64,000 bases of DNA from Tabrizicola sp. GTDB lineage: Bacteria > Pseudomonadota > Alphaproteobacteria > Rhodobacterales > Rhodobacteraceae. The stretch is taken from NCBI RefSeq assembly GCF_016792905.1, contig NZ_JAEULP010000020.1, forward strand, positions 62,001 to 126,000, in the 5' to 3' direction. Under the pieces are notes generated by a model. That model was not told where the DNA came from. It made no database searches and worked only from the letters and a program-made list of their open reading frames with translations. Positions 1 to 64,000 of this stretch are shown in pieces. Position numbers and translations under genes: made by a program. Position 1 is the first letter of the stretch. Each line of letters opens with the position of its first letter.

Positions 1-651
1 CGCGTCTACCCGTTCCGCCAGCCGTCACAGCCCGGGACGCACGGCACGACCGACCCCGCGCCGGAGGCGCGGATCGGGCTTGATCCGGCGGAACTCGCCA
101 CGATCCTGGAGGACTACCGCCAGTCCGCCAACCTGGGCGTGGCCGACCTTGCCCGGCTGGTGGGGGCGGCGGAGCAGGCGGCAGCGGCGCGGCGGATGGA
201 GGGGTTCACCGCCGCCGACATCATGTCGCGCGATCTGGTGACGGTGGGGCCGGATGCGGCGCTGAGCCAAGTGGCGGACCTGTTCCGCAAGCGGGGCTTC
301 ACCTCGCTGCCGGTGGTCGAGGGGGATGCAAGGCTTCTGGGCGTCATCTTCCAGATCGACCTGATCCGCCGCGCGCGCGAGGATGCCTTCCGCCAGCACC
401 ACAGCTTCATCCGGGCGCTGGCACATCTGATCGACACCCATCGCAAGCGCCCCCCGAAAGCGGCCGAGATCATGGAGCGCGCGGTGCCCAAGGTGACAGC
501 CGATACCCCGGTGGGCGCGCTTCTGCCGCTGCTGGCCGATGGCGGGGCCGAGGCGGTGCCGGTTGTCGAGGGCGACCGCATCGTCGGCATCGTGACGCGA
601 ACCGATCTCGTCTCGGCCCTGTCGCAAAGGCTGGCGCTGATCGGGGCCTAG
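1..651 (+). CDS. HPP-family protein, C-terminal part with two CBS domains (5' end outside window)
   Basis: The frame is open from base 1, so the gene starts upstream. The visible 216 residues begin with a linker typical of HPP-CBS proteins (YPFRQP, then a stretch with DYRQSANLGV). Two CBS domains follow, at about bases 210-370 (ADIMSRDLVTV ... LPVVEGD ... GVIFQIDLIR) and 463-615 (AEIMERAVPKV ... VPVVEGD ... GIVTRTDLV). In this family an N-terminal four-helix HPP membrane domain precedes CBS domains that bind adenine nucleotides; the membrane part is not visible, so the HPP call rests on the linker and CBS order. The stop overlaps the stop of the convergent DUF808 gene, the two sharing CTAG. 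Confidence 0.8.
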   Translation, partial: RVYPFRQPSQPGTHGTTDPAPEARIGLDPAELATILEDYRQSANLGVADLARLVGAAEQAAAARRMEGFTAADIMSRDLVTVGPDAALSQVADLFRKRGFTSLPVVEGDARLLGVIFQIDLIRRAREDAFRQHHSFIRALAHLIDTHRKRPPKAAEIMERAVPKVTADTPVGALLPLLADGGAEAVPVVEGDRIVGIVTRTDLVSALSQRLALIGA

Positions 652-1622
652 TGCGCGGCGGCCTTCCGCCCCGTGACGGCAGCCCAGAGCGGACCGATCA
701 CGCGGGTCGCGACCGGGATCAGGATCACCCCCAGGATAACGCCGAAGATGCCGTCCAGCGTCGCCGTCACCAGCCATTCGACGAAGCCCTGCGCCGCCGG
801 TACGGCGTGCGCCGCAGCTTCGGCGATGTAATGGATCGTCTGATACGGCCAGGCCCAGAGATGCGTCACCTCCAGCCCGTGGATCACGATGTTGCCACCG
901 ACCCAGAGCATCGCAGCCGTACCGACCGTGGACAGGAACGCCATCAGCTTCGGCATGCCGTGGACCAGCCCCCGGCCAAGTGCCCTGCCCCCGCTGGTGC
1001 GCCCCTTCGCAGCCAGATGCAGGCCCACGTCGTCCATCTTCACGATCAGCGCCACCGCGCCATAGACCGCGACGGTGATGAGGGTGCCGACGACCGCAAG
1101 GCTGGTCGCCTCCAGCCAGAAGCTCGGGCTTTCGATGGCGGCAAGCGCGATGGTCATGATCTCGGCCGACAGGATGAAATCCGTCTTGATCGCGCCCGCC
1201 ACCTTTTCCTCTTCCAGATGGGAAGGATCCTTGGTGTCGTAATCCGCTTCCACCCCTTCGTCCGCATGGGGTGCAAAGGCATGGGCCAGCTTTTCAGCCC
1301 CTTCGAAACAGAGATAGGCCCCGCCCAGCATGAGAAGCGGGGTGATGGCCCAGGGGGCGAAATAGTCCAGTGCCAGAAGCCCGGGCAAGAGGATGATCAG
1401 CTTGTTCTTCAGCGAGCCGAGCGCGATGCGCCAGATGATCGGCAGCTCCCGGTCGGCGGAAAAGCCGTGGACGTATTTCGGCGTCACCGCCGCGTCGTCG
1501 ATCACCACGCCTGCGGCCTTGGTCCCCGCCTTGGCCGCCGCCGCCGCCACATCGTCGATCGAGGCTGCCGCCACCTTGGCAATCGCCGCCACGTCGTCGA
1601 GAAGTGCGAGAAGCCCGCTCAT
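648..1622 (-). CDS. DUF808 (YedI-like) inner-membrane protein
   Basis: 324 residues from the ATG that gives the family N-terminus MSGLLALLDDVAAIAKVA; an upstream in-frame extension lacks this match and is not used. After a soluble Ala/Asp-rich N-terminal part come several hydrophobic segments, including IALGSLKNKLIILLPGLLAL and a C-terminal GIFGVILGVILIPV, so it is a polytopic inner-membrane protein. DUF808 proteins have no established biochemical role. It is divergent from the first GAPDH gene; the 187-bp gap holds two operator-like palindromes that could act on either gene. Family assignment is firm, function unknown. Confidence 0.85.
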   Translation of the reverse strand: MSGLLALLDDVAAIAKVAAASIDDVAAAAAKAGTKAAGVVIDDAAVTPKYVHGFSADRELPIIWRIALGSLKNKLIILLPGLLALDYFAPWAITPLLMLGGAYLCFEGAEKLAHAFAPHADEGVEADYDTKDPSHLEEEKVAGAIKTDFILSAEIMTIALAAIESPSFWLEATSLAVVGTLITVAVYGAVALIVKMDDVGLHLAAKGRTSGGRALGRGLVHGMPKLMAFLSTVGTAAMLWVGGNIVIHGLEVTHLWAWPYQTIHYIAEAAAHAVPAAQGFVEWLVTATLDGIFGVILGVILIPVATRVIGPLWAAVTGRKAAAH

Positions 1623-1691
1623 GCCCTGCCCCATCCTGCCTGCAACCGTGGATGTAGCGGGAAACGCGGGATTCGGCAAAGCGATGCCCCG

Positions 1692-1705
1692 GGTTAGCGC
1701 AAACA
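1692..1705. promoter_or_regulatory. CceR/LacI-type operator-like palindrome, site 1
   Basis: GGTTAGCGCAAACA matches the CG-centred LacI-family palindrome TGTTAGCGCTAACA at 12 of 14 positions. I recall that consensus for CceR, the central-carbon regulator of Rhodobacter, and it is an inference here. The site lies about 105 bp before the first GAPDH start and 70 bp before the DUF808 start. Confidence 0.45.
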
Positions 1706-1710
1706 GGCGA

Positions 1711-1724
1711 AGATTGCGCTAACA
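1711..1724. promoter_or_regulatory. CceR/LacI-type operator-like palindrome, site 2
   Basis: AGATTGCGCTAACA carries a perfect right half (GCGCTAACA) of the palindrome TGTTAGCGCTAACA. Its centre is 19 bp from the centre of site 1, about two helical turns, as expected for cooperative binding. Regulator identity is inferred. Confidence 0.4.
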
Positions 1725-1809
1725 TCATGAAAAGGCGTCGTTTTCCGCCTTGCATACCATTGTGGACCGGCTAAGGCCTCTTTCCAGGCATCAGCAGGGG
1801 ACTTCCAGA

Positions 1810-2811
1810 ATGACCGTGACTGTCGGCATCAACGGCTTCGGCCGCATCGGGCGCTGCACGCTGGCGCATATCGCGGAATCGAACCGCAACGACGTGCAGG
1901 TGGTGGCGATCAATGCCACGGGTCCGGTCGAGACGAACGCTCACTTGCTGCGCTACGACTCGGTGCATGGCCGTTTCCCCGGGGTGGTGAAGGTCACGGA
2001 CGAAGGCATGGACCTCGGCCGGGGCCCGATCCGCATGATGTCGACCTACAACCCCGAAGAGCTGGACTGGCAGGGCGTGGACGTGGTGCTGGAATGCACC
2101 GGCAAGTTCAACGACCGCGACAAGGCGGCGGTGCATCTGGGGCGCGGGGCGAAACGGGTGCTGGTCTCGGCCCCGGCGAAGCGGGCGGACCTGACCGTGG
2201 TCTACGGGGTGAACCATCGCAGCCTGCTGCCGGAACACAAGGTCGTCTCGAACGCCTCCTGCACGACGAACTGCCTCGCGCCATTGGCCAAGGTGCTGAA
2301 CGACAGCATCGGGATCGAGAGCGGGATCATGACCACGATCCACAGCTACACCGGCGACCAGCCGACGCTGGACCGGCGGCACAAGGACCTGTACCGGGCG
2401 CGGTCGGCGGCAATGGCGATGATCCCGACCTCGACCGGGGCCGGCAAGGCCATCGGCGAGGTGCTGCCGGAACTGGCCGGGCGGCTGGAGGGTTCTGCGA
2501 TCCGGGTGCCGACGCCGAACGTGTCGGCGGTGGACCTGACCTTCATCGCAGAGAAGTCGGTGACGGTCGCGGAGGTTAACGAAATCGTCAGGGAAGCCTG
2601 CGCAGGCTACATGGGCATGGTCATGGCCTATGACCCCGAGCCGAAGGTGTCGATCGACTTCAACCACACGCCGCAATCCTCGATCTTCGCGCCGGACCAG
2701 ACCAAGGTCGCGGGCCGTTCCGTTCGGGTGCTGGCGTGGTATGACAACGAATGGGGTTTCTCCTGTCGGATGGCCGATGTCGCCGGCGTCATGGGGCGGC
2801 TCGCGCAGTAA
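1810..2811 (+). CDS. Type I glyceraldehyde-3-phosphate dehydrogenase, paralogue 1 (probably NADP-preferring or gluconeogenic)
   Basis: 333 residues starting at the ATG preceded by a GGGGA ribosome-binding site; N-terminus [15 protein letters not shown] is the Rossmann GxGxxG. The catalytic Cys is C151 in SNASCTTNC and the sugar-phosphate loop [11 protein letters not shown] is intact, so the enzyme should be active in interconverting glyceraldehyde-3-phosphate and 1,3-bisphosphoglycerate. At residue 36, where the next gene has IND, this copy has INA. Loss of that Asp is what distinguishes GapB-type, NADP-using enzymes from NAD enzymes; the cofactor call is inference. The copy lies 259 bp upstream of the second gap gene, with a small membrane-protein gene between. 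Two operator-like sites precede it. Confidence 0.95.
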   Translation: MTVTVGINGFGRIGRCTLAHIAESNRNDVQVVAINATGPVETNAHLLRYDSVHGRFPGVVKVTDEGMDLGRGPIRMMSTYNPEELDWQGVDVVLECTGKFNDRDKAAVHLGRGAKRVLVSAPAKRADLTVVYGVNHRSLLPEHKVVSNASCTTNCLAPLAKVLNDSIGIESGIMTTIHSYTGDQPTLDRRHKDLYRARSAAMAMIPTSTGAGKAIGEVLPELAGRLEGSAIRVPTPNVSAVDLTFIAEKSVTVAEVNEIVREACAGYMGMVMAYDPEPKVSIDFNHTPQSSIFAPDQTKVAGRSVRVLAWYDNEWGFSCRMADVAGVMGRLAQ

Positions 2812-2841
2812 TCGGGGCCGCCGGTCCCTTTGGGGGCCATC

Positions 2842-2985
2842 GTGACCAACATCATCGCGCTCTGGATCGGCCTGATCCTGACGGCCGCCATAATCGCCGA
2901 CCTTGCCCTGAATGGCGGGTCGGCGCTGATGTTCCTGGCCCGCAAGTTCCTTGACCTGATCGAATGGGTGGATTTCTGGAACTGA
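2842..2985 (+). CDS. Small hydrophobic protein between the two gap genes (47 aa)
   Basis: GTG start; reads MTNIIALWIGLILTAAIIAD, then ALNGGSALMFLARKF and LIEWVDFWN before TGA. It has one N-terminal transmembrane helix (about residues 4-22) followed by an amphipathic segment. I recall similar 45-50-residue proteins (start MTN, an LNGG motif, ending near LIEW..FW) beside gap in other Rhodobacterales, which supports a real gene; function unknown. There is no strong ribosome-binding site, and the gene starts 30 bp after the first gap stop, so it is probably co-transcribed with it. Confidence 0.7.
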   Translation: MTNIIALWIGLILTAAIIADLALNGGSALMFLARKFLDLIEWVDFWN

Positions 2986-3025
2986 CCGCGTCAAACTCCG
3001 GTTGCAATTCCCGGCGATATGTCAT

Positions 3026-3039
3026 TGTTAGCGCTATCG
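3026..3039. promoter_or_regulatory. CceR/LacI-type operator-like palindrome before gap
   Basis: TGTTAGCGCTATCG matches TGTTAGCGCTAACA at 12 of 14 positions with a perfect left half. It lies 31 bp before the second GAPDH start, where it could overlap the promoter or the 5' end of the transcript. GAPDH genes are known CceR targets in Rhodobacter sphaeroides; binding here is inferred. Confidence 0.5.
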
Positions 3040-3070
3040 GGATACGAGCCCCTGCTTTGGAGGTAGAGTC

Positions 3071-4072
<1,002 letters not shown>

Positions 4073-4090
4073 ATTGATTGTTATTACAGG

Positions 4091-4120
4091 AAAAAGGCGC
4101 CTTCTGGCGCCTTTTTTCTT
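4091..4120 (+). terminator. Rho-independent terminator after gap
   Basis: Perfect stem GGCGCC/GGCGCC with loop TTCT (4096-4111), flanked by AAAAA before and TTTTTT after. The A and T runs extend the stem and give the U tract. It ends transcription 19 bp after the gap stop. Confidence 0.9.
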
Positions 4121-4168
4121 GCCGACAGCTATGCAATCAGTGCATTGCTGCACCGCAGCATTGGATGT

Positions 4169-4182
4169 TGTTGGCGCTAGCA
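4169..4182. promoter_or_regulatory. CceR/LacI-type operator-like palindrome before the DUF1127-like gene
   Basis: TGTTGGCGCTAGCA is a near-perfect palindrome, 12 of 14 to TGTTAGCGCTAACA, and the two deviations fall at symmetric positions. It lies 70 bp before the small gene and after the gap terminator, so it would control that gene rather than gap. Confidence 0.4.
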
Positions 4183-4252
4183 GACACCCCTATCTTCCTG
4201 CCATGCGAGAAAGGAAAAGCAGACCTCTCGCGGATGAAGAAGGACGATGAAA

Positions 4253-4423
4253 ATGACCTCTGTGTATGAAATGCTGAAGACCGCTGCGGCGAACTATGTG
4301 CTGTATCGCCAGACCCGCAACGAGATTGCCAACCTGCCCGCCGACATCGCGCTGGACCTCGGGATCTACCCGGGCGACGCCGAGCGCCTTGCGCGCGAAT
4401 CCGTCTACGGCAAGGCGGCCTGA
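4253..4423 (+). CDS. DUF1127-like small protein (56 aa)
   Basis: Reads MTSVYEMLKTAAANYVLYRQ, then TRNEIANLPADIALDLGIYP and GDAERLARESVYGKAA. The segment of a helix, LP/LS, LxDLGI and a GD turn is the hallmark of DUF1127-type small proteins, which in alphaproteobacteria include RNA-binding and phosphate or stress-related proteins such as CcaF1 in Rhodobacter. Assignment to the broader family is likely; exact role unknown. GGACGATGAAA precedes the ATG. It is a single-gene unit between two terminators, with an operator-like palindrome upstream that links it to the same putative regulator as gap. Confidence 0.75.
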   Translation: MTSVYEMLKTAAANYVLYRQTRNEIANLPADIALDLGIYPGDAERLARESVYGKAA

Positions 4424-4453
4424 ACGGCAAAACCCACTGCCGGACCTGATGCG

Positions 4454-4473
4454 GGGGCCTTCGGGCCCCTTTT
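4454..4473. terminator. Terminator hairpin between the DUF1127-like gene and coaD
   Basis: GGGGCC-TTCG-GGCCCC with the stable UUCG tetraloop, followed by TTTT on the plus strand. It lies 31 bp after the small gene and 6 bp past the stop of convergent coaD, so the hairpin may serve both, though only the plus strand has the U tract. Confidence 0.85.
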
Positions 4474-4478
4474 GCATG

Positions 4479-4970
4479 TCAGCCGAACTTGCCCGCCAGC
4501 GCGCCGACCACCGGGGCCGGGACGAATTTCGACACATCGCCCCCCAGCCGGGCGATTTCCTTGACCAGCTTCGAGGCAATGGCCTGCCGCCGGGCGTCGG
4601 CCATCATGAACACCGTCTCGATCGAGGAATCGAGCGCCCGGTTCATGCCGACCATCTGGAACTCGTATTCGAAGTCCGCAACCGCCCGCAGGCCGCGGAT
4701 GATGATCCCCGCCCCCACGTCGCGCGCGCAATCGATCAGCAGGTTCTCGAACGGGTGGACGATGATTTCGCCCCCGGTCTTGGCGATGATCGCCGCGCAT
4801 TCCGCCTCGACCATGGCCACCCGCTCTTCCAGCGTGAACAAGGGACCCTTGTCGCGGTTGATCGCCACCCCGATCACCAGACGGTCGACCAGCGCCATCG
4901 CGCGCTGGATGATGTCGGTATGGCCGAGGGTGATCGGGTCGAAGGTCCCCGGATAAAGCCCGATGCGCAT
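4479..4970 (-). CDS. coaD: Phosphopantetheine adenylyltransferase
   Basis: 163 residues, the normal family length. N-terminus MRIGLYPGTFDPITLGHTDI holds the nucleotidyltransferase T/HxGH motif; later come the AINRDKGPLFTLEERV loop and the RGLRAVADFEYE segment typical of CoaD. It transfers AMP from ATP to 4'-phosphopantetheine to make dephospho-CoA, the penultimate step of CoA synthesis, in the cytoplasm. A GGAGGATACC ribosome-binding site precedes the ATG. The upstream gene on the same strand is a CBS protein 73 bp away. Confidence 0.97.
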   Translation of the reverse strand: MRIGLYPGTFDPITLGHTDIIQRAMALVDRLVIGVAINRDKGPLFTLEERVAMVEAECAAIIAKTGGEIIVHPFENLLIDCARDVGAGIIIRGLRAVADFEYEFQMVGMNRALDSSIETVFMMADARRQAIASKLVKEIARLGGDVSKFVPAPVVGALAGKFG

Positions 4971-5043
4971 GGTATCCTCCGCAGCCGCCCGCCCCGCGCA
5001 CGCAACAATATTGCCCGCGCGGGCGCAAGGGGTTTCGGGCAGG

Positions 5044-5478
5044 TCAGAAGCCCTTGATCATGCCTTCCAGCGCGTCCTTCTCCGCCGCAAGCTCCATCAG
5101 CCGGGCCTTGACCACGTCGCCGATGGAGATGAGGCCGACCATCTTGCCATCCTCGATCACCGGCATGTGCCGGAAGCGACCGTCCGTCATCCGGCCAAGG
5201 ACCGCATCGGTGCCTTCGGCCCGGGTGCAGGACACGATCTTCGCCGTCATCAAGGTTTCGACCTTGTCGCCCAGGCAAGCAGGCCCCCGTTTGCCCAGCT
5301 CGCGCACGATGTCGCGTTCCGAAACGATGCCTTTCGCCGCCTTGCCGTCCGCCGAAACGATCACCGCCCCGATGCGTTTCGAGGACAGGAGCGCGGCAAC
5401 TTCCTGCACCGTGCTGCCAGGCGGCACCGTGATCACGTTCTGGTCGCCCTTGGATGCGAGGATCTGCTGTACGAGCAT
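5044..5478 (-). CDS. Two-CBS-domain protein (144 aa)
   Basis: The whole protein is a tandem CBS pair (Bateman module): domain 1 at about residues 10-62 (VITVPPGSTVQEVAALL ... GIVSERDIVRELG) and domain 2 at about 76-132 (TAKIVSCTRAEGTDAVLGRM ... RHMPVIEDGKMVGLISIGD). Stand-alone CBS pairs bind AMP, ATP, NADH or SAM and act as sensors for partner proteins; no partner is obvious. The ATG is preceded by GGGAGGGGCCGTCCC. It may be co-transcribed with coaD downstream. Confidence 0.92.
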   Translation of the reverse strand: MLVQQILASKGDQNVITVPPGSTVQEVAALLSSKRIGAVIVSADGKAAKGIVSERDIVRELGKRGPACLGDKVETLMTAKIVSCTRAEGTDAVLGRMTDGRFRHMPVIEDGKMVGLISIGDVVKARLMELAAEKDALEGMIKGF

Positions 5479-5534
5479 GGGACGGCCCCTCCCTTCGACC
5501 GGAGGTCAAGCGTCGGGCCGGAAAGGGGATTCTG

Positions 5535-6455
5535 TCAAGGGCGGCTTTCGTCGGCCCGCAATGCACCTTCCAGCCGGGCCATCTCGGCGCGCGCCTCGCG
5601 GGTCAGCTGGTCGGCAAAGCGGTTCAGGCGATCCAGCCGGGTATCGCTTTCGTGGCGGATCAGCCAGAACGACCGGGTCAGGTGGATGCTTTCGGTCAGG
5701 ATGCGGGTGACGTCCGGCGCGGCGGGAAGCGCGAAATCATGCACCACGCCGACCCCTGCCCCGGTTCGCAGCCAGTTCAGCTGCACCGAGACCGAATTGG
5801 AGCTGAGCGTGGCGGGGCCGATCCCGATCTCGGCCAGATAGTCGAGTTCCTTGTCGAAGATCATGTCGGGGATGTAGCCGATGATCCGGTGGCCGGTCAG
5901 GTCCTCCGGCTGCCGGATCGGCGCGGCCTGCGCCAGATAGTCGCGGCTGGCGGCAAGGTGCAGGTGATAGTCGGTCAGCTTCTGCACCGTCAGTCGTCCG
6001 GCCTCGGGTCGGCTGACGGCGATGGCCATGTCCGCCTCGCGCTTCGACAGGTTGAACACGCGGGGAAGCGCGACGATCTGGACTTCAAGGCCGGGATTGG
6101 CGTCGCAGATGCGGGCCAGCACCTGCGGCAGAAGGTAGTTCGCGCAGCCATCGGGCGCGCCAAGACGGATCAGCCCGGTCAGGCCGCCGGGGCCGGAGAG
6201 GCTCTCCTCGGCCCCCAGCGCGGCCCGTTCGGCGGTTTCGGCATGCGGGATCAGACGGGCGCCCTCTTCGGTCAGCGCGTAGCCTTGCGGGGATTTGCTG
6301 AAGAGCCGCGCCTTCGTCGCCTCTTCCAGCCGGGCGATGCGGCGGCCGACGGTGGCCGGGTCGATCCTTAGCTGCTTGCCTGCGGCCGACAGGCTTTCGG
6401 TCCGCGCCACGGCAAGAAAAACGCGCAGGTCGTCCCAGTCCATCGTCGCGGCCAT
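5535..6455 (-). CDS. LysR-family transcriptional regulator, divergent from mmsA
   Basis: 306 residues from the ATG preceded by CAGGA at 8-nt spacing; the next ATG, 4 codons in (MDWDDLRVFLAV), is an alternative. Winged helix-turn-helix at about residues 5-63 (LSAAGKQLRIDPATVGRRIA), then the substrate-binding-like LysR effector domain. It is transcribed away from mmsA across a 91-bp gap, the usual LysR arrangement, so it probably controls mmsA and its own gene. The effector is unknown; a valine or propionate intermediate is a reasonable guess. A T-N11-A inverted repeat sits in the gap. Confidence 0.92.
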   Translation of the reverse strand: MAATMDWDDLRVFLAVARTESLSAAGKQLRIDPATVGRRIARLEEATKARLFSKSPQGYALTEEGARLIPHAETAERAALGAEESLSGPGGLTGLIRLGAPDGCANYLLPQVLARICDANPGLEVQIVALPRVFNLSKREADMAIAVSRPEAGRLTVQKLTDYHLHLAASRDYLAQAAPIRQPEDLTGHRIIGYIPDMIFDKELDYLAEIGIGPATLSSNSVSVQLNWLRTGAGVGVVHDFALPAAPDVTRILTESIHLTRSFWLIRHESDTRLDRLNRFADQLTREARAEMARLEGALRADESRP

Positions 6456-6457
6456 TC

Positions 6458-6471
6458 TTGCATTCCTGCAA
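6458..6471. promoter_or_regulatory. Putative LysR-type operator in the LysR/mmsA divergent region
   Basis: TTGCA-TTCC-TGCAA is a perfect 5-bp inverted repeat that fits the LysR T-N11-A rule. It overlaps the LysR translation-initiation region and lies 75 bp before mmsA. An exact TTGACA follows at 6479-6484 and could be the mmsA -35 hexamer, though no good -10 is seen. Confidence 0.4.
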
Positions 6472-6546
6472 AACCCTTTTGACATATTGCCGCTTTGTCT
6501 GGCGTTTGTGCAAGAGTAAAAGCCCCCCAGCAAACGGGAGGATTCC

Positions 6547-8046
6547 ATGCAAGAGATCGGTCACTGGATCAACGGCAAGCGCGTCGCGGGCACTTCGGGC
6601 CGCTTCGCCGATGTCATGAACCCCGCCACGGGCGAAGTGCAGGCGCGCGTCGCGCTGGCCACGCTCGGGGAACTCGACCACGCCATCCAGGAGGCCGCAA
6701 AGGCACAGGTCGGCTGGGCCGCGACCAACCCGCAGCGCCGCGCGCGGGTGATGATGGCCTTCGGCGCGCTGATCAATCAGAACATGGACAAGCTGGCGGA
6801 AATGGTCGCCCGCGAACACGGCAAGACCATCCCCGACGCCAAGGGCGACGTGCAGCGCGGGCTTGAGGTGATCGAGGTCTGCATGGGCGCGCCTGCGATG
6901 CTGAAGGGCGAGATGATGGATAGCGCCGGGCCCGGCATCGACCTTTACGCCATGCGCCAACCCCTTGGCGTCGTTGCCGGAATCACTCCGTTCAACTTCC
7001 CGGCGATGATTCCCTTGTGGAAGATCGGACCGGCGATCTCCTCGGGTAATGCGATGATCCTGAAGCCGTCGGAGCGGGTGCCCTCGACCTCGCTGTTCCT
7101 TGCGGAACTGCTGAAGGAAGCGGGCCTGCCGGATGGTGTGCTGCAGGTGGTGAACGGCGACAAGGCGGTCGTGGACGGCATCCTCGACCACCCGGTGATC
7201 CAGGGCGTGGGCTTCGTCGGCTCCACCCCGATCGCGCAATACATCTACGGTCGCGCGGCGTCGAACGGCAAGCGGGCGCAATGCTTTGGCGGCGCCAAGA
7301 ACCACATGATCATCATGCCCGACGCCGACATGGACAAGGCGGCGGATGCGCTCGTGGGTGCCGGCTACGGTGCGGCGGGCGAACGCTGCATGGCGATCTC
7401 GGTCGCGGTGCCGGTGGGCGACAAGACGGCGGATGCGCTGATCGAACGGCTGGTGCCTCGGATCGAGAAGCTGAAGGTCGCCCCCTATACCGCTGGAAAC
7501 GATGTCGATTTCGGGCCGGTGATCACTCAGGCCTCGAAAGACCGGATCCTGGGCCTGATCGGCTCGGGCGTCGAACAGGGCGCGAAGCTGGTGGTCGACG
7601 GGCGGGGCCTGAAGATCCAGGGCTACGAGAACGGCTTCTTCGTCGGCCCGACCCTCTTCGACAACGTCACGCCCGAGATGGACATCTACAAGCAGGAAAT
7701 CTTCGGTCCCGTGCTGACGACGGTGCGGACCAAGTCCTATGACGACGCGCTGAAGCTGGTGATGGACAACGAATACGGCAACGGCACCGCGATCTACACC
7801 GCCGACGGCGACACCGCGCGCGACTTCGCTTCGCGTGTCAACGTCGGCATGGTCGGGATCAACTTCCCGATCCCGGTGCCGCTGTCCTACTTCTCGTTCG
7901 GCGGCTGGAAGCGCTCGGCCTTCGGCGACCTGAACCAGTACGGGCCGGATGCCTTCCGTTTCTACACCAAGACCAAGACCGTCACGGCGCGCTGGTTCAG
8001 CGGCATCAAGGACGGGGCTGCGCTGAACTTCAAGGCACTGGACTAA
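6547..8046 (+). CDS. mmsA: CoA-acylating methylmalonate-semialdehyde dehydrogenase
   Basis: 499 residues, ATG after GGGAGG. Aldehyde dehydrogenase fold with the MmsA-specific features ITPFNFPAMIPLWKIGPAI, FVGSTPIAQYIY and catalytic Cys281 in GERCMAIS, where general ALDHs have a different context and a catalytic Glu. It converts methylmalonate semialdehyde to propionyl-CoA with NAD and CoA, in valine (and inositol or pyrimidine) catabolism. It is a monocistronic unit: a terminator follows and a divergent LysR gene precedes. Confidence 0.95.
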   Translation: MQEIGHWINGKRVAGTSGRFADVMNPATGEVQARVALATLGELDHAIQEAAKAQVGWAATNPQRRARVMMAFGALINQNMDKLAEMVAREHGKTIPDAKGDVQRGLEVIEVCMGAPAMLKGEMMDSAGPGIDLYAMRQPLGVVAGITPFNFPAMIPLWKIGPAISSGNAMILKPSERVPSTSLFLAELLKEAGLPDGVLQVVNGDKAVVDGILDHPVIQGVGFVGSTPIAQYIYGRAASNGKRAQCFGGAKNHMIIMPDADMDKAADALVGAGYGAAGERCMAISVAVPVGDKTADALIERLVPRIEKLKVAPYTAGNDVDFGPVITQASKDRILGLIGSGVEQGAKLVVDGRGLKIQGYENGFFVGPTLFDNVTPEMDIYKQEIFGPVLTTVRTKSYDDALKLVMDNEYGNGTAIYTADGDTARDFASRVNVGMVGINFPIPVPLSYFSFGGWKRSAFGDLNQYGPDAFRFYTKTKTVTARWFSGIKDGAALNFKALD

Positions 8047-8070
8047 GCTCTTCGGTTATCTAGGAAATCA

Positions 8071-8105
8071 GGGCGCGGTGCCTTCGGGCCCGCGCCCTTT
8101 CTGTT
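8071..8105 (+). terminator. Terminator after mmsA
   Basis: GGGCGCGG pairs perfectly with CCGCGCCC (8071-8078 and 8090-8097); the loop contains an inner GCC-TTCG-GGC hairpin. TTTCTGTT follows. It lies 24 bp after the mmsA stop. Confidence 0.85.
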
Positions 8106-8215
8106 GCTGTCAGTCAGGCAGGAAACAGCCGACAGCCCAAGTGAGCGGCTGTCCGGGATGGAACTCTCTGCCGCCATGCGGCATTGCAAGACGCGACCTG
8201 TCCCAGGAGCCTGCC

Positions 8216-8602
8216 ATGCTGCGCATCGTCCTTGCTGCCACCCTCGCGCTTTCCGCCCCACTCTCGCTTCCCGCCGCGGCGAAGGACAAGTCCTGCCCGC
8301 CCGGCCTAGCCAAGAAGGCCGTGCCCTGCGTGCCCCCCGGTCAGGCGAAAAAGTGGGATGACGGCGATCGCGGCCATGAGGAAGAACACGATCACGACCG
8401 CCACCACCCTGACTGGCACGCGGGCGACCGGGTCCGCGACGACTACGTCCTGATCCCGCGTGCCGAGTGGGAACGCCTGCGCCTGCGCGACTATCGCGAC
8501 GGCAGCCGGTATCTGCAAGTCGACAACCAGATCCTGCGGGTGGCAGGTGATGCGCTGATCGTCATCGAGGCCGTCCGGATCCTGGACCGTGTGCTGAACT
8601 GA
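8216..8602 (+). CDS. Small exported protein with an RcnB-like C-terminus (128 aa)
   Basis: ATG preceded by AGGAG at proper spacing. Signal peptide residues 1-22 (MLRIVLAATLALSAPLSLPA, AAA cleavage). The mature part begins with a Cys/Pro-rich segment (SCPPGLAKK, CVPPGQAKK), then a His/Asp-rich stretch (HEEEHDHDRHHPDWH) that could bind metal, then DDYVLIPRAEWERL and RYLQVDNQILRV, which resembles the end of RcnB-type periplasmic proteins. The two CxPPGxAKK repeats are striking. Function unknown; periplasmic metal handling is only a suggestion. Convergent with uvrA, stops 26 bp apart. Confidence 0.8.
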   Translation: MLRIVLAATLALSAPLSLPAAAKDKSCPPGLAKKAVPCVPPGQAKKWDDGDRGHEEEHDHDRHHPDWHAGDRVRDDYVLIPRAEWERLRLRDYRDGSRYLQVDNQILRVAGDALIVIEAVRILDRVLN

Positions 8603-8628
8603 CGCGGGCGCGTGTGCAATCTGCCCAC

Positions 8629-11493
8629 CTACTCCGCCGCCACCCGGCGCGGGCGAAGAAGATCCTTGAGGTAGCGCCCGGTGTGGCTCGCCTCGACCTT
8701 GACCACCTCCTCGGGTGTGCCGGTGGCCACGATCTCGCCGCCGCCATCGCCGCCCTCGGGGCCGATGTCGATCACCCAGTCGGCGGTTTTCACCACGTCG
8801 AGGTTGTGTTCGATGACCACGACGGTGTTGCCCTGTTCCACCAGCGAATGCAGGACCTCCAGAAGCTTCCGCACATCCTCGAAGTGGAGGCCCGTCGTCG
8901 GCTCGTCGAGGATATAGAGCGTCCGCCCCGTCGCCCGACGGGAAAGCTCCTTCGACAGCTTCACCCGCTGCGCCTCGCCGCCTGACAGGGTCGTCGCCTG
9001 CTGGCCGACCTTGATGTAGCCCAGCCCGACCTCGCAGAGCGCATCCATCTTCTCGCGGATTGCCGGGATCGCCTGGAAGAAGTCGCGGGCGTCTTCGCAT
9101 GTCATCTCAAGAACCTCGGCTATGCTCTTGTTCTTGAATTTGACTTCCAGAGTCTCACGGTTGTAGCGGTGGCCCTTGCAGGTTTCGCAGGTGACATAGA
9201 CATCCGGCAGGAAATTCATCTCGATCTTGAGGACGCCATCGCCCTGGCAGGCCTCGCAGCGCCCACCCTTGACGTTGAAGCTGAACCGCCCCGGCCCGTA
9301 GCCCCGCGCCTTCGATTCCGGCAGCCCGGCGAACCAGTCGCGGATCGGGGTGAAGGCGCCGGTGTAGGTCGCAGGGTTCGACCGTGGGGTGCGCCCGATG
9401 GGCCGCTGGTCGATGTCGATCACCTTGTCCAGATGCTCGAACCCCCTGATCGTCTCGCAGGGCGCGGGCGTCTCATGCGCCCCGTTCAGCCGCATGGCGG
9501 CGGTCTTGTACAACGTCTCGATGGTCAAGGACGACTTGCCCCCGCCAGACACCCCGGTCACGCAGACGAACTTGCCCAGCGGGAATTCGGCCGTCACCGA
9601 TTTCAGGTTGTTCCCCGTCGCGCCGACGACGACCAGCTTCTTGCCATTGCCCTTGCGCCGGATCTTCGGCACCGCGATCTCTCGCGTGCCAGAGAGGTAT
9701 TGCCCGGTCAAACTGGCGGGGTCGGCCGCAACTTGCTCCGGTGTGCCGTGGCTGACCACCATCCCGCCATGCACTCCGGCCCCCGGGCCCATGTCGAAGA
9801 CATAATCCGCCTCGCGGATCGCGTCCTCGTCATGTTCCACCACAAGCACCGTGTTCCCCGCATCGCGCAGGTTCTTCAGCGTGGTCAGAAGCCGGTCATT
9901 GTCACGCTGGTGCAGGCCGATGCTGGGTTCGTCCAGCACATACAGCACCCCGGTCAGGCCCGAGCCGATCTGCGAGGCCAGCCGGATGCGCTGCGATTCC
10001 CCGCCCGACAGGGTGCCTGCCGCACGGCTCATCGTAAGGTAGTTGAGGCCGACATTCACAAGGAAACCAAGACGTTCACGGATTTCCTTCAGGATCGCCC
10101 GCGCGATCTCGTTCTGCTGCTTCGTCAGTGTCTCGGCCACGCCTTCGACCCAGGCGAAGGCTTCGGTGATCGACATCTGCACCACCTGGCCGATGTGCAG
10201 GCGCGCGATCTTGACCGCCAGCGCCTCGGGCTTCAGCCGGTAGCCGCCACAGGCCCCGCAGGCACGGTTCGACTGGTAGCGCTCCATCTCCTCGCGGCTC
10301 CAGGCGCTGTCGGTCTCGCGGTAGCGGCGCTCCATGTTGGGGATGATCCCCTCATAGACCCGCTTCACCTGATAGACCCGCCCGCCCTCGTCATAGCGGA
10401 ACTCGATCTCCTCGCCCTTCGACCCCTGCAGGAACAGCTCCTGCACCGCTTCGGGCAGGTCCTTCCACTTGGCCTTCAGGTTGAAACCGTAGTGCTTGGA
10501 CAGGGCCTCCATCGTCTGCGTCAGGTAGGGCGATTTCGACTTGGCCCAGGGCGCGATGGCGCCTTGCAGGAGCGTCAGGTTCTGGTCCGGCACGACCAGC
10601 CGTTCGTCGAAGAACAGTTCCACGCCCAGCCCGTCACAGACCGGGCAGGCGCCGAAGGGGGCGTTGAAGGAAAAGAGCCGCGGCTCGATCTCGGCGATGG
10701 TGAAGCCGCTGACCGGACACGCGAATTTCTCGGAATAGGTCACGCGGACCGGCTCCTCGCCTTCCCTGGCATCGGCCAGCTCGATCACTGCAATCCCGTC
10801 GGCCAAGTTCAGCGCGGTGCGGAAGCTGTCCGCCAGCCGCGTCTCGATCCCCTCGCGTACCACGATCCGGTCGACCACCACGTCGATGTTGTGGCGGAAC
10901 TTCTTGTCGAGCGTGGGCGGCTCTTCCAGCTCATGGAAGGCGCCGTTGACCTTCACCCGCTGGAAGCCCTGCTTGCGCAGGTCGAGGAATTCCTTGCGAT
11001 ACTCCCCCTTGCGGTCCCGAACGATGGGCGCCAGCAGATAGGCGCGTGTCCCCTCGGCCATCGCCATCACCGCATCCACCATGTCCTGCACCTGCATCGC
11101 GGTGATCGGCAGGCCGGTGGCCGGGGAAAAGGGCGTGCCGACCCGGGCGAAGAGGAGGCGGAGGTAGTCGTATATCTCTGTCACCGTGCCGACAGTCGAG
11201 CGCGGGTTCTTCGAGGTGGTCTTCTGCTCGATGGAGATCGCTGGGCTCAGGCCGGAGATATGGTCGACATCCGGCTTGCCCATCATGTCGAGGAACTGCC
11301 GGGCATAGGCCGACAGAGATTCAACATAGCGGCGCTGGCCTTCCGCATAGATGGTGTCGAAGGCGAGGCTGGACTTGCCCGACCCCGACAGCCCGGTGAT
11401 CACCACCAGCTGGTCGCGCGGAATCGCGACATCGACGCCCTTCAGGTTATGTTCGCGGGCGCCCCGCACTTCGATGAACTTCTGTTCGGCCAT
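8629..11493 (-). CDS. uvrA: UvrABC excision nuclease subunit A
   Basis: 954 residues from the ATG giving [20 protein letters not shown], the usual UvrA N-terminus; an ATG 8 codons earlier lacks that match. Two ABC ATPase modules: Walker [15 protein letters not shown] near residue 33 and [14 protein letters not shown] in the second half, signatures [12 protein letters not shown] and [12 protein letters not shown]. Zinc-binding Cys pairs are visible at CPVCDG, CGACGG, CEACQG and CETCKG. It recognises DNA damage with UvrB in nucleotide excision repair. No LexA box was recognised in the 84 bp upstream. Confidence 0.98.
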
Positions 11494-11577
11494 GGCAACC
11501 CCCGGACATGCGGCCAAGAGATAGTGCGTCGCGGCCGAGTCTCCAACCAGAATTTGTGAACGAAAAGGGAACGGTCG

Positions 11578-12738
11578 TCAATCGGCGGACAGTCGGCGGC
11601 GGCGCGCCTGAAGCTGGTGCACGCCGATCCCGAGCAGGCACAGCGTGGTGGCCGCCAAGGCGAGCCCCGGCGGACCGATACTCGCCATGAGCGCAGCGAG
11701 GATCGGGGTGCCTGTCGTGGTGCCCAGGTTGCCCAGCTGCGCCACCGCCCCCGCAGCGCGGGCCCGGTCCTCTGCCGTGGCGTTCAGCTCGGGGATCGAG
11801 GCGAAGCTGGCGCCCTGCACGATCCCCAGCGCGGCGGAGAGGAGGAACCCGCCCGCAACCATCCCGGCCCCCTGCCCCCAGAACAGCCACAGGAGCAGGA
11901 AGCCCGGAATGGCCGACGCGTAGCCAAGTTGCACCAGCCGGACGGCCGACATGCGTTTCAAAAGCCGGACCCCGAGGGTCAGCGAGACTGCGATGGAGAC
12001 GAGCGGCATCCCGGCGGCGATCAGGGCGCGGTGGGTCTCGGGGGTCTCGGGCGGGAGCAGGGTCAGGATGGCGACATAGAGGAAGGTATAGCAGCAGAAC
12101 CCCATGGCCGGGGCGGCGAGGCGGGGAGAGGCGTAGATTTCGGCGTGCTGGGCGAGGAGATTGCCAAGCGGCGCCGGATCGTGGCGCGGGTCGGGCGGCA
12201 GGGTCAGGTACAGGATCGTGGCAAGCGCGGCCATGTAGGTGGCGTGGCCGAGGAAGAGGGTGGTGGGCGCCAGGTGCGGGCCGATCAGGGCGAGCACGGT
12301 GTAGGTGACACCGAAGAAGCTGGACCAGAGGGTCATCGCCAGTGGGCGGCGGTCATCGGGAGCGAGGGCGGCAATCATGGTGGGGCCGACGACGACGACG
12401 GAAAGGTGGCTTCCTCCCTCGACGATGCGGGAGGCGAGCATCAGCGGGTAGGCGGGCATCAGGGACTGGAGGGCGGACATCGCGGCCCCGGCGGCGAGCG
12501 CCGTCACGATGGCGCGGCGGGGGCCGATGCGGGCGACCAGCAATCCGGCGGTGGTGCCGAAGATCAGGCCGACCATGCCGACGATGGAGACGACGAGGCC
12601 GAGGGCGATCTCTCCATTCCCGCCGTAGGTGGCCCGCAGGCTTTCGTAGAGGATCGATATCTTGCCGAACTGGGCGGCGGCGCCGAGACCGGCGCACCAG
12701 AGGAGGAGGACGAGGAACATGGGGGGCAGCGGGCGCAT
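11578..12738 (-). CDS. MFS transporter
   Basis: 386 residues from ATG (MRPLPPMFLVLLLWCAGLG); a GTG 48 bp upstream is in frame but lies inside a repeated palindrome, so ATG is preferred. No good ribosome-binding site is seen for either. About 12 transmembrane segments; the MFS A-like loop appears as LLVARIGPRR after segment 2. Substrate unknown; sugar, drug or metabolite export are all possible. It stands alone between uvrA (same strand, 84 bp away) and a repeat-rich gap. Confidence 0.85.
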   Translation of the reverse strand: MRPLPPMFLVLLLWCAGLGAAAQFGKISILYESLRATYGGNGEIALGLVVSIVGMVGLIFGTTAGLLVARIGPRRAIVTALAAGAAMSALQSLMPAYPLMLASRIVEGGSHLSVVVVGPTMIAALAPDDRRPLAMTLWSSFFGVTYTVLALIGPHLAPTTLFLGHATYMAALATILYLTLPPDPRHDPAPLGNLLAQHAEIYASPRLAAPAMGFCCYTFLYVAILTLLPPETPETHRALIAAGMPLVSIAVSLTLGVRLLKRMSAVRLVQLGYASAIPGFLLLWLFWGQGAGMVAGGFLLSAALGIVQGASFASIPELNATAEDRARAAGAVAQLGNLGTTTGTPILAALMASIGPPGLALAATTLCLLGIGVHQLQARRRRLSAD

Positions 12739-12779
12739 GGCGCAGTCGTAGCTGGATCGCGGGCGGGGTGCCAGAGGGG

Positions 12780-12850
12780 TGTCCACGGTGGACAGATTTT
12801 CTGGTCGTTCGATTTCAAGGGCTTGCGCGCGGGCGTTCAGGGATTGTTAA
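12780..12850 (+). repeat. Dispersed 71-bp intergenic element, copy A (head palindrome TGTCCACGGTGGACA)
   Basis: Begins with 7-bp arms TGTCCAC/GTGGACA around one base, then a 56-bp block ending in TTAA. It aligns without any gap to 45570-45640: shared positions include TCAA, GG, TTG, CGCGG, CGTTCA and the final TTAA at identical distances. Both copies are on the plus strand and in intergenic DNA next to minus-strand genes. Confidence 0.65.
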
Positions 12851-12972
12851 GGGCTTGCACCATGCGCGGTCGCGCTCGATGACAGCGGGGACGGTGGGTT
12901 GGCACCCACCCTACCACCCCTCGCGGAGCGATGAAATGGCGTGAGCGCGCGCGCCCCTGGTTGGCGGGGAAC

Positions 12973-13010
12973 GCCTCCGGCGGGGATATTTGGGCCAGTA
13001 TGAAAGGTGG
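12973..13010 (+). repeat. Intergenic direct repeat, copy 1 (about 38 bp)
   Basis: Contains CTCCGGCGGGGATATTTG and ATGAAAGG. A second copy lies 65 bp downstream with about 80% identity and one 1-bp gap. I recall closely similar sequence scattered between genes of Rhodobacter and Paracoccus; role unknown. Confidence 0.6.
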
Positions 13011-13037
13011 GCAGGGCGCGTGTGGCGGGCCGCAGAT

Positions 13038-13075
13038 GGCTCCGGCAGGGATATTTGCGGCAAAGATGAAAGGCA
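13038..13075 (+). repeat. Intergenic direct repeat, copy 2 (about 38 bp)
   Basis: Contains CTCCGGCAGGGATATTTG and GATGAAAGG; partner of 12973-13010. It ends about 50 bp before the stop of the methyltransferase gene on the opposite strand. Confidence 0.6.
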
Positions 13076-13126
13076 GATCGTAGGCCCCGGTCATGCGACG
13101 AGGAGACGACGTCGAACGAGAAGGGA

Positions 13127-13681
13127 TCAGGCGCGCTGCGCCATGGCCCAGGCGACGATGGGGAAGTCCGGGTCGTTGGTCAGGTCATCGTCCCTGTATT
13201 CCGGCGGCCAGGGGGTTTCCAGATTGCGCAGCGCGGCGGCGCGGTTGCCCCATTGGAAGGACTGCACCCGATCCGGATCGAAGCCGCCTTCGACCAGCAG
13301 GTTCGCCAGCCCGCGCGCCGACCAGCGGGAACAGTCGACCGGGGCGGCGTGCCAGGGAATGAAGAACGGCACCGCGATCCAGAACCAGCCGCCGGGCCGC
13401 AGCATGCGATGCACGCTGCGGGTAGCGGCATGGGGGCGGTCGATATGTTCCCAGACCTGATTGGCCAGGATCAGGTCGAACTTCAACACCTTGCCCGCGC
13501 CATCGCGGAAAGGGCCGGTGCAGGGGTCATGCTGGGGAAAATGGAAGCTGCGATAGCTGCGGAAGGCGAACATCTCGCCCCACTTGCCCGAGATTTCGGC
13601 CACATCCAGCCCCTTGGGGCCGAGACTGGCAATCCAGTCCCGGCTGGCCTTCTGCATCACGATCCGGTTCAGCGACCGCAT
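13127..13681 (-). CDS. Class I SAM-dependent methyltransferase-like protein, coupled to lpd
   Basis: 184 residues. The ATG shares its A with the lpd stop (TGATG), so translation is probably coupled; the longer in-frame extension overlaps lpd antisense-free frame space and is not real. Visible features are a motif-I-like GLDVAEISGKWG, ILANQVWEHIDRP (motif IV region) and MLRPGGWFWIAVPFF (post-motif V), the order seen in methyltransferase type 11/class I folds. The usual GxGxG is degenerate (AEISGKWG), as in several sugar or lipid methyltransferases. Substrate unknown. Confidence 0.8.
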   Translation of the reverse strand: MRSLNRIVMQKASRDWIASLGPKGLDVAEISGKWGEMFAFRSYRSFHFPQHDPCTGPFRDGAGKVLKFDLILANQVWEHIDRPHAATRSVHRMLRPGGWFWIAVPFFIPWHAAPVDCSRWSARGLANLLVEGGFDPDRVQSFQWGNRAAALRNLETPWPPEYRDDDLTNDPDFPIVAWAMAQRA

Positions 13682-15078
13682 CAGATGTGGAGCGCGCGTC
13701 CGTAGGCGTCGAGCACGGCTTCGTGCATCATTTCCGACAGGGTCGGGTGCGGGAAGACGGTGTTCATCAGGTCTTCTTCCGTGGTCTCCAGCGCGCGGCC
13801 GACGACATAGCCCTGGATCAGCTCGGTCACTTCGGCGCCGATCATGTGCGCGCCCAGTAGCTCGCCGGTCCTGGCATCGAAGAGGGTCTTGATCATGCCC
13901 TCGGGCTCGCCCAGAGCGATGGCCTTGCCGTTGCCGATGAAGGGGAAGCGGCCGACCTTGATCTGATAGCCCGCCTCCTTCGCCTTGGCCTCGGTCAGGC
14001 CGACGGAGGCCACCTGCGGCTGGCAATAGGTGCAGCCCGCGATGGAGTTCGGCTTGATCGGATGCGGATGGCCGCCCGCGATCAGTTCGGCCACCATCAC
14101 GCCCTCATGGCTGGCCTTGTGGGCGAGCCAGGGTGCCCCGGCGATATCGCCGATGGCGTAAAGCCCTTCGACCCCGGTGCGGCAGAATTCGTCGGTCACG
14201 ACATGGGTGCGGTCGATCTTCACGCCGAGCGCTTCGAGGCCAAGGTTTTCAACATTGCCGACGATGCCGACGGCGGAGATCACCGTGTCGAAGTCCTGCG
14301 TGGTGATCTTGCCGTCCTGCTCGATATGCGCGGTGACGCCCTTGCCGGGATGCCGGTCCAGCTTCTTGACCGCCGCCTTTTCCAGAATCTTCATCCCCTG
14401 CTTGATGAAAGCCTTTTTCGCGAAGGCGCTGATTTCGGCGTCTTCCACCGGCAGGATGCGGTCCATCACTTCCACGACCGTCGTGTCAGCGCCCAGCGTG
14501 TTGAAGAAGCTGGCGAATTCGATGCCGATGGCGCCCGAGCCGATCACCAGCAGCTTCTTGGGCATCCGGGTCGCGACGAGGGCGTGCTTGTAGGACCAGA
14601 CCAGATCGCCGTCCGCCTCCAGCCCCGGCAGCTCGCGGGCGCGGGCGCCGGTCGCCACGATGATCGACTTCGCGGTCAGGTCCTCGGTGCCCTTGTCGGT
14701 CTTGACGCTGACGGTTCCCTTCTTCGGCAGGGTCGCGGCGCCCATGAAGACCGTGACCTTGTTCTTCTTCATCAGATGGCCGATGCCGCCCGACAGCTGT
14801 TTCGCCACGCCACGCGACCGCGCGACGACGGCGGGCAGGTCGAAGCCGATGCCGTCGGCCTTCAGCCCGAAATCCTTGGCGCGGTGCATCAGGTGGAAGA
14901 CCTCGGCCGAGCGGAGGAGTGCCTTGGTCGGGATGCAGCCCCAGTTCAGGCAGATGCCGCCCAGATGTTCGCGTTCGACGATGGCGACTTTCAGGCCAAG
15001 CTGGGAGGCGCGGATGGCGGCGACATAGCCCCCCGGTCCGGCACCGATCACGATTACGTCGAAGCTTTGGGCAGCCAT
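13681..15078 (-). CDS. lpdA: Dihydrolipoyl dehydrogenase (E3)
   Basis: 465 residues. FAD-binding GAGPGGYVAAI at residues 12-22, redox-active disulfide C43/C48 in GGICLNWGCIPTKAL, NAD-binding VIGSGAIGIEFA, FAD motif YAIGDIAG, and the C-terminal dimer interface HPHPTLSE-like HPTLSEMMHEA with catalytic His. It reoxidises dihydrolipoamide of the pyruvate, 2-oxoglutarate or branched-chain dehydrogenase complexes or glycine cleavage. No E1/E2 genes adjoin it, so the partner complex cannot be told from context. It overlaps the downstream methyltransferase by one base. Confidence 0.97.
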   Translation of the reverse strand: MAAQSFDVIVIGAGPGGYVAAIRASQLGLKVAIVEREHLGGICLNWGCIPTKALLRSAEVFHLMHRAKDFGLKADGIGFDLPAVVARSRGVAKQLSGGIGHLMKKNKVTVFMGAATLPKKGTVSVKTDKGTEDLTAKSIIVATGARARELPGLEADGDLVWSYKHALVATRMPKKLLVIGSGAIGIEFASFFNTLGADTTVVEVMDRILPVEDAEISAFAKKAFIKQGMKILEKAAVKKLDRHPGKGVTAHIEQDGKITTQDFDTVISAVGIVGNVENLGLEALGVKIDRTHVVTDEFCRTGVEGLYAIGDIAGAPWLAHKASHEGVMVAELIAGGHPHPIKPNSIAGCTYCQPQVASVGLTEAKAKEAGYQIKVGRFPFIGNGKAIALGEPEGMIKTLFDARTGELLGAHMIGAEVTELIQGYVVGRALETTEEDLMNTVFPHPTLSEMMHEAVLDAYGRALHI

Positions 15079-15154
15079 CTTTCCCTCCTCCAGAAAAAGT
15101 AGTTTGCCATTAAACTATCCGAAAAACCCAAGCAACATTGGTGTTGCCGTGGGC

Positions 15155-15742
15155 CTATGCGCCGGGCGCATGGCTGTCCTTCATTGCCTTGACCAACGCG
15201 GCATAGCCGCCCTGGTCGAGATAGGCCTGTTCCTCGGGTGTCGAGACCCGGCCAAGCGCCGCGTTGCGGGTGGGGAAGCGGCCATAGCGCAGGATGATGG
15301 CCTGATGCGCCCGGGCGTGGAGGAGGTTCTCGGGGTCGGAGGGCAGGCGGTCGCGCATGTATTCCACCGCAAGCGCCTGGTCGGCCGGATCCTCGGAATG
15401 TTCGAAGGGCATGTAGAAGAACTGGCGTTCGGGTTCGGGGGCGTTCAGGTCCCAGCCCTCCGCCACGGCCTTGCGGGTGGCGGCGCGGGCCAGCGGGTCG
15501 GTCGCGAAGGCCAAGGCGGTGCCGCGATGGATGTTGCGCGGGATCTGGTCGGTGAGGATCAGGTAGGCGAGCGTGCCGACCGTGCCATCGACCCAGTGCT
15601 CAAGCCCGCCGTCATGGGCCGCCTGCCAGAGGTCGGCGAAGCGGTCGCGGCAGAGGCTGTCGATCTCGTCCCCGCCGGCATACCAGCCCTTCGGGCCAAG
15701 CTCGTGCAGCCAGAATTCCAGGACCTCGACCGGGTCGGACAT
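15155..15742 (-). CDS. DUF924 family protein
   Basis: 195 residues from the ATG with GGGAGG five bases upstream. Family signatures are PVEVLEFWLHELGPKGWYAG at the N-terminus, LILTDQIPRNIHRGTALAFA in the middle, and FFYMPFEHSED. DUF924 proteins are all-helical with a TPR-like fold and no proven activity. It is probably a single-gene unit; the gap to lpd downstream is 76 bp. Confidence 0.92.
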   Translation of the reverse strand: MSDPVEVLEFWLHELGPKGWYAGGDEIDSLCRDRFADLWQAAHDGGLEHWVDGTVGTLAYLILTDQIPRNIHRGTALAFATDPLARAATRKAVAEGWDLNAPEPERQFFYMPFEHSEDPADQALAVEYMRDRLPSDPENLLHARAHQAIILRYGRFPTRNAALGRVSTPEEQAYLDQGGYAALVKAMKDSHAPGA

Positions 15743-15797
15743 CGGCACCTCCCTCGTTTCGGGGAAGCCTGACAGGCCTTTCCGCCGGGTGCAACCT

Positions 15798-17051
15798 CTA
15801 GCCTTTCGCGGGTTCGGGCGAGGGGCCGAGGTCGGGCGCGCTTTCGAGGACGGCGACGGTGGCGAGCGTCGAGGCCGTGGGCGCCACGCCCCGGAAGCCG
15901 CCGGTGTGGCTGGGTGCGGCGCGCTTGGTCATCCGCCAGATCGTGTAGCCGATCTGGATGGCATAGAGCACCGCCATGAACAGGAAGAAGCCGCGGGTAC
16001 CGACCACCCCCATCAGCCAGCCGGTGACGAGCGGGCCGAAGATCGCGCCGAACCCGTTCAGGAAGATCATCCCGGCCGAGGCGGCGGCCATCTGCTCCTT
16101 GGACAGGAAGTCGTTGGTATAGGCGATGAGGAGGGAATACATCGGGTAGGTCACGCCCCCCAGTACCGCCGCAACCGCCAGATAGGCCCAGAACGGCAGC
16201 TTGAAGATTGCCGCCACCGTCAGCACGATCAGGGCGGCTACCGAAAGCCAGAGCGTGATCTTGCGGCGGTCCATCCGGTCCGACATCCGGCCGATCGGGT
16301 ACTGCGCCAGCAGGCCGCCGACATAGAGGAAGCTGGTGAAAAGCGCGATCTGCCCGACGCTGAACAGGCTGAGCGTGCCCCAGACCGCGGCCATGCCGAA
16401 CATCGCCGAAAAGACGCCGCCCGAGATCAGCATGCCGACGCAGCCGAGGGGCGAGATGTGGAAGAGGTCGCGAAAGCCCAGCCGTGCGGTGGAATCGAAA
16501 GTGGGCGCGGGGGTGTCGGCCAGGAGGAGCGGCAGGAAGGCGAGCGAGACGAGGACCGAGGGGATCAGGAACATGTCGTAGCCGAAGGGGTCCCCGGCGG
16601 CGAGAAGCGCCTGGGAGGCGACGATGCCCAGCATCTGCACGATCATGTAGAGCGAGAGCGCCTGGCCGCGCGTCTCGTTCGTGGCGGTGTTGTTCAGCCA
16701 GCTTTCAGAGGTGATGTAGATGCCCGAGAAGGCAAAGCCGATCATGACCCGCATCAGCGCCCAGACCTGCCAGTCGACCAGCATCGGGAACAGCACGAGC
16801 ACGGCAGAGATCAGCGAGGCGAGGGCGGCGAAGACCCGGACATGGCCGACGCGGCGGATCATGCCGGGGGCAAGCCGCGAGCCGATCAGGAAGCCCAGGA
16901 AATAGGCCGACATCACCACCGACAGTTGCAGGGTGTTGAACGCTTCGAGCGTACCGCGGATGCCGAGGAGCGAGCCCTGCACGCCGTTGCCGACCATCAG
17001 GAGCATGACGCCGGTGAGGAGCGGCCAGGAATGGAAGAAGACGCGCAGCAT
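15798..17051 (-). CDS. MFS transporter, YcaD-like
   Basis: 417 residues, about 12 transmembrane helices. The MFS signature appears as LIGSRLAPGMIRRVGHVRVF after helix 2 and YPIGRMSDRMDRRKI after helix 8. N-terminus MLRVFFHSWPLLTGVMLLMV and SESWLNNTATNETRGQALSL are typical of the YcaD/MFS_1 group found widely in Rhodobacteraceae. Substrate unknown. It follows DUF3147 by 12 bp on the same strand, so queA, DUF3147 and this gene look like one transcript. Confidence 0.9.
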   Translation of the reverse strand: MLRVFFHSWPLLTGVMLLMVGNGVQGSLLGIRGTLEAFNTLQLSVVMSAYFLGFLIGSRLAPGMIRRVGHVRVFAALASLISAVLVLFPMLVDWQVWALMRVMIGFAFSGIYITSESWLNNTATNETRGQALSLYMIVQMLGIVASQALLAAGDPFGYDMFLIPSVLVSLAFLPLLLADTPAPTFDSTARLGFRDLFHISPLGCVGMLISGGVFSAMFGMAAVWGTLSLFSVGQIALFTSFLYVGGLLAQYPIGRMSDRMDRRKITLWLSVAALIVLTVAAIFKLPFWAYLAVAAVLGGVTYPMYSLLIAYTNDFLSKEQMAAASAGMIFLNGFGAIFGPLVTGWLMGVVGTRGFFLFMAVLYAIQIGYTIWRMTKRAAPSHTGGFRGVAPTASTLATVAVLESAPDLGPSPEPAKG

Positions 17052-17063
17052 CGGGGGCCTTCG

Positions 17064-17414
17064 TCAGAGTGGCAGGTTGAACCGTGGGGCGAGCCACAAG
17101 AGGAAGAAGTAGAGCGCAATCGTCAAGCCACATCCAAGGCCAAGCGAGACCCAGAAGCCATGCCCGTCCCGCATGAGCCGGGGCACCATCAGGAACATTG
17201 GCAAGGATGGCAGGACATACCAGAAGGTCGCCTCGAAATGGCTGGCGATTCGCGATGTGTCACCCGTATCGCGCCAAAGCCATATCACCCCCAGAATCGA
17301 CACCAGCGGCAATGAGGCGACCAGTGCCGCGACCCCGGGGCTGCGCCGGGCGATTTCGGAAATCGCGGCGATCAGGAGACCGGACAGGATGGACTTCAGG
17401 ACGAAGTAGCTCAT
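17064..17414 (-). CDS. DUF3147 family membrane protein
   Basis: 116 residues with four hydrophobic segments ([78 protein letters not shown]). The pattern matches DUF3147, small four-helix inner-membrane proteins without known role. Its ATG overlaps the queA stop in ATGA, so it is translated in coupling with queA. Confidence 0.88.
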
Positions 17415-18457
17415 GCAGAAGCCTTCGGGATCAGAAGCGAACTGTCACCATAGGAGAAGAACCGATACCCGTCACGGATTGCGTGGGCGTAGATACTGCG
17501 GATCCGGTCTTCCCCCATCAGGGCGGCGACCAGCATCACCAGCGTCGATTTCGGCAGGTGGAAGTTGGTCATCAGGGCGTCGGTCACGCGGAAGCGGTAG
17601 CCTGGATAGATGAAAATGTCCGTCTCGCCTTCCCAGGGGTGCAGGACCCCGTCGGCCCCCGCAGCGCTTTCGATCAGCCGCAGCGCGGTGGTTCCGACCG
17701 GGATCACCCGGCCCCCTGCCCGCCTGGTCGCGTTGATCTCATCCGCCGCCGCAGCCGTCACCCGGCCCCATTCGGCGTGCATCCTGTGGGTGGTCACGTC
17801 TTCGACCTTCACCGGCAGGAAGGTGCCCGCGCCGACGTGAAGCGTGACTTCGGTGAACTCCACCCCCTTTGCGGCCAGGGCACGCAGCAATTCTTCGTCG
17901 AAATGCAGCGAGGCTGTCGGGGCCGCGACCGCGCCGGAATGGCGGGCGAAGACGGTCTGGTAATCGGTGCGGTCCTGATCGTCCGCCGCCCGCTTTGCCG
18001 CGATGTAGGGCGGCAGGGGCATGACCCCGGCTTCGGCCAGCGCGGCATCGAAATCCGCGCCGGAGGCATCGAAGGCAAGGGTCAGGTCGGTTTCGGTCTT
18101 GGCCGCAACGGTTGCGGACAACCGGTCGGAAAAGCGGATCACCTCGCCCGGCTGAACCTTGCGCAGGGGCTTGGCCAAGGCGCGCCAGCCCTGCGGGCGC
18201 GGCTCCAGCAGGGTAATTTCCACCCTGGCCACGGCCTCGCCGCGCTGGCGGGTGCCGAACAGCCGCGCGGGCAGGACCTTGGTGTTGTTCAGGACCAGCC
18301 GGTCGCCGGGGCGAAGGATCTCCACCAGGTCGCTCACCTGCCGGTCGCTGATCCGGTCGCCTTCGGCCAGCAGAAGCCGGGCCGAGGGGCGCGGACGCGC
18401 GGGCCTTGTGGCGATCAGCGCTTCGGGCAGATCGAAGTCGAAGTCGGAAAGCTTCAT
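17411..18457 (-). CDS. queA: S-adenosylmethionine:tRNA ribosyltransferase-isomerase
   Basis: 348 residues, full length. Typical N-terminus [20 protein letters not shown] and later [20 protein letters not shown] and [19 protein letters not shown]. It transfers the ribosyl part of SAM to 7-aminomethyl-7-deazaguanine in tRNA anticodons to form epoxyqueuosine. It is joined by ATGA overlaps at both ends: its start overlaps the stop of the YhdP-like gene and its stop overlaps DUF3147, giving a tight four-gene run. Confidence 0.97.
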
Positions 18458-21400
18458 CCGCCCCCCTCGTCGGCGTCCTTGAGGTTCGGCGGGCGCTGGC
18501 GAAACAGCTCGCGGAACATGCCGGGCGTCAGCACCGACAACGGGTTGACCATCACGTTCGGATTGTCCGTCGTCCCGGTCACGCGATAGTTGAAGCCGAA
18601 CAGCCCCTCGCCCTTGCGTGTCAGGATCTGTCCCACCCCGTTGACCAGATAGATGGGCGAGATCACCCCCTGCAGGTCGATCCGGCCAGAACCGTTCAGG
18701 TACAGCCCGGCAAAGGAAATGCCAAGCGAGGCGCCGACGGCCGACCCCTGGCTGATTTCAACCGCCTTGGGCGTCAGGATGAACTTGACCTCGCCATTGT
18801 TGAAGGCAAGCCCCTCGCCGTTCAACTGCTCCAGAAGGCCGACGACCGAAACGGCCGACAGCAGCTCGGCCAGGGCGGGTGCCCCCTGGACACGCATGCG
18901 CGTGAAGGTGGCCGTGCCGTTGTACTCTCCGTCCGGCCCGCGTGGAATCAGGGTCATGTCCAGGTTGCCGCCGCGTCCCTTGTCGAAGATGCCCGCCGCC
19001 GCCATCACCGCGCCCGCATTTTCCGAGGTGATGCGCACCGCGCTGCCCTGCTTGGCCGGGGCCACCACCCCCGAGATTTCCGCCTTGCCGTTGACCCCGG
19101 CGCTGAAACTGCCGTTGAAACCGCCCTTCGAGCCGAACTCACCGCGGAAATCGGTCAGCGAAATCCCGTCCGAGATACGCAGGGCATCCAGCCGCACCGT
19201 GATCGGCCCGCCACCAGCCGGGCCACCGCTGGTATCCGGCATCCGGCGCATGTCAAGCGTGCCGCCGGTCAGCGTGACGTCGAGCGCGCCCTTGCCGCGC
19301 CCGGTCAGCGTCAGCGGCGCGTCAAGCCAGTCGCCCGCCCTGACCCGTTCGAAGACAGCCGCATCCAGGCCACCGTTCTCGCGGGTGGTGATCTTGCCCC
19401 GCGCCTCCAGTCCCGGAGCCTTCAGGACCAGACGCTCCACCACCGGCTGGCGCGATGAAAGCCGCACATCAAGGTCGATCGCCCCCCTGGTCTTCGCCGC
19501 CTTCGACCAGCCAAGCGCATCCAGTCGCAGGGCGAGGCCGGTCAGGTTCGAGGTGAGCGTCAGCTGCGGCGGCTGGTCCTTGACCAGAGCCACGTCGATG
19601 GCGGCCGGCCCCTCGCCCTTGACCGAACCTGCGGGCAGTTCGACCCCGAAGTCGCGCAGCACCGCGTCGGACAGGATGACCGTGCCGTTCACCCGCGCCC
19701 GCCCCTTCTGCTCTGGCCCGAAGCCCTGCACATAGGTCAGGTCGATGGGCATCTGGTCCAGCTTGCCCTTGCCGGAAAGCTGCAACCCGTCGGTGTTGAC
19801 CGCGACCGCCACTTCCGGTGCGGTCAGGATGCGGCCCGGCACCAGCGCGGGCGAGGTGAAGTTGCGGATCGTGCCTGCGACGGTGAAGCTGATCTCCTCG
19901 AACGGGATCTTCGGCTTCATCGGCATCAGGATCGTCGCGGTCAGGTCGGCCCGCCCGTCGCCCAGGTTGTAGGGCTGCCCGGCCTTGGAGAAGAAGCTGA
20001 ACGGCTCCTGGTCCAGAAGCGACAGGGTGGCGGTCAGGCTGGCCGAGGTGACGAGGTCGACCTTGGCCGTCGCGGGGCGCTGGGTGATGTCGAGGATCTG
20101 GAACACTGTCCCGTCGGCCTCGATCCGGCCGCCTTCGGGGGCGATGACATGGCCCTCGTCCAAGGCGACGGTGTAGGTCTTGTTGTCGAGCGTCGCGTGC
20201 CCCCGCCCGTTCAGGATCGGCGGCAGGGTGCGCACGAAGCGCACCTCGGTGTTGGCGAACTCGTAGGCCAGGTTGAACTGCGGCTGCCCGCCGGGTTCCA
20301 GCCGCAGGGCGGCCTGCACGTCGGACAGTCTGCCCTGACCGACGTTGCTGGCGAACCAGGCGCGCGTCTTCGGCACTGCAGCCACCGGCCAGACTTTCAG
20401 CAGGCGTTCGGCGTCGATCTGGTTCAGGCGCACATCGAGCGCACCGCCCCAGCCTGCCTCCTCGGCCCCGACCTGACCCGAGAGGAGCAGCCGTTCGTTG
20501 CCCTCGGTCAGGGCAAGCTGGCCGATGTCCAGCCGGAAGGGGTTGAGCCGCAGCCGCAGGTCAAGCGCGCCTTCGCCAAAGCGGATCGGTTCCTCGAAGA
20601 GGCCCTCGGGGTCAACCATCACCTGCTGGAACGCGATCTGCGCGATGATGGCATCGGGCAGCGCCCCCACCGCCAGCGCGCCGCCGTCCGGTCCCTGAAG
20701 ATCGCCATGCCCCCGGGCCTTCAGCCGCAGCGAAGGACTGTCGACCGACAGGTCGGCCAGGTCGATCCGGGCAGTCACGGGGTCGTAGGCCAGCGAGATC
20801 TCGGCCCGGTCGAAGCCGATCGGCCTTGTGCCCTTGCCCGGGGCCAGGCTGCCCGCGCCGAGGCCAAGCTTGCCGGTCAGGCCGGCGAAGCTGCCGTCCT
20901 CGCCCAGCCGGGCGTCAAGCGCACCCGAGATCGGAGCATCGACAAAGCCGAGGAAGGCCAGCGGCGGCGCCATGGCCGCCAGGTCGGTCGCGGCGATGTT
21001 GTCCACCTTTGCGGTCAGGTGCGCCGTCTTCGCGCCCTTGTCGGAGACGAGCGTCAGCACGGCCTGCGCGGGCACCTCGCCATCAAGGAGCGTCAGCCCC
21101 AGTTCGGCCGAGATCGCCGTTGCGCCGTTCTCGATCGCCAGCCGTCCGTCGCCGACCTGCCAGGTCCGCCCGGCACGATCGTCGGTCAGGACGAGCGTCA
21201 GCCCCTCGGCCTCGATGGTGGTGAGCGATTCCAGCGCCGGGCTGGCGAACAGCGTCTCGACGGCGGTCAGGATTTCGGACGAGCTTTTCGCCCCGCCGCC
21301 GCGCCCGCCGAACTGTACGTCGATCCGGCCCTCGGCATCACGCCGCACCGCCAGGCGCGCGCCCGACAACCGCACTTCGGCAGGCCGTATCTTACCGGTC

Positions 21401-21864
21401 AGGAGCGCCTTTGGCTCGAAGGACACCAGCGCCTCGGGCAGGGCCAGAAGCGAGCGGCCATTGCCCCCGATCAGGCGGATGTCCTCGATCCGGAAGCGGG
21501 GGACGAAGTCGGTGTCGACCGCCAGTTCCACGCCGCCAAGCGAGACCGCCGTGCCCATCGGCAGCCGGGCGCCTTCCAGGCCCGCGTTCACCCGCGCCTC
21601 GATCTCGGCCACGATCCAGGTCGGCAGGCGTAGCGTCTTGCCGGTATAGGCGAGCGTGAGGTAGCCGAAGCCCAGGGCCAGGACGACCAGCGTCAGGATC
21701 ACCGTCAGGCTGAGCCTTCCACGCCCCCGCGGCCTTCGCGCGCGCCGACCGTCGGCCCGGGAAGGCACGGGGGAAAGCGCATCGGTCAGAATCAGCGGCT
21801 CGGGTCGCGCGGGCGCGGCAACGGGGGTGTGCCCGTCTTCCATGCCGGCCGACTGGTCGTTCAT
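18454..21864 (-). CDS. Large AsmA/YhdP-like envelope protein (DUF3971)
   Basis: 1136 residues from ATG ([11 protein letters not shown]); an earlier TTG in frame is less likely because it reaches almost to the peroxiredoxin start. After a Pro/Arg-rich cytoplasmic tail there is one transmembrane helix at about residues 52-73, then over 1000 residues of beta-rich sequence with DUF3971/AsmA-like C-terminal region ([20 protein letters not shown]). YhdP/AsmA proteins are bridge-like proteins that span the periplasm and move phospholipid to the outer membrane. It is upstream of queA with an ATGA overlap, an odd pairing of envelope and tRNA functions that seems conserved in Rhodobacterales from memory. 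Confidence 0.88.
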
Positions 21865-21994
21865 CTGAGACTGCCGCCCCGCTGTATCACCCTTCACCCC
21901 GCCTGCGGAGTGACTTGCGCGTTCCCTGCCTTTATCTTTGCGCGAAGGCAACCAGATGCATAGTCACAAGTCATCGCAAGGCAAGGAGCCGCCC

Positions 21995-22456
21995 ATGATT
22001 TCCGAAGGACAGATCGCCCCCGATTTCACCCTGCCCCGCGATGGTGGCGGCACTGTGACGCTGTCGGCGCTGCGGCCGAAGCCCGTGGTCCTGTTCGCCT
22101 ATGGCCAGGACGGCAGCCCGACCTGCACCACGGCGGTCAAGGATTTCGACGCTCTGCTGCCGCAGTTCCACGCGCTGGGGGTCGTGGTGCTTGGCCTGTC
22201 GAAGGACCCGGTGAAATCACACGAACGGTTTGCCGCAAAACAGGGGCTGACGGTGCCGCTTCTCTCTGACCACGGCGGGCATCTGATGCAGGATTGGGGG
22301 CTGTTCGGCGAGAAGCTGTTCTTTGGCAAGATGGTGCAGGGCGTGCTGCGGGCGACCCTGCTGATCGGCGGCGACGGGACAGTGCTGAAACGCTGGCAGG
22401 TCGATCGGGTGAAGGGTCACGCGGATGAGGTTCTGGCAGCCGCAAAGGCGCTGTGA
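21995..22456 (+). CDS. Peroxiredoxin, BCP/PrxQ-like, apparently 1-Cys
   Basis: 153 residues; ATG with AAGGAG upstream. N-terminus MISEGQIAPDFTLP is the AhpC/TSA start; the peroxidatic Cys is C44 in SPTCTTAVKDF. The resolving Cys five residues later found in many BCPs is replaced (TTAVK), and no other Cys is seen, so it would act as a 1-Cys enzyme needing an external thiol. It reduces peroxides in the cytoplasm. It is divergent from the YhdP-like gene and followed by a hairpin repeat and DUF455. Confidence 0.93.
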   Translation: MISEGQIAPDFTLPRDGGGTVTLSALRPKPVVLFAYGQDGSPTCTTAVKDFDALLPQFHALGVVVLGLSKDPVKSHERFAAKQGLTVPLLSDHGGHLMQDWGLFGEKLFFGKMVQGVLRATLLIGGDGTVLKRWQVDRVKGHADEVLAAAKAL

Positions 22457-22468
22457 CATGAGGGCCAG

Positions 22469-22509
22469 ATTCCTTCGAAGGAATTTGCAAAAGCCTTCGA
22501 AGGCTTTTG
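22469..22509 (-). repeat. TTCGAA double-hairpin intergenic element, copy 1
   Basis: Two perfect palindromes: ATTCCTTCGAAGGAAT (22469-22484) and AAAAGCCTTCGAAGGCTTTT (22489-22508, extended by one C/G pair). Read on the minus strand it aligns with 41774-41818. It sits between bcp and DUF455, ending 14 bp before the DUF455 start, so as RNA the second hairpin abuts the ribosome-binding site. Confidence 0.8.
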
Positions 22510-22522
22510 GGGGACGCGACGG

Positions 22523-23338
22523 ATGACGCAAAGCCTGGCAGAACTGGCGGTGGAGGTTCTGACGACCGCCGATGGCCGCGCCAAGACCGCGCTTGGCCGG
22601 GCGCATGCCGCCCGCTGGTTCGCGGCCCGCGATGCCGGGGAACCACTGCCCATCGGCCGGGCCGAACCTCCGCTGTTTCCTGCCCGACCGGAAAGACCCG
22701 AACTCCTCGCCCCGAAGGACGTGCCCCGTCGTCGTCCCGGAAGTCCCGAGGGGCGGATCGCCCTCCTTCACGCCGTCGCGCATATCGAGTTGAACGCGGT
22801 TGACCTGCACTGGGACATCATCGCCCGCTTCACCGACCAGCCGATGCCCCTGGGCTTCTACGACGACTGGGTGAAGGCCGCCGACGAGGAAGCCAAGCAT
22901 TTCAACCTGATCTGCGACTGCCTTGAAGCGATGGGCAGCCACTACGGCGCGCTTCCCGCGCATGCCGGAATGTGGCGCGCGGCAGAGGATACCGCCCACG
23001 ATCTGCATGGCCGACTGGCCGTCGTGCCGATGGTGCTGGAGGCCCGCGGGCTCGACGTCACCCCCGGCATGATCGAGGTGTTCCGCAAGCATGGCGAGAC
23101 GCAGGCGCTGGAGGCATTGCAGGTGATCTATGCCGAGGAGGTCGCCCATGTCGCCTATGGTTCGAAATGGTTCAACTGGCTCTGCGGGCGCGACGGTACC
23201 GACCCGAAAGAGGTGTTTCACACCCTTGTCCGCCGTTACTTCCACGGGTCGCTGAAACCGCCGTTCAACGAGGAAAAGCGTGCCGATGCGGGCCTGCCGC
23301 CCGACTTCTACTGGCCCCTGGCCGAGGACGTCGGCTGA
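22523..23338 (+). CDS. DUF455 ferritin-like protein
   Basis: 271 residues. The signature is a four-helix ferritin-like core with metal-ligand candidates: HAVAHIELNAVDLHWD (E and H), AADEEAKHFNLICDCLE (E..H) and YAEEVAHVAYGSKWF (E..H). Such ExxH pairs predict a di-iron or di-manganese centre. DUF455 has no firmly known substrate. Same strand as bcp, 66 bp apart with a hairpin repeat between, suggesting joint oxidative-stress roles but with the repeat possibly uncoupling expression. Confidence 0.9.
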   Translation: MTQSLAELAVEVLTTADGRAKTALGRAHAARWFAARDAGEPLPIGRAEPPLFPARPERPELLAPKDVPRRRPGSPEGRIALLHAVAHIELNAVDLHWDIIARFTDQPMPLGFYDDWVKAADEEAKHFNLICDCLEAMGSHYGALPAHAGMWRAAEDTAHDLHGRLAVVPMVLEARGLDVTPGMIEVFRKHGETQALEALQVIYAEEVAHVAYGSKWFNWLCGRDGTDPKEVFHTLVRRYFHGSLKPPFNEEKRADAGLPPDFYWPLAEDVG

Positions 23339-23400
23339 TCGGCGGTTTCTTGCCGATGAAATGGCTGTCCCGCGCGGAAAAACCCCGAATATGGTCAAAA

Positions 23401-23430
23401 TTGTTGCGACCCTGAAATGGGGTGGATAAT
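23401..23430 (+). promoter_or_regulatory. Candidate sigma-70 promoter for the M23 peptidase-bactofilin pair
   Basis: TTGTTG (23401-23406), an 18-bp spacer, then GATAAT (23425-23430). This would start transcription about 70 bp before the GTG start. Found by eye only. Confidence 0.4.
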
Positions 23431-23508
23431 CAGGTCCGAGCCCGGGGCGCAAGGTCTTGGGGCAACGTAGCGAAGCCACTGCCAAGGCTATGAACGGATG
23501 ACCCCAAC

Positions 23509-24846
23509 GTGCTGAATCGCCTCGCCTATCGGTTCCATCAAAGCCTGGAACGGCACTTTCCCGAACAGCGCCTGTTCCTGAAATCCGACACCGAGACCCG
23601 GTTCATCCGTCTCAGGCCCGCGACCCAGATCATCGCACTGGTCGGTGGCACGCTGGGGCTTTCGTGGACCATCGTCGCCACCGCGCTGATCATGATGGAT
23701 TCGATCGGGGCCGGATCGGCCCGAGAACAGTCGGTCCGCCAGCAGGCGCTGTACGAGGAACGGTTGAACGCGCTGTCGTCGGACCGTGACCTGCGCGCCG
23801 AGGAAGCCGTCCGCGCCCAGGAACGTTTCAACATCGCGCTGACCCAGGTTTCGGAAATGCAGGAGCGGCTCCTGGCCTCGGAAGACCGGCGGCGCGAGCT
23901 GGAAACCGGGATCGACGCGATCCAGGACACCCTGCGCGAGACGATCAAGGAACGCGACGTGGCCCGTGGCGAGACCGAGCGGGTGACGCTCGCGCTGAAC
24001 GCGCAGGCGGGCGGCGCGACCGAAATGGGCCGCGCGCAGGATACGGTCGCCACACTGGAATTCCTGACCGGTGCCCTTGGCGATGCCGCCGAAGAGCGCA
24101 ACGACGTGCTTGCCAGCGCCGAGGAAGCCCGCGAGGAGGCCCGCGAGATCGCGGCCGAGAAGGACGCGATGGAGCTGCGCAACGATGCCATCTTCACCAA
24201 GCTGGAAGAGGCGCTGACCGTCTCGGTCGAGCCGCTGGACAAGATGTTCCGCGAGGCCGGGATGTCGCCGGATGACCTGATCGGCGCGGTACGCGAAGGT
24301 TACTCCGGTCAGGGCGGCCCGCTGACCCCCATCACCTTCTCGACCTCGGGCGGTGCGCCGTCGGCCGAGGAACTGCGCGCCAATGCCATCCTTGGCGGGC
24401 TCGACAAGATGAACATGTACCGCATCGCGGCCTTCCAGCTTCCCTTCGCCATGCCGGTGCGCGAGGCCGTGCGCTACACGAGCGGCTTCGGCAACCGCAA
24501 CGACCCGTTCAACGGCAGTTCGCGCCGCCACGAGGGGCAGGACATGGCGGGGGCCTATGGCACCCCGATCTATGCCACCGCGGACGGAACCGTGACCTAT
24601 GCCGGCTGGGAAAACGGCTATGGACGACTGATCAAGATCAAGCACGACTTCGGTGTCGAGACCCGTTACGGCCATCTGTCGCAGATCAGGGTCGAGGTCG
24701 GACAAAGGGTATCGCGTGGCGACCGGATCGGTGATATGGGCAACTCAGGCCGGTCCACTGGTACGCACCTGCACTACGAAATCCGCCTCAGCGGGACCGC
24801 AATCAATCCGATGACCTTCATAAAGGCAGCGAAGAATGTTTTCTAA
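23509..24846 (+). CDS. M23 family murein endopeptidase with membrane anchor and coiled coil (LmdC-like)
   Basis: 445 residues, GTG start; no in-frame ATG upstream. One transmembrane helix at about residues 38-62, then a long charged coiled coil (about 75-235) and a C-terminal LytM/M23 domain with the zinc motifs RRHEGQD (HxxxD) and GTHLHYE (HxH). It cleaves peptidoglycan cross-links in the periplasm. The stop lies 11 bp inside the bactofilin gene, so the two are co-translated. Bactofilin-M23 pairs (BacA-LmdC, CcmA-Csd1) localise wall remodelling to set cell curvature or appendages. Confidence 0.93.
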   Translation: MLNRLAYRFHQSLERHFPEQRLFLKSDTETRFIRLRPATQIIALVGGTLGLSWTIVATALIMMDSIGAGSAREQSVRQQALYEERLNALSSDRDLRAEEAVRAQERFNIALTQVSEMQERLLASEDRRRELETGIDAIQDTLRETIKERDVARGETERVTLALNAQAGGATEMGRAQDTVATLEFLTGALGDAAEERNDVLASAEEAREEAREIAAEKDAMELRNDAIFTKLEEALTVSVEPLDKMFREAGMSPDDLIGAVREGYSGQGGPLTPITFSTSGGAPSAEELRANAILGGLDKMNMYRIAAFQLPFAMPVREAVRYTSGFGNRNDPFNGSSRRHEGQDMAGAYGTPIYATADGTVTYAGWENGYGRLIKIKHDFGVETRYGHLSQIRVEVGQRVSRGDRIGDMGNSGRSTGTHLHYEIRLSGTAINPMTFIKAAKNVF

Positions 24847-25339
24847 GAGCCGCATCAACGAGCCGGGCCCGAAGGCCGAGGCCGAGAAGCCCAAAGCCCC
24901 GGAGGCCCCCTTGACCAAACCGTCCATGGATTTCACCCCCACCGCCCCGAAAGGCAAGGCCGGGGCTTCCGTCCTGTCGTCCGACCTGACGGTCGTCGGC
25001 AACCTGCGTACCACGGGCGACATCCAGGTCGAGGGCACCGTTGAAGGCGACATCCGTGCGCATCTTCTGACCGTCGGCGAAAGCGCCACCATCCGGGGCG
25101 AGATCGTGGCCGACGACATCGTGGTCAACGGTCGGGTGATCGGCAGGGTGCGCGGCCTGAAGGTCCGCCTCACCTCGACCGCCCGGGTCGAGGGCGACAT
25201 CATCCACAAGACCATCGCCATCGAATCCGGCGCGCATTTCGAAGGCTCGGTGCAGCGGCAGGAAGACCCGCTGGCGAATGGCCGCCCCGCCGGGGCCGTG
25301 CGGCTGGACACCCCGGCCTCCGCTGCCGACGCCGAATAA
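24836..25339 (+). CDS. bacA: Bactofilin cytoskeletal protein
   Basis: 167 residues: disordered Pro/Lys-rich N-terminus (about 1-45), central bactofilin beta-helix (about 46-145: SDLTVVGNLRTTGDIQVEGT, ADDIVVNGRVIGRVRG, GDIIHKTIAIESGAHFEGSV) and a short tail. Bactofilins polymerise without nucleotide into membrane-associated filaments. The gene starts inside the last 11 bp of the M23 gene. The symbol is by family; CcmA is the synonym in other groups. The N-terminal KxKxK-type sequence may bind membrane or the M23 partner. Confidence 0.95.
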   Translation: MFSKSRINEPGPKAEAEKPKAPEAPLTKPSMDFTPTAPKGKAGASVLSSDLTVVGNLRTTGDIQVEGTVEGDIRAHLLTVGESATIRGEIVADDIVVNGRVIGRVRGLKVRLTSTARVEGDIIHKTIAIESGAHFEGSVQRQEDPLANGRPAGAVRLDTPASAADAE

Positions 25340-25353
25340 GCCGACCTCCTGGC

Positions 25354-26793
25354 ATGACCATGTCGCGGGCATCGGAGGGCACTCCGGTGCCCGTTTCCTT
25401 CTGTGCGGACGCTGACCGCCGCATCATCCTCTGGGCCGCGATCCTGGCCTCGTCGATGGGCTTCATCGACAGCTCCGTGACCTCGATCGCCACCCCCGCG
25501 ATGCGCGAGGCCTTGGGCGCGACGTTGCAGCAGGCGCAGTGGATCAACGCGGCCTATCTTCTGTCGCTCTCCTCGCTGGTGCTGGTCGGGGGCGCGATGG
25601 GCGACCGGTTCGGCATCGCCCGCATCTTCTCGCTGGGGATCCTGGTCTTCGTCGGCGGGTCACTGGCCTGCGCGGCGGCGCTGACGCCCGAGCAGATGAT
25701 CGCCGCCCGCGCGGTGAAGGGCGTCGGCGCCGCGCTGATGGTGCCGGGGTCGATGGCCATGGTCTCGCGCGCCTATCCCCGGGCCGAACGCGGCCAGGCG
25801 CTCGGCCTCTGGGCCGCAGCCTCGACGCTGACCACGGCGCTGGGGCCGGTCTTGGGCGGCATGTTCGTCACCTGGGGCGGAGAGCTCGGCTGGAGGCTGG
25901 TCTTCGCGCTGAACCTGCCCCTTGGCCTTGCCGCGCTCTGGCTGATCCGGGGCCGCACGCCCGGTGACATCGGCAAGCCCGGCGTAAGGGTCGACATCCT
26001 GGGCGGGCTCCTGGCCACGCTCGGCCTCGGGCTGATGGCCTGGGCGCTGACCGAGGCGAGCGCCGGCCCCATGATCGCGCTGGCGGCCGTGGCAAGCCTT
26101 GCCGCCTTCCTGGCCTGGGAGGCGATGACCCCCGCGCCGATGCTGCGGCTGGCGATGTTCCGCAACCGGACGATGGCCGTGACCAACCTTGTCACCTTCG
26201 TCCTGTATTTCGCGCTGAACGGGGTGATGTTCTACCTGCCGATGACCGCCGTTTCCGCCTGGAAGGTCACGCCGCTGGACGTGACGGCGGCCTTCCTGCC
26301 GATCTCGGTGCTGATCGGGATCCTGTCCGCCCCCGCAGGCCGGATGGCGGACCGCTGGGGCGCGGGGCCGCTGATGGCGGCGGGCTCGGGATTGGTGGCC
26401 TGCGCCTATGCTGGCCTCTGGCTTGCGGCTCCCCATGGCCAGTTCTGGACCAATGTCGTGCCGCTGACCGCGCTGGCGGGGTTCGGACTGGGGCTGGTCG
26501 TGGCCCCGCTGACGGCGGCGGCGATGCAGGGGGCGGAGGACGGCGAACAGGGCGCCGCCTCGGGGATCAACAACGCGGTCGCGCGGGTGGCCGGGCTGAT
26601 TGCCATCGCGCTGCAGGGCCGGATCGCAGCGGCGGCCTATGGCCCTGGCGCCCCGGGATTCGGCGTCACCGGCGACGGGCCCGCCCATCTTGCCGCAACC
26701 GGGGCCGCCTTCGGCGCGGTCGCGCTGACCGCCAGCCTGATGGCCGCGCTCGCCGCCGTTCTGGCGCTGATGCTGGCGCGGCGTGTCAGGTGA
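25354..26793 (+). CDS. DHA2-family MFS multidrug efflux transporter (EmrB/QacA-like)
   Basis: 479 residues, about 14 transmembrane helices. Motifs DHA2-style: FIDSSVTSIATPAMREALGA in helix 1, GAMGDRFGIARIF (motif A), and GSMAMVSRAYPRAERGQALG followed by GPVLGGMFV (motif C). Such proteins export drugs or toxic metabolites by proton antiport. It follows bactofilin by 14 bp but is functionally unrelated. The 3' end overlaps the convergent DUF2189 gene by 8 bp. Confidence 0.92.
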   Translation: MTMSRASEGTPVPVSFCADADRRIILWAAILASSMGFIDSSVTSIATPAMREALGATLQQAQWINAAYLLSLSSLVLVGGAMGDRFGIARIFSLGILVFVGGSLACAAALTPEQMIAARAVKGVGAALMVPGSMAMVSRAYPRAERGQALGLWAAASTLTTALGPVLGGMFVTWGGELGWRLVFALNLPLGLAALWLIRGRTPGDIGKPGVRVDILGGLLATLGLGLMAWALTEASAGPMIALAAVASLAAFLAWEAMTPAPMLRLAMFRNRTMAVTNLVTFVLYFALNGVMFYLPMTAVSAWKVTPLDVTAAFLPISVLIGILSAPAGRMADRWGAGPLMAAGSGLVACAYAGLWLAAPHGQFWTNVVPLTALAGFGLGLVVAPLTAAAMQGAEDGEQGAASGINNAVARVAGLIAIALQGRIAAAAYGPGAPGFGVTGDGPAHLAATGAAFGAVALTASLMAALAAVLALMLARRVR

Positions 26794-27553
26794 TCGCGCG
26801 GCGGTAGAGGTGCCAGCTTGCGTGCCCGAAAAGCGGCAGTACCACCAGAAGGCCGAGGAACGCCGGGAGCATCCCGAGGAACAGGCAGATCGCGATCAGT
26901 GCCCCCCAGGACAGCATGATGCGCGGATTCTCCCGTACCAGGGCGAAACTCGTCAGCATCGCGGTCACGAAATCGACCTCGCGATCCAGAAGCATCGGCA
27001 GGCTGACCACCGTCAGGCAGAACAGAAGCGTGGCGAAGCCCGCCCCGACCAGCGTTCCGAAGGCCAACATCGACAGCCCCTGCGGCGACAGGAACACCGC
27101 CAGCGAGGAGGAGACATTGGTCATCGTCGCATTGCCGAGGAAGAGGGCAAAGATCATGTGCGACAGGAAGTTCCAGAACAGGAAATAGACCACGATCACC
27201 GCCGCGATGGCCGGGATCTGGCGGTCTTTCTGGCGGAAGATCACGCCGAATATCTCATTGGCCACAAGCGGCTCCCCCGCCTCAAGCCGTCGCGAAATCT
27301 CGTAGAAGCCGCAGGCGACGAAGGGACCAAGGATCGGGAAGCCCGCGCTGGCGGGCAATGTCCACCAGACCTGCCCCTTGGCCGTCATCGCCCAGGTGAT
27401 CAGCCAGCCGCCGAGGACGTAGACCGCCGAAAAGGCGAGGCCGAGAACCGGCGCGCGGCGGAAATCCCGCCAGCCCAGCGCAAGGCTGGCTTTCAGGTCG
27501 GAGGCATCGACCAGATTGATCTCGGGCACGGCGGGGGGATGGGTGACGCTCAT
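26786..27553 (-). CDS. DUF2189 integral membrane protein
   Basis: 255 residues. N-terminus has NLVDASDLKASLALGWRDFR, the family hallmark, then six or so hydrophobic helices (for example VLGLAFSAVYVLGGWLITWA and IPAIAAVIVVYFLFWNFL). The family is linked by name only to hypothetical inner-membrane proteins; in some species it lies near cytochrome oxidase genes, not here. ATG start. It lies 128 bp downstream of prfB with a REP-like hairpin between. Confidence 0.88.
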   Translation of the reverse strand: MSVTHPPAVPEINLVDASDLKASLALGWRDFRRAPVLGLAFSAVYVLGGWLITWAMTAKGQVWWTLPASAGFPILGPFVACGFYEISRRLEAGEPLVANEIFGVIFRQKDRQIPAIAAVIVVYFLFWNFLSHMIFALFLGNATMTNVSSSLAVFLSPQGLSMLAFGTLVGAGFATLLFCLTVVSLPMLLDREVDFVTAMLTSFALVRENPRIMLSWGALIAICLFLGMLPAFLGLLVVLPLFGHASWHLYRRAIT

Positions 27554-27612
27554 GCTGGAAGATTAGGCGTAGGGCAAAGCGTCAGGCAAGGGATTTGACT
27601 GCGAAGAAACCC

Positions 27613-27673
27613 CGCCCCGGACTTGTCCGGGTCCTCATGCGATGACGCGAGGCCCCGGATCAAGTCCGGGGCG
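27613..27673. repeat. REP-like imperfect hairpin (CCCCGGACTTG type)
   Basis: Arms GCCCCGGACTTG and CAAGTCCGGGGC (12 bp, perfect, extended by one pair) enclose a further near-complementary stretch (CCGGG.CCTC against GAGG.CCCGG) and a small loop. Sequences of the kind CCCCGGATCAAGTCCGGGG are very common between alphaproteobacterial genes. It lies 8 bp past the prfB stop and may end its transcript, though no U run follows. Confidence 0.75.
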
Positions 27674-27681
27674 CGGTCATC

Positions 27682-28809
27682 TCAATCCACGTCCGCGATC
27701 TCGCCGCGTTTCTTGCCGGAGGCGTTCAGCGCCAGCGTCGCCGACATGAACCCGTCAAGGTCACCGTCCAGCGTGCCCTGCGTGTCCGAGGTCTCATGCC
27801 CGGTGCGCAGGTCCTTCACCATCTGGTAGGGCTGCAGGACGTAGGACCGGATCTGGTTGCCCCAGCCGGCATCGCCCTTGTTCTCGTGCGCCTCGTTGAT
27901 GGCAGCGTTCCTCTTGTCCAGTTCCTGCTGGTAGAGGCGGGACTTCAGCGCCTTCATCGCGATGTCGCGGTTCTGGTGCTGCGATTTCAAGGACGACGTC
28001 ACCACGATCCCGGAGGGGAAGTGGGTGATCCGCACCGCCGAGTCGGTCTTGTTGACGTGCTGGCCACCGGCCCCCGAGGAGCGGTAGGTGTCGATGCGGA
28101 TATCCTTGTCCTGCACCTCGATCTCGATGTTGTCGTCGACCACCGGATAGACCCAGACCGAACAGAAACTGGTATGCCGCCGCGCCGCGCTGTCGTAGGG
28201 CGAGATGCGGACCAGACGATGCACCCCGGCTTCGGTCTTCAGCCAGCCATAGGCATTGTGGCCGCTGATCTTGTAGGAGGCCGACTTGATCCCCGCACCG
28301 TCGCCTTCGGATTCCGACTGAAGCTCCACCGTGAAGCCGCGCTTTTCGGCCCAGCGGACATACATCCGCGCCAGCATCGAGGCCCAGTCGCAGCTTTCCG
28401 TTCCACCCGCGCCAGCATTGATTTCCAGGAACGTGTCATTGCCGTCGGCCTCGCCATCGAGAAGCGCCTCAAGCTCTTTCTCGGCGGCGACCTTGACCAG
28501 ATCGGTCAGGGCCCGCTCGGCCTCGGTCACGATCTCGGCGTCGCCCTCCATCTCGCCCAGCTCGATCAGCTCGACATTGTCCTTCAGGCCCCCGGCGATC
28601 AGCTTGTAGCCCGCCACCGCATCCATCAGCGACTGGCGGTCGCGCATCAGCTTCTGCGCCTTGGCCGGGTCGTTCCACAGGTCGGGGGATTCGATCATCG
28701 CGTCGAATTCCTCGAGCCGGTGCGGCGCGGTTTCCCAGTCCATCCGCTGCGCCAGCAGTTTCAGGGTCTTTTCGATGGCTTCGACATTGCCTTGGGTTTC
28801 GGCGCGCAT
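27682..28809 (-). CDS. prfB: Peptide chain release factor 2
   Basis: 375 residues from MRAETQGNVEAIEKTLKLLA. The catalytic GGQ is at residues 248-250 (GAGGQHVNKTDSAVRI). The stop-codon recognition loop reads RISPYDSAARRH; SPY in place of SPF is usual in alphaproteobacteria. The reading frame is continuous, so the programmed +1 frameshift of enteric prfB is absent. Releases peptides at UGA and UAA. Last gene of an amiC-mrcA-prfB run, 87 bp after mrcA. Confidence 0.97.
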   Translation of the reverse strand: MRAETQGNVEAIEKTLKLLAQRMDWETAPHRLEEFDAMIESPDLWNDPAKAQKLMRDRQSLMDAVAGYKLIAGGLKDNVELIELGEMEGDAEIVTEAERALTDLVKVAAEKELEALLDGEADGNDTFLEINAGAGGTESCDWASMLARMYVRWAEKRGFTVELQSESEGDGAGIKSASYKISGHNAYGWLKTEAGVHRLVRISPYDSAARRHTSFCSVWVYPVVDDNIEIEVQDKDIRIDTYRSSGAGGQHVNKTDSAVRITHFPSGIVVTSSLKSQHQNRDIAMKALKSRLYQQELDKRNAAINEAHENKGDAGWGNQIRSYVLQPYQMVKDLRTGHETSDTQGTLDGDLDGFMSATLALNASGKKRGEIADVD

Positions 28810-28896
28810 TGCGGATCGGTCCTGATGGTTGTTGCAGGCGGTCATAAAGCCAAGGCCGCGCCCCGGCAAGGGTGCGGCCCGGCGTCAGGGATCGGG

Positions 28897-31458
28897 TCAG
28901 TACAGGCCGCCGGAAGACACGGTTCCGAAATCGGCCTTCTTCGGCACGACCACGCGCTCGCCTTCCGAGTTGGTGACGGTCTTGCCCTGGTCGACCTCGC
29001 CCTCGCCCTCGCCATAGGCGAAGAGGGGCAGGTTCTCGCCCATAGCGAAGCCGCCGTCGACCACGAGGCCGAGGCCGATCAGCGCCTCTTCGCCCTCGCG
29101 GAAGTATTCGGCCACCACATTGTCGCCCGAGGCGCCATCGGGCAGCGGCTGGCCGGTGAAACGGTCGATGTTGCGGAAATAGCCGCCGGGAGGCACCTTG
29201 AACGCAGCCCCGCCGTATTTCTTGATCGCGGTCTTCATGAAGCGTTCAAAGACCGGGCCGCAGAGCCCCGCGCCCGAGGCCTTGCCGCCAAGGGTGCGCG
29301 GCTGGTCGAAGCCGATGTAGCAGCCAGCCGCGATGTTCGAGGTGTAGCCGATGAACCAGACGTCCTTGGCATCGTTCGTGGTCCCGGTCTTGCCCGCCAC
29401 CGGCACCGGCAGGTTGATCCCGCGCCCGGTGCCCCGCTTGACCACACCTTCCAGCATCGAGGTCAGCTGGTAGGCGGTGATCGCGTTCAGCACCCGCTCG
29501 CGGTTGGTGTCGATCCTGACGCCCTGCCCCGCCGCAAGATCGGCGGCCGAGCAATCCTCGCAGACGCGCTGGTCGTGGCGGTAGACCGTCTTGCCGAAGC
29601 GGTCCTGCACCCGGTCGACAAGCGTCGGCTCCACCCTCTCGCCGCCATTGGCGAACATGGAATAGGCGGCGACCATCTTGAAGAGCGTGGTTTCCTGCGA
29701 CCCGAGAGCGTTCGCGAGGAACGGCCCCATCCGGTCATAGACCCCGAAGCGTTCGGCATAGCCCGCGACGGTCTGCATGCCGATTTCCTGCGCGATCCGC
29801 ACGGTCATCAGGTTCCGCGACTGCTCGATCCCGGTGCGCAAGGGGGTGGGCCCGTAGAACTTGTTCGAGGCGTTCTTCGGTGTCCACAGGCCCTGCGGCG
29901 TGTCGATCTCGATCGGGGCGTCGACGACGATGGTCGCCGGGGTGAAGCCCGAATCCAGTGCAGCGGCATAGACGAAGGGCTTGAAGCTCGACCCCGGCTG
30001 GCGCGTCGCCTGCGTGGTGCGGTTGAAGACCGAATCCTGGTAGCTGAACCCGCCCTGCATCGCCAGCACCCGGCCGGTGTTCACGTCCATCGCCATGAAC
30101 GCGCCCTGCACTTCCGGCACCTGGCGCAGCGACCAGCGCTTGAAGGTGCCGTCCTCGTTCGTCACGGCGCGGACAAGGACCACGTCGCCGACCGCCACCA
30201 GGTCGCCCGCCACCTTGGCCTTCTTGGCCAGAGTGCCGTCGGCCAGACGCTTCCGCGCCCAGGTCACGTCCTCGGAGGGGATGAAATGGCCATCCTCGTC
30301 ATCGGCCACGCCCTCGATGCCGATGCGGGCGTCGCTCTCGCCCACGTCCAGAACCACGGCCGGGAACCAGCTTGGCACGTCGCGCGGGAGTTCCAGCTTC
30401 GACAGTTCTGCCCGCCAGCTTTCCTCGGACGCCAGCACTTCGGCGGGAAGCGTCTTGCCTGTACCGCGCCAGACACCCTGATTGCGGTCGTAATCCTCCA
30501 GTCCCTCGCGCAGCGCGGCGGCGGCGGCGTATTGCAGGTCGGGGTCGACGGTGGCCCGGATCGTCAATCCGCCCGAGAAGAACTCTTCCTCGCCAAAGAC
30601 GCCCGAAAGCTGGCGGCGGATCTCGTCGGTGAAATAGTCGCGCGGGGGCAGGCTGTCGCGGAAGGCCTCGAAGTCGCCGCCCTGCACGGTCAGGAGCGGC
30701 GAGGCCTTGGCCTCGTCATAGGCGGCCTGGTCGATGTAGCCATTCTGCAGCATCTCGCCCAGGACGTAGTTCCGCCGGGCCACGGCCGCGTCGTGTTCCT
30801 GCACGGGGCGCAGCCCCTTGCCGGGCGATTTCGGAAGCGCGGCCAGATAGGCGATCTCGGCCAGGCTCAACTGGTCCAGCGTCTTGTTGAAATAGGTCTG
30901 CGCCGCTGCCGCCACGCCGAAGCTGCGATAGCCGAGGTCGATCTCGTTCAGGTACAGCTCCAGAATCCGGTCCTTCGACAGCGTCTGCTCCAGCCGCGTC
31001 GCCAGGATGATCTCCTTGATCTTCCGCTCGATCGACCGGCTGCCGTCGAGAAGGAAGTTCTTCATCACCTGCTGCGTGATGGTCGAGGCGCCGCGCATGT
31101 TTTCGCCCCGGCTTTTCACCGCCTCGATCAGCGCGGCCACCATGCCGCGGGTGTCATAGCCGTGGTGATGGTAGAAGTTCTTGTCCTCGGCGCTGATGAA
31201 GGCCTGCTTCACCAGGTCGGGAATTTCATCTGCCGGCACGAACAGCCGCCGCTCGCGGGCGAATTCGTCGATGATCCGCCCCTCGCCCGAATAGATCCGG
31301 CTGATCGTCGCAGGCGTATATTGTGCCAGGTTCTCATGGCTCGGCAGGTCGCGGGAATACATGTAGAAGATGCCGCCCAGCGTCAGGGCGGCGAAGATCA
31401 GCCCCAGCGTCAAAGCCGAGAACAGGCCACCCAGAACGTTACCGACAAACCGAAGCAC
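28897..31458 (-). CDS. mrcA: Bifunctional penicillin-binding protein 1A
   Basis: 853 residues from a GTG preceded by AGGGGG at good spacing; a GTG 10 codons earlier is possible. Short cytoplasmic tail, transmembrane helix (about residues 9-34), GT51 glycosyltransferase with EDKNFYHHHGYD and RGASTITQQ, then transpeptidase motifs SSFK (PGSSFKPF), SRN and KTGTT. Polymerises glycan chains and cross-links peptides at the outer face of the inner membrane. Placed after the wall amidase amiC, which fits a cell-wall operon. Confidence 0.97.
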   Translation of the reverse strand: MLRFVGNVLGGLFSALTLGLIFAALTLGGIFYMYSRDLPSHENLAQYTPATISRIYSGEGRIIDEFARERRLFVPADEIPDLVKQAFISAEDKNFYHHHGYDTRGMVAALIEAVKSRGENMRGASTITQQVMKNFLLDGSRSIERKIKEIILATRLEQTLSKDRILELYLNEIDLGYRSFGVAAAAQTYFNKTLDQLSLAEIAYLAALPKSPGKGLRPVQEHDAAVARRNYVLGEMLQNGYIDQAAYDEAKASPLLTVQGGDFEAFRDSLPPRDYFTDEIRRQLSGVFGEEEFFSGGLTIRATVDPDLQYAAAAALREGLEDYDRNQGVWRGTGKTLPAEVLASEESWRAELSKLELPRDVPSWFPAVVLDVGESDARIGIEGVADDEDGHFIPSEDVTWARKRLADGTLAKKAKVAGDLVAVGDVVLVRAVTNEDGTFKRWSLRQVPEVQGAFMAMDVNTGRVLAMQGGFSYQDSVFNRTTQATRQPGSSFKPFVYAAALDSGFTPATIVVDAPIEIDTPQGLWTPKNASNKFYGPTPLRTGIEQSRNLMTVRIAQEIGMQTVAGYAERFGVYDRMGPFLANALGSQETTLFKMVAAYSMFANGGERVEPTLVDRVQDRFGKTVYRHDQRVCEDCSAADLAAGQGVRIDTNRERVLNAITAYQLTSMLEGVVKRGTGRGINLPVPVAGKTGTTNDAKDVWFIGYTSNIAAGCYIGFDQPRTLGGKASGAGLCGPVFERFMKTAIKKYGGAAFKVPPGGYFRNIDRFTGQPLPDGASGDNVVAEYFREGEEALIGLGLVVDGGFAMGENLPLFAYGEGEGEVDQGKTVTNSEGERVVVPKKADFGTVSSGGLY

Positions 31459-31560
31459 CCGGGCCCCCTGCTGAGTTTCGCCCCGCACTATACCAGACGC
31501 GGACGCGCGTCAAAACCTTGGCCGGTCACAAATGGCTGTTCAGGCAGGCTTTCGCAACAG

Positions 31561-32772
31561 TCACGGCTTGGCCGCAGCCCGCAGGACGGCATCCTCGTCC
31601 GCCCAGGCGACCAGCGCCGCCAGCACGGCCCCGGCCAGCGTCGCGCGCCAGGCCGGATCGGACAGGCGCTTGAAATCGCGGTCCGAGGACAGGAACCCCA
31701 CCTCCAGAAGCGCTGCCGGAATATCCGGCGACTTCAGCACCGAAAAGCCGCCGGTCTGGTGCGGATGCCGGTGCATCCTGACCTTCGCCCCCCGGATCGC
31801 CGCGACCAGCGCCTCGGCCAGCCGCTCGGTGCGCGGGGCAGTGTCGGTCCGCGCCATGTCCATCAGCACTTCCGCCACCAGATCGTCCTGCGCGCTGAGA
31901 TCGACCCCGGCCAGAAGGTCGTCGCGGTCATGGCGTTCGGCCAATGCCGCCGAGGCCTCGTCCGACGCATCCGCCGCCAGCGTATACACCGTCGCCCCCT
32001 GCGCATCGCCCTCGGCCAGGGCATCGGCATGCAGCGACAGGAACACGTCCGCCTTGGCCTCGCGCGCGATCGAGGTGCGGGTTTCCAGCGGCACGAAGAT
32101 ATCCTCGTCGCGCGTCAGCACCACCCGAAAGCGGCCATCCCGGATCAGCGCCTCCTTCAGTTCGCGGGCGAATGTGAGCATGAGCTTGGCTTCGCTCTGC
32201 CCCTCGCGCTCGGCGCCCGGGTCGATGCCGCCATGGCCGGGATCAAGCACCACCACCAGCGGTCCTGCGCCGGAAGGCACGGGGGCCACCAGATCCGCCG
32301 CCTCGGGCAGCGCCCAGTCCGGCAGATCGGGCCTTGCCGCTTCGGCGGCAAAGCTTGCCGCATCGGTCGGCTCCAGCGTCAGGTCGATCCGGGTCTCGGC
32401 GCCCGTCGGCATCTCGGCCCGCACCACCTTCAGCGGATGCTCCAGTTCCAGCACCAGCCGCGACCAGCCCGGCCGGAAGGCGCCCGCGCGCAGCGACGCG
32501 CCCGGTCGAACCACGGCCAGCGCCTCGACCCCGCGCCAGTCGACCTCGCGCGTGTCGATCACCAGCCGGGGCGGGTTGTCCATCATCCGCAGGCGCCAGG
32601 GCACCGGCTGGCTCAGCGCGATGCGCAGCTCCAGCCCGCCATCGCCGGTGGCGATGATCCCCGACCGCAGCGGATCGACCTTCGCCAATGCCGACAGGTC
32701 TTCGGCCACCGCCGGACGGGCCAGGGTCAGAACCAGCAGCAGCAAGGACAGAAACGGGCGAAGCGCGATCAT
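31561..32772 (-). CDS. amiC: N-acetylmuramoyl-L-alanine amidase with AMIN domain
   Basis: 403 residues. Signal peptide about 1-23 (ends RPAVAE), AMIN domain about 30-135, then Amidase_3 catalytic domain with VVLDPGHGGIDPGAE (zinc His), KLMLTFARELKEALI, VFLSLHADAL (second zinc region) and the C-terminal ALLEVGFLSSDRDF. It splits septal peptidoglycan during cell separation; AMIN directs it to the septum. First gene of the wall block; 102 bp to mrcA. Confidence 0.95.
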   Translation of the reverse strand: MIALRPFLSLLLLVLTLARPAVAEDLSALAKVDPLRSGIIATGDGGLELRIALSQPVPWRLRMMDNPPRLVIDTREVDWRGVEALAVVRPGASLRAGAFRPGWSRLVLELEHPLKVVRAEMPTGAETRIDLTLEPTDAASFAAEAARPDLPDWALPEAADLVAPVPSGAGPLVVVLDPGHGGIDPGAEREGQSEAKLMLTFARELKEALIRDGRFRVVLTRDEDIFVPLETRTSIAREAKADVFLSLHADALAEGDAQGATVYTLAADASDEASAALAERHDRDDLLAGVDLSAQDDLVAEVLMDMARTDTAPRTERLAEALVAAIRGAKVRMHRHPHQTGGFSVLKSPDIPAALLEVGFLSSDRDFKRLSDPAWRATLAGAVLAALVAWADEDAVLRAAAKP

Positions 32773-32913
32773 CGCCGCCTTATCCCTGCTTGGCCCGGCT
32801 TTGTAAATTGCGCCAACCGCTTCGGTATCACGAAACGGCGAGCGCCTTGTCTTGCCCGGGGTCGCCGCCTATCCTCCGTCCGCCGCAGGTTTGCGGCCCG
32901 TTCAGGAGACCGC

Positions 32914-33693
32914 ATGACCCGCCTCGCCCTTGGCCTGATCGTCAGCCTTGCCAGCCTTCCCGCCTTCGCCGAAGACCTGCCGAAGACCGCTCCCGTGGCG
33001 GGCAGCGTCGACAGCACGATGACCGAGGTCGAGCGCAAGGCCTTGCGCGACGAAGTGCGCGCCTATCTGCTGGAGCATCCCGAAGTGCTGATCGAGGCGA
33101 TGGACGTGCTACAGAAGCGCGAGGAAGACGCCTCGCTGGCGCGCGACGTGCAGATGGTGTCCACCCACAACGACGTGATCTTCCAGAACCCGAACGACTG
33201 GGTCGGCGGCAACCCGAACGGCGACATCACGCTGGTCGAGTTCATGGATTACCGCTGCGGCTATTGCCGCAAGGCCTATTCCGAAGTTGACGAGCTGATC
33301 AAGACCGACGGCAACATCCGCTTCGTGGTCAAGGAATTCCCGATCCTGGGCGACGCTTCGATGCTGTCGGCGCAGTTCGCAATCGCGCTCCGCCAGCTGC
33401 ACGGCGACGAGGCTTACGCCAAGGCGCATGACGCGCTGATGACGTTGCGCGGCGAGCCTACGCCCGAGACGCTGGCCCGGTTGGCAACCGATCTTGGTCT
33501 CGAAGCCAAGCCGATCATCGACCGCATGAACGCGCCCGAGGTGATGGCCGTGATCAAGGACAATTACGCGCTTGCCGAGCAGATGGAGATCACCGGCACG
33601 CCGGCCTTCGTGTTGAAGGACACGGTGATGCGCGGCTATGCGCCGCTTGAGACGATGCAGGATTTCGTCAAGGACGCCCGCGCCGACGGCTGA
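32914..33693 (+). CDS. DsbA-family thiol:disulfide oxidoreductase
   Basis: 259 residues; ATG after CAGGAG. Signal peptide 1-19 (MTRLALGLIVSLASLPAFA), a helical N-terminal segment about 35-95 (ScsC/BcfH-type oligomerisation-like), then a thioredoxin fold with C115-G-Y-C118 in MDYRCGYCRK and the cis-Pro loop ITGTPAFVL. It forms or isomerises disulfides in the periplasm. The N-terminal helical extension, as in ScsC, suggests a multimeric isomerase rather than classic DsbA. It is divergent from amiC (141 bp). Confidence 0.92.
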   Translation: MTRLALGLIVSLASLPAFAEDLPKTAPVAGSVDSTMTEVERKALRDEVRAYLLEHPEVLIEAMDVLQKREEDASLARDVQMVSTHNDVIFQNPNDWVGGNPNGDITLVEFMDYRCGYCRKAYSEVDELIKTDGNIRFVVKEFPILGDASMLSAQFAIALRQLHGDEAYAKAHDALMTLRGEPTPETLARLATDLGLEAKPIIDRMNAPEVMAVIKDNYALAEQMEITGTPAFVLKDTVMRGYAPLETMQDFVKDARADG

Positions 33694-33715
33694 CCTTGGG
33701 GTTCAGCTGTGAAAT

Positions 33716-33740
33716 GGGCGGCCCGATATGGCCGCCCTTC
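33716..33740. terminator. Bidirectional hairpin between the DsbA-like and MFS genes
   Basis: GGGCGGCC-CGATAT-GGCCGCCC (33716-33737), perfect 8-bp stem, between two convergent stops 50 bp apart. Short T-rich flank TTCCTG on the plus strand; only a weak U tract on either strand. Confidence 0.65.
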
Positions 33741-33743
33741 CTG

Positions 33744-34952
33744 TCATGCTTCCAGCGCAGTCGGGTCCGGCCGCAGCGCATGGACAACCCAGAGGCCGGT
33801 GCCCAGCGTCATCAGCCCCGTGCCGACGACCGCGAAGGTTCCCGCCAGCCCGAACCAGGCAACCAGCGGCGCCGACACCAGCGGCGAGGCGAACTGGCCG
33901 AGGAAGAAGGCCGTGGTCAGCAGCCCCGAAGCCCGCCCCCGCATCGACGCGGGCACCCGCTCCATGAACCATGTGGTGTAGTTGGGCATCGATATCCCCA
34001 TGCCAAGCCCCGCAATCAGCGAGCCCATCAGCACCCCGTGCCAGTCCGACGCCGTGGCATGGGCGAGGAAACCAAGGCCAATCAGGAAGAAGGACAGCCC
34101 GAAGATCGTCATGGCGCTGAGCCGCGCCCGGATGCGGCCATACATCAGCGCGACAGGAGCCGACACCGTGACGAGCGCCGCCATCAGCGCCCCCACGACC
34201 AGCGGGCTTGTCACTCCCAGCGCCTCCAGATGGAACGGCAGCCGGGTGGGCGTGACGTAGAACGCGGTCTGGAACAGGAAGGCCAGGGGCGCGATGAAGG
34301 CATAGGCTGCCCAGGGGAAGCGGTCGGCGCTGGAGGCAACCGCCTTGGGCCGCGCCTTCTCGGCCGCGATCCGGCGGGCGTGCGGGCCAAGGACCAGGAA
34401 GGCGAGCGTGGCAATCGGCACGATCAGCGCATAGACGGCGAAGGCCCCGCGCCAGTGCAGGCTGGCCAGCGCCCCGCCCGCCAGCATGAACACGATCCCC
34501 GCCAGCGAAATCGCCGCGCCCTGCCAGCCCAGGAACCGCGCCCGCGCCGGGCCCTGCCAGAGGTCGCTGGCCCAGGTCATCCCCAGGTTCATCGTTCCCG
34601 CGACGCCCAGCCCAAGGGCCAGCCGACCCGCCAGCATCCCCCACAGGCTTTCCGCCCAAAGGCCCGAGGTGCCGCCGATGGCGTATAGCGCCGCCGTCAG
34701 CAGCAAGAGCTTCTGCCGGTCCCAGCGGTCGATCAGCACCCCCATCAGCCCCGCTGAAAGCACGATGGCGAGCGAGGGCAGCGTCACGATCAGCCCGGCC
34801 AGCGTGTCGATATGCGGCACGTCGGCATAGTGCGCGCGCAGGCCCGGCAGGGACGAGGCAACCGTGGCATTGGCCATGATCGTCATCGACGCCAGGCCCA
34901 GAACGGCCAATGTCACCGCCCGGCTGGGCGGCGTTTCGGAACTCCGATCCAT
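33744..34952 (-). CDS. MFS transporter, AraJ/DHA1-like
   Basis: 402 residues from ATG with AAGGA upstream (MDRSSETPPSRAVTLAVLGL). About 12 helices; motif A reads SAGLMGVLIDRWDRQKL, and NYTTWFMERVPASMRGRASG lies in the second half. DHA1-like exporters remove drugs or sugars. The gene is divergent from a LysR gene 88 bp away that is its likely regulator. Confidence 0.9.
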   Translation of the reverse strand: MDRSSETPPSRAVTLAVLGLASMTIMANATVASSLPGLRAHYADVPHIDTLAGLIVTLPSLAIVLSAGLMGVLIDRWDRQKLLLLTAALYAIGGTSGLWAESLWGMLAGRLALGLGVAGTMNLGMTWASDLWQGPARARFLGWQGAAISLAGIVFMLAGGALASLHWRGAFAVYALIVPIATLAFLVLGPHARRIAAEKARPKAVASSADRFPWAAYAFIAPLAFLFQTAFYVTPTRLPFHLEALGVTSPLVVGALMAALVTVSAPVALMYGRIRARLSAMTIFGLSFFLIGLGFLAHATASDWHGVLMGSLIAGLGMGISMPNYTTWFMERVPASMRGRASGLLTTAFFLGQFASPLVSAPLVAWFGLAGTFAVVGTGLMTLGTGLWVVHALRPDPTALEA

Positions 34953-35040
34953 CTCACATTCCTTGATCTTGTCTTGCGGAAGATGGCAAAATCCACCACT
35001 ATGGACAAGATAGCTATTCATGCAAGGTGCGTCCAAGATC

Positions 35041-35931
35041 ATGGACAATGACCTCGACCTCTCTGCCCTGCGCGGTTTCCGCACTGTCCTGCGCGAGGGC
35101 TCGTTCTCGGCCGCCGCGCTGGCCCTGCGGGTGCCGAAATCCACCCTGTCGAAGCGCGTGGCCGATCTTGAGGCGCATCTCGGCGTCCGGCTCATCGAAC
35201 GCTCCACCCGCACGCTGCGCCCCACGCAGGAAGGCGAGGTCCTAGCCGCCCGCGCCGACCGCCTGCTGGGCGAGGCCGAGGACATTCGCCGAGCGCTTGG
35301 CGAATCCGGCGGCACCCCGCGCGGGCACCTGCGGCTGGCGGTGCCGCAGTCGATCGGCAACGTGCTGATCGGCGGCATCGCGGCCGGGTTCCGCAAGGCC
35401 CATCCCGATGTGACGCTGGAGGTGCATTTCCTCGACCGCGCCCCGGATCTGCTGGAGGAAGGCTTTGACGGTTGCATCCGCTTTGGCCCCTTGGAGGACA
35501 GCAGCCAGGTCGCCCGGCGGCTGTTGCACGGTCAGGCGATGCTCGTCGCCGCCCCCGACCTGCCCGGGCTCGATGCGCTGAACCGGCCCGAAGACCTGGC
35601 CCGGTTCGATCTCGTCGGCCTTGCCGCGCCCTGGCCCGGCGGCCTCCCCCTGCAGAACGGGCGCGAGGAGGTGGTGATTCCGCATGACCCGCCCCTGCGG
35701 CTCGGCTCGCACCTTGCGGTGCGCGATGCACTGCTGGCCGGGGCCGGAATCGCCGCCCTGCCCGGCATCGTCGCCCGCCCCGAAATCGCCGCCGGACGGC
35801 TGGTGCATGTCCTGCCCGACTGGTCGACACCCCGGAAGGCGATCTATTTCGTCTACCCCTCGGCCCAGTCGGTGACCGCCCGGCTGCGCGCCTTCATCGA
35901 CCATCTGGCCCGGGAACTCGGGGACGACTGA
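35041..35931 (+). CDS. LysR-family regulator of the divergent MFS gene
   Basis: 296 residues from MDNDLDLSALRGFRTVLREG; an ATG 7 codons upstream is also possible because neither has a clear ribosome-binding site. Winged helix about 6-65 (FSAAALALRVPKSTLSKRVA) with RLIERSTRTLRPTQEG, then the effector domain. The subgroup resembles CrgA/AaeR-type LysR repressors-activators that control a divergent exporter. The 88-bp shared gap contains the direct repeats ATGGACAA at 35002 and 35041. Confidence 0.9.
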   Translation: MDNDLDLSALRGFRTVLREGSFSAAALALRVPKSTLSKRVADLEAHLGVRLIERSTRTLRPTQEGEVLAARADRLLGEAEDIRRALGESGGTPRGHLRLAVPQSIGNVLIGGIAAGFRKAHPDVTLEVHFLDRAPDLLEEGFDGCIRFGPLEDSSQVARRLLHGQAMLVAAPDLPGLDALNRPEDLARFDLVGLAAPWPGGLPLQNGREEVVIPHDPPLRLGSHLAVRDALLAGAGIAALPGIVARPEIAAGRLVHVLPDWSTPRKAIYFVYPSAQSVTARLRAFIDHLARELGDD

Positions 35932-35941
35932 CGGCGCGGGC

Positions 35942-37066
35942 CTACTCCGCCGCCAGCTTCTCGGCCGCTTCGATCTCGGCGGCCTTCGCCTCGACCAGTT
36001 CGACGATGTGATCGACCATCCGGTCGTTCGACAGGGTGTGATCCTGCTTGCCGGCCAGATAGACCATCCCCTTGCCTGCCCCGCCGCCGGTAAAGCCGAT
36101 GTCGGTCATCAAGGCCTCGCCCGGGCCGTTCACCACGCAACCGATGATCGACAGGCTCATGCTGGTCGTGACATGCGCCAGCCGGTCCTCCAGCGCGGAC
36201 ACCGTCTTGATCACGTCAAACCCCTGCCGGGCGCAGGACGGGCAGGAGATGATCGTCACCCCCCGGTGCCGCAGGCCCAGCGATTTCAGGATTTCATAGC
36301 CGACCTTGACCTCTTCCACCGGGTCCGCCGAAAGGCTGACGCGGATCGTGTCGCCGATCCCCATCCAGAGCAGGTTGCCAAGCCCGATCGCCGATTTCAC
36401 CGTGCCGGAGACGAGGCCGCCCGCTTCGGTGATCCCGAGATGGATCGGCGCGTCGGTTGCGTCGGCGAGCTGCTGATAGGCGGCGGCGGCAAGGAAAACG
36501 TCCGAGGCCTTCACCGAGATTTTGAACTCGTGGAAATCGTTGTCCTGCAACAGCTTGATATGGTCGAGGCCGGAGTCCACCATGGCATCCGGGCAAGGCT
36601 CGCCATATTTGTCCAGCAGGTGCTTTTCCAAGCTTCCCGCGTTCACCCCGATACGGATGCTGCATCCGTGGTCTTTGGCCGCCTTCACAACCTCGGCCAC
36701 GCGCTTGGAGTCGCCGATGTTGCCGGGGTTGATCCGCAGGCAGGCGGCGCCTGCTTCGGCCGCCTCGATGGCGCGCTTGTAGTGGAAATGGATGTCGGCA
36801 ACGATCGGCACCGGGCTTTCCGCGACAATCTCCTTCAGCGCTCGGGTCGACTCCACATCCGGCGTGGAAATCCGCACGATGTCTGCCCCGGCCACCGCGC
36901 AACGCTGCACCTGTTCAAGCGTCGCCGCCACGTCCGAGGTGATGGTGTTGGTCATGGTCTGCACCGAAATCGGCGCATCGCCCCCGACCAGAACCTTGCC
37001 CACGCGAATCTGTCGCGACTTCCGACGCTCGATATTGCGCCAGGGGCGGACGGGGTTGTGGGTCAT
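35942..37066 (-). CDS. ispG: 4-hydroxy-3-methylbut-2-enyl diphosphate synthase (GcpE)
   Basis: 374 residues. TIM-barrel part with [20 protein letters not shown] and [12 protein letters not shown], then the 4Fe-4S part with [11 protein letters not shown] and [10 protein letters not shown] supplying three Cys. It reduces MEcPP to HMBPP in the non-mevalonate isoprenoid pathway. Transcribed after rodZ (67 bp), a common bacterial pairing. Convergent with the LysR gene, 10 bp between stops. Confidence 0.97.
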
Positions 37067-37133
37067 CGGTCAGGCTCCAGGGACTACCGCCCGGAACATA
37101 GGCCGGACGGGCAGCACCGGCAATGGGCGGGGT

Positions 37134-38363
37134 TTACTCCGACGCCTCGGGCACCGGCGCGGGCACCACGTCAGAGGCATCCGCGGTGGCAAAGTTCGCC
37201 AGGTCCTGATCCGCCGTCAGGTCAGCCTGCGCGTAGGTCTGCGTCAGCGCCTCGGGCGACAGCGGAATGTCCTTGGCGATCTGCGCCCCAGGCGCGGCAG
37301 GCCCATAGGCCACCCCGTCGACGACGAAGTAGATCGACCCGGAATTGCCGGTGCGGAAGACGGCAGCGGTTTCCAGCGGCGGCACGGCATAGCGTTCGCC
37401 CGCGTCGAGGATCTTCTCGAACAGCACGGTGCCGTCGGCGGCATTGACCCGCACCCAGGACGGGCGGACGGCCAGAACCTCGACGCCTTCCTTGGCATCG
37501 GCGATAACCTGCACGTCCCCTTCGACCGCCTGGTCGATGGCGGCGTCCACCGCATCGGCCTCGGCCACCTGCGACAACACACCCGTGTCACGCGGGTTGA
37601 TCGCCGCAATCGGGCCATCGCGTGAGGTCAGGACCGGCACGTCCAGAGCCTGCGGTCGGTACAGGCGATCCAGCACGTCTTCCGTCGCCGTACCCTCGGC
37701 GCTTGCCACCGCCTCGGTGGCGGGTTCCACGGGACGCGATGCCACCACCTGCGGCGCGGTCGCCCCAGCATTGGCCAAGGGGTCGATCTGGGCCACCACG
37801 GTCGGCGCCTCGTCCACCGGGGCCAGTTGCACCCGCTGCACTTCCTGCAAGACCGACCAGCCGCCATAGCCGATGGCTCCGATCAAGGCGACCAGCACGG
37901 CAATGGATCCCAGCGCACCGGGTTCGATGTGGCTCCAGATCGCTTCGCCGCGCGGGATGAAGCTTGCGTTCGGGTCGCCCAGCGGGTCGGAAAACTCTGA
38001 CCGCGCCCGCGCCTTGACGATCTGCTGCGGCGAAGCGGCGGCGGAAAGCCCGTGCGACACCTGGTATCCGGCCTCGGCGCAGAAGCGTTCGAAGGCCCAT
38101 TCCGGGTCCATGGCCAGGTAACGGGCATAGGAGCGAACGTAACCGGCGACGAAACCGGGCGTCTCGAAAGCAGAAAGATCGGCGTTCTCGATGGCGGCGA
38201 TATAGGTGGCCTTGATCTTCAGCTCGCGCTGAACATCCAGCAGCGATTTCCCAAGCGTGGCCCGCTCGCCGCGCATGAGATCGCCGAGACGCAACTCGAA
38301 GTCGTCAAAGCCCTTTGGCTTGTCTTCTTCGGTTGTCGAAGGTTTCGACCTCCAACCGATCAT
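37134..38363 (-). CDS. rodZ: RodZ-like helix-turn-helix membrane protein (DUF4115)
   Basis: 409 residues. Cytoplasmic HTH_25 domain about 22-90 (LRLGDLMRGERATLGKSLLD, IKATYIAAIENADL), a transmembrane helix about 147-168 (GSIAVLVALIGAIGYGGW), an acidic Ala/Pro linker, and the C-terminal DUF4115 beta domain (VLAVRPSWVRVNAADGTVLF, PLETAAVFRTGNSG). RodZ links MreB to the wall-elongation machine. The C-terminal tail after DUF4115 is longer than usual and disordered. It lies between hemA and ispG, all on the minus strand. Confidence 0.9.
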   Translation of the reverse strand: MIGWRSKPSTTEEDKPKGFDDFELRLGDLMRGERATLGKSLLDVQRELKIKATYIAAIENADLSAFETPGFVAGYVRSYARYLAMDPEWAFERFCAEAGYQVSHGLSAAASPQQIVKARARSEFSDPLGDPNASFIPRGEAIWSHIEPGALGSIAVLVALIGAIGYGGWSVLQEVQRVQLAPVDEAPTVVAQIDPLANAGATAPQVVASRPVEPATEAVASAEGTATEDVLDRLYRPQALDVPVLTSRDGPIAAINPRDTGVLSQVAEADAVDAAIDQAVEGDVQVIADAKEGVEVLAVRPSWVRVNAADGTVLFEKILDAGERYAVPPLETAAVFRTGNSGSIYFVVDGVAYGPAAPGAQIAKDIPLSPEALTQTYAQADLTADQDLANFATADASDVVPAPVPEASE

Positions 38364-38481
38364 CAGCGCCCTGTCCCCTTCGGTGCACTACTCAAGCGTG
38401 GCCGCCTTCCCCAGCGACTCACAATTGTTCTATTCGCGAAACCCTAGCACAGGACAAGGGGTTTTCCACCGGCCAAAGCCC

Positions 38482-39714
38482 TTAGGCAACCTGTTCGGCG
38501 CGATTCAGCGCACAATGCGCCCAGAGCGCATCCATGGCGCGCACCAGCTGGTCGATCTCCTGTGCACCATGGACCGGCGAGGGCGTGAAGCGCAGACGCT
38601 CCGTCCCGCGCGGCACGGTCGGGAAGTTGATCGGCTGGACATAGATGCCATAGCTTTCCAGCAACATGTCCGACAGCATCTTGCAGTGCACCGGATTGCC
38701 GACATGGACCGGCACGATGTGGCTGCCCTGGTCGATGATCGGCAGGCCCATCGCCTTGAGCCGTGTCTTCAGGATCTTCGCCTGGGTCTGGTGCTTCTCG
38801 CGCAGGCGCACCCCGCCCTCGCCCTTCAGGAACCGGACCGAGGCCGCCGCGCCCGCCGCCACCGCAGGCGGCAGCGAGGTGGTGAAGATGAAGCCCGGCG
38901 CATAGGACCGCACCGCATCGACCATCCGGGCCGAGGCCGCGATATAGCCGCCGAAGACGCCGAAGGCCTTGGCAAGCGTGCCGTTGACGATGTCGATCCG
39001 GCCCATCTGCCCGTCGCGTTCGGCCACACCCGCGCCGCGGGGGCCGTACATGCCGACGGCATGGACCTCGTCCAGATAGGTCAGCGCACCGAATTCGCTT
39101 GCCAGGTCACAGATTTCCTCGATCGGGCCGAAGTCGCCATCCATCGAATAGATCGATTCGAAGGCGATCAGCTTCGGCGCCGCCGGGTCGTCCTTCGCCA
39201 GCAGCTCGCGCAGATGCGCCACGTCGTTGTGCCGGAAAATCCGCTTCTCGCCGCCGCCGCGCCGCACGCCCTCGATCATCGAGGCATGGTTCAGCGCGTC
39301 GGAATAGATGATCAGGCCGGGGAAGATGGTCCGCAGCGTCGACAGCGTCGCATCATTGGCGATGTAGGCCGAGGTGAAGACCAGCGCCGCCTCCTTCCCG
39401 TGCAGGTCGGCAAGCTCCGCCTCCAGCCGCTTGTGCCAGACGGTCGTCCCGCTGATGTTGCGCGTGCCGCCCGAGCCCGCCCCGGTTGCGTCCAGCGCGG
39501 CGTGCATCGCGCCCAGAACCTCCGGGTGCTGGCCCATGCCGAGGTAATCGTTGCCGCACCAGACGGTGATGTCCTTCTGCGACCCGTCCGGCTTCGTCCA
39601 CACCGCATGGGGGAACTGGCCCTGCGCGCGCGCGATGTCGATGAAGGTGCGATAGCGTCCCTCGTCGTGCAGGCGCTGAAGGCTCAGGTCGATCGCGTCG
39701 TCGTATCTGGTCAT
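38482..39714 (-). CDS. hemA: 5-aminolevulinate synthase
   Basis: 410 residues. PLP-binding Lys249 in [16 protein letters not shown], with [13 protein letters not shown] and NHASMIEG as in the alpha-oxoamine synthases; succinyl-CoA/glycine-specific features such as THR-like GGTRNISG are present. It makes ALA from glycine and succinyl-CoA, the first step of tetrapyrrole (haem, and bacteriochlorophyll if present) synthesis, and marks the alphaproteobacterial C4 route. An FNR-type box 52 bp upstream of the start codon suggests oxygen control, as known for Rhodobacter hemA. Confidence 0.97.
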
Positions 39715-39765
39715 CGGTCTCGGTCCCTTTTGCGGCGGTTCTGCCCGAACCCCCGCCTTGGTGCC

Positions 39766-39779
39766 TTGATTTCGGTCAA
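39766..39779. promoter_or_regulatory. FNR/FnrL-type box upstream of hemA
   Basis: TTGATTTCGGTCAA matches the FNR consensus TTGAT-N4-ATCAA with one change (A to G in the right arm). It lies 52 bp before hemA, read on the minus strand. FnrL activates hemA in Rhodobacter sphaeroides, so this is a good functional match. The same site is 149 bp before the plus-strand M20 gene. Confidence 0.7.
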
Positions 39780-39927
39780 ACGCCGATTACGGCCAAGGGG
39801 GCGAATTGTCACCCCCAACTTTGGATGAATGTCTTCAACAATGCTGGAAGTCTACCCGATCCCGCCGCCTATGGACAGCAGGGTCTGGCCTGCTACGATC
39901 CGGAAAACCTTACCAGACAGGCCCGCC

Positions 39928-41313
39928 ATGACCTCCGAAGCCCAGCTTGACGCCGTCCTTTCCCGCATCGACGAAACCCTGCCACAGTCGCTGGACCGGC
40001 TGATGGAGCTTCTCCGCATCCCCTCGATCTCGACCGATCCGGCCTACAAGGCCGATTGCGCCCGCACCGCCGAGGCGCTGGCGGCCGACCTGAACACGCT
40101 CGGCTTCACTGCCCGCGCCGCCGCGACGCCGGGGCACCCGATGGTCGTGGCCCATGGCGGCGAGGGGAAGCGCCATATCCTTTTCTATGGTCATTACGAC
40201 GTGCAACCCGTTGATCCCCTGGACCTTTGGGACCGCCCGCCCTTCGACCCCGAACTGCAGGACACCCCGAAAGGCAAGGTGATCCGTGCCCGTGGCGCCT
40301 CGGACGACAAGGGCCAGCTGATGACCTTCATCGAGGCCTGCCGCGCCTGGAAGCATGTCCACGGAACCCTGCCCGGCAAGCTGACCATCTTCCTTGAGGG
40401 CGAGGAGGAATCGGGCTCGCCTTCCCTCGTCCCCTTCCTGGAGGCGAACCGAGAGGAACTCAGCTGCGACCTGGCGCTCATCTGCGACACCGGGCTGTTC
40501 GAGGCGGCGACCCCGGCCATCACCACCATGCTGCGCGGCCTTGCCAAGTCGGAATTCACCATCCGCGCCGCGAACCGCGACCTGCATTCCGGCATGTACG
40601 GCGGGCTGGCCCAGAACCCGCTGCACCTGATGGCGCGGCTTCTGGCCGCCTTGCACGATTCGCAGGGCCGGGTGCAGGTTCCGGGCTTCTACGACGATGT
40701 CGACGAGCTTCCCAACGCGCTCCGCCAGCAATGGCAGGCGCTGGCCTTCGACCACGCGGGCTACCTGGGCGACGTGGGCCTGTCCGTCCCCGCAGGCGAG
40801 CAGGACCGCACGCCGCTGGAAAAAATCTGGTCGCGCCCGACCGCCGAAGTGAACGGCATGTGGGGCGGCTATACCGGCGCGGGCTTCAAGACGGTGCTGC
40901 CGTCGGAAGCCCATGCCAAGGTGTCCTTCCGCCTCGTCTCACGCCAGGATCCCGAGAAGATCATCGCCGCGTTCAAACGCTGGGCCGAGGCGCAGATGCC
41001 CGCCGATTGCGAGATCCACTGGGAAGGCGGCAGCGACGGCGCCCCCGCCTCGGTCATGGCAATCTCCGACCCGGCCTTCGAATCCGCCCGCGCCGCGCTC
41101 ACCGAGGAATGGGGCCGCCCCGCCGCATTCGTCGGCGCGGGCGGGTCGATCCCGGTCGCGGGCTATTTCAAGACCATCCTCGGCATGGACGCCATGCTGA
41201 TCGGCTTCGGTCGCGACGACGACCAGATCCATTCCCCGAACGAGAAATACGACCTCGAATCGTTCCACAAGGGCATCCGCAGCTGGGCCCGCATCCTGGC
41301 CCGCATCGCGTGA
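39928..41313 (+). CDS. M20 family metallopeptidase/dipeptidase
   Basis: 461 residues from MTSEAQLDAVLSRID; an in-frame upstream ATG lacks homology-like sequence. M20 metal motifs: LFYGHYDVQPVDP (first His, Asp), RGASDDKGQL (bridging Asp), FLEGEEESGSPSL (catalytic and metal Glu), and HSGMYGGLAQNP of the dimerisation domain. Such enzymes hydrolyse dipeptides or acylated amino acids in the cytoplasm with two zinc ions. The last base of its stop begins the next gene's ATG, so it is coupled to a GNAT acetyltransferase. Confidence 0.93.
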   Translation: MTSEAQLDAVLSRIDETLPQSLDRLMELLRIPSISTDPAYKADCARTAEALAADLNTLGFTARAAATPGHPMVVAHGGEGKRHILFYGHYDVQPVDPLDLWDRPPFDPELQDTPKGKVIRARGASDDKGQLMTFIEACRAWKHVHGTLPGKLTIFLEGEEESGSPSLVPFLEANREELSCDLALICDTGLFEAATPAITTMLRGLAKSEFTIRAANRDLHSGMYGGLAQNPLHLMARLLAALHDSQGRVQVPGFYDDVDELPNALRQQWQALAFDHAGYLGDVGLSVPAGEQDRTPLEKIWSRPTAEVNGMWGGYTGAGFKTVLPSEAHAKVSFRLVSRQDPEKIIAAFKRWAEAQMPADCEIHWEGGSDGAPASVMAISDPAFESARAALTEEWGRPAAFVGAGGSIPVAGYFKTILGMDAMLIGFGRDDDQIHSPNEKYDLESFHKGIRSWARILARIA

Positions 41314-41753
41314 TGGTTGAGCTTCGCGACGCAAGGCCTTCGGACGAAACGGATTTCCGTCGCCTCTGGGAGGGATTCTGTAACGGCTACGGCCTGTCCC
41401 TGCCGCCCGAAGCGACCGCCTTCACCTGGGCGCGGCTGATGGACCCGGGCAATGCCCTGACCGCGCGTCTGGCCTGTGTCGAGGGCGTGCCGCAGGGCTT
41501 CGCCATCCACCAGCATCATCCCTCGACCTGGGTGATGGGCGATGACGGCTATCTGGAAGACCTCTTCGTCGCGCCGGAGGCCCGGGGCCAGGGCCTGGGC
41601 CGCGCGCTGATCGAGGATCTGGTCGCCATCGGCCGCGCAAAGGGCTGGCAGCGGCTTTACTGGCTGACCGAGATCGAGAACGCGACCGCCCGGCGCCTCT
41701 ACGACCAGTTCTGCGACAATGACGGCCATATCCGCTACCGGATGACCCTGTAG
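41313..41753 (+). CDS. GNAT family N-acetyltransferase
   Basis: 146 residues; ATG shares its A with the peptidase stop (TGATG). N-terminus VELRDARPSDETDFRRLWEG and acetyl-CoA-binding loop LEDLFVAPEARGQGLGRALI (Q/RxxGxG/A) identify a GNAT. It acetylates an unknown amine, perhaps an amino acid or dipeptide released by the coupled peptidase. Followed by a hairpin repeat. Confidence 0.93.
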   Translation: MVELRDARPSDETDFRRLWEGFCNGYGLSLPPEATAFTWARLMDPGNALTARLACVEGVPQGFAIHQHHPSTWVMGDDGYLEDLFVAPEARGQGLGRALIEDLVAIGRAKGWQRLYWLTEIENATARRLYDQFCDNDGHIRYRMTL

Positions 41754-41773
41754 CGCGACGCCGGGGCCGGGCC

Positions 41774-41818
41774 AAAAAGTCTTCGAAGACTTTTTGCAAA
41801 TTCCTTCGAAGGAATTTG
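41774..41818 (+). repeat. TTCGAA double-hairpin intergenic element, copy 2
   Basis: Two 22-nt palindromes joined by GC: 41774-41795 (AAAAAGTC arm, TTCGAA core, GACTTTTT arm) and 41797-41818 (core AAATTCCTTCGAAGGAATTT). Lies 20 bp after the GNAT stop. The orientation is opposite to copy 1; the first stem differs by compensating changes on both arms. Confidence 0.8.
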
Positions 41819-41827
41819 TCCCGCCAC

Positions 41828-41858
41828 AAACGAAAACGGGGGCCTCGCGGCCCCCGTT
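41828..41858 (-). terminator. Terminator for the DUF1344 gene
   Basis: AACGGGGGCC-TCGC-GGCCCCCGTT (41835-41858), 10-bp perfect stem. On the minus strand it is followed by TTTTCGTTT, a U tract, which places it as the terminator of the DUF1344 gene 20 bp past its stop. Confidence 0.85.
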
Positions 41859-41878
41859 CCCGTGTCTCGCTCAGGCCC

Positions 41879-42136
41879 TCAGCTCGCCTTCAGCGCCGTC
41901 GCTTCCTTCAGCGTGCCCTTCATCTCCCAGCTCACCACCACCTTCTCGCCGACCTTGAACGGCTTCAGGTCATAGCCCGCGGGCAGGTGATAGGTGGTGC
42001 CGTCCTCCAGAACCACCGTCATCGCCTTCGCGTCGATGGTCTTGATCACGCCGGAGCTGTCGGTCGAGGCTGCCAGCACGGCAGTGCCGAGGCCAAGCGA
42101 TGCGATCAGGGCAAGGGAAAGAACGTTCGAACGCAT
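41879..42136 (-). CDS. DUF1344 small exported protein (85 aa)
   Basis: ATG after CAGGAGACGCATC. Signal peptide 1-22 (MRSNVLSLALIASLGLGTAV, LAA cleavage), then GVIKTIDAKAMTVVLEDGTTY and VGEKVVVSWEMKG, the DUF1344 core (a small OB/SH3-like beta domain). Periplasmic, unknown function. A terminator follows. Single-gene unit. Confidence 0.88.
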   Translation of the reverse strand: MRSNVLSLALIASLGLGTAVLAASTDSSGVIKTIDAKAMTVVLEDGTTYHLPAGYDLKPFKVGEKVVVSWEMKGTLKEATALKAS

Positions 42137-42482
42137 GATGCGTCTCCTGTTTCAGGAACGGGCCATTCCGCGGCTTCCGTTCCAGTCACGTCCCGGCGCG
42201 CCGGGCCTGTCGCGTCGATGGGATCTCCCATCCGGCAGGCTCTGGCCGGGATGGGCCGGACGCTACTCCCGGCACCAACCGTTGCGAAGGGGGGCTCACC
42301 GCAAGGTGGTGCCGCGTGAAGGTTCGTGCTGCATCGCGGAATAGGCCAGTTTGCGCCGAAGCAAATGCGCAGTCGAAACCGCATCTTTCCAGAGGCTTGT
42401 CGAAATCAACGGTTGGGGGTAGTTGCGTTGCGGCTGCGGCGACCGCCTTGGCAAATCACGCCCCTGCGATTGGCCTGCGAGC
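42137..42482. other. Gene-free stretch of 346 bp
   Basis: Upstream region of the DUF1344 gene. Short open frames on both strands lack ribosome-binding sites and recognisable sequence; no repeat, tRNA or convincing promoter seen. Confidence 0.6.
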
Positions 42483-42845
42483 TTACTCACAGCGTCGCCA
42501 GGTGGTGCGGGTTCCGTCCGGGTAGTCGATCACCAGAACCTGTCCCTTGCCGTCCGACTCGCGCCGGATCACCGCCGACTCGACCCACTCATCGCCACCA
42601 CCGCTGACCAGAAGCGTCGCCTCCACGGTGTCCGGATCGTTCGGGGATTCGATCAGGTCGGTGACGGTCATGCCCCATTCCGCGCCGAACAAGGTGCCAT
42701 CGCTGACCGTGATCGGCTCGCCAGTGCCGCAGGGCTGACCCTCTGCGGCATATGTCCCGTCGAATCCCGTGGGCAGGGCAACTCCGCCTTCGGCAAGCGC
42801 GGCCCTGGCAGAGAGGATGAACAGGGCAAAGGCAAGACGGATCAT
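42483..42845 (-). CDS. Hypothetical exported protein (120 aa)
   Basis: ATG with GGAGGA eight bases upstream; an earlier GTG lacks one. Signal peptide about 1-18 (MIRLAFALFILSARAALA). The mature protein has two Cys, near the start (GQPCGTGEP) and next to last (WRRCE), probably disulfide-bonded, and a beta-rich core (GTLFGAEWGMTVTDLIESPN). Family not recognised. It lies 87 bp downstream of a tRNA-Asp gene on the same strand. Confidence 0.75.
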   Translation of the reverse strand: MIRLAFALFILSARAALAEGGVALPTGFDGTYAAEGQPCGTGEPITVSDGTLFGAEWGMTVTDLIESPNDPDTVEATLLVSGGGDEWVESAVIRRESDGKGQVLVIDYPDGTRTTWRRCE

Positions 42846-42932
42846 CGCGGCGTTCCTCCGGTGTGGCCGCAGCCCTACCGACACCCGCCGCAGGGGGCGA
42901 GGCTGGAATGCCTGACCATCACGGGAAGAAGC

Positions 42933-43009
42933 TGGCGCGGTGGACGGGGCTCGAACCCGCGACCCCCGGCGTGACAGGCCGGTACTCTAACCAACTGAGC
43001 TACCACCGC
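42933..43009 (-). tRNA. tRNA-Asp (GTC), copy 1
   Basis: Minus strand, 77 nt with encoded CCA. Acceptor GCGGTGG pairs with CCACCGC, D arm GCTCAGTTGGTTAGAG, anticodon stem CCGGC/GCCGG with loop CTGTCAC (anticodon GTC), T loop TTCGAGC, discriminator G as required for tRNA-Asp. Identical in sequence to copy 2. Confidence 0.97.
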
Positions 43010-43300
43010 GCGCTGGAACGGGCAGATAAGGGGTTGTCCGGGGGGCGTCAAGCGGGAAACGTCGTCACCCCGACCGATGTCGATCCGCCGGAACGGATAC
43101 GGGCAAGCCGCGCCTCCCTCCCCGCCACGGGAGAAAGATGGAAGGGTGCGATCCGGCGGCGGAGCGTCGCACGAGGCCCGCAGAAAGGATGAACACTTCC
43201 TGAACGCCCACGGCCAAGCCGCTGAATTCATTGCAATCCCAAACGCTGTCCTGCGTGGACACCCGTCTGGCTGCCGATGATCGGGCGACAGGGAGGAGAC

Positions 43301-43377
43301 TGGCGCGGTGGACGGGGCTCGAACCCGCGACCCCCGGCGTGACAGGCCGGTACTCTAACCAACTGAGCTACCACCGC
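43301..43377 (-). tRNA. tRNA-Asp (GTC), copy 2
   Basis: Same 77-nt sequence as the copy at 42933-43009, 291 bp upstream of it in the transcription direction. Identity ends within a few bases of the mature ends, so the two copies share only the tRNA body. The 291 bp between them holds no gene I can support. Confidence 0.97.
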
Positions 43378-43556
43378 GCGTCTCGTCAGCCACCCCTTCC
43401 GGGAGCGGCGTGGCGGGGTATTACGGAAGCCCGCAGGCCCCGTCAAGCCATGCGAAAGCCAATTCCCCTGCATTATTCGCCGCACCCGCCCGGGCCGGCC
43501 CGCCCTTGCTCATCGACCGCCATATTTCTATGCTTGCATGCGTAGGGGCAGAGACG

Positions 43557-44714
43557 ATGTTGCAAGACGATCCGGTCCTCCAGGACCTCTTTTCCCGTAT
43601 TGCCGCCGGGCTGAGCCGGTTGGCCCTGGGGGGTGCCGGCCTGCTCGCCCCCGTCTTCCTGGTCTCCTCGCTGGTCATAGCCTTCGTCCTCTGGCGGATG
43701 CGTCGTCCGGGTGTCGGCTTCCTTCGCTGGGCGCTGCCCCGGGAAATCTGGTTCCATCCCTCGCACCGGGTCGACCTGAAGGTCCTGATCTTCTCGCGGA
43801 TCCTCATGGCGGCATCTTCCCTTCTCGCCATCGCCTCGGCCACGACCATCGGCACGCGGGTTTCGGAACTGGTTGGCGCAACCTTTGGAAAGATCGCCGG
43901 CGAGCCCGCGGTCTCGCATCCGTTCCTCGTCGCGACACTCGTCTTCCTGACTGCGGATTTCTGTCAATACTGGTCGCATCGGCTGACCCATGACTGGGCG
44001 TTCCTCTGGCCATTCCACGCCACCCATCATTCCGCCGAGGTCATGACCCCGATCACGGTTCTGCGCAGGCATCCCGTCGACAACATGTTCTGCGATTTCT
44101 TCACCGGAATCGTGACCGGACTGCTGCTTGGCGTGATTCTGGGGGTTACGGTAGGCCCGGTGCCCCTTGGGATGCTGGCCGGGTTGAGCGTGTCATTCTA
44201 TCTCTTCTGCCTGCTCGGCGGGAACCTGCGACACAGCCATATCTGGCTCAGCTATGGCCGTTTCGTGGAGCACCTTCTGATCTCGCCCGCGCAGCACCAG
44301 ATCCATCACAGCTGCGACCCACGGCACCACAACCGGAACTACGGGTTGATCCTGGCGACCTGGGACTGGATGTTCGGCACTCTCTACATTCCTCGCGGAC
44401 GGGAAGAGCTGACCTTCGGGCTGGCCGATGCAGCGGGTGAAAAGGTGGCTCAACCCCACGGCACGCTTGTGCGGTTCATGGTCGAACCGTTCCGCGCCTC
44501 GATCCGGGCGCTGCGCCGGAAAAGGCCTGCCCCGCGCCTAGCGATCCGGGGCGGGGATGAACTCTCCGTCGTCCCCGGGCGGCAGCTTGAAGCGGCCGTG
44601 CTGCCAGTCGCCCGCGCGCCAGGCCTCTTTCGCGGCCTCGATCCGTTCGCGCGAGGAGGCCACGAAGTTCCACCAGATGAAGCGCGGTCCGTCCATGGTG
44701 GCCCCGCCGAGTAG
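43557..44714 (+). CDS. Sterol desaturase/fatty acid hydroxylase superfamily protein, with an extended C-terminus
   Basis: 385 residues from the ATG preceded by AGGGGC. Polytopic membrane protein with the His-box set that holds a di-iron centre: HRLTH (SHRLTHDW), HATHH (FHATHHSAE), and HQIHH (QHQIHH), plus GNLRHSHIWL. It hydroxylates or desaturates a lipid (carotenoid, sterol/hopanoid or fatty acid). The last 58 codons (from about base 44538) are antisense to the pirin gene and look unlike the family; the frame runs through a CTAG at 44538-44541 whose TAG is in another frame. See findings. Confidence 0.85.
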   Translation: MLQDDPVLQDLFSRIAAGLSRLALGGAGLLAPVFLVSSLVIAFVLWRMRRPGVGFLRWALPREIWFHPSHRVDLKVLIFSRILMAASSLLAIASATTIGTRVSELVGATFGKIAGEPAVSHPFLVATLVFLTADFCQYWSHRLTHDWAFLWPFHATHHSAEVMTPITVLRRHPVDNMFCDFFTGIVTGLLLGVILGVTVGPVPLGMLAGLSVSFYLFCLLGGNLRHSHIWLSYGRFVEHLLISPAQHQIHHSCDPRHHNRNYGLILATWDWMFGTLYIPRGREELTFGLADAAGEKVAQPHGTLVRFMVEPFRASIRALRRKRPAPRLAIRGGDELSVVPGRQLEAAVLPVARAPGLFRGLDPFARGGHEVPPDEARSVHGGPAE

Positions 44715-45473
44715 CATGATCCGCGCGCCCTGCGGCCCCGCCTTGACCGAAATGCGGTCGCCTGGCCGGAAGACCAGCATCCGCCCGGCCTCGAACACCT
44801 GGCCGCCGACCGAAACCTCGCCCTCCAGAACGTAGACGCCCCGATCCTCGTGGTCGTCGGGCAAGGGGATCGCCGCACCGGGTTGCAGGACAGCGTCGGC
44901 GTAGAAAACCTCGGAGGGCATGGCGAGATCCACCTTCTCGCCCCAGGCATGGCCCAGGACCAGGCGGACCTGTTTTCCCTCTCCGTCAAGCTCCGGCAGT
45001 TCGTCGCGACCCAGATGCGTGAAGCCCGCCACCGCGTCCTCGCGGTCCTTCGGCAAGGCCAGCCAGGTCTGGAGGCCGAACATCGACAGGGGCGCCTTCC
45101 GGGCCTCGCCGTCGGTCCGTTCGGAATGGGTGATCCCCTGCCCCGCAAGCATCCAGTTGACCGCGCCGGGCTCGATCCAGGCGTCGGTCCCCAGGGAGTC
45201 GCGGTGGTGGAGGCGGCCTTTCAGGAGGTAGGTCACGGTCCCGAGGCCGATATGGGGGTGGGGGCGCACGTCGATGCCTTCACCCGTCAGGAACTCGGCC
45301 GGGCCCATCTGGTCGAAGAAGATGAAGGGGCCCACCATCTGCCGCTGGGCCGAGGGAAGGGCACGGCGGACCTCGAACCCGCCGAGGTCGCGGGCGCGGG
45401 GGACGATGACGGTCTCAATGGAATCAACGGCGTCGCCGAGGGGGATCGAGGGGTCGAGCAGCGGGTTCCACAT
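44538..45473 (-). CDS. Pirin family protein
   Basis: 311 residues. N-terminal cupin with the metal ligands HPHIGLGTVTYLLKGRLHHRDS and ITHSER (three His and a Glu), then the pirin C-terminal cupin (FYADAVLQPGAAIPLPDDHE, GVYVLEGEVSVGGQVF). Pirins are iron-binding proteins; some act as quercetinase, others as redox cofactors of regulators. Start ATG preceded by GGAGACCCCC. Its 3' end is overlapped for 177 bp by the opposite-strand sterol-desaturase-like gene. Confidence 0.93.
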   Translation of the reverse strand: MWNPLLDPSIPLGDAVDSIETVIVPRARDLGGFEVRRALPSAQRQMVGPFIFFDQMGPAEFLTGEGIDVRPHPHIGLGTVTYLLKGRLHHRDSLGTDAWIEPGAVNWMLAGQGITHSERTDGEARKAPLSMFGLQTWLALPKDREDAVAGFTHLGRDELPELDGEGKQVRLVLGHAWGEKVDLAMPSEVFYADAVLQPGAAIPLPDDHEDRGVYVLEGEVSVGGQVFEAGRMLVFRPGDRISVKAGPQGARIMLLGGATMDGPRFIWWNFVASSRERIEAAKEAWRAGDWQHGRFKLPPGDDGEFIPAPDR

Positions 45474-45569
45474 GGGGGTCTCCTTTGCATAGGAAGGTAG
45501 ACCGGGGGAGCCGGAATTTCATCCCGATCTGGCCGCGCGGGGGGTGTGCGGGGGTGAACAGGGGAAACG

Positions 45570-45640
45570 TGTCCACAGTGGACAAAAAATCGGATGCAAT
45601 GGAATCAATGGGTTGGTCGCGGACGTTCACCACTCCTTAA
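45570..45640 (+). repeat. Dispersed 71-bp intergenic element, copy B (head palindrome TGTCCACAGTGGACA)
   Basis: Same 71-bp layout as 12780-12850: head palindrome, then TCAA, GGGTTGG, CGCGG, CGTTCA and TTAA at the same distances. Lies in the 184-bp gap between pirin and the 410-aa membrane protein, ending 17 bp past the latter's stop. Confidence 0.65.
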
Positions 45641-45657
45641 CCTCTGACCAGAGACGG

Positions 45658-46890
45658 TCAATCGCAGCGCAGGCCCTTGTTGCGAAGCTGGTCGGCCCAG
45701 AAGAAAAGCCGGATCGAGGGGTCGAGCAGCGAGGCGCAGAAGATGTCGCGGTCGGCGGCGGTGATGGGGTCCTTCCAGCGCAGACGCTCGTGCCAGCCGT
45801 TCACCACCTGCGCGAAGGCGTTGGAACGGCCACGCGGGTCAGGCGACGGGCCGAGGGACAGAAGCGAGGCGACATAGGCGGCGTCCTGCGCGTCCGGCGG
45901 CGGGGGAATGAAGATGTTGTGTTCTGTTCCCGGGGTCTTCGGCAGGAGCGGGCGCGGCGGGCCGAGCGGCAGGCCCAGCGCCGTCACGGCTGCGGCGAGG
46001 TCGATGGGCGGCGTGATGGCGCGGGTGCGGGCGAAGAGGAAGCCGCCGCCCGCGTTGCCATTGCCGAGGCCTCCCCCGTCGAAGCCCACGAGTCCATTGG
46101 GCCGGGAATAGAACAGTTGCACCGCCCGGAACACCACCGGCGCCTCCACGCTTGCCCCGGCATAGGCGGTGGCGGTGCGGGTGCCGATTTCCTCCAGCGG
46201 CCAGGCGGCGGTTGCCCGGTCGCGCCAGATGCGGTCGTCGTTCAGATCTAGGACCAGAGCGGCGGGCTGGCGGTCATCGGGCGCGAAGAGGATGCAGGTC
46301 GCCCCCGCTTCCGCAAAATCCGCGCTGGCCGCGTGGCAGGCCGCATCGGTTGCCTTGACGAACCGGGCGCTGGTTTCGGCCTTGTCGTTGGTGAAGGCAT
46401 CGTCGCGCAGGGTGATGCGGACCCAGGCGACCTTGCCGCCGGTCAGCAGGCGCTCGCAAAGGTCGAAGCACGGGGCATCGCCGTAGAAGTCGGAGCGCAC
46501 GCCTTTGGTGTTCCAGAGATCAGGATGGTGGCTGGCGTTGCGGATGATCTCGACCCCCACCTGCCCTGCAAGCGCAATCGGCTGCGGTGCGACCGGGGAT
46601 TTCGCGGCAATCATCGCCCGGGCCTCGCGGTCGGCCATCCCCGGCAGCAAAAGCAGCGAGGCCGGAAGCGCAAGGCCAAGCGCGAGAGCGGGCCAGCGCA
46701 GCCAGCTGTTTCGGGCAAGGACGGCGGGAAGCAGCGCCCAGAGCAGGATCGTCGCCATCGGCAGGATGAAAAGAAGTGGGACGGTCAGCCCGAAGGTGAA
46801 GATCAGCACGATCAATGCCACGCCGGGGACGGCGAACAGCAGGGTCAGCGCGGTGCAGACCGCGAGCAGGATGAAGTAGGGCCGCACCAT
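45658..46890 (-). CDS. Hypothetical membrane-anchored protein (410 aa)
   Basis: ATG with AGGTGG upstream (MVRPYFILLAVCTAL). Three or four hydrophobic segments in the first 100 residues, then a soluble domain with paired Cys (APCFDLCERLL, then ACHA and TCILF). The domain contains EIIRNASHHPDLW and a FYSRPNGLVGFDGGGLGNG stretch. No family recognised; I see no enzyme motif I can name. Position of the soluble part relative to the membrane is unclear, though Cys pairs hint at periplasm. Confidence 0.75.
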   Translation of the reverse strand: MVRPYFILLAVCTALTLLFAVPGVALIVLIFTFGLTVPLLFILPMATILLWALLPAVLARNSWLRWPALALGLALPASLLLLPGMADREARAMIAAKSPVAPQPIALAGQVGVEIIRNASHHPDLWNTKGVRSDFYGDAPCFDLCERLLTGGKVAWVRITLRDDAFTNDKAETSARFVKATDAACHAASADFAEAGATCILFAPDDRQPAALVLDLNDDRIWRDRATAAWPLEEIGTRTATAYAGASVEAPVVFRAVQLFYSRPNGLVGFDGGGLGNGNAGGGFLFARTRAITPPIDLAAAVTALGLPLGPPRPLLPKTPGTEHNIFIPPPPDAQDAAYVASLLSLGPSPDPRGRSNAFAQVVNGWHERLRWKDPITAADRDIFCASLLDPSIRLFFWADQLRNKGLRCD

Positions 46891-47033
46891 CAGACCACCT
46901 GAACGCCACTTGACTGCCAGCGACCCTAGCCCGGCAGGCAACGGCGCGCAAATCGCGTTCTGCACCGCACGCGACGCTTGAATTGCACGAACGGATAATA
47001 TCGGATGGGCAAAGAGAATCGGAGAGGTGGCGC

Positions 47034-49025
47034 GTGACGGTCCGGACCGAGTTTCCCGAAGCGATCACCGAAATCGAGGATCTGCGGATCCCGATGCCCG
47101 ACGGCACGCGGCTTTCGGCCCGGGTCTGGATGCCCGCCGATGCCGCCACCCGCCCGGTCCCTGCCGTGCTGGAATACATCCCCTACCGCAAGCGCGACGG
47201 CACCCTGCCCCGCGATGAGCTGATGCACCCTTATGTCGCCGGACATGGCTATGCCTGTGTCCGGGTCGACATCCGTGGCAATGGCGACAGTGAAGGGCTG
47301 ATGGAGGACGAATATTCCGCGCAGGAGTTGCAGGATGCCTGCGACGTGATCGCCTGGCTGGCCAGGCAGGACTGGTGTTCGGGCAGCGTGGGGATGATGG
47401 GGAAAAGCTGGGGCGGGTTCAACTGCCTGCAGACGGCCTTCCTGCAACCCCCGGCGTTGAAGGCGGTGATCTCGGTCTATTCCACCACCGACCGCTTTGC
47501 CGATGACATCCACTTCAAGGGCGGCGCGCTTCTGGGGGAAAACTTCGGCTGGGGCAGCGTGATGCTGAGCTATTCCTCGCGTCCGGGCGATCCGCTTCTG
47601 CACAACGGCTGGCGCGAGGACTGGCTGAAACGGCTGGAGGCGGAGCCTTTCCATGCCCCCGGCTGGGCGGCGCACCAGACGCGGGACGCCTACTGGAAGC
47701 ACGGATCGATCTGCGAAGACTGGAACCGGATGACCGTCCCTATCCTGTCCTTCGGCGGCTGGAACGACAATTACATGAACACGGTCGCCGCGCTGATGCA
47801 GAATGCGCGGGGGCCGGTGAAGGGGATCATCGGGCCCTGGGTGCACCAGTATCCGCATACCGCCGTGCCGGGTCCGAAGATCGGCTTCCTGCAATTGGCG
47901 ATCCGCTGGTGGGACCGCTGGCTGAAGGGCATCGAGAACGGGGCGGAGGATGACCCGGCCTTCCGCGCCTACATGCTGCATTCCCAACCGCCGAACCCCA
48001 GCGCACCGCATCGCGACGGGCACTGGATCGCCGAGGCCGCATGGCCGACGCCGCGGGTCAGCCGCCGGGTGATGGTGGTTTCGGATGCGGGGCTTGGGGT
48101 TGCGGGGCCGCTTTCGGCGTCGGTCTGCACGGCGCAACACCTCGGGATGCAGGCGGGAGAGTATTTCCCGATGGGGCTGAACGCCGAAATGGCGGGAGAC
48201 CAGCGCACCGACGACGCGCTGTCGGTCTGCTTCGATGCCGCGCCCCTCGCCGAACCGCTGGAGGTTCTGGGGGCGGCGCGGCTGACGCTGCGACTGGCCT
48301 CGGACAAGCCGCTGGCATTCCTCGTAGCGCGGCTTTGCGATGTGGCGCCCGATGGCTCCTCGACCCGGATTGCGCATGGCATCCTGAACCTCTGCCACCG
48401 GCGCAGCCGCGAGGAACCGGAGCCGATGCTGCCGGGTGTGCCGGAGGACATCACGCTGGTGCTGGACCAGATGGGCTATCGTCTCGCGACGGGCCACAGG
48501 CTGCGGCTGGCGCTGTCGACGACCTACTGGCCCTTCGTCTGGCCCAGCCCGGAGGCAGCGACGCTGGAGATCACGGCGGCAAGCCTGGATCTGCCGGTGC
48601 ATCAGGGGACGGGCGCGGCGGAATGGACCCCTCCCCCGGCCGAAACCGCGCCGCCGTGGAAGCACCGGATGCTGCGCACGGGAAGCGCCACGCGCCGGAT
48701 CGAGACCGACCTGATCGCCGGGCGGCATGCGCTGGTGGTCGAGGACGACCAGGGCGATCCGGAGAACCTGACGCATGGGCTGATCACCGGCGAGCATACG
48801 ACCGAGCGCTGGGAGATCGGGGCCGATCCGCTGTCCGCCCGCGCCGAGATCAGCTGGGAACAGCGCCTGTCGCGCGGGGACTGGCGGGTGATGACGCGGG
48901 TGGCGACGGCGATGACCGCGACCGCCACGCATTTGCGCATGCAGGCGACGCTGACCGCCCGGGAGGGCGACGCCGTTGTCTTCCGGCGCGACTGGGACGA
49001 GGAGGTGGAGCGCAAGTTTGTGTGA
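47034..49025 (+). CDS. CocE/NonD family alpha/beta hydrolase (X-Pro dipeptidyl-peptidase S15-like)
   Basis: 663 residues from a GTG preceded by GGAGAGG; upstream in-frame ATG lacks similarity to the family. N-terminus ITEIEDLRIPMPDGTRLSAR is typical, with the alpha/beta-hydrolase core: nucleophile S125 in MGKSWGGF, Asp in GGWNDNY, His in GPWVHQYPH, and C-terminal jelly-roll (QMGYRLATGHRLRLALST). It hydrolyses an ester or peptide bond. It lies 103 bp before a peptide ABC transporter and probably belongs to the same operon, processing imported peptides. Confidence 0.93.
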   Translation: MTVRTEFPEAITEIEDLRIPMPDGTRLSARVWMPADAATRPVPAVLEYIPYRKRDGTLPRDELMHPYVAGHGYACVRVDIRGNGDSEGLMEDEYSAQELQDACDVIAWLARQDWCSGSVGMMGKSWGGFNCLQTAFLQPPALKAVISVYSTTDRFADDIHFKGGALLGENFGWGSVMLSYSSRPGDPLLHNGWREDWLKRLEAEPFHAPGWAAHQTRDAYWKHGSICEDWNRMTVPILSFGGWNDNYMNTVAALMQNARGPVKGIIGPWVHQYPHTAVPGPKIGFLQLAIRWWDRWLKGIENGAEDDPAFRAYMLHSQPPNPSAPHRDGHWIAEAAWPTPRVSRRVMVVSDAGLGVAGPLSASVCTAQHLGMQAGEYFPMGLNAEMAGDQRTDDALSVCFDAAPLAEPLEVLGAARLTLRLASDKPLAFLVARLCDVAPDGSSTRIAHGILNLCHRRSREEPEPMLPGVPEDITLVLDQMGYRLATGHRLRLALSTTYWPFVWPSPEAATLEITAASLDLPVHQGTGAAEWTPPPAETAPPWKHRMLRTGSATRRIETDLIAGRHALVVEDDQGDPENLTHGLITGEHTTERWEIGADPLSARAEISWEQRLSRGDWRVMTRVATAMTATATHLRMQATLTAREGDAVVFRRDWDEEVERKFV

Positions 49026-49043
49026 CGACCCGCGAAAAAACGT

Positions 49044-49072
49044 TTGTCGCAAGACAGGGTTCGCGGTTTATT
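49044..49072 (+). promoter_or_regulatory. Weak candidate promoter before the peptide ABC transporter
   Basis: TTGTCG (49044-49049), 17-bp spacer, TTTATT (49067-49072). Four of six at each hexamer. Would start transcription about 50 bp before the SBP gene. By eye only; read-through from the hydrolase gene is equally plausible. Confidence 0.25.
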
Positions 49073-49128
49073 GATTCCCAAGTCAACAAAAGAATCCCCG
49101 GTACGGGGACCAATCCAGGGAGACCAGC

Positions 49129-50727
49129 ATGAACGACAAGCACAACCAGCTTGACTGGATGGTGGCTGAGGCTGCCAAGGGCCGGATGACCCGGCGCGAA
49201 TTCGTCGGCCGCACGACGGCGCTCGGGGTATCGGCCGGGCTCGCCTCGGCGCTCTTCGGCAAGGCCGCGCGGGCGCAGGAGGCCAAGAAGGGCGGCGTGA
49301 TCCGCGTCGGCATGCAGGGGGGCGAGTCGACCAACAGCCTCGACCCGGCGCTGGCGGCGTCCGAAGTGCCGTTCCAGGTGAACATGACCTGGGGCGAGAT
49401 GCTCTGCGACGTGAAGCCGGACGGCTCGCTCGACATGCGGATCGCCGAAGAGGTTTCCTCGACGCCCGATGCCGCCGAATGGAAATTCAAGATCCGCCAA
49501 GGCGTGGAATACCACGGCGGCGGCACGGTGACGGCGGATGACGTGGTGGCGACGCTGAAGCGGCACACCGACGAGAAGGCGCAGTCGGGCGCGCTGGGGA
49601 TCGTGCAGGGCATTGCCGACATGAAGGCCGAGGGTGACATGGTCACGCTGAAGCTGAATGCGGCCAACGCCGACCTGCCCTATCTGATGGCCGACTATCA
49701 CCTGATCATCCAGCCGGGCGGCGGGGTGGACAACCCGACGTCAGGCATCGGCGCCGGCCCCTATGCGGTGGAGGTGAACGAGCCCGGCGTGCGCCACACC
49801 TTCAAGAAACACGCCAATTACTTTGACAGCACCATCGGCCATGCCGACGAGGTCGAGATCCTGGTGATCAACGACAACACCGCGCGGACGGCCGCATTGC
49901 AGTCGGGCCAGATCCACATGATCAACCGGGTCGACCCGAAGATCGTCGAGCTTCTGAAAGGCGCGGCAGGTATCCAGATCAAGGCGGTCGCGGGGCGGGG
50001 GCACTATGTCTTCATCATGCATGTCGACAAGGCCCCCTTCGACAACAACGACATGCGCATGGCGCTGAAATACGCGATCAACCGGCAGGAGATGGTCGAC
50101 AAGATCCTGGGCGGGCTGGGCAGCCGGGGCAACGACTTCCCGATCAACGCGGCCTATCCGCTGTTCGACGACAGCATCGAGCAGCGCGAGTATGACGCGG
50201 CCAAGGCGGCGGAGTACTACAAGAAGTCCGGCCACGATGGTTCGCCCATCATCCTGCGCACCGCTGCGGGCGCCTTCCCCGGCGCGGTGGATGCGGCGAA
50301 CCTGTTTGCCGCCTCGGCAAATGCGGCGGGCATCCCGCTGCAGGTGAAGCTGGAGCCCGACGACGGCTACTGGTCGAACGTCTGGAACGTCGAACCTTTC
50401 TGCGCGTCCTACTGGGGCGGGCGTCCGGTGCAGGACCAGATGTACACCACGGCCTACCTGTCCACCGCCGACTGGAACGACACCAAGTTCAAGAACGCCA
50501 AGTTCGACGAGCTTCTGCTCGCCGCGCGGGGTGAGCTGGACGCGGCGAAGCGCAAGTCGGAATACAGCGAGATGGCGCATATCCTGCGCGACGAAGGCGG
50601 CCTGATCCTGCCGATGTTCAACGACTTCGTCTCGGGGGTCAGCGACGTGATCGGCGGCTGGGCCGACGATCCGAACGGCGAGCTGATGAACGGACGCGCG
50701 CAGGTCCGTTGCTGGCTGAACGCCTGA
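49129..50727 (+). CDS. Peptide/opine-type ABC transporter substrate-binding protein (SBP_bac_5, DppA-like)
   Basis: 532 residues with ATG after GGGAGACCAGC. Twin-arginine signal: TRREFVGRTTALGVSAG, cleavage near ARAQEA, so exported folded by Tat. The mature protein has the SBP_bac_5 pattern (GGVIRVGMQGGESTNSLDPA, VEYHGGGTVTADDVV, GAGPYAVEVNEPGVRHTFKK, MRMALKYAINRQEMVDKIL). It captures peptides or similar solutes in the periplasm for the permeases that follow. Confidence 0.94.
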   Translation: MNDKHNQLDWMVAEAAKGRMTRREFVGRTTALGVSAGLASALFGKAARAQEAKKGGVIRVGMQGGESTNSLDPALAASEVPFQVNMTWGEMLCDVKPDGSLDMRIAEEVSSTPDAAEWKFKIRQGVEYHGGGTVTADDVVATLKRHTDEKAQSGALGIVQGIADMKAEGDMVTLKLNAANADLPYLMADYHLIIQPGGGVDNPTSGIGAGPYAVEVNEPGVRHTFKKHANYFDSTIGHADEVEILVINDNTARTAALQSGQIHMINRVDPKIVELLKGAAGIQIKAVAGRGHYVFIMHVDKAPFDNNDMRMALKYAINRQEMVDKILGGLGSRGNDFPINAAYPLFDDSIEQREYDAAKAAEYYKKSGHDGSPIILRTAAGAFPGAVDAANLFAASANAAGIPLQVKLEPDDGYWSNVWNVEPFCASYWGGRPVQDQMYTTAYLSTADWNDTKFKNAKFDELLLAARGELDAAKRKSEYSEMAHILRDEGGLILPMFNDFVSGVSDVIGGWADDPNGELMNGRAQVRCWLNA

Positions 50728-50737
50728 GGCGGGGCGC

Positions 50738-51694
50738 GTGCATCCGATCCTGAGACTTGTGGTCCAGCGCCTTGCGCTGGGCCTCCTCCTGCTCCTCGCC
50801 GTCTCGGCCGTGATCTTCCTGGGCGTCGAGGCGCTGCCGGGCGACACGGCTCAGGCGATCCTGGGGCAACAGGCCACGCCCGAGGCGCTGGCCAACCTGC
50901 GCGAGAAGATGGGGCTGAACCAGCCGCCCCTGACCCGGTATTTCCAGTGGCTCGGCGGTATCCTGACCGGCGACCTGGGCCATGCGCTGACCAACGGCGC
51001 CGACATCGCGCAATCCATCGGGCAACGTCTTGGCAACACTTTGTTCCTGGCGGGCTGCGCGGCCGTGATCGCCGTGCCGCTGGCGATCCTTCTGGGCCTC
51101 ATCGCCGCCCGATATGCCGGGCGCTGGCCTGACAAGCTGATCTCGGGCGTAACGCTGACAACGATCAGCCTGCCGGAATTCGTCGCAGCCTATTTCGTGA
51201 TCTATCTCCTCACCCAATTGATCCCGATCTTCCAGCCCGTCGCCATGGTCTTCCCCGGCATGGGCTTCTGGGAAAAGCTGCACGCCGTCGCCCTGCCGGT
51301 CATCGTCCTTGTGCTGGTCGTCCTGGCCCACATGATGCGGATGACCCGCGCGGCGATCCTGAACGTCATGCAGTCGGCCTATATCGAGACGGCGGAACTC
51401 AAGGGCCTGTCGCCGATGACGATCATCTGGCGCCACGCTTTCCCGAATGCCATCGCGCCGGTGGTCAGCGTGGTGATGCTGAACCTTGCCTATCTGGTCG
51501 TCGGTGTCGTCGTGGTCGAGGTGGTGTTCGGCTACAACGCCCTTGGCCAGTACCTGGTCGACCATGTGACCAAGCGCGACCTGCCGGTGGTGCAGGCGGT
51601 GGGGCTGATCTTCGCCGCCGTCTACATCTTCCTGAACATGCTGGCCGACATCATCGGCATCCTGGCCAACCCGCGTCTGAGGCACCCGAAATGA
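50738..51694 (+). CDS. Peptide ABC transporter permease 1 (DppB-like)
   Basis: 318 residues, GTG start 10 bp after the SBP stop. Six transmembrane helices with the EAA loop at YIETAELKGLSPMTIIWRHAF. N-terminal MHPILRLVVQRLALGLLLLL and LPGDTAQAILGQQATPE are typical of DppB. Pairs with the next permease in the membrane. The stop overlaps the next ATG in ATGA. Confidence 0.95.
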   Translation: MHPILRLVVQRLALGLLLLLAVSAVIFLGVEALPGDTAQAILGQQATPEALANLREKMGLNQPPLTRYFQWLGGILTGDLGHALTNGADIAQSIGQRLGNTLFLAGCAAVIAVPLAILLGLIAARYAGRWPDKLISGVTLTTISLPEFVAAYFVIYLLTQLIPIFQPVAMVFPGMGFWEKLHAVALPVIVLVLVVLAHMMRMTRAAILNVMQSAYIETAELKGLSPMTIIWRHAFPNAIAPVVSVVMLNLAYLVVGVVVVEVVFGYNALGQYLVDHVTKRDLPVVQAVGLIFAAVYIFLNMLADIIGILANPRLRHPK

Positions 51695-52506
51695 GGCTTC
51701 CGCTTTCCGCCCTCATCGGCCTTGTCCTGACCGGGAGCTTCCTCTTCATCGCGGTCTTCGGGCACTGGATCGCGCCATGGCCCATCGACGACAGCTCCGG
51801 CGGCCAATGGGAGGGCATGTCGGCTGCGCACTGGCTGGGCACCGACACCATCGGCCGCGACATCCTGAGCCGCCTGATCTATGGCGCGCAGATCACCATC
51901 TTCGTGGCACTGGCTTCGTCCATCCTGGCGTTCTCGCTCGGGGCCTTCCTGGGCTTCCTTGCCGCCGTGAAGGGGGGATGGATCGACCAGATCCTGTCGC
52001 GGGTCGTCGATCTGATCATGGCGGTGCCCTCGCTGATCGTCGCGCTGGTCATGCTGTCGGTCCTGCCGCTGAACCTGACGGTCCTGATTCTGGTCATGGG
52101 CATCCTCGATTCCACGCGCGTCTTCCGCCTGTCGCGCGCCGTGGCCGTCGACATCGCCGTCATGGACTATGTCGAGGCCGCCAAGCTACGGGGCGAGAAG
52201 GGCACCTGGGTGATCTTCCGGGAAATCCTGCCGAACGCGCTGTCGCCGCTGGTCGCCGAGTTCGGGCTCCGTTTCATCTTCGCGGTCCTGTTCATCTCGA
52301 CCCTGTCCTTCCTTGGCCTTGGTGTGCAGCCGCCGCTGGCGGACTGGGGCGGGATGGTGAAGGAGAACAAGGACGGGCTGATCTACGGCAAGTCCGCTGC
52401 GCTCCTGCCCGCCGCCGCGATTGCCGCGCTGGCGATCAGCGTGAACCTGGTGGCGGACTGGATCCTGACCCGCACCTCCAGCCTGAAAGGAGGCCGCGGT
52501 GGCTGA
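51691..52506 (+). CDS. Peptide ABC transporter permease 2 (DppC-like)
   Basis: 271 residues; ATG overlaps the DppB stop (ATGA). Six helices; EAA loop at YVEAAKLRGEKGTWVIFREI and the DppC N-terminal domain (HWLGTDTIGRDILSRLIYGA). Its 3' end overlaps the ATPase gene's GTG by 8 bp, so all subunits are translated in coupling. Confidence 0.95.
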   Translation: MRLPLSALIGLVLTGSFLFIAVFGHWIAPWPIDDSSGGQWEGMSAAHWLGTDTIGRDILSRLIYGAQITIFVALASSILAFSLGAFLGFLAAVKGGWIDQILSRVVDLIMAVPSLIVALVMLSVLPLNLTVLILVMGILDSTRVFRLSRAVAVDIAVMDYVEAAKLRGEKGTWVIFREILPNALSPLVAEFGLRFIFAVLFISTLSFLGLGVQPPLADWGGMVKENKDGLIYGKSAALLPAAAIAALAISVNLVADWILTRTSSLKGGRGG

Positions 52507-54133
52507 TCCCCTGCTTCTGATCAAGGGCCTTGTGATCGAGGCCACCTCCTACCCGCCGGGGGAACCCCCGAAGAATGTGACGCTGGTGCATGGCGTTGAC
52601 CTGACGTTGCAGAAGGGCAAGGTCCTGGGGCTGATCGGCGAATCCGGGGCTGGCAAGTCGACCATCGGGCTTTCGGCCATGTCCTACGGGCGCGGCGGGG
52701 TGCGGCTGACCGGGGGCACGATCCATCTGAACGGGCGGGAAATCCGGCTCGCCTCGCACAAGGACCTGCGGGAGCTGCGGGGGCGCGAAGTCACCTATGT
52801 CTCGCAATCGGCGGCGGCGAGTTTCAACCCGGCCAAGCAGATCATGGAGCAGGTGATCGAGACCTGCCTGAGCCACGGGCTGTGCAGCAAGGCCGAGGCC
52901 GAGGCCCGCGCCCGGGGGCTGTTCAAGAAGCTGGGCCTGCCGAACCCCGACACCATCGGCAACCGCTATCCGCACCAGGTTTCCGGCGGGCAGTTGCAGC
53001 GCTGCATGACGGCGATGGCCCTCTGCCCGAAGCCCGATCTGGTGATCTTCGACGAACCGACGACCGCGCTGGACGTGACGACGCAGATCGACGTGCTGGC
53101 CGCGATCAAGGAGGCTATCCGCGACACCCATGTCGCTGCCCTGTATATCACGCACGACCTTGCCGTGGTGGCGCAGGTCGCCGACGAGATCATGGTGCTG
53201 CGTCATGGCCGGATGGTGGAGCTGGGCGAGACCGGGCAGATCATCCATGCCCCCACGCAGGACTATACCAGGGCGCTGGTATCGGTCCGCGGGCTGGAGC
53301 ATACCGAGAAATCGCCTGCCCCGCCGGTGTTGCAGGTCGCGAACATCACGGCCCGCTATCGGGGTACCAGTTTCGACGTGCTGAAGAACGTCTCGGTCGA
53401 CCTGCCCGCCGGGCAGACGCTGGCGGTGGTGGGCGAATCGGGCTCGGGCAAGTCGACGCTTGCACGGGCGATCACCGGGCTGTTGCCGCCCACGCAAGGG
53501 CGGATCACCTTTGCCGGTCGGCAGCTGTCGGCGGATTTGGCGGGGCGCAGCAAGGACGACCTGCGCGAGATCCAGATGATCTACCAGATGGCCGACACCG
53601 CGATGAACCCGCGGCAAACGGTCGGGACGATCATCGGGCGGCCGCTGGAGTTCTACTTCGGGCTGAAAGGAGCCGAGCGCGACCGGCGGGTGCAGGAGCT
53701 TCTGGACCAGATCGAGATGGGCAAGGGCTTCGCGCAGCGTTATCCGGCGGAACTGTCGGGCGGGCAGAAGCAGCGGGTCTGCATCGCGCGGGCACTGGCG
53801 GCGAACCCGAAGCTGATCATCTGCGACGAGGTGACATCGGCGCTGGATCCGCTGGTGGCGGACGGGATCCTCAAGCTTCTCCTGAACCTGCAGGCCGAGG
53901 CGCATGTGGCCTATCTGTTCATCACCCATGACCTTGCCACCGTGAAGGCCATCGCCGACAAGATCGCGGTGATGTTCAAGGGCGCGGTCGTGCGCTACGG
54001 CCAGAAATCCGACGTGCTGACCCCGCCCTTCGATGACTACACCGACCTGTTGCTCAGCTCGGTGCCCGAGATGGAGCTGGGCTGGCTGGAGCAGGTGATC
54101 GCGCATCGCAGGATGGAAAGCGCGGGGAACTGA
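52499..54133 (+). CDS. Fused double ATPase of a peptide ABC transporter (DppD-DppF in one chain)
   Basis: 544 residues, GTG start overlapping the permease by 8 bp. Two complete ATPase modules: Walker [10 protein letters not shown] at residues 47-55 and GESGSGKST at 312-320; signatures VSGGQLQR and LSGGQKQR; Walker B LVIFDEP and LIICDEV. Classical Dpp/Opp systems use two separate ATPase genes, so this is a gene fusion, seen in YejF-type and some alphaproteobacterial systems. It powers uptake by the preceding permeases. Confidence 0.95.
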
Positions 54134-54144
54134 TGGCAAGACAG

Positions 54145-54214
54145 CGATTTCTTCGAAGAAATCGTGCCGGAGCCTTTGAAGGCTCCGAACCGGAATTTTC
54201 AAAAATTCCGGTTC
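54145..54214 (+). repeat. TTCGAA-type triple-hairpin intergenic element, copy 3
   Basis: Three hairpins in a row: a perfect palindrome CGATTTCTTCGAAGAAATCG (54145-54164), CGGAGCC..TTTGAA..GGCTCCG (54168-54187, core changed by one base), and a 12-bp stem with CCGGAATTTT arms at 54188-54213 with core changed. Lies 11 bp past the ABC ATPase stop. Same design as the copies at 22469 and 41774, one hairpin longer. Confidence 0.7.
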
Positions 54215-54245
54215 TTGCCGGATATATGTTAGGCGAGCTTCAGAC

Positions 54246-55079
54246 GTGACCAAACTTCTTCTCATCATCCTTGACGGCGTGCCCTACCGGAACTGGCGGC
54301 GGCTCTTCGGCAACCTCGAAGGCTGGGTCGAACAGGGCCATGCTCGGGTCCGGAAGATGCGCGCGGTGCTGCCTTCGACTTCGGCCTCTTGCTACGCCTC
54401 GATCCACACCGGCGTGCCGCCGCAAGATCACCTGATCTGGGACAACGCGGACATCCGGCGGCTGGAATTTCCCGATGTTTTCAGCGAATTGACCCGCGCG
54501 GGCAGGAAAACGGGGGCGGTGACGCACAGCTACTGGTCCGAGTTCTTCAACCGCGCGCCTTTCGACGTGGTCCGCGACATCGAATATGACGAGCCCGAGG
54601 GGCCGATCACCCATGGCCGCTTCCACACCATGCGCGGCTACGGTCATGCAAACCAGATGACGCCCGCCGACTACGACCTGTTCGGAACGCTGACAAGGCT
54701 GTGCGAAGTCAAGGGGATAGACTACGGCATCCTGCATACCTGCACGCTGGACAGCATGGGCCACCGTTTCTTCCACGACTGCGAGGAGATGGATCACGCC
54801 TGCTTCCACTTGGACGCGATTCTTGCGCCGTTCATCCACCGCTGGCGGCAGGACGGGTACGAGGTGATCGTCACCGCCGACCACGGCCAGGACGCGCGGG
54901 GGCATCATGGCGGGACGGGTGAGGAGCAGCGTGACTTTGCGTTTTACTATTTCGGGAACAGTGCCTTGCCTGGCGAAGATGAAGTTCTGGATCAACTTGC
55001 CCTTGCGCCTTCGATCCTGACCCGGATGGGCGTGCCGGTCCCGTCCACGATGACGGCAAAGCCCTTCTTCACGCCCTGA
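54246..55079 (+). CDS. Alkaline-phosphatase-superfamily protein (type I phosphodiesterase/nucleotide pyrophosphatase-like)
   Basis: 277 residues, GTG start (MTKLLLIILDGVPYRNW). Metal-site residues: D in LILDG-like IILDGVP, nucleophile Ser/Thr in LPSTSASCYAS, DxxGH in CTLDSMGHRFF, and TADHGQD. These are the AP-superfamily binuclear zinc ligands. Substrate unknown (phosphodiester or phosphonate). Follows the peptide ABC operon with a hairpin repeat between, so it may be the last member of that operon. Confidence 0.9.
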   Translation: MTKLLLIILDGVPYRNWRRLFGNLEGWVEQGHARVRKMRAVLPSTSASCYASIHTGVPPQDHLIWDNADIRRLEFPDVFSELTRAGRKTGAVTHSYWSEFFNRAPFDVVRDIEYDEPEGPITHGRFHTMRGYGHANQMTPADYDLFGTLTRLCEVKGIDYGILHTCTLDSMGHRFFHDCEEMDHACFHLDAILAPFIHRWRQDGYEVIVTADHGQDARGHHGGTGEEQRDFAFYYFGNSALPGEDEVLDQLALAPSILTRMGVPVPSTMTAKPFFTP

Positions 55080-55146
55080 CAGGCCAGCCGGAAGGCCACA
55101 ACCGCAGGAATATGCTGGACATAGTATCGTTCGCCTGTTGAAAGCC

Positions 55147-55164
55147 CCCGGCGCCTTGTGCAAC
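55147..55164 (+). promoter_or_regulatory. Shared 18-bp motif before the BTAD regulator gene
   Basis: CCCGGCGCCTTGTGCAAC, ending 31 bp before the BTAD start. The same motif with two changes lies at 57693-57710 before the YcaO gene. A TGAAA lies a few bases upstream in both, and both are followed by GGTC. Possible site of the BTAD regulator or another regulator of the cluster. Confidence 0.45.
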
Positions 55165-55195
55165 GCTGGTCGCGAGGTTTCGGGGGACCTCCTGC

Positions 55196-57214
55196 ATGTT
55201 CCGGTTTCAAGTCGATCTCCTGGGCTCTTGCCGGGTCGCCCGCATCGCGTCGGGCGAGGAGGTTGCGTTCAAGACCCGCAAGACGCGCTGCCTGCTGGGG
55301 CTCTTGCTGTTGAGCCCGGGATGCCGGATGAACCGGGAGCAGCTGGCCTCGCTGCTGTGGGACCCCGCGCCCGAGGCGCTGGCGCGCTCGAGCCTGCGGC
55401 AGGCGTTGCGCGAGTTGCGCGAGGTGCTGGGTCCCGAGGACGAGGATCTGGTGGAGGCCGACCGCTTTTCGGTCGGGCTGAAAGGTGCTTCCTTTGCGCT
55501 GGACGTGCGGCGGTTTCGCGAGCTGATTGCCACCAGCACACATGACCAGAATGCGCTCCTGTCAGCGGCGGCGCTTTGGCAGGGCGAGCTGTTCGGTCCT
55601 GCCCAGCCCGCGGCACCGGTCTTCGAAGCCTGGTTGCAGATCGAACGGTCGCAACTTCGGTCGGTCCTGACCACGGCGCTGACCGACCAGCTGGAAAAGC
55701 TGATCGCCGCCAATGCCTTCGCCGACACCCGCATCGCCGAGGAGCTGGTGCGGATCGAACCCTCGCACGAGCTTGCGCACCAGTTTGTCATGCGCTTCCA
55801 CGCGCTACGCGGCGACCAGTCGGCGGCGCTGAGGCAGTTCGGCCTCCTGGAACAGGCGCTGGCCGAAGAGTTGGACAGCGAGCCGAGCGAGGCCTCGAAT
55901 GCGCTTCTGGTCGCAATCAAGAGTGGCGAGGTGTCCCTGCAACGCCCGATCACCACACCCGCACCAGACCGGGCCCCGCTGACGCGCAACGGCCCGCCCC
56001 GGATCACGATCCGGCCGCCACTGACCCGCTACACGGATGCGAGCAAGGACTACCTTGGCGAAGGCTTTGCCTTTCTTGCCAAGTCCTGCCTGTCGAAGTT
56101 CCGCTGCTGGATCGTCATCCCCTGGCCGTCAAGCGGCTTCGACTCGGCTGCGGTCGTCGACTTCACGGCCGTGGGCAGTGCCATCGACGCCGATTTCGCG
56201 GTGGACTGCGTGCTGGACTGGCGCACGGGCGGCGGCAAGCTGTTCGTCACCCTGATCGACTGCCGCGACGGCAGCGAGGTCTGGTCGCATCTCTTCCCGG
56301 TGGCCGAGCACGAGTTGCAGGAGATCAGCTCGTCCGTCGCGGGGGCGGTGGCGGCGAACCTGGCGTCGCAGGTCAACCACATCACGCTCCTGCGCCACGC
56401 CCGCAGCACGCCCGGCAATCCGGTGGCCTATGACCTGTGGCTGAAGGGGCACCAGCTGTCGCGCCTGTGGTCGGCCGAGGCGGATGCGGAAGCCGAGGCG
56501 ATGTTCCTGCGCGCGATCGAGCTGGACCCGGGTCTTGCGGGCAGCCATGCGAGCCTGGCGCAGGTCCTGTCCACCCGGAGCATGGTCCGACCCGGGTACC
56601 CGAACCGCAAGGCCGATTGTGCCAAGGCGTTCAAGCACGCGCGGGAGGCCATCGCGCTCGACCCCTATGACCCGCGCTGTCATATCAGCATGGCCTGGAA
56701 CTGGGCGATTGCGCGGTCGCCCGAGCGGGCGAATTCGCATTTCCGGCTGGCGGTGGACATGAACCCGAATGATGCCGAAACCCTGATCGCCGCGGCAAGC
56801 GGGCTGGGCTTCCTGGGTCATGCGACCGAGGCCCGGGAACTGGCCCTCCAGGCGGTCAGGCTGAACCCGATCTATCCGGAATACTACACCGCCTATCTCG
56901 CCGGCATTCATTTCATGGCGGGCGACCATGCCGCGACCATCGCCACGGTCGAGAAATGCCCCGACGGCTTCCCCGACCTCGGGGTGTGGGCGGTGGCGTC
57001 CTTCGCGCATCTGGGGCGGGCGGGAGAGGCCGGGGCGGCCTATCGCACCTTCCTCCGCATCGCGAGCCAGATGTGGGAGGGTCCTGCCAACCCTGACGAA
57101 GAGGCGCTGGAGACCTGGGTGGTCGAGAGCCTGCCGATCTGCTGGCCGGAAGGTCGGCTGAGCCTGCAAAAGGGCCTGCGGCTCGCCCGCGACATGGCGG
57201 CCGAGCACGCCTGA
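55196..57214 (+). CDS. SARP/BTAD-type transcriptional regulator with TolB-like and TPR regions
   Basis: 672 residues. N-terminal OmpR-like winged helix about 3-95 (FKTRKTRCLLGLLLLSPG, SSLRQALRELREVLG), BTAD about 100-245 (DVRRFRELIA ... ALRQFGLLEQALAEELDSEP), a central beta/alpha region about 265-400 resembling the TolB-like domain found beside TPRs in cyclase-type and CadC-type regulators (AVGSAIDADFAVDCVLDWRT), then TPR repeats about 430-600 (AEAMFLRAIELDPGLAG, FRLAVDMNPNDAETLIAAAS). BTAD regulators typically control a neighbouring biosynthetic cluster. ATG after GGGGGACCTCCTGC. It lies on the same strand as YcaO and peroxidase genes. Confidence 0.88.
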   Translation: MFRFQVDLLGSCRVARIASGEEVAFKTRKTRCLLGLLLLSPGCRMNREQLASLLWDPAPEALARSSLRQALRELREVLGPEDEDLVEADRFSVGLKGASFALDVRRFRELIATSTHDQNALLSAAALWQGELFGPAQPAAPVFEAWLQIERSQLRSVLTTALTDQLEKLIAANAFADTRIAEELVRIEPSHELAHQFVMRFHALRGDQSAALRQFGLLEQALAEELDSEPSEASNALLVAIKSGEVSLQRPITTPAPDRAPLTRNGPPRITIRPPLTRYTDASKDYLGEGFAFLAKSCLSKFRCWIVIPWPSSGFDSAAVVDFTAVGSAIDADFAVDCVLDWRTGGGKLFVTLIDCRDGSEVWSHLFPVAEHELQEISSSVAGAVAANLASQVNHITLLRHARSTPGNPVAYDLWLKGHQLSRLWSAEADAEAEAMFLRAIELDPGLAGSHASLAQVLSTRSMVRPGYPNRKADCAKAFKHAREAIALDPYDPRCHISMAWNWAIARSPERANSHFRLAVDMNPNDAETLIAAASGLGFLGHATEARELALQAVRLNPIYPEYYTAYLAGIHFMAGDHAATIATVEKCPDGFPDLGVWAVASFAHLGRAGEAGAAYRTFLRIASQMWEGPANPDEEALETWVVESLPICWPEGRLSLQKGLRLARDMAAEHA

Positions 57215-57224
57215 ATACCTGCCT

Positions 57225-57605
57225 TCAGCGACAGTGGCGCATGAAATAGCGGGCGAGCAGCACCTTGAAGCGCACGTTCTGCGGGCCGCCATAGCTCGGC
57301 TCGTCCTCGACTTTCGGTGGGGTCTTCAACAGGCCCGACCACGGGATGCGGACGTGCATCCGGTTCGGAGTGTCGTAGACCGGCACGATTTCCACGCTGT
57401 CCGGAATCTCGCCATTCGGCCCGGCGCCGGGGCCGTCGTAGCGGTAGCCGTTGGCGTGAAGCCAGCCGCGGGTGTCGTCGTTGAACTTCTTCCATTCCGA
57501 CGTGGCCGTATCCTTGAAGGCCGACTTCGAGACCCGCATGATCGCCTCGCCCGTCGCGACCTGATCGGCCAGTGCATCGCTTTTCAGTTTGAAAAACCCA
57601 ACCAT
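57225..57605 (-). CDS. Hypothetical protein inside the YcaO cluster (126 aa)
   Basis: ATG with GAGAGGGCGG upstream (MVGFFKLKSDALADQVATGE). Mostly soluble, with charged helices near the N-terminus and a basic end (FKVLLARYFMRHCR). No signal peptide, no obvious domain, and no Ser/Thr/Cys-rich core, so it does not look like a RiPP precursor. It points opposite to its neighbours, between the BTAD regulator and YcaO; both neighbours' shared motifs flank it. Role unknown. Confidence 0.7.
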   Translation of the reverse strand: MVGFFKLKSDALADQVATGEAIMRVSKSAFKDTATSEWKKFNDDTRGWLHANGYRYDGPGAGPNGEIPDSVEIVPVYDTPNRMHVRIPWSGLLKTPPKVEDEPSYGGPQNVRFKVLLARYFMRHCR

Positions 57606-57692
57606 TCCGCCCTCTCTCCCTCTGTTCGGTCTGCCGCCGCGCCTCGTTCCCGACATCACTATTCGTCCGTTCCGTGATGGCAGCGTGAAATG

Positions 57693-57710
57693 CCCGGCGC
57701 CTTGCGCAAT
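57693..57710 (+). promoter_or_regulatory. Shared 18-bp motif before the YcaO gene
   Basis: CCCGGCGCCTTGCGCAAT, ending 41 bp before the YcaO start and 88 bp before the divergent 126-aa gene. Matches the motif at 55147-55164 at 16 of 18 positions. A weaker CCTTGCGCA occurs at 60655 before the lipoprotein. Confidence 0.45.
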
Positions 57711-57751
57711 CCGGTCTTGATCGGACATCGCAACGGCACTCCTATGCAAGC

Positions 57752-58816
57752 ATGAAACAGAACCAGGCGGAACTGATCGCGCGGATGGGGCCTGCGCTGG
57801 CGACGGATTTCTCCGTCGTGCCCTTGGATGCGCCGGATGCGCCGCTGTTCCTGGCCGTGGCCCTGCCGAACAGCGAAGGCGTGACCGGGCTCAAGCCGCG
57901 CCTGCCCGCGGGGCGCGGGATGACGATGGCGCAGGCCCTGCTTGCAGCGGGAGCCGAGGCGCTGGAACTGCGGTCAAGCCTGGCGCAGCACCACCTGGCC
58001 GAACTTGCCGCACTGCCGCGCAGGGACGGGCTTGCCAGGGTGACGGCGACGGACATGCTGAGCGGTGAACCGGTGGAGGTGCCCGCGCAGCTTGTCTACC
58101 TGGACTGTGCGGCAGTGCTGTCCGAGCCACTGGTGAAGGACGCGGATTCGACGGGTTGCGCGACGGGTGCGGACCGCGACGGCGCCATTGCGGCCGGGCT
58201 CTGGGAATGCGTGGAGCGGGACGCCGTCGCGCTGTGGTGGCATGGCGGCCGCCCTGCGGCTCCGCTGCCGCTTGACCTCATCGACGAACACCAGCCACGG
58301 CTGTTCTGGTGGCTGCACCAGCGGGCGCGACAGACTTTGCTTCTGGACCTGACGACCGACATCGGCCTGCCCGTGGTGGCGGCCGTTTCCGCCGATGCCG
58401 ACGGGCGGGTGGTGGCGACCGGCACGGCCGCGAGGCCGGTTCTGGAAGACGCCGCGCTGGCCGCCGTGACCGAGATGGTTCAGACCGAGGTGGGCATGGA
58501 GCTTGCGCGCGAGGCTGGGGATCCGGAGGTCCTGGCCTGGATCGGCCAGGCCTCGACCGGGCGCCAACCGCAATTTGCACCCGCCGCCCCGGCGAGGGAG
58601 CCGGACGTCTCGCTGGATCGGGAAGGGCTTCTGACCCGCCTGGCCGGGCTTGGTCACCGGGCGCTTGCGGTGGATCTGACGCTGCCCGGCGACCCCCTGC
58701 CAAGCCTGCGCGTCCTTGTGCCCGGCCTTTGCGCGATGCGCGGAGGGACCGACACGTCCCGCTTTGCCCGGCTTTGCCCGAAAGCCTCGGGCCTGAACCT
58801 GCCTGAACCCTACTGA
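57752..58816 (+). CDS. YcaO-family ATP-dependent peptide-modifying enzyme
   Basis: 354 residues. YcaO ATP/Mg motifs: STGCATGADRDGAIAAGLWE with E152-x-x-E155-R156 (WECVERDA) and later ExxQ at E241-Q244 (AAVTEMVQTE), then RVLVPGL near residue 320. YcaO enzymes use ATP to activate peptide backbone amides, forming azolines, amidines or thioamides, or act in ribosomal S12 methylthiolation. The C-terminus LNLPEPY lacks the full PxPxP of azoline-forming cyclodehydratases, and no E1-like or TfuA partner is present. Followed after 21 bp by a haem peroxidase gene, so the two are probably one operon. No strong ribosome-binding site is seen. Confidence 0.88.
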   Translation: MKQNQAELIARMGPALATDFSVVPLDAPDAPLFLAVALPNSEGVTGLKPRLPAGRGMTMAQALLAAGAEALELRSSLAQHHLAELAALPRRDGLARVTATDMLSGEPVEVPAQLVYLDCAAVLSEPLVKDADSTGCATGADRDGAIAAGLWECVERDAVALWWHGGRPAAPLPLDLIDEHQPRLFWWLHQRARQTLLLDLTTDIGLPVVAAVSADADGRVVATGTAARPVLEDAALAAVTEMVQTEVGMELAREAGDPEVLAWIGQASTGRQPQFAPAAPAREPDVSLDREGLLTRLAGLGHRALAVDLTLPGDPLPSLRVLVPGLCAMRGGTDTSRFARLCPKASGLNLPEPY

Positions 58817-58837
58817 TTCCTGCACGAGGGCCCCGCG

Positions 58838-60529
58838 ATGCCGCCGATCACGAGCACGCACAACCTGATCGACCGGGAGGATGCGCGCCCGACCCTTGCA
58901 GCGGCCCGGTCCAGATCGCGCTACACCTACCTGTTTCCGGCGCTCGCCGAAGACCCGCTGGTCGGCTGCGTGACCGGAACCACCGCCAGGGCGACCTGCG
59001 ACCGGCTGCGCGCCTTCGAGATCGCCAGCCGCGTTCCACTGAGCGGGATGCCGGTGGTGCAGATGAAGCTGCCGGCGGCCTACACCTATTTCGGCCAGTT
59101 CGTGAACCATGACATCTCTGCCCCGACGGGCGATGTGGTGACACAGCACGGCTGGACGGCGGCGGCAGGCGTCATCGGCGCGGTCGATCCGCCGGGCCTT
59201 GACCGGAACCGGCGAGCGAAGCCGTCGATCATCCTGGACAACCTCGCCAACGAACACCCGGAGCCGCTGACGCTGTCCAGCCTTTACGGCGACGGCCCGG
59301 AAAGCGCAGACCCGGAGATCCGGGCGCTGTATCATGCCGATGGCAAGCGGTTTCGTCTGGGGCAGACCCGACGCGAGGCGGACGCGGTCTTCACCAACCT
59401 CCTGATAAACCCCGCGCGCGTGATCCATGCGACCGGCGCGCCGGACATTCCGCGCGCGGCCGGTGTGCCGCAGCTTGCAGATCGCCGCAATGACGAGAAC
59501 CTGATCCTCAGCCAGCTGCACCTGGCGCTGATGCTTCTGCACAACAAGGCCGTGACCGCGCTTGAGCCGCAGGTCCCGGACGCCGCCGAATGCTTTCGTC
59601 AGGCACGGCAGCTTGTGACCCGGCATTACCACTGGCTGATCCTGAACGACTACCTGCCCCGGCTTCTGTCGACCGCCGTCACGGGCAAGCCCCTGTCCCG
59701 ATGGCCGACCCGCCTGACCGAAGCCAACCGCGTGCCGCTGGAATTCACCACCGCCGCCTTCCGGTTCGGGCATTCGATGGTCGGGGCAGCCTATGATTTC
59801 AACGCGAATTTCGGGGTGAACGGTCGCATATCCGACACCGGGGCCACGCTGGAGGACCTCTTCGCCTTCACCTCGCATGGCAACATGCAGGCCAGCCTGC
59901 CCGGCGCGCATGCCCTGCCCGACCATTGGGTGATCGACTGGAAGCGCATGACCCGGGTCCTGCCGCAACCGGCGCACGGCGCCCCGCGCGACTTCGGCAG
60001 CGCCGAGCGGATCGACCTCACCTTCGCGCGGGACATGCTGAACATCGTCGGGGATTCCACGGCGGCGGTGCATGGCTCGATCCTGTTCCGCAACCTGATG
60101 CGCGGCTTCCATCGCCGGATTCCGTTTGGACAGCGTCTCGCCGGCGAGTACGGCGTTGCGCCGCTGAGCGAAGACGAGGTCCGCATGGCGCTTCCGGATG
60201 ATGGCCTGCTGCCGCCCGGCACCCGGGGCCTGCGCGAGACGGCGGCGACGCTTGGCTTCCTGCGCGAAACCCCGGCCTGGCTCTACTTCCTGTGCGAAGC
60301 CCGCGCCCGCGAGAATGGCGAGCGCGTCGGGCCGACGGCCAGCCACATCATCGCCGACACCATCGTCGGGCTGATCCGGCTGAACCCGGCCTCCTATCTC
60401 AATCTGGACGGCGGCGGCTGGCATCCGAGGGAGTCGGTGCTGGGCAGGTCTTCTGCAGGCGGGCTGACGACGATCCGCAAGCTGCTGGTCTTTGCGGTGC
60501 AGGACAGCGTGCCGCCGGTCGGGGGCTGA
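58838..60529 (+). CDS. Animal-type haem peroxidase
   Basis: 563 residues. Distal His is H91 in YFGQFVNHDIS; catalytic Arg/Glu region LADRRNDENLILSQLHLALM; proximal His is H312 in AFRFGHSMVGAAY. These are the An_peroxidase motifs. It uses hydrogen peroxide to oxidise halides or phenolic groups, or to modify peptides. No signal peptide is seen, so it may act in the cytoplasm or leave with help. It is co-directional with YcaO 21 bp upstream; pairing suggests an oxidative tailoring step, but this is inference. Confidence 0.93.
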   Translation: MPPITSTHNLIDREDARPTLAAARSRSRYTYLFPALAEDPLVGCVTGTTARATCDRLRAFEIASRVPLSGMPVVQMKLPAAYTYFGQFVNHDISAPTGDVVTQHGWTAAAGVIGAVDPPGLDRNRRAKPSIILDNLANEHPEPLTLSSLYGDGPESADPEIRALYHADGKRFRLGQTRREADAVFTNLLINPARVIHATGAPDIPRAAGVPQLADRRNDENLILSQLHLALMLLHNKAVTALEPQVPDAAECFRQARQLVTRHYHWLILNDYLPRLLSTAVTGKPLSRWPTRLTEANRVPLEFTTAAFRFGHSMVGAAYDFNANFGVNGRISDTGATLEDLFAFTSHGNMQASLPGAHALPDHWVIDWKRMTRVLPQPAHGAPRDFGSAERIDLTFARDMLNIVGDSTAAVHGSILFRNLMRGFHRRIPFGQRLAGEYGVAPLSEDEVRMALPDDGLLPPGTRGLRETAATLGFLRETPAWLYFLCEARARENGERVGPTASHIIADTIVGLIRLNPASYLNLDGGGWHPRESVLGRSSAGGLTTIRKLLVFAVQDSVPPVGG

Positions 60530-60718
60530 GGCTGGCGCAAACCTGCCACGCCGGACCTGCATCCGGGTCATGTTTGCCCGCCCCGTGCCCGCGCCCCCCT
60601 AGACAGTCGCGCGAATCCGATTCATAGACGCCGCGATGCGGGCGGCGGGAGTGTCCTTGCGCACAGCCGCCAATGCCGCCCCACTGCCGTCGTTGTCCTT
60701 GCACAGAAGACCACGCCC

Positions 60719-61216
60719 ATGACCGCCGAACCACTTGGCCACCCGGATCGCCAGGCCCGCCGCAATCGCCACCCGTGGATGATGGCCGCGCTCTTGATCC
60801 TGCCGCTCGCGGCCTGCGCCAGCGGGACCAGCCCGATGCAGCTTTACCCGCTTCAGGGCGAGATCGCCGACAAGGACCCGACGCTGGTCATCCAGGCGAC
60901 GGCGAAGAACACCACCAGCACCTCGGGCGACCTGACTTTCCGGCTGCCCGAGCGCGGCAAATGCCTGGGCACCTGGTCTTCGCTGACCCCCCGCACCGTG
61001 TCGAACACCAAGGGCCTCTCCCTGACCTGGAGCAAGACCGGCGGCGAGGTGGGCAAGGAAAGTTCGACCGTCGCCGGGGTGAACAACGGCGAGATCTATG
61101 CCGTCTGCGCCGACGGAACGCGGGTGCAGGGTACCTTCGTCATCGGATCGGGCACAGCCAGCGGCACGGGCCAGGCGTCGGACACCAACGGCAACGTCTA
61201 CAAGCTGCTGTTCTAG
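60719..61216 (+). CDS. Lipoprotein of unknown function (165 aa)
   Basis: Arg-rich N-region, hydrophobic helix and lipobox LPLAAC with Cys33 (MTAEPLGHPD ... LLILPLAACASG); an inner ATG at residue 21 is possible. The mature protein is beta-rich and Thr/Ser/Gly-rich with two more Cys (GKCLGTW, YAVCADG) likely disulfide-bonded. No known domain. It ends the cluster, 190 bp after the peroxidase, and its stop shares CTAG with convergent aroB. Confidence 0.82.
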   Translation: MTAEPLGHPDRQARRNRHPWMMAALLILPLAACASGTSPMQLYPLQGEIADKDPTLVIQATAKNTTSTSGDLTFRLPERGKCLGTWSSLTPRTVSNTKGLSLTWSKTGGEVGKESSTVAGVNNGEIYAVCADGTRVQGTFVIGSGTASGTGQASDTNGNVYKLLF

Positions 61217-62319
61217 CGCCCGAGCGCCTCATCGAGTACCGCGCGCACGGCGTCGCCCGGCACGTCATCGGCCACGAAAGCCTGCCCGATCCGGTGCGCG
61301 AGGATGAAGCGTAGCTTGCCGTCAACCACCTTCTTGTCCTGCCCCATCAGCGCGATCAGCGTGTCGGCCCCCGGCAGCTCGCCGGGAATGTCGCGGATGT
61401 CGACCTTCATGCCCATCGCCTTGAGATGCGCACGAACACGGCTCGGCTCCTCCTGGCTGCAAAAGCCAAGGCGCGACGACAGTTCGAACGCCAGCGCGCA
61501 GCCGATGGCCACCCCTTCGCCGTGGAGCAGGCGGTCGGAATATCCTGTCGCCTTTTCAAGAGCATGGCAGAACGTGTGGCCGAGGTTCAGAAGCGCGCGT
61601 TCCCCCTCTTCGGTTTCATCGCGCGAGACGATCCCGGCCTTCATCTCGACCGACCGGGTCACGGCGCGCAGCCGGGCTGCCTTGTCGCCGACGCGGATCG
61701 CCGGGCCTTCGCGCTCCAGCCAGTCGAAGAAGGCCGCGTCGCCCAGAAGCCCGTATTTCACCACCTCTCCGTAGCCCGACAGGAAATCGCGGTCGGGCAG
61801 CGTGGTCAGCACCTCGATGTCGGCCAGGACCAGGCTTGGCTGGTGGAAGGCGCCGACCAGGTTCTTGCCCTGGGGCGTGTTGATCCCGGTCTTGCCGCCG
61901 ACCGAACTGTCGACCTGGGCCAGGAGCGTCGTCGGCAGCTGCACGAAGCGCACCCCCCGGCGCAGGATCGCCGCGGAAAAGCCAACCAGATCACCGATCA
62001 CGCCGCCCCCGAAGGCGATCACCACATCCTTGCGCTCGACCTTCTGGTCCAGCAGCCATTCCGTGCAGCGCGCCAGGTTCTCCCAGCCCTTGGTCGCCTC
62101 GCCCGCAGGCAGGATCAGGGCCGATGAGCCGATGCCTTCGGCTTCCAGCGCGGCGGTCAGGGCGGGAAGATGGTGTGGGGCAACGGTTTCGTCGGTCACG
62201 ACCGCCACCCGCTTGCGGCGCAGGAGCGGTGCAACCTCGGCGCCCGCGCGTGCGATCAGGCCCGAGCCGATCCGCACCTCGTAGGAGCGTTCGCCCAATT
62301 CCACCTTGACCCTGTTCAA
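61213..62319 (-). CDS. aroB: 3-dehydroquinate synthase
   Basis: 368 residues from a TTG start preceded by GGAGG; the TTG lies 3 bp past the aroK stop, and the length equals the family. NAD site GEATKGWENLARC and metal/substrate residues in DVVIAFGGGVIGDLVGFSA, SSVGGKTGINTPQGKNL, GYGEVVKYGLL and NLGHTFCHALE. Second step of the shikimate pathway, converting DAHP to 3-dehydroquinate. Translated right after aroK, the usual pairing. Confidence 0.97.
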   Translation of the reverse strand: MNRVKVELGERSYEVRIGSGLIARAGAEVAPLLRRKRVAVVTDETVAPHHLPALTAALEAEGIGSSALILPAGEATKGWENLARCTEWLLDQKVERKDVVIAFGGGVIGDLVGFSAAILRRGVRFVQLPTTLLAQVDSSVGGKTGINTPQGKNLVGAFHQPSLVLADIEVLTTLPDRDFLSGYGEVVKYGLLGDAAFFDWLEREGPAIRVGDKAARLRAVTRSVEMKAGIVSRDETEEGERALLNLGHTFCHALEKATGYSDRLLHGEGVAIGCALAFELSSRLGFCSQEEPSRVRAHLKAMGMKVDIRDIPGELPGADTLIALMGQDKKVVDGKLRFILAHRIGQAFVADDVPGDAVRAVLDEALGR

Positions 62320-62321
62320 GA

Positions 62322-62861
62322 TCAGACCTCCAGCACGTCCGGCCGTGATTTCAGCGCCGCGACCACCCGGGTGGCCATCTCTTCGACCGAGCGTTCGGCA
62401 GCGCTTTCCACCACGATGTCGGCCTGCGCATAGAACGGCTGCCGGGCTTCGTAAAGCTCGCGCAGGGTCTCGCGCGGGTTCGCCGTGCGCAGCAGGGGCC
62501 GCGTCGTCTTGTGGCGGACACGCTGCCACAGAAGCTCCAATTCTGCCTTGAGCCAGACCGAGACGCCGACGTCATGCATCAGCTGACGGTTTGCCTCGGC
62601 CAGGAAGGCGCCCCCCCCGGTGGACAGGACGCATGGGGTGCCGCGCAGCAGGCGGCCGATCACCTCGGTTTCACGCGCGCGGAAGAACGGTTCGCCATCA
62701 CGTTCGAAGATCTCGGCGATAGTGCGGTTGGCGGCGCGCACGATTTCCTCGTCGGAATCGCGGAATTCCACCCCCAACTGCCGGGCAAGGGCGGTGCCGA
62801 CCGCCGTCTTGCCCGCCCCCATCATTCCCACAAGGACCACAGTCTTCGCCAGCCTGGCCAT
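62322..62861 (-). CDS. aroK: Shikimate kinase
   Basis: 179 residues from MARLAKTVVLVGMMG with GGAG upstream. Walker A GMMGAGKT at residues 12-19, DSDEEI shikimate-binding Asp, RARETEVI and the lid Arg (RPLLRT). Phosphorylates shikimate with ATP. The stop is followed within 3 bp by the aroB start. Divergent from the 44-aa protein gene, 194 bp away. Confidence 0.96.
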   Translation of the reverse strand: MARLAKTVVLVGMMGAGKTAVGTALARQLGVEFRDSDEEIVRAANRTIAEIFERDGEPFFRARETEVIGRLLRGTPCVLSTGGGAFLAEANRQLMHDVGVSVWLKAELELLWQRVRHKTTRPLLRTANPRETLRELYEARQPFYAQADIVVESAAERSVEEMATRVVAALKSRPDVLEV

Positions 62862-62937
62862 GGCTCTCCGTTTCGTGACCTTCGGGCAAGGACTTGCCGA
62901 AGGGAAATCTTCCTCCCTCAATGGCGTGAACTTTCCC

Positions 62938-62956
62938 CGAATGCTATATACATTCG
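62938..62956. promoter_or_regulatory. Inverted repeat in the aroK/44-aa-protein divergent region
   Basis: CGAATG-CTATATA-CATTCG, 6-bp arms with a 7-bp AT-rich centre. Found by eye; may be an operator overlapping a -10-like TATATA. Regulator unknown. Confidence 0.3.
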
Positions 62957-63055
62957 CAAGGAACCTGCCGCAGCCATCGCGATGGATGACTGACGACAGC
63001 AAGAAGAACCCGGCGGATCAAGCCGTCGGGACAGAAGTCGAGGAAGGGCAATTCG

Positions 63056-63190
63056 ATGGGTCGGATCATCAAGGCGTTGGTGGTGCTGGTGATTTTTGGC
63101 TTCCTCGGCTTGACCGGTTATGCCTATCTGGGTGATCTGACGCCGAGTCAGGGCGAAGTGAAGAAGCCTGTGGTGCTGAATGCGGATTAG
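63056..63190 (+). CDS. Small membrane protein (44 aa)
   Basis: ATG after AGGAAGG. Reads MGRIIKALVVLVIFGFLGLT, GYAYLGDLTPSQGEVKK and ends PVVLNAD. One transmembrane helix, residues 5-24, short periplasmic or cytoplasmic tail. I recall similar 40-45-residue proteins (GYAYLGDL motif) upstream of this exported-protein gene in Rhodobacterales. Its last 11 bp overlap the next gene's start, so the pair is coupled. Confidence 0.8.
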   Translation: MGRIIKALVVLVIFGFLGLTGYAYLGDLTPSQGEVKKPVVLNAD

Positions 63191-64000
63191 TGCGGCGGGG
63201 CTTCTTTCGCTTTCCATGCTCGCCGGCCCCCTGGCGGCTCAGGACGCGAGCGGTCCGCTCTCTGCCATCGACTGGTTGTCGCAATCGGTGGCAACGCCCG
63301 CTGCGGCCGCAAGTGCCGACGTGCCGACTGCCATCGACGAACCCCCGGTCGCCAAGGCGGGCGGCGCGCTGCCGGCTTCGGTGACGACCACTGCCCTCGA
63401 TGGTCCTTCGCCCGACAGCGTCGGGCTGATCGCGCCTGCGGTCTCCGGGCTGCCGCACGATCTCTGGGGGGCGGGCCTTACGCGCGAGATTGCCGAACGG
63501 CTGGTCACGCATCCCGATGACGACCTGCCCGCGCTGCGACAACTGTTCCTGACGCTGCTCCTTGCCGAAGTTGCGGCCCCGGTCGACGCCGGTGGCAAGG
63601 GTGAGCTTTTGCAGGTCAGGATCGACAAGCTGCTGGCGCTTGGCGCGCTGGAACAGGCCGCAGCCCTGATCGATGCCGCCGGTACGCCCTCGCCCGAGCT
63701 GTTCCGCAGGGCCTTCGACGTGGCGCTTCTGACCGGGGCCGAGGATCGCGCCTGCCAGTTCATGGCGGAGGAGCCGCATCTGGCGCCGACCCTGCCCGCG
63801 CGCATCTTCTGCCTGGCGCGCTCGGGCGACTGGGATACCGCCGCGCTGACCATCCGCACCTCGAAGGCACTGAACCAGATAACGGCAGATCAGGAGACCC
63901 TTCTGTCGCGCTTCCTCGATCCCGACCTTTTCGAGGGCGAGCCGCCGCCGCCCGCACCGAACCCGGTCACGCCGCTTGACTGGATGATCTATGCCGCCAT
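63180..64000 (+). CDS. Exported protein of unknown function (3' end outside window)
   Basis: At least 273 residues. ATG lies inside the 3' end of the 44-aa gene. Signal peptide about 1-20 (MRISAAGLLSLSMLAGPLAA), an Ala/Pro-rich linker (about 35-75), then a helical repeat-like domain (LTREIAERLVTHPDDDLPAL, LFLTLLLAEV, LGALEQAAALIDAAG). The spacing suggests TPR- or SLR-like helices. Family not recognised; coupled with the 44-aa membrane protein, so both may act at the envelope. Confidence 0.82.
   Translation, partial: MRISAAGLLSLSMLAGPLAAQDASGPLSAIDWLSQSVATPAAAASADVPTAIDEPPVAKAGGALPASVTTTALDGPSPDSVGLIAPAVSGLPHDLWGAGLTREIAERLVTHPDDDLPALRQLFLTLLLAEVAAPVDAGGKGELLQVRIDKLLALGALEQAAALIDAAGTPSPELFRRAFDVALLTGAEDRACQFMAEEPHLAPTLPARIFCLARSGDWDTAALTIRTSKALNQITADQETLLSRFLDPDLFEGEPPPPAPNPVTPLDWMIYAA

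What the first reader, a model, noticed from the sequence alone, without database searches (positions are those of the whole stretch)
55147..61216. Candidate uncharacterised peptide-modification cluster: BTAD regulator, YcaO enzyme, animal-type haem peroxidase, lipoprotein
The sequence shows a YcaO gene (E152xxE155R and ExxQ ATP motifs intact) 21 bp before an animal-type haem peroxidase gene, with a large SARP/BTAD-TPR regulator and an unknown 126-aa gene upstream and a lipoprotein downstream. YcaO enzymes modify peptide backbones and BTAD regulators usually control secondary metabolism. There is no E1-like, TfuA or dehydrogenase partner, the C-terminus lacks a full PxPxP, and no precursor peptide is visible, so this is not a standard TOMM locus. 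A YcaO-peroxidase pair is a plausible new RiPP-type or protein-modification system.
Basis: partly seen in the sequence, partly recalled or inferred. Interest (0 to 1): 0.75.

Follow-up and report, generated by a model that had tools for sequence, protein, structure and literature searches.

The report
YcaO-peroxidase cassette with C-terminal-cysteine protein substrate
Next to a peptide-backbone-modifying enzyme and a haem peroxidase, this bacterium carries a small unknown protein whose next-to-last residue is a cysteine, and the same set of genes recurs in related bacteria, so the small protein looks like the dedicated target of an uncharacterised protein-modification pathway.

Summary
The genes are real: BTAD-TPR regulator (55196-57214 +), 126-aa gene (57225-57605 -), YcaO (57752-58816 +), animal-type haem peroxidase (58838-60529 +). 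The pairing is not chance: 35 distinct loci (window included; some closely related) hold YcaO, peroxidase and a regulator (BTAD-TPR in 33, cyclase-TPR in 2) in shuffled orders. The "unknown 126-aa gene" is the constant fourth member: a small, very divergent protein whose penultimate residue is Cys in 33 of 35 loci (two end Cys-x-x-Cys), typically ...YLLGTIxxRRCR or ...GDYTIxxCx. Seen first in 22 loci, the motif was met again in 11 of 13 found later. Such a protein also sits beside two related YcaOs without the peroxidase. The lipoprotein is not part of it. Best reading (chemistry inferred): YcaO activates the amide before the C-terminal Cys, probably giving a thiazoline, and the peroxidase oxidises the product or uses the modified protein. 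TfuA is absent from the genome; the S12-accessory model matches E. coli YcaO but not this one. Nine searches of an open-access library listed no paper that I could link to a YcaO-haem peroxidase system.

The parts
55196..57214 (+). wHTH-BTAD-TPR regulator (672 aa)
   Evidence: Pfam BTAD 7e-13, TPR_17 9e-7, Trans_reg_C 1e-4 but below its cut-off; homologue by profile A8 in 33 of 35 cassettes; L022's carries an N-terminal cyclase domain
57225..57605 (-). 126-aa candidate substrate/precursor protein, ends ...LLARYFMRHCR
   Evidence: no Pfam/NCBIfam match; dN/dS 0.05-0.30; counterpart with penultimate Cys in 33 of 35 cassettes
57228..57251 (-). codons of the C-terminus RYFMRHCR; Cys-125 codon 57231-57233
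   Evidence: the Cys is invariant in the 22-row alignment A9
57606..57751 (.). 146-bp stretch between the divergent substrate and ycaO genes, presumed shared promoter region
   Evidence: gene coordinates; inference
57752..58816 (+). YcaO enzyme (354 aa), stand-alone, ATP-binding motifs intact; no RRE- or E1-like domain among its Pfam/NCBIfam hits
58838..60529 (+). animal-type haem peroxidase (563 aa); distal His-91, distal Arg-217, proximal His-312; no signal peptide seen by eye

Best explanation
A four-gene alphaproteobacterial cassette for modifying the C-terminus of a dedicated small protein. Shown: YcaO, haem peroxidase, a BTAD-TPR (or cyclase-TPR) regulator and a small protein with a near-invariant penultimate Cys recur together, and such a small protein also accompanies two related YcaOs without the peroxidase. 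Inferred: the partner-less YcaO recognises the folded body of the small protein and ATP-dependently activates the backbone amide just before the penultimate Cys, closing a thiazoline (less likely a thioamide); the H2O2-dependent peroxidase, whose gene usually lies directly upstream of the substrate gene and is once fused to it, then oxidises this site or uses the modified protein as a subunit; the regulator controls expression.
For: 35 distinct loci with YcaO+peroxidase+regulator+small protein. Penultimate Cys in 33 of 35, against 180 of 6165 ORFs >=100 aa in the loci held. Allowing any ORF >=100 aa near the peroxidase, 10.3 of 35 loci would show one by chance; nominal P(>=33) about 6e-16, too small because loci are related and the gene was first picked by this feature. 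Motif defined on 22 loci, then met in 5 of 5 new order-level loci (two are congeners of the window), 2 of 4 class-level (68, 69) and 4 of 4 new phylum-level (114; two are of one genus). 28 of 35 small genes follow the peroxidase gene on its strand within 73 bp, overlapping or fused. L051 and L200: YcaO + Cys protein without peroxidase. Catalytic residues: peroxidase distal and proximal His 31/31, Arg 29/31; YcaO Glu motifs nearly invariant. YcaOs can act partner-free on Cys (PMC8442711, passage) and on folded proteins (PMC13063428, PMC12455567, passages).
Against: No chemistry is shown. Residue -3 and the last residue vary; only the Cys is fixed. L161 and L166 end CxxC instead, and L161's YcaO falls outside the other cassette YcaOs in the wider tree (weak fork, 73). 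L199's YcaO falls inside the group but none of the three partners was found within 20 kb. L039's YcaO has E155->Q, L142's R156->S. Homology between small-protein subgroups is weak: hhalign aligns only the last 18 columns of window type and main type (E 0.007, probability 5.5%). The AF2 model of the window protein is poor (pLDDT 51.5). Several loci contain other ORFs with a penultimate Cys that look like chance frames.
Confidence: 0.55

Rival explanations
1. A classical RiPP: the small protein is a long, folded (NHLP-like) leader plus C-terminal core; after YcaO and peroxidase tailoring the C-terminal piece is cut off and exported as a natural product.
For: YcaO + divergent precursor + regulator fits; weak hhalign similarity of the window type to four NHLP leaders over IPDSVEIVPVYDTPNRMHVRIP (E 2.4e-4, probability 44%); L161/L166 end in a Cys-containing tail after an NHLP-looking body (judged by eye, hhalign only E 0.002, probability 12.5%).
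Against: 19 distinct small proteins scanned match no RiPP-precursor model; no protease or exporter was recognised among flank gene clusters shared by 3 or more of 23 loci (rough method); unlike NHLP families, whose core is hypervariable (PMC4603692, passage), here the C-terminus is the conserved part.
Confidence: 0.2
2. The small protein is a peroxidase subunit or regulator and its C-terminal Cys works unmodified (haem/metal ligand, redox switch); YcaO modifies the peroxidase or something else.
For: The small gene directly follows the peroxidase gene in 28 of 35 loci and is fused to it in L030.
Against: A Cys protein persists beside related YcaOs without a peroxidase in L051 and L200, so it tracks YcaO as well.
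Confidence: 0.15
3. YcaO thioamidates the substrate (sulfide-dependent) rather than making an azoline.
For: Partner-free YcaO thioamidation of a folded protein is known for E. coli YcaO/uL16 (PMC13063428, passages).
Against: The only constant residue is a Cys, an azoline-forming residue; no TfuA in the genome, though E. coli has none either (PMC13063428, passage).
Confidence: 0.15
4. Chance neighbours: a housekeeping YcaO (ribosomal protein modification) that happens to lie next to a peroxidase.
For: Several thousand Pseudomonadota are predicted to thioamidate uL16 with a YcaO (PMC13063428, passage).
Against: Recurrence in 35 loci with shuffled gene order; present in 4 of 6 listed congeners only; no match to NF040716, which matches E. 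coli YcaO.
Confidence: 0.02

Closest known systems
Stand-alone (partner-less) YcaO enzymes of bottromycin and streptamidine clusters
   Same: YcaO without fused E1/RRE partner acting on a dedicated gene product; one bottromycin YcaO makes a thiazoline from Cys without a partner (PMC8442711, passages)
   Different: Substrate here is a 126-237-aa protein with only the C-terminus conserved; haem peroxidase instead of a flavin dehydrogenase; no transporter or peptidase gene recognised as conserved
E. coli YcaO - uL16 thioamidation
   Same: YcaO without RRE modifies a folded protein (PMC13063428, passages)
   Different: Substrate encoded near YcaO, fast-diverging, accessory; Cys at the presumed target; no NF040716 match
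NHLP (proteusin-type) precursors with YcaO cyclodehydratases (e.g. MprE/MprC)
   Same: Long structured leader recognised as a folded protein by a YcaO (PMC12455567, passages); faint profile similarity
   Different: No TIGR03793 match in 19 small proteins; MprC carries an RRE (PMC12455567); cores hypervariable there (PMC4603692)
Bacterial animal-type haem peroxidases
   Same: Pfam An_peroxidase, catalytic His/Arg/His kept
   Different: Coupled to YcaO and a small Cys protein; no signal peptide seen by eye

Membership tests
YcaO superfamily | YcaO domain with ATP-binding Glu motifs (E69xxE72, E152xxE155R, E241xxQ; motif roles recalled) | tested here: met
   Pfam 140.7 bits; motif columns across 31 homologues
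TOMM/azole cluster | E1-like/ocin-ThiF (RRE) partner and FMN dehydrogenase beside YcaO | tested here: not met
   none among Pfam hits of the seven window proteins scanned; none recognised among genes shared in 23 loci. RRE-Finder was not run
TOMM/azole cluster | YcaO makes azolines on the precursor | not testable with these tools
   needs mass spectrometry
TfuA-associated thioamidating YcaO | TfuA gene adjacent | tested here: not met
   no TfuA (PF07812) match in the genome; the search rang in Methanosarcina acetivorans as control (assembly 92.9% complete)
Ribosomal-protein YcaO (E. coli type, S12/uL16) | match to NF040716 / grouping with E. coli YcaO | tested here: not met
   E. coli YcaO 917 bits to NF040716; window, L042 and L201 YcaO no match; E. 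coli YcaO falls among non-cassette rows, on a long branch
NHLP RiPP precursor | TIGR03793 leader model | tested here: not met
   19 distinct small proteins scanned (18 of 35 cassettes plus L051), none matched; hhalign E 2.4e-4, probability 44% for the window type, weaker for others
RiPP | leader removed by proteolysis, modified core released | not testable with these tools
   no protease recognised as conserved in flanks
Animal haem peroxidase superfamily | distal His, distal Arg, proximal His (roles recalled) | tested here: met
   H91 and H312 31/31, R217 29/31
SARP/BTAD regulators | wHTH + BTAD | tested here: met
   BTAD over cut-off; wHTH 22.8 bits, below its 26.2 cut-off

The most novel reading that the evidence does not exclude
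YcaO builds a protein-derived redox cofactor: a thiazol(in)e at the C-terminal Cys of a small protein that serves as the dedicated, permanently modified partner (in one case the fused domain) of a haem peroxidase - a protein-based peroxidase cofactor system of a kind that I know no description of.
Probability: 0.2. Interest if true: 0.9.

Novelty: new variant of a known kind. Interest (0 to 1): 0.76.

Why it matters
[quoted passage not shown] This cassette supplies a candidate substrate, a candidate modified residue (penultimate Cys) and a partner oxidase in one family, with dozens of natural variants, so the question becomes testable by one co-expression and mass-spectrometry experiment. It would add a haem peroxidase to the enzymes linked with YcaO chemistry and a protein-sized, C-terminally conserved substrate class.

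Tried and rejected
Lipoprotein as cluster member: rejected; it lies near aroB in the congeners G336 (8 bp) and G395 (about 1 kb), which gave no match to this YcaO (aroB confirmed as 3-dehydroquinate synthase). Known fold for the small protein: AF2 of the L042 protein pLDDT 76.9, pTM 0.75 (three of the five models 61-64), order strand-helix-helix-four strands-two helices, RRCR just after the last helix at low confidence; Foldseek against PDB gave no match at E<=0.001 (best 0.64); the window's own protein modelled badly (51.5) and was not searched. NHLP membership: tested, weak. Defence system: five proteins, no PADLOC match. PHROGs: five small proteins, best E 0.0096, unknown function. Other conserved flank genes: in 23 loci, clusters shared by 3 or more loci were the cassette genes, the window group's own synteny, ABC-transporter-like families and a 5-locus family, of which the three ORFs scanned are LysR regulators. 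That method keeps the longest non-overlapping ORF and lost several true genes behind antisense frames, so it can miss genes. ORFs ending in Cys near 75 non-cassette YcaOs looked like chance frames and were left aside; 16 such loci, mostly non-actinobacterial and including the later L162, L199 and L200, were looked at again with a composition filter and only L200 gave a convincing one.

Papers: PMC13063428, PMC8442711, PMC5589413, PMC12455567, PMC4603692 and PMC8776678 were seen as find-passages only; every other paper only in search listings. Searches listed no paper that I could link to YcaO with a haem peroxidase; of the five papers holding YcaO, peroxidase and RiPP I looked into one (PMC8776678: the words stand in unrelated passages); some searches listed only 15 of 49, 12 of 37 and 12 of 231. 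The library holds open-licence PMC papers only. Haem-peroxidase residue roles and YcaO motif roles are recalled.

Small slips: alignments A10 and A11 used a window row shifted by one codon; A12 corrects it; A11 was used for the L042 model, whose query row is correct. Several small-protein starts are uncertain (e.g. L202, L204). L164's YcaO lies near the contig end and is cut.
Full report
Observation. The region holds a BTAD-TPR regulator (55196-57214 +), a 126-aa ORF on the minus strand (57225-57605) ending 10 bp from it, a divergent YcaO gene (57752-58816 +) and, 21 bp on, an animal-type haem peroxidase gene (58838-60529 +). This is the only Pfam YcaO match in the genome and no TfuA match exists in it. 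The YcaO is nearest to SagD-type (TIGR03604), McrA-thioamidation (TIGR03266) and general YcaO (TIGR00702) models, all under their cut-offs. As a control, E. coli YcaO scores 917 bits to the S12-accessory model NF040716, while the window, L042 and L201 YcaOs do not match it.

Does the pairing recur? In 198 genomes of the family, 17 had a relative of this YcaO, at 19 places; I fetched 16 of the 18 places outside the own genome and 7 of the 16 carried peroxidase and regulator within the stretch. Two plasmids gave the first distant cases: Mesorhizobium huakuii NZ_CP139859 and Rhodobacteraceae QY30 CP023455. In a quick YcaO tree of 98 rows the 75 non-cassette YcaOs are split off by one branch (SH-aLRT 99), leaving the 22 cassette rows and L051 on the other side. 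A second tree of 59 rows with E. coli YcaO and later loci is less clean: 29 of 30 cassette rows lie on one side of a weak fork (73) with L051, L200 and one non-cassette row (L199); L161 lies on the other side, with E. coli YcaO and the other 25 non-cassette rows. Several rows are long branches, the roots are unknown, and the scan query A6 came from cassette rows.

The fourth gene. Each of the 22 distinct cassettes of that stage, the window included, has a small gene whose product has Cys next to the C-terminus. The M. huakuii and QY30 cassettes have the four genes in different orders, so plain synteny does not explain it. In 22 aligned proteins (21 of the 22 cassettes, the fused L030 left out, plus L051) only the start Met and this Cys are invariant, although identity to the window protein is 11-26% except for two near relatives at 83 and 98%. 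On loci found afterwards: order level, 5 of 5 new (L137, L138, L139, L141, L142; L138 and L141 are congeners of the window; L140 repeats L047); class level, 2 of 4 (L163, L164 yes; L161, L166 end Cys-x-x-Cys); phylum level, 4 of 4 new (L201-L204; L201 and L202 are of one genus; L198 repeats L050). Total 33 of 35. In the loci held (overlapping copies and the small genes included), 180 of 6165 ORFs of 100 aa or more have a penultimate Cys. If any ORF of 100 aa or more near the peroxidase could serve, 10.3 of 35 loci would show one by chance; at least 33 has a nominal probability of 6e-16, too small because loci are related and because the gene was first picked by this feature. Indeed several loci also hold other penultimate-Cys ORFs that look like chance frames. 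Independent of the motif: the window gene is under purifying selection (dN/dS 0.05-0.30 in six pairs); small proteins of five and of three loci match each other by BLAST; in 28 of 35 loci the gene follows the peroxidase gene on the same strand within 73 bp, overlapping or fused.

Link to YcaO and to the peroxidase. L051 (Mesorhizobium metallidurans) has the YcaO and, 29 bp upstream, a 155-aa protein ending IFKRCR, with no peroxidase hit in the 21 kb held and a cyclase-AAA-TPR protein in place of the BTAD regulator. L200 has YcaO, a BTAD-like regulator and a convergent 195-aa protein ending VLFGCR, without peroxidase. Conversely L030 has the small protein as the C-terminal part of the peroxidase ORF (663 aa...GDYTIAQCK). 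So the Cys protein is tied to both enzymes. Not every stand-alone YcaO fits: L199 and L162 showed no such protein, although L199's YcaO groups with cassette YcaOs.

Enzymes. In 31 peroxidases (35 less L201-L204, found later) distal His91, Gln87, Arg309 and proximal His312 are invariant and distal Arg217 is kept in 29. In the YcaOs E69, E72 and E152 are kept in all 30 rows not cut; E155 in 29 of 30 (L039 has Gln), R156 in 29 of 30 (L142 has Ser). The YcaO C-terminal tail is not conserved (window LPEPY).

Distribution. Matches to A6 at E<=1e-40: order 16 of 390 genomes, of which 10 are cassettes (all 10 read, the window included) and 6 have 770-875-aa open frames that I did not fetch; class 18 of 385 genomes at 19 places, 8 stretches fetched, 4 cassettes besides the window; phylum 12 of 398 genomes at 13 places, 7 stretches fetched, 5 cassettes including one repeat. 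These are lower bounds: the YcaOs of L032 and L039 score only 106 and 56 bits to A6. The cassettes seen carry labels of the window's family or class, or alphaproteobacterial titles (L045 is titled only 'Proteobacteria bacterium'); the nearest named relative of the window is a Tabrizicola MAG (L100), so Alphaproteobacteria is an inference for the G genomes. Of the 6 congeners listed, 4 have it, the window included. In the two without, lipoprotein and aroB are present close together, while the phosphodiesterase gene next to the regulator (54246-55079) is also missing: the cassette is accessory and the lipoprotein is not part of it.

What the small protein is. No Pfam family over its cut-off in 23 of the 35 (plus L051) and no NCBIfam family over its cut-off in 18 of the 35 (plus L051); the rest were not scanned. 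Sub-threshold hits include an EF-hand (E 0.006) and an autotransporter-barrel model (15.9 bits, cut-off 16) in L022. Three C-terminal types: YLLGTIxxRRCR (main; the window's LLARYFMRHCR is a variant), GDYTIxxCx, and HHLIRSCASC. Profile comparison suggests a faint relation of the window type to NHLP leaders, none worth claiming for the main type. A model of the L042 protein is fair, of the window protein poor, with no PDB match for the former.

Mechanism. Background: YcaO phosphorylates a backbone amide attacked by a neighbouring Cys/Ser/Thr side chain or by sulfide (PMC5589413, passages); it can act without partner on Cys (PMC8442711, passage), on precursors with folded NHLP leaders (PMC12455567, passages) and on a folded protein (PMC13063428, passages). 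A fixed Cys at the C-terminus of a small protein encoded near a partner-less YcaO therefore points to cyclodehydration at that Cys. The peroxidase could oxidise thiazoline to thiazole, oxidise neighbouring residues, or use the modified tail. All of this is inference; the genetic association is what is shown.

Known or new. Nine literature searches listed no paper that I could link to a YcaO-haem peroxidase system, in an open-licence library, with most listed papers not opened. As a system I rate it a new variant of YcaO-dependent modification.

Noticed in passing
window 49129-54133 and 54246-55079: A peptide/nickel-type ABC transporter set and a phosphodiesterase-like gene directly upstream; the phosphodiesterase gene is missing together with this YcaO in congeners G336 and G395, so both may belong to one accessory block.
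   Followed up: partly
L030 12421-14412 -: Peroxidase and small Cys protein fused in one 663-aa ORF.
   Followed up: partly
L051 9411-14112 and L200 8969-12699: YcaO plus C-terminal-Cys protein plus a regulator, without peroxidase.
   Followed up: partly
L199 9106-10488 -: A YcaO that groups with cassette YcaOs but has no peroxidase, BTAD regulator or convincing Cys protein in 20 kb.
   Followed up: partly
L204 5295-7034 and 11091-12857: Two haem peroxidase genes flank one YcaO cassette.
   Followed up: no
L022 7036-9549 -: Cassette regulator with an N-terminal nucleotide cyclase domain before BTAD-TPR; in L161/L166 a cyclase-TPR protein takes the place of the BTAD protein (in L166 the cyclase hit is below its cut-off).
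   Followed up: no
L050 8826-9944 and L052 8129-9067: Extra 312-372-aa ORF between regulator and YcaO in these two Rhizobium loci; L050's is a family 3 solute-binding protein.
   Followed up: partly
L161 8574-8984 - and L166 2722-3252 -: Small proteins of the YcaO-peroxidase tandem type look like NHLP leaders with a CxxC tail but match no model.
   Followed up: partly
L039 9354-10226 -: Shortened YcaO (290 aa) with E155->Q in an otherwise complete cassette; possibly inactive or altered.
   Followed up: no
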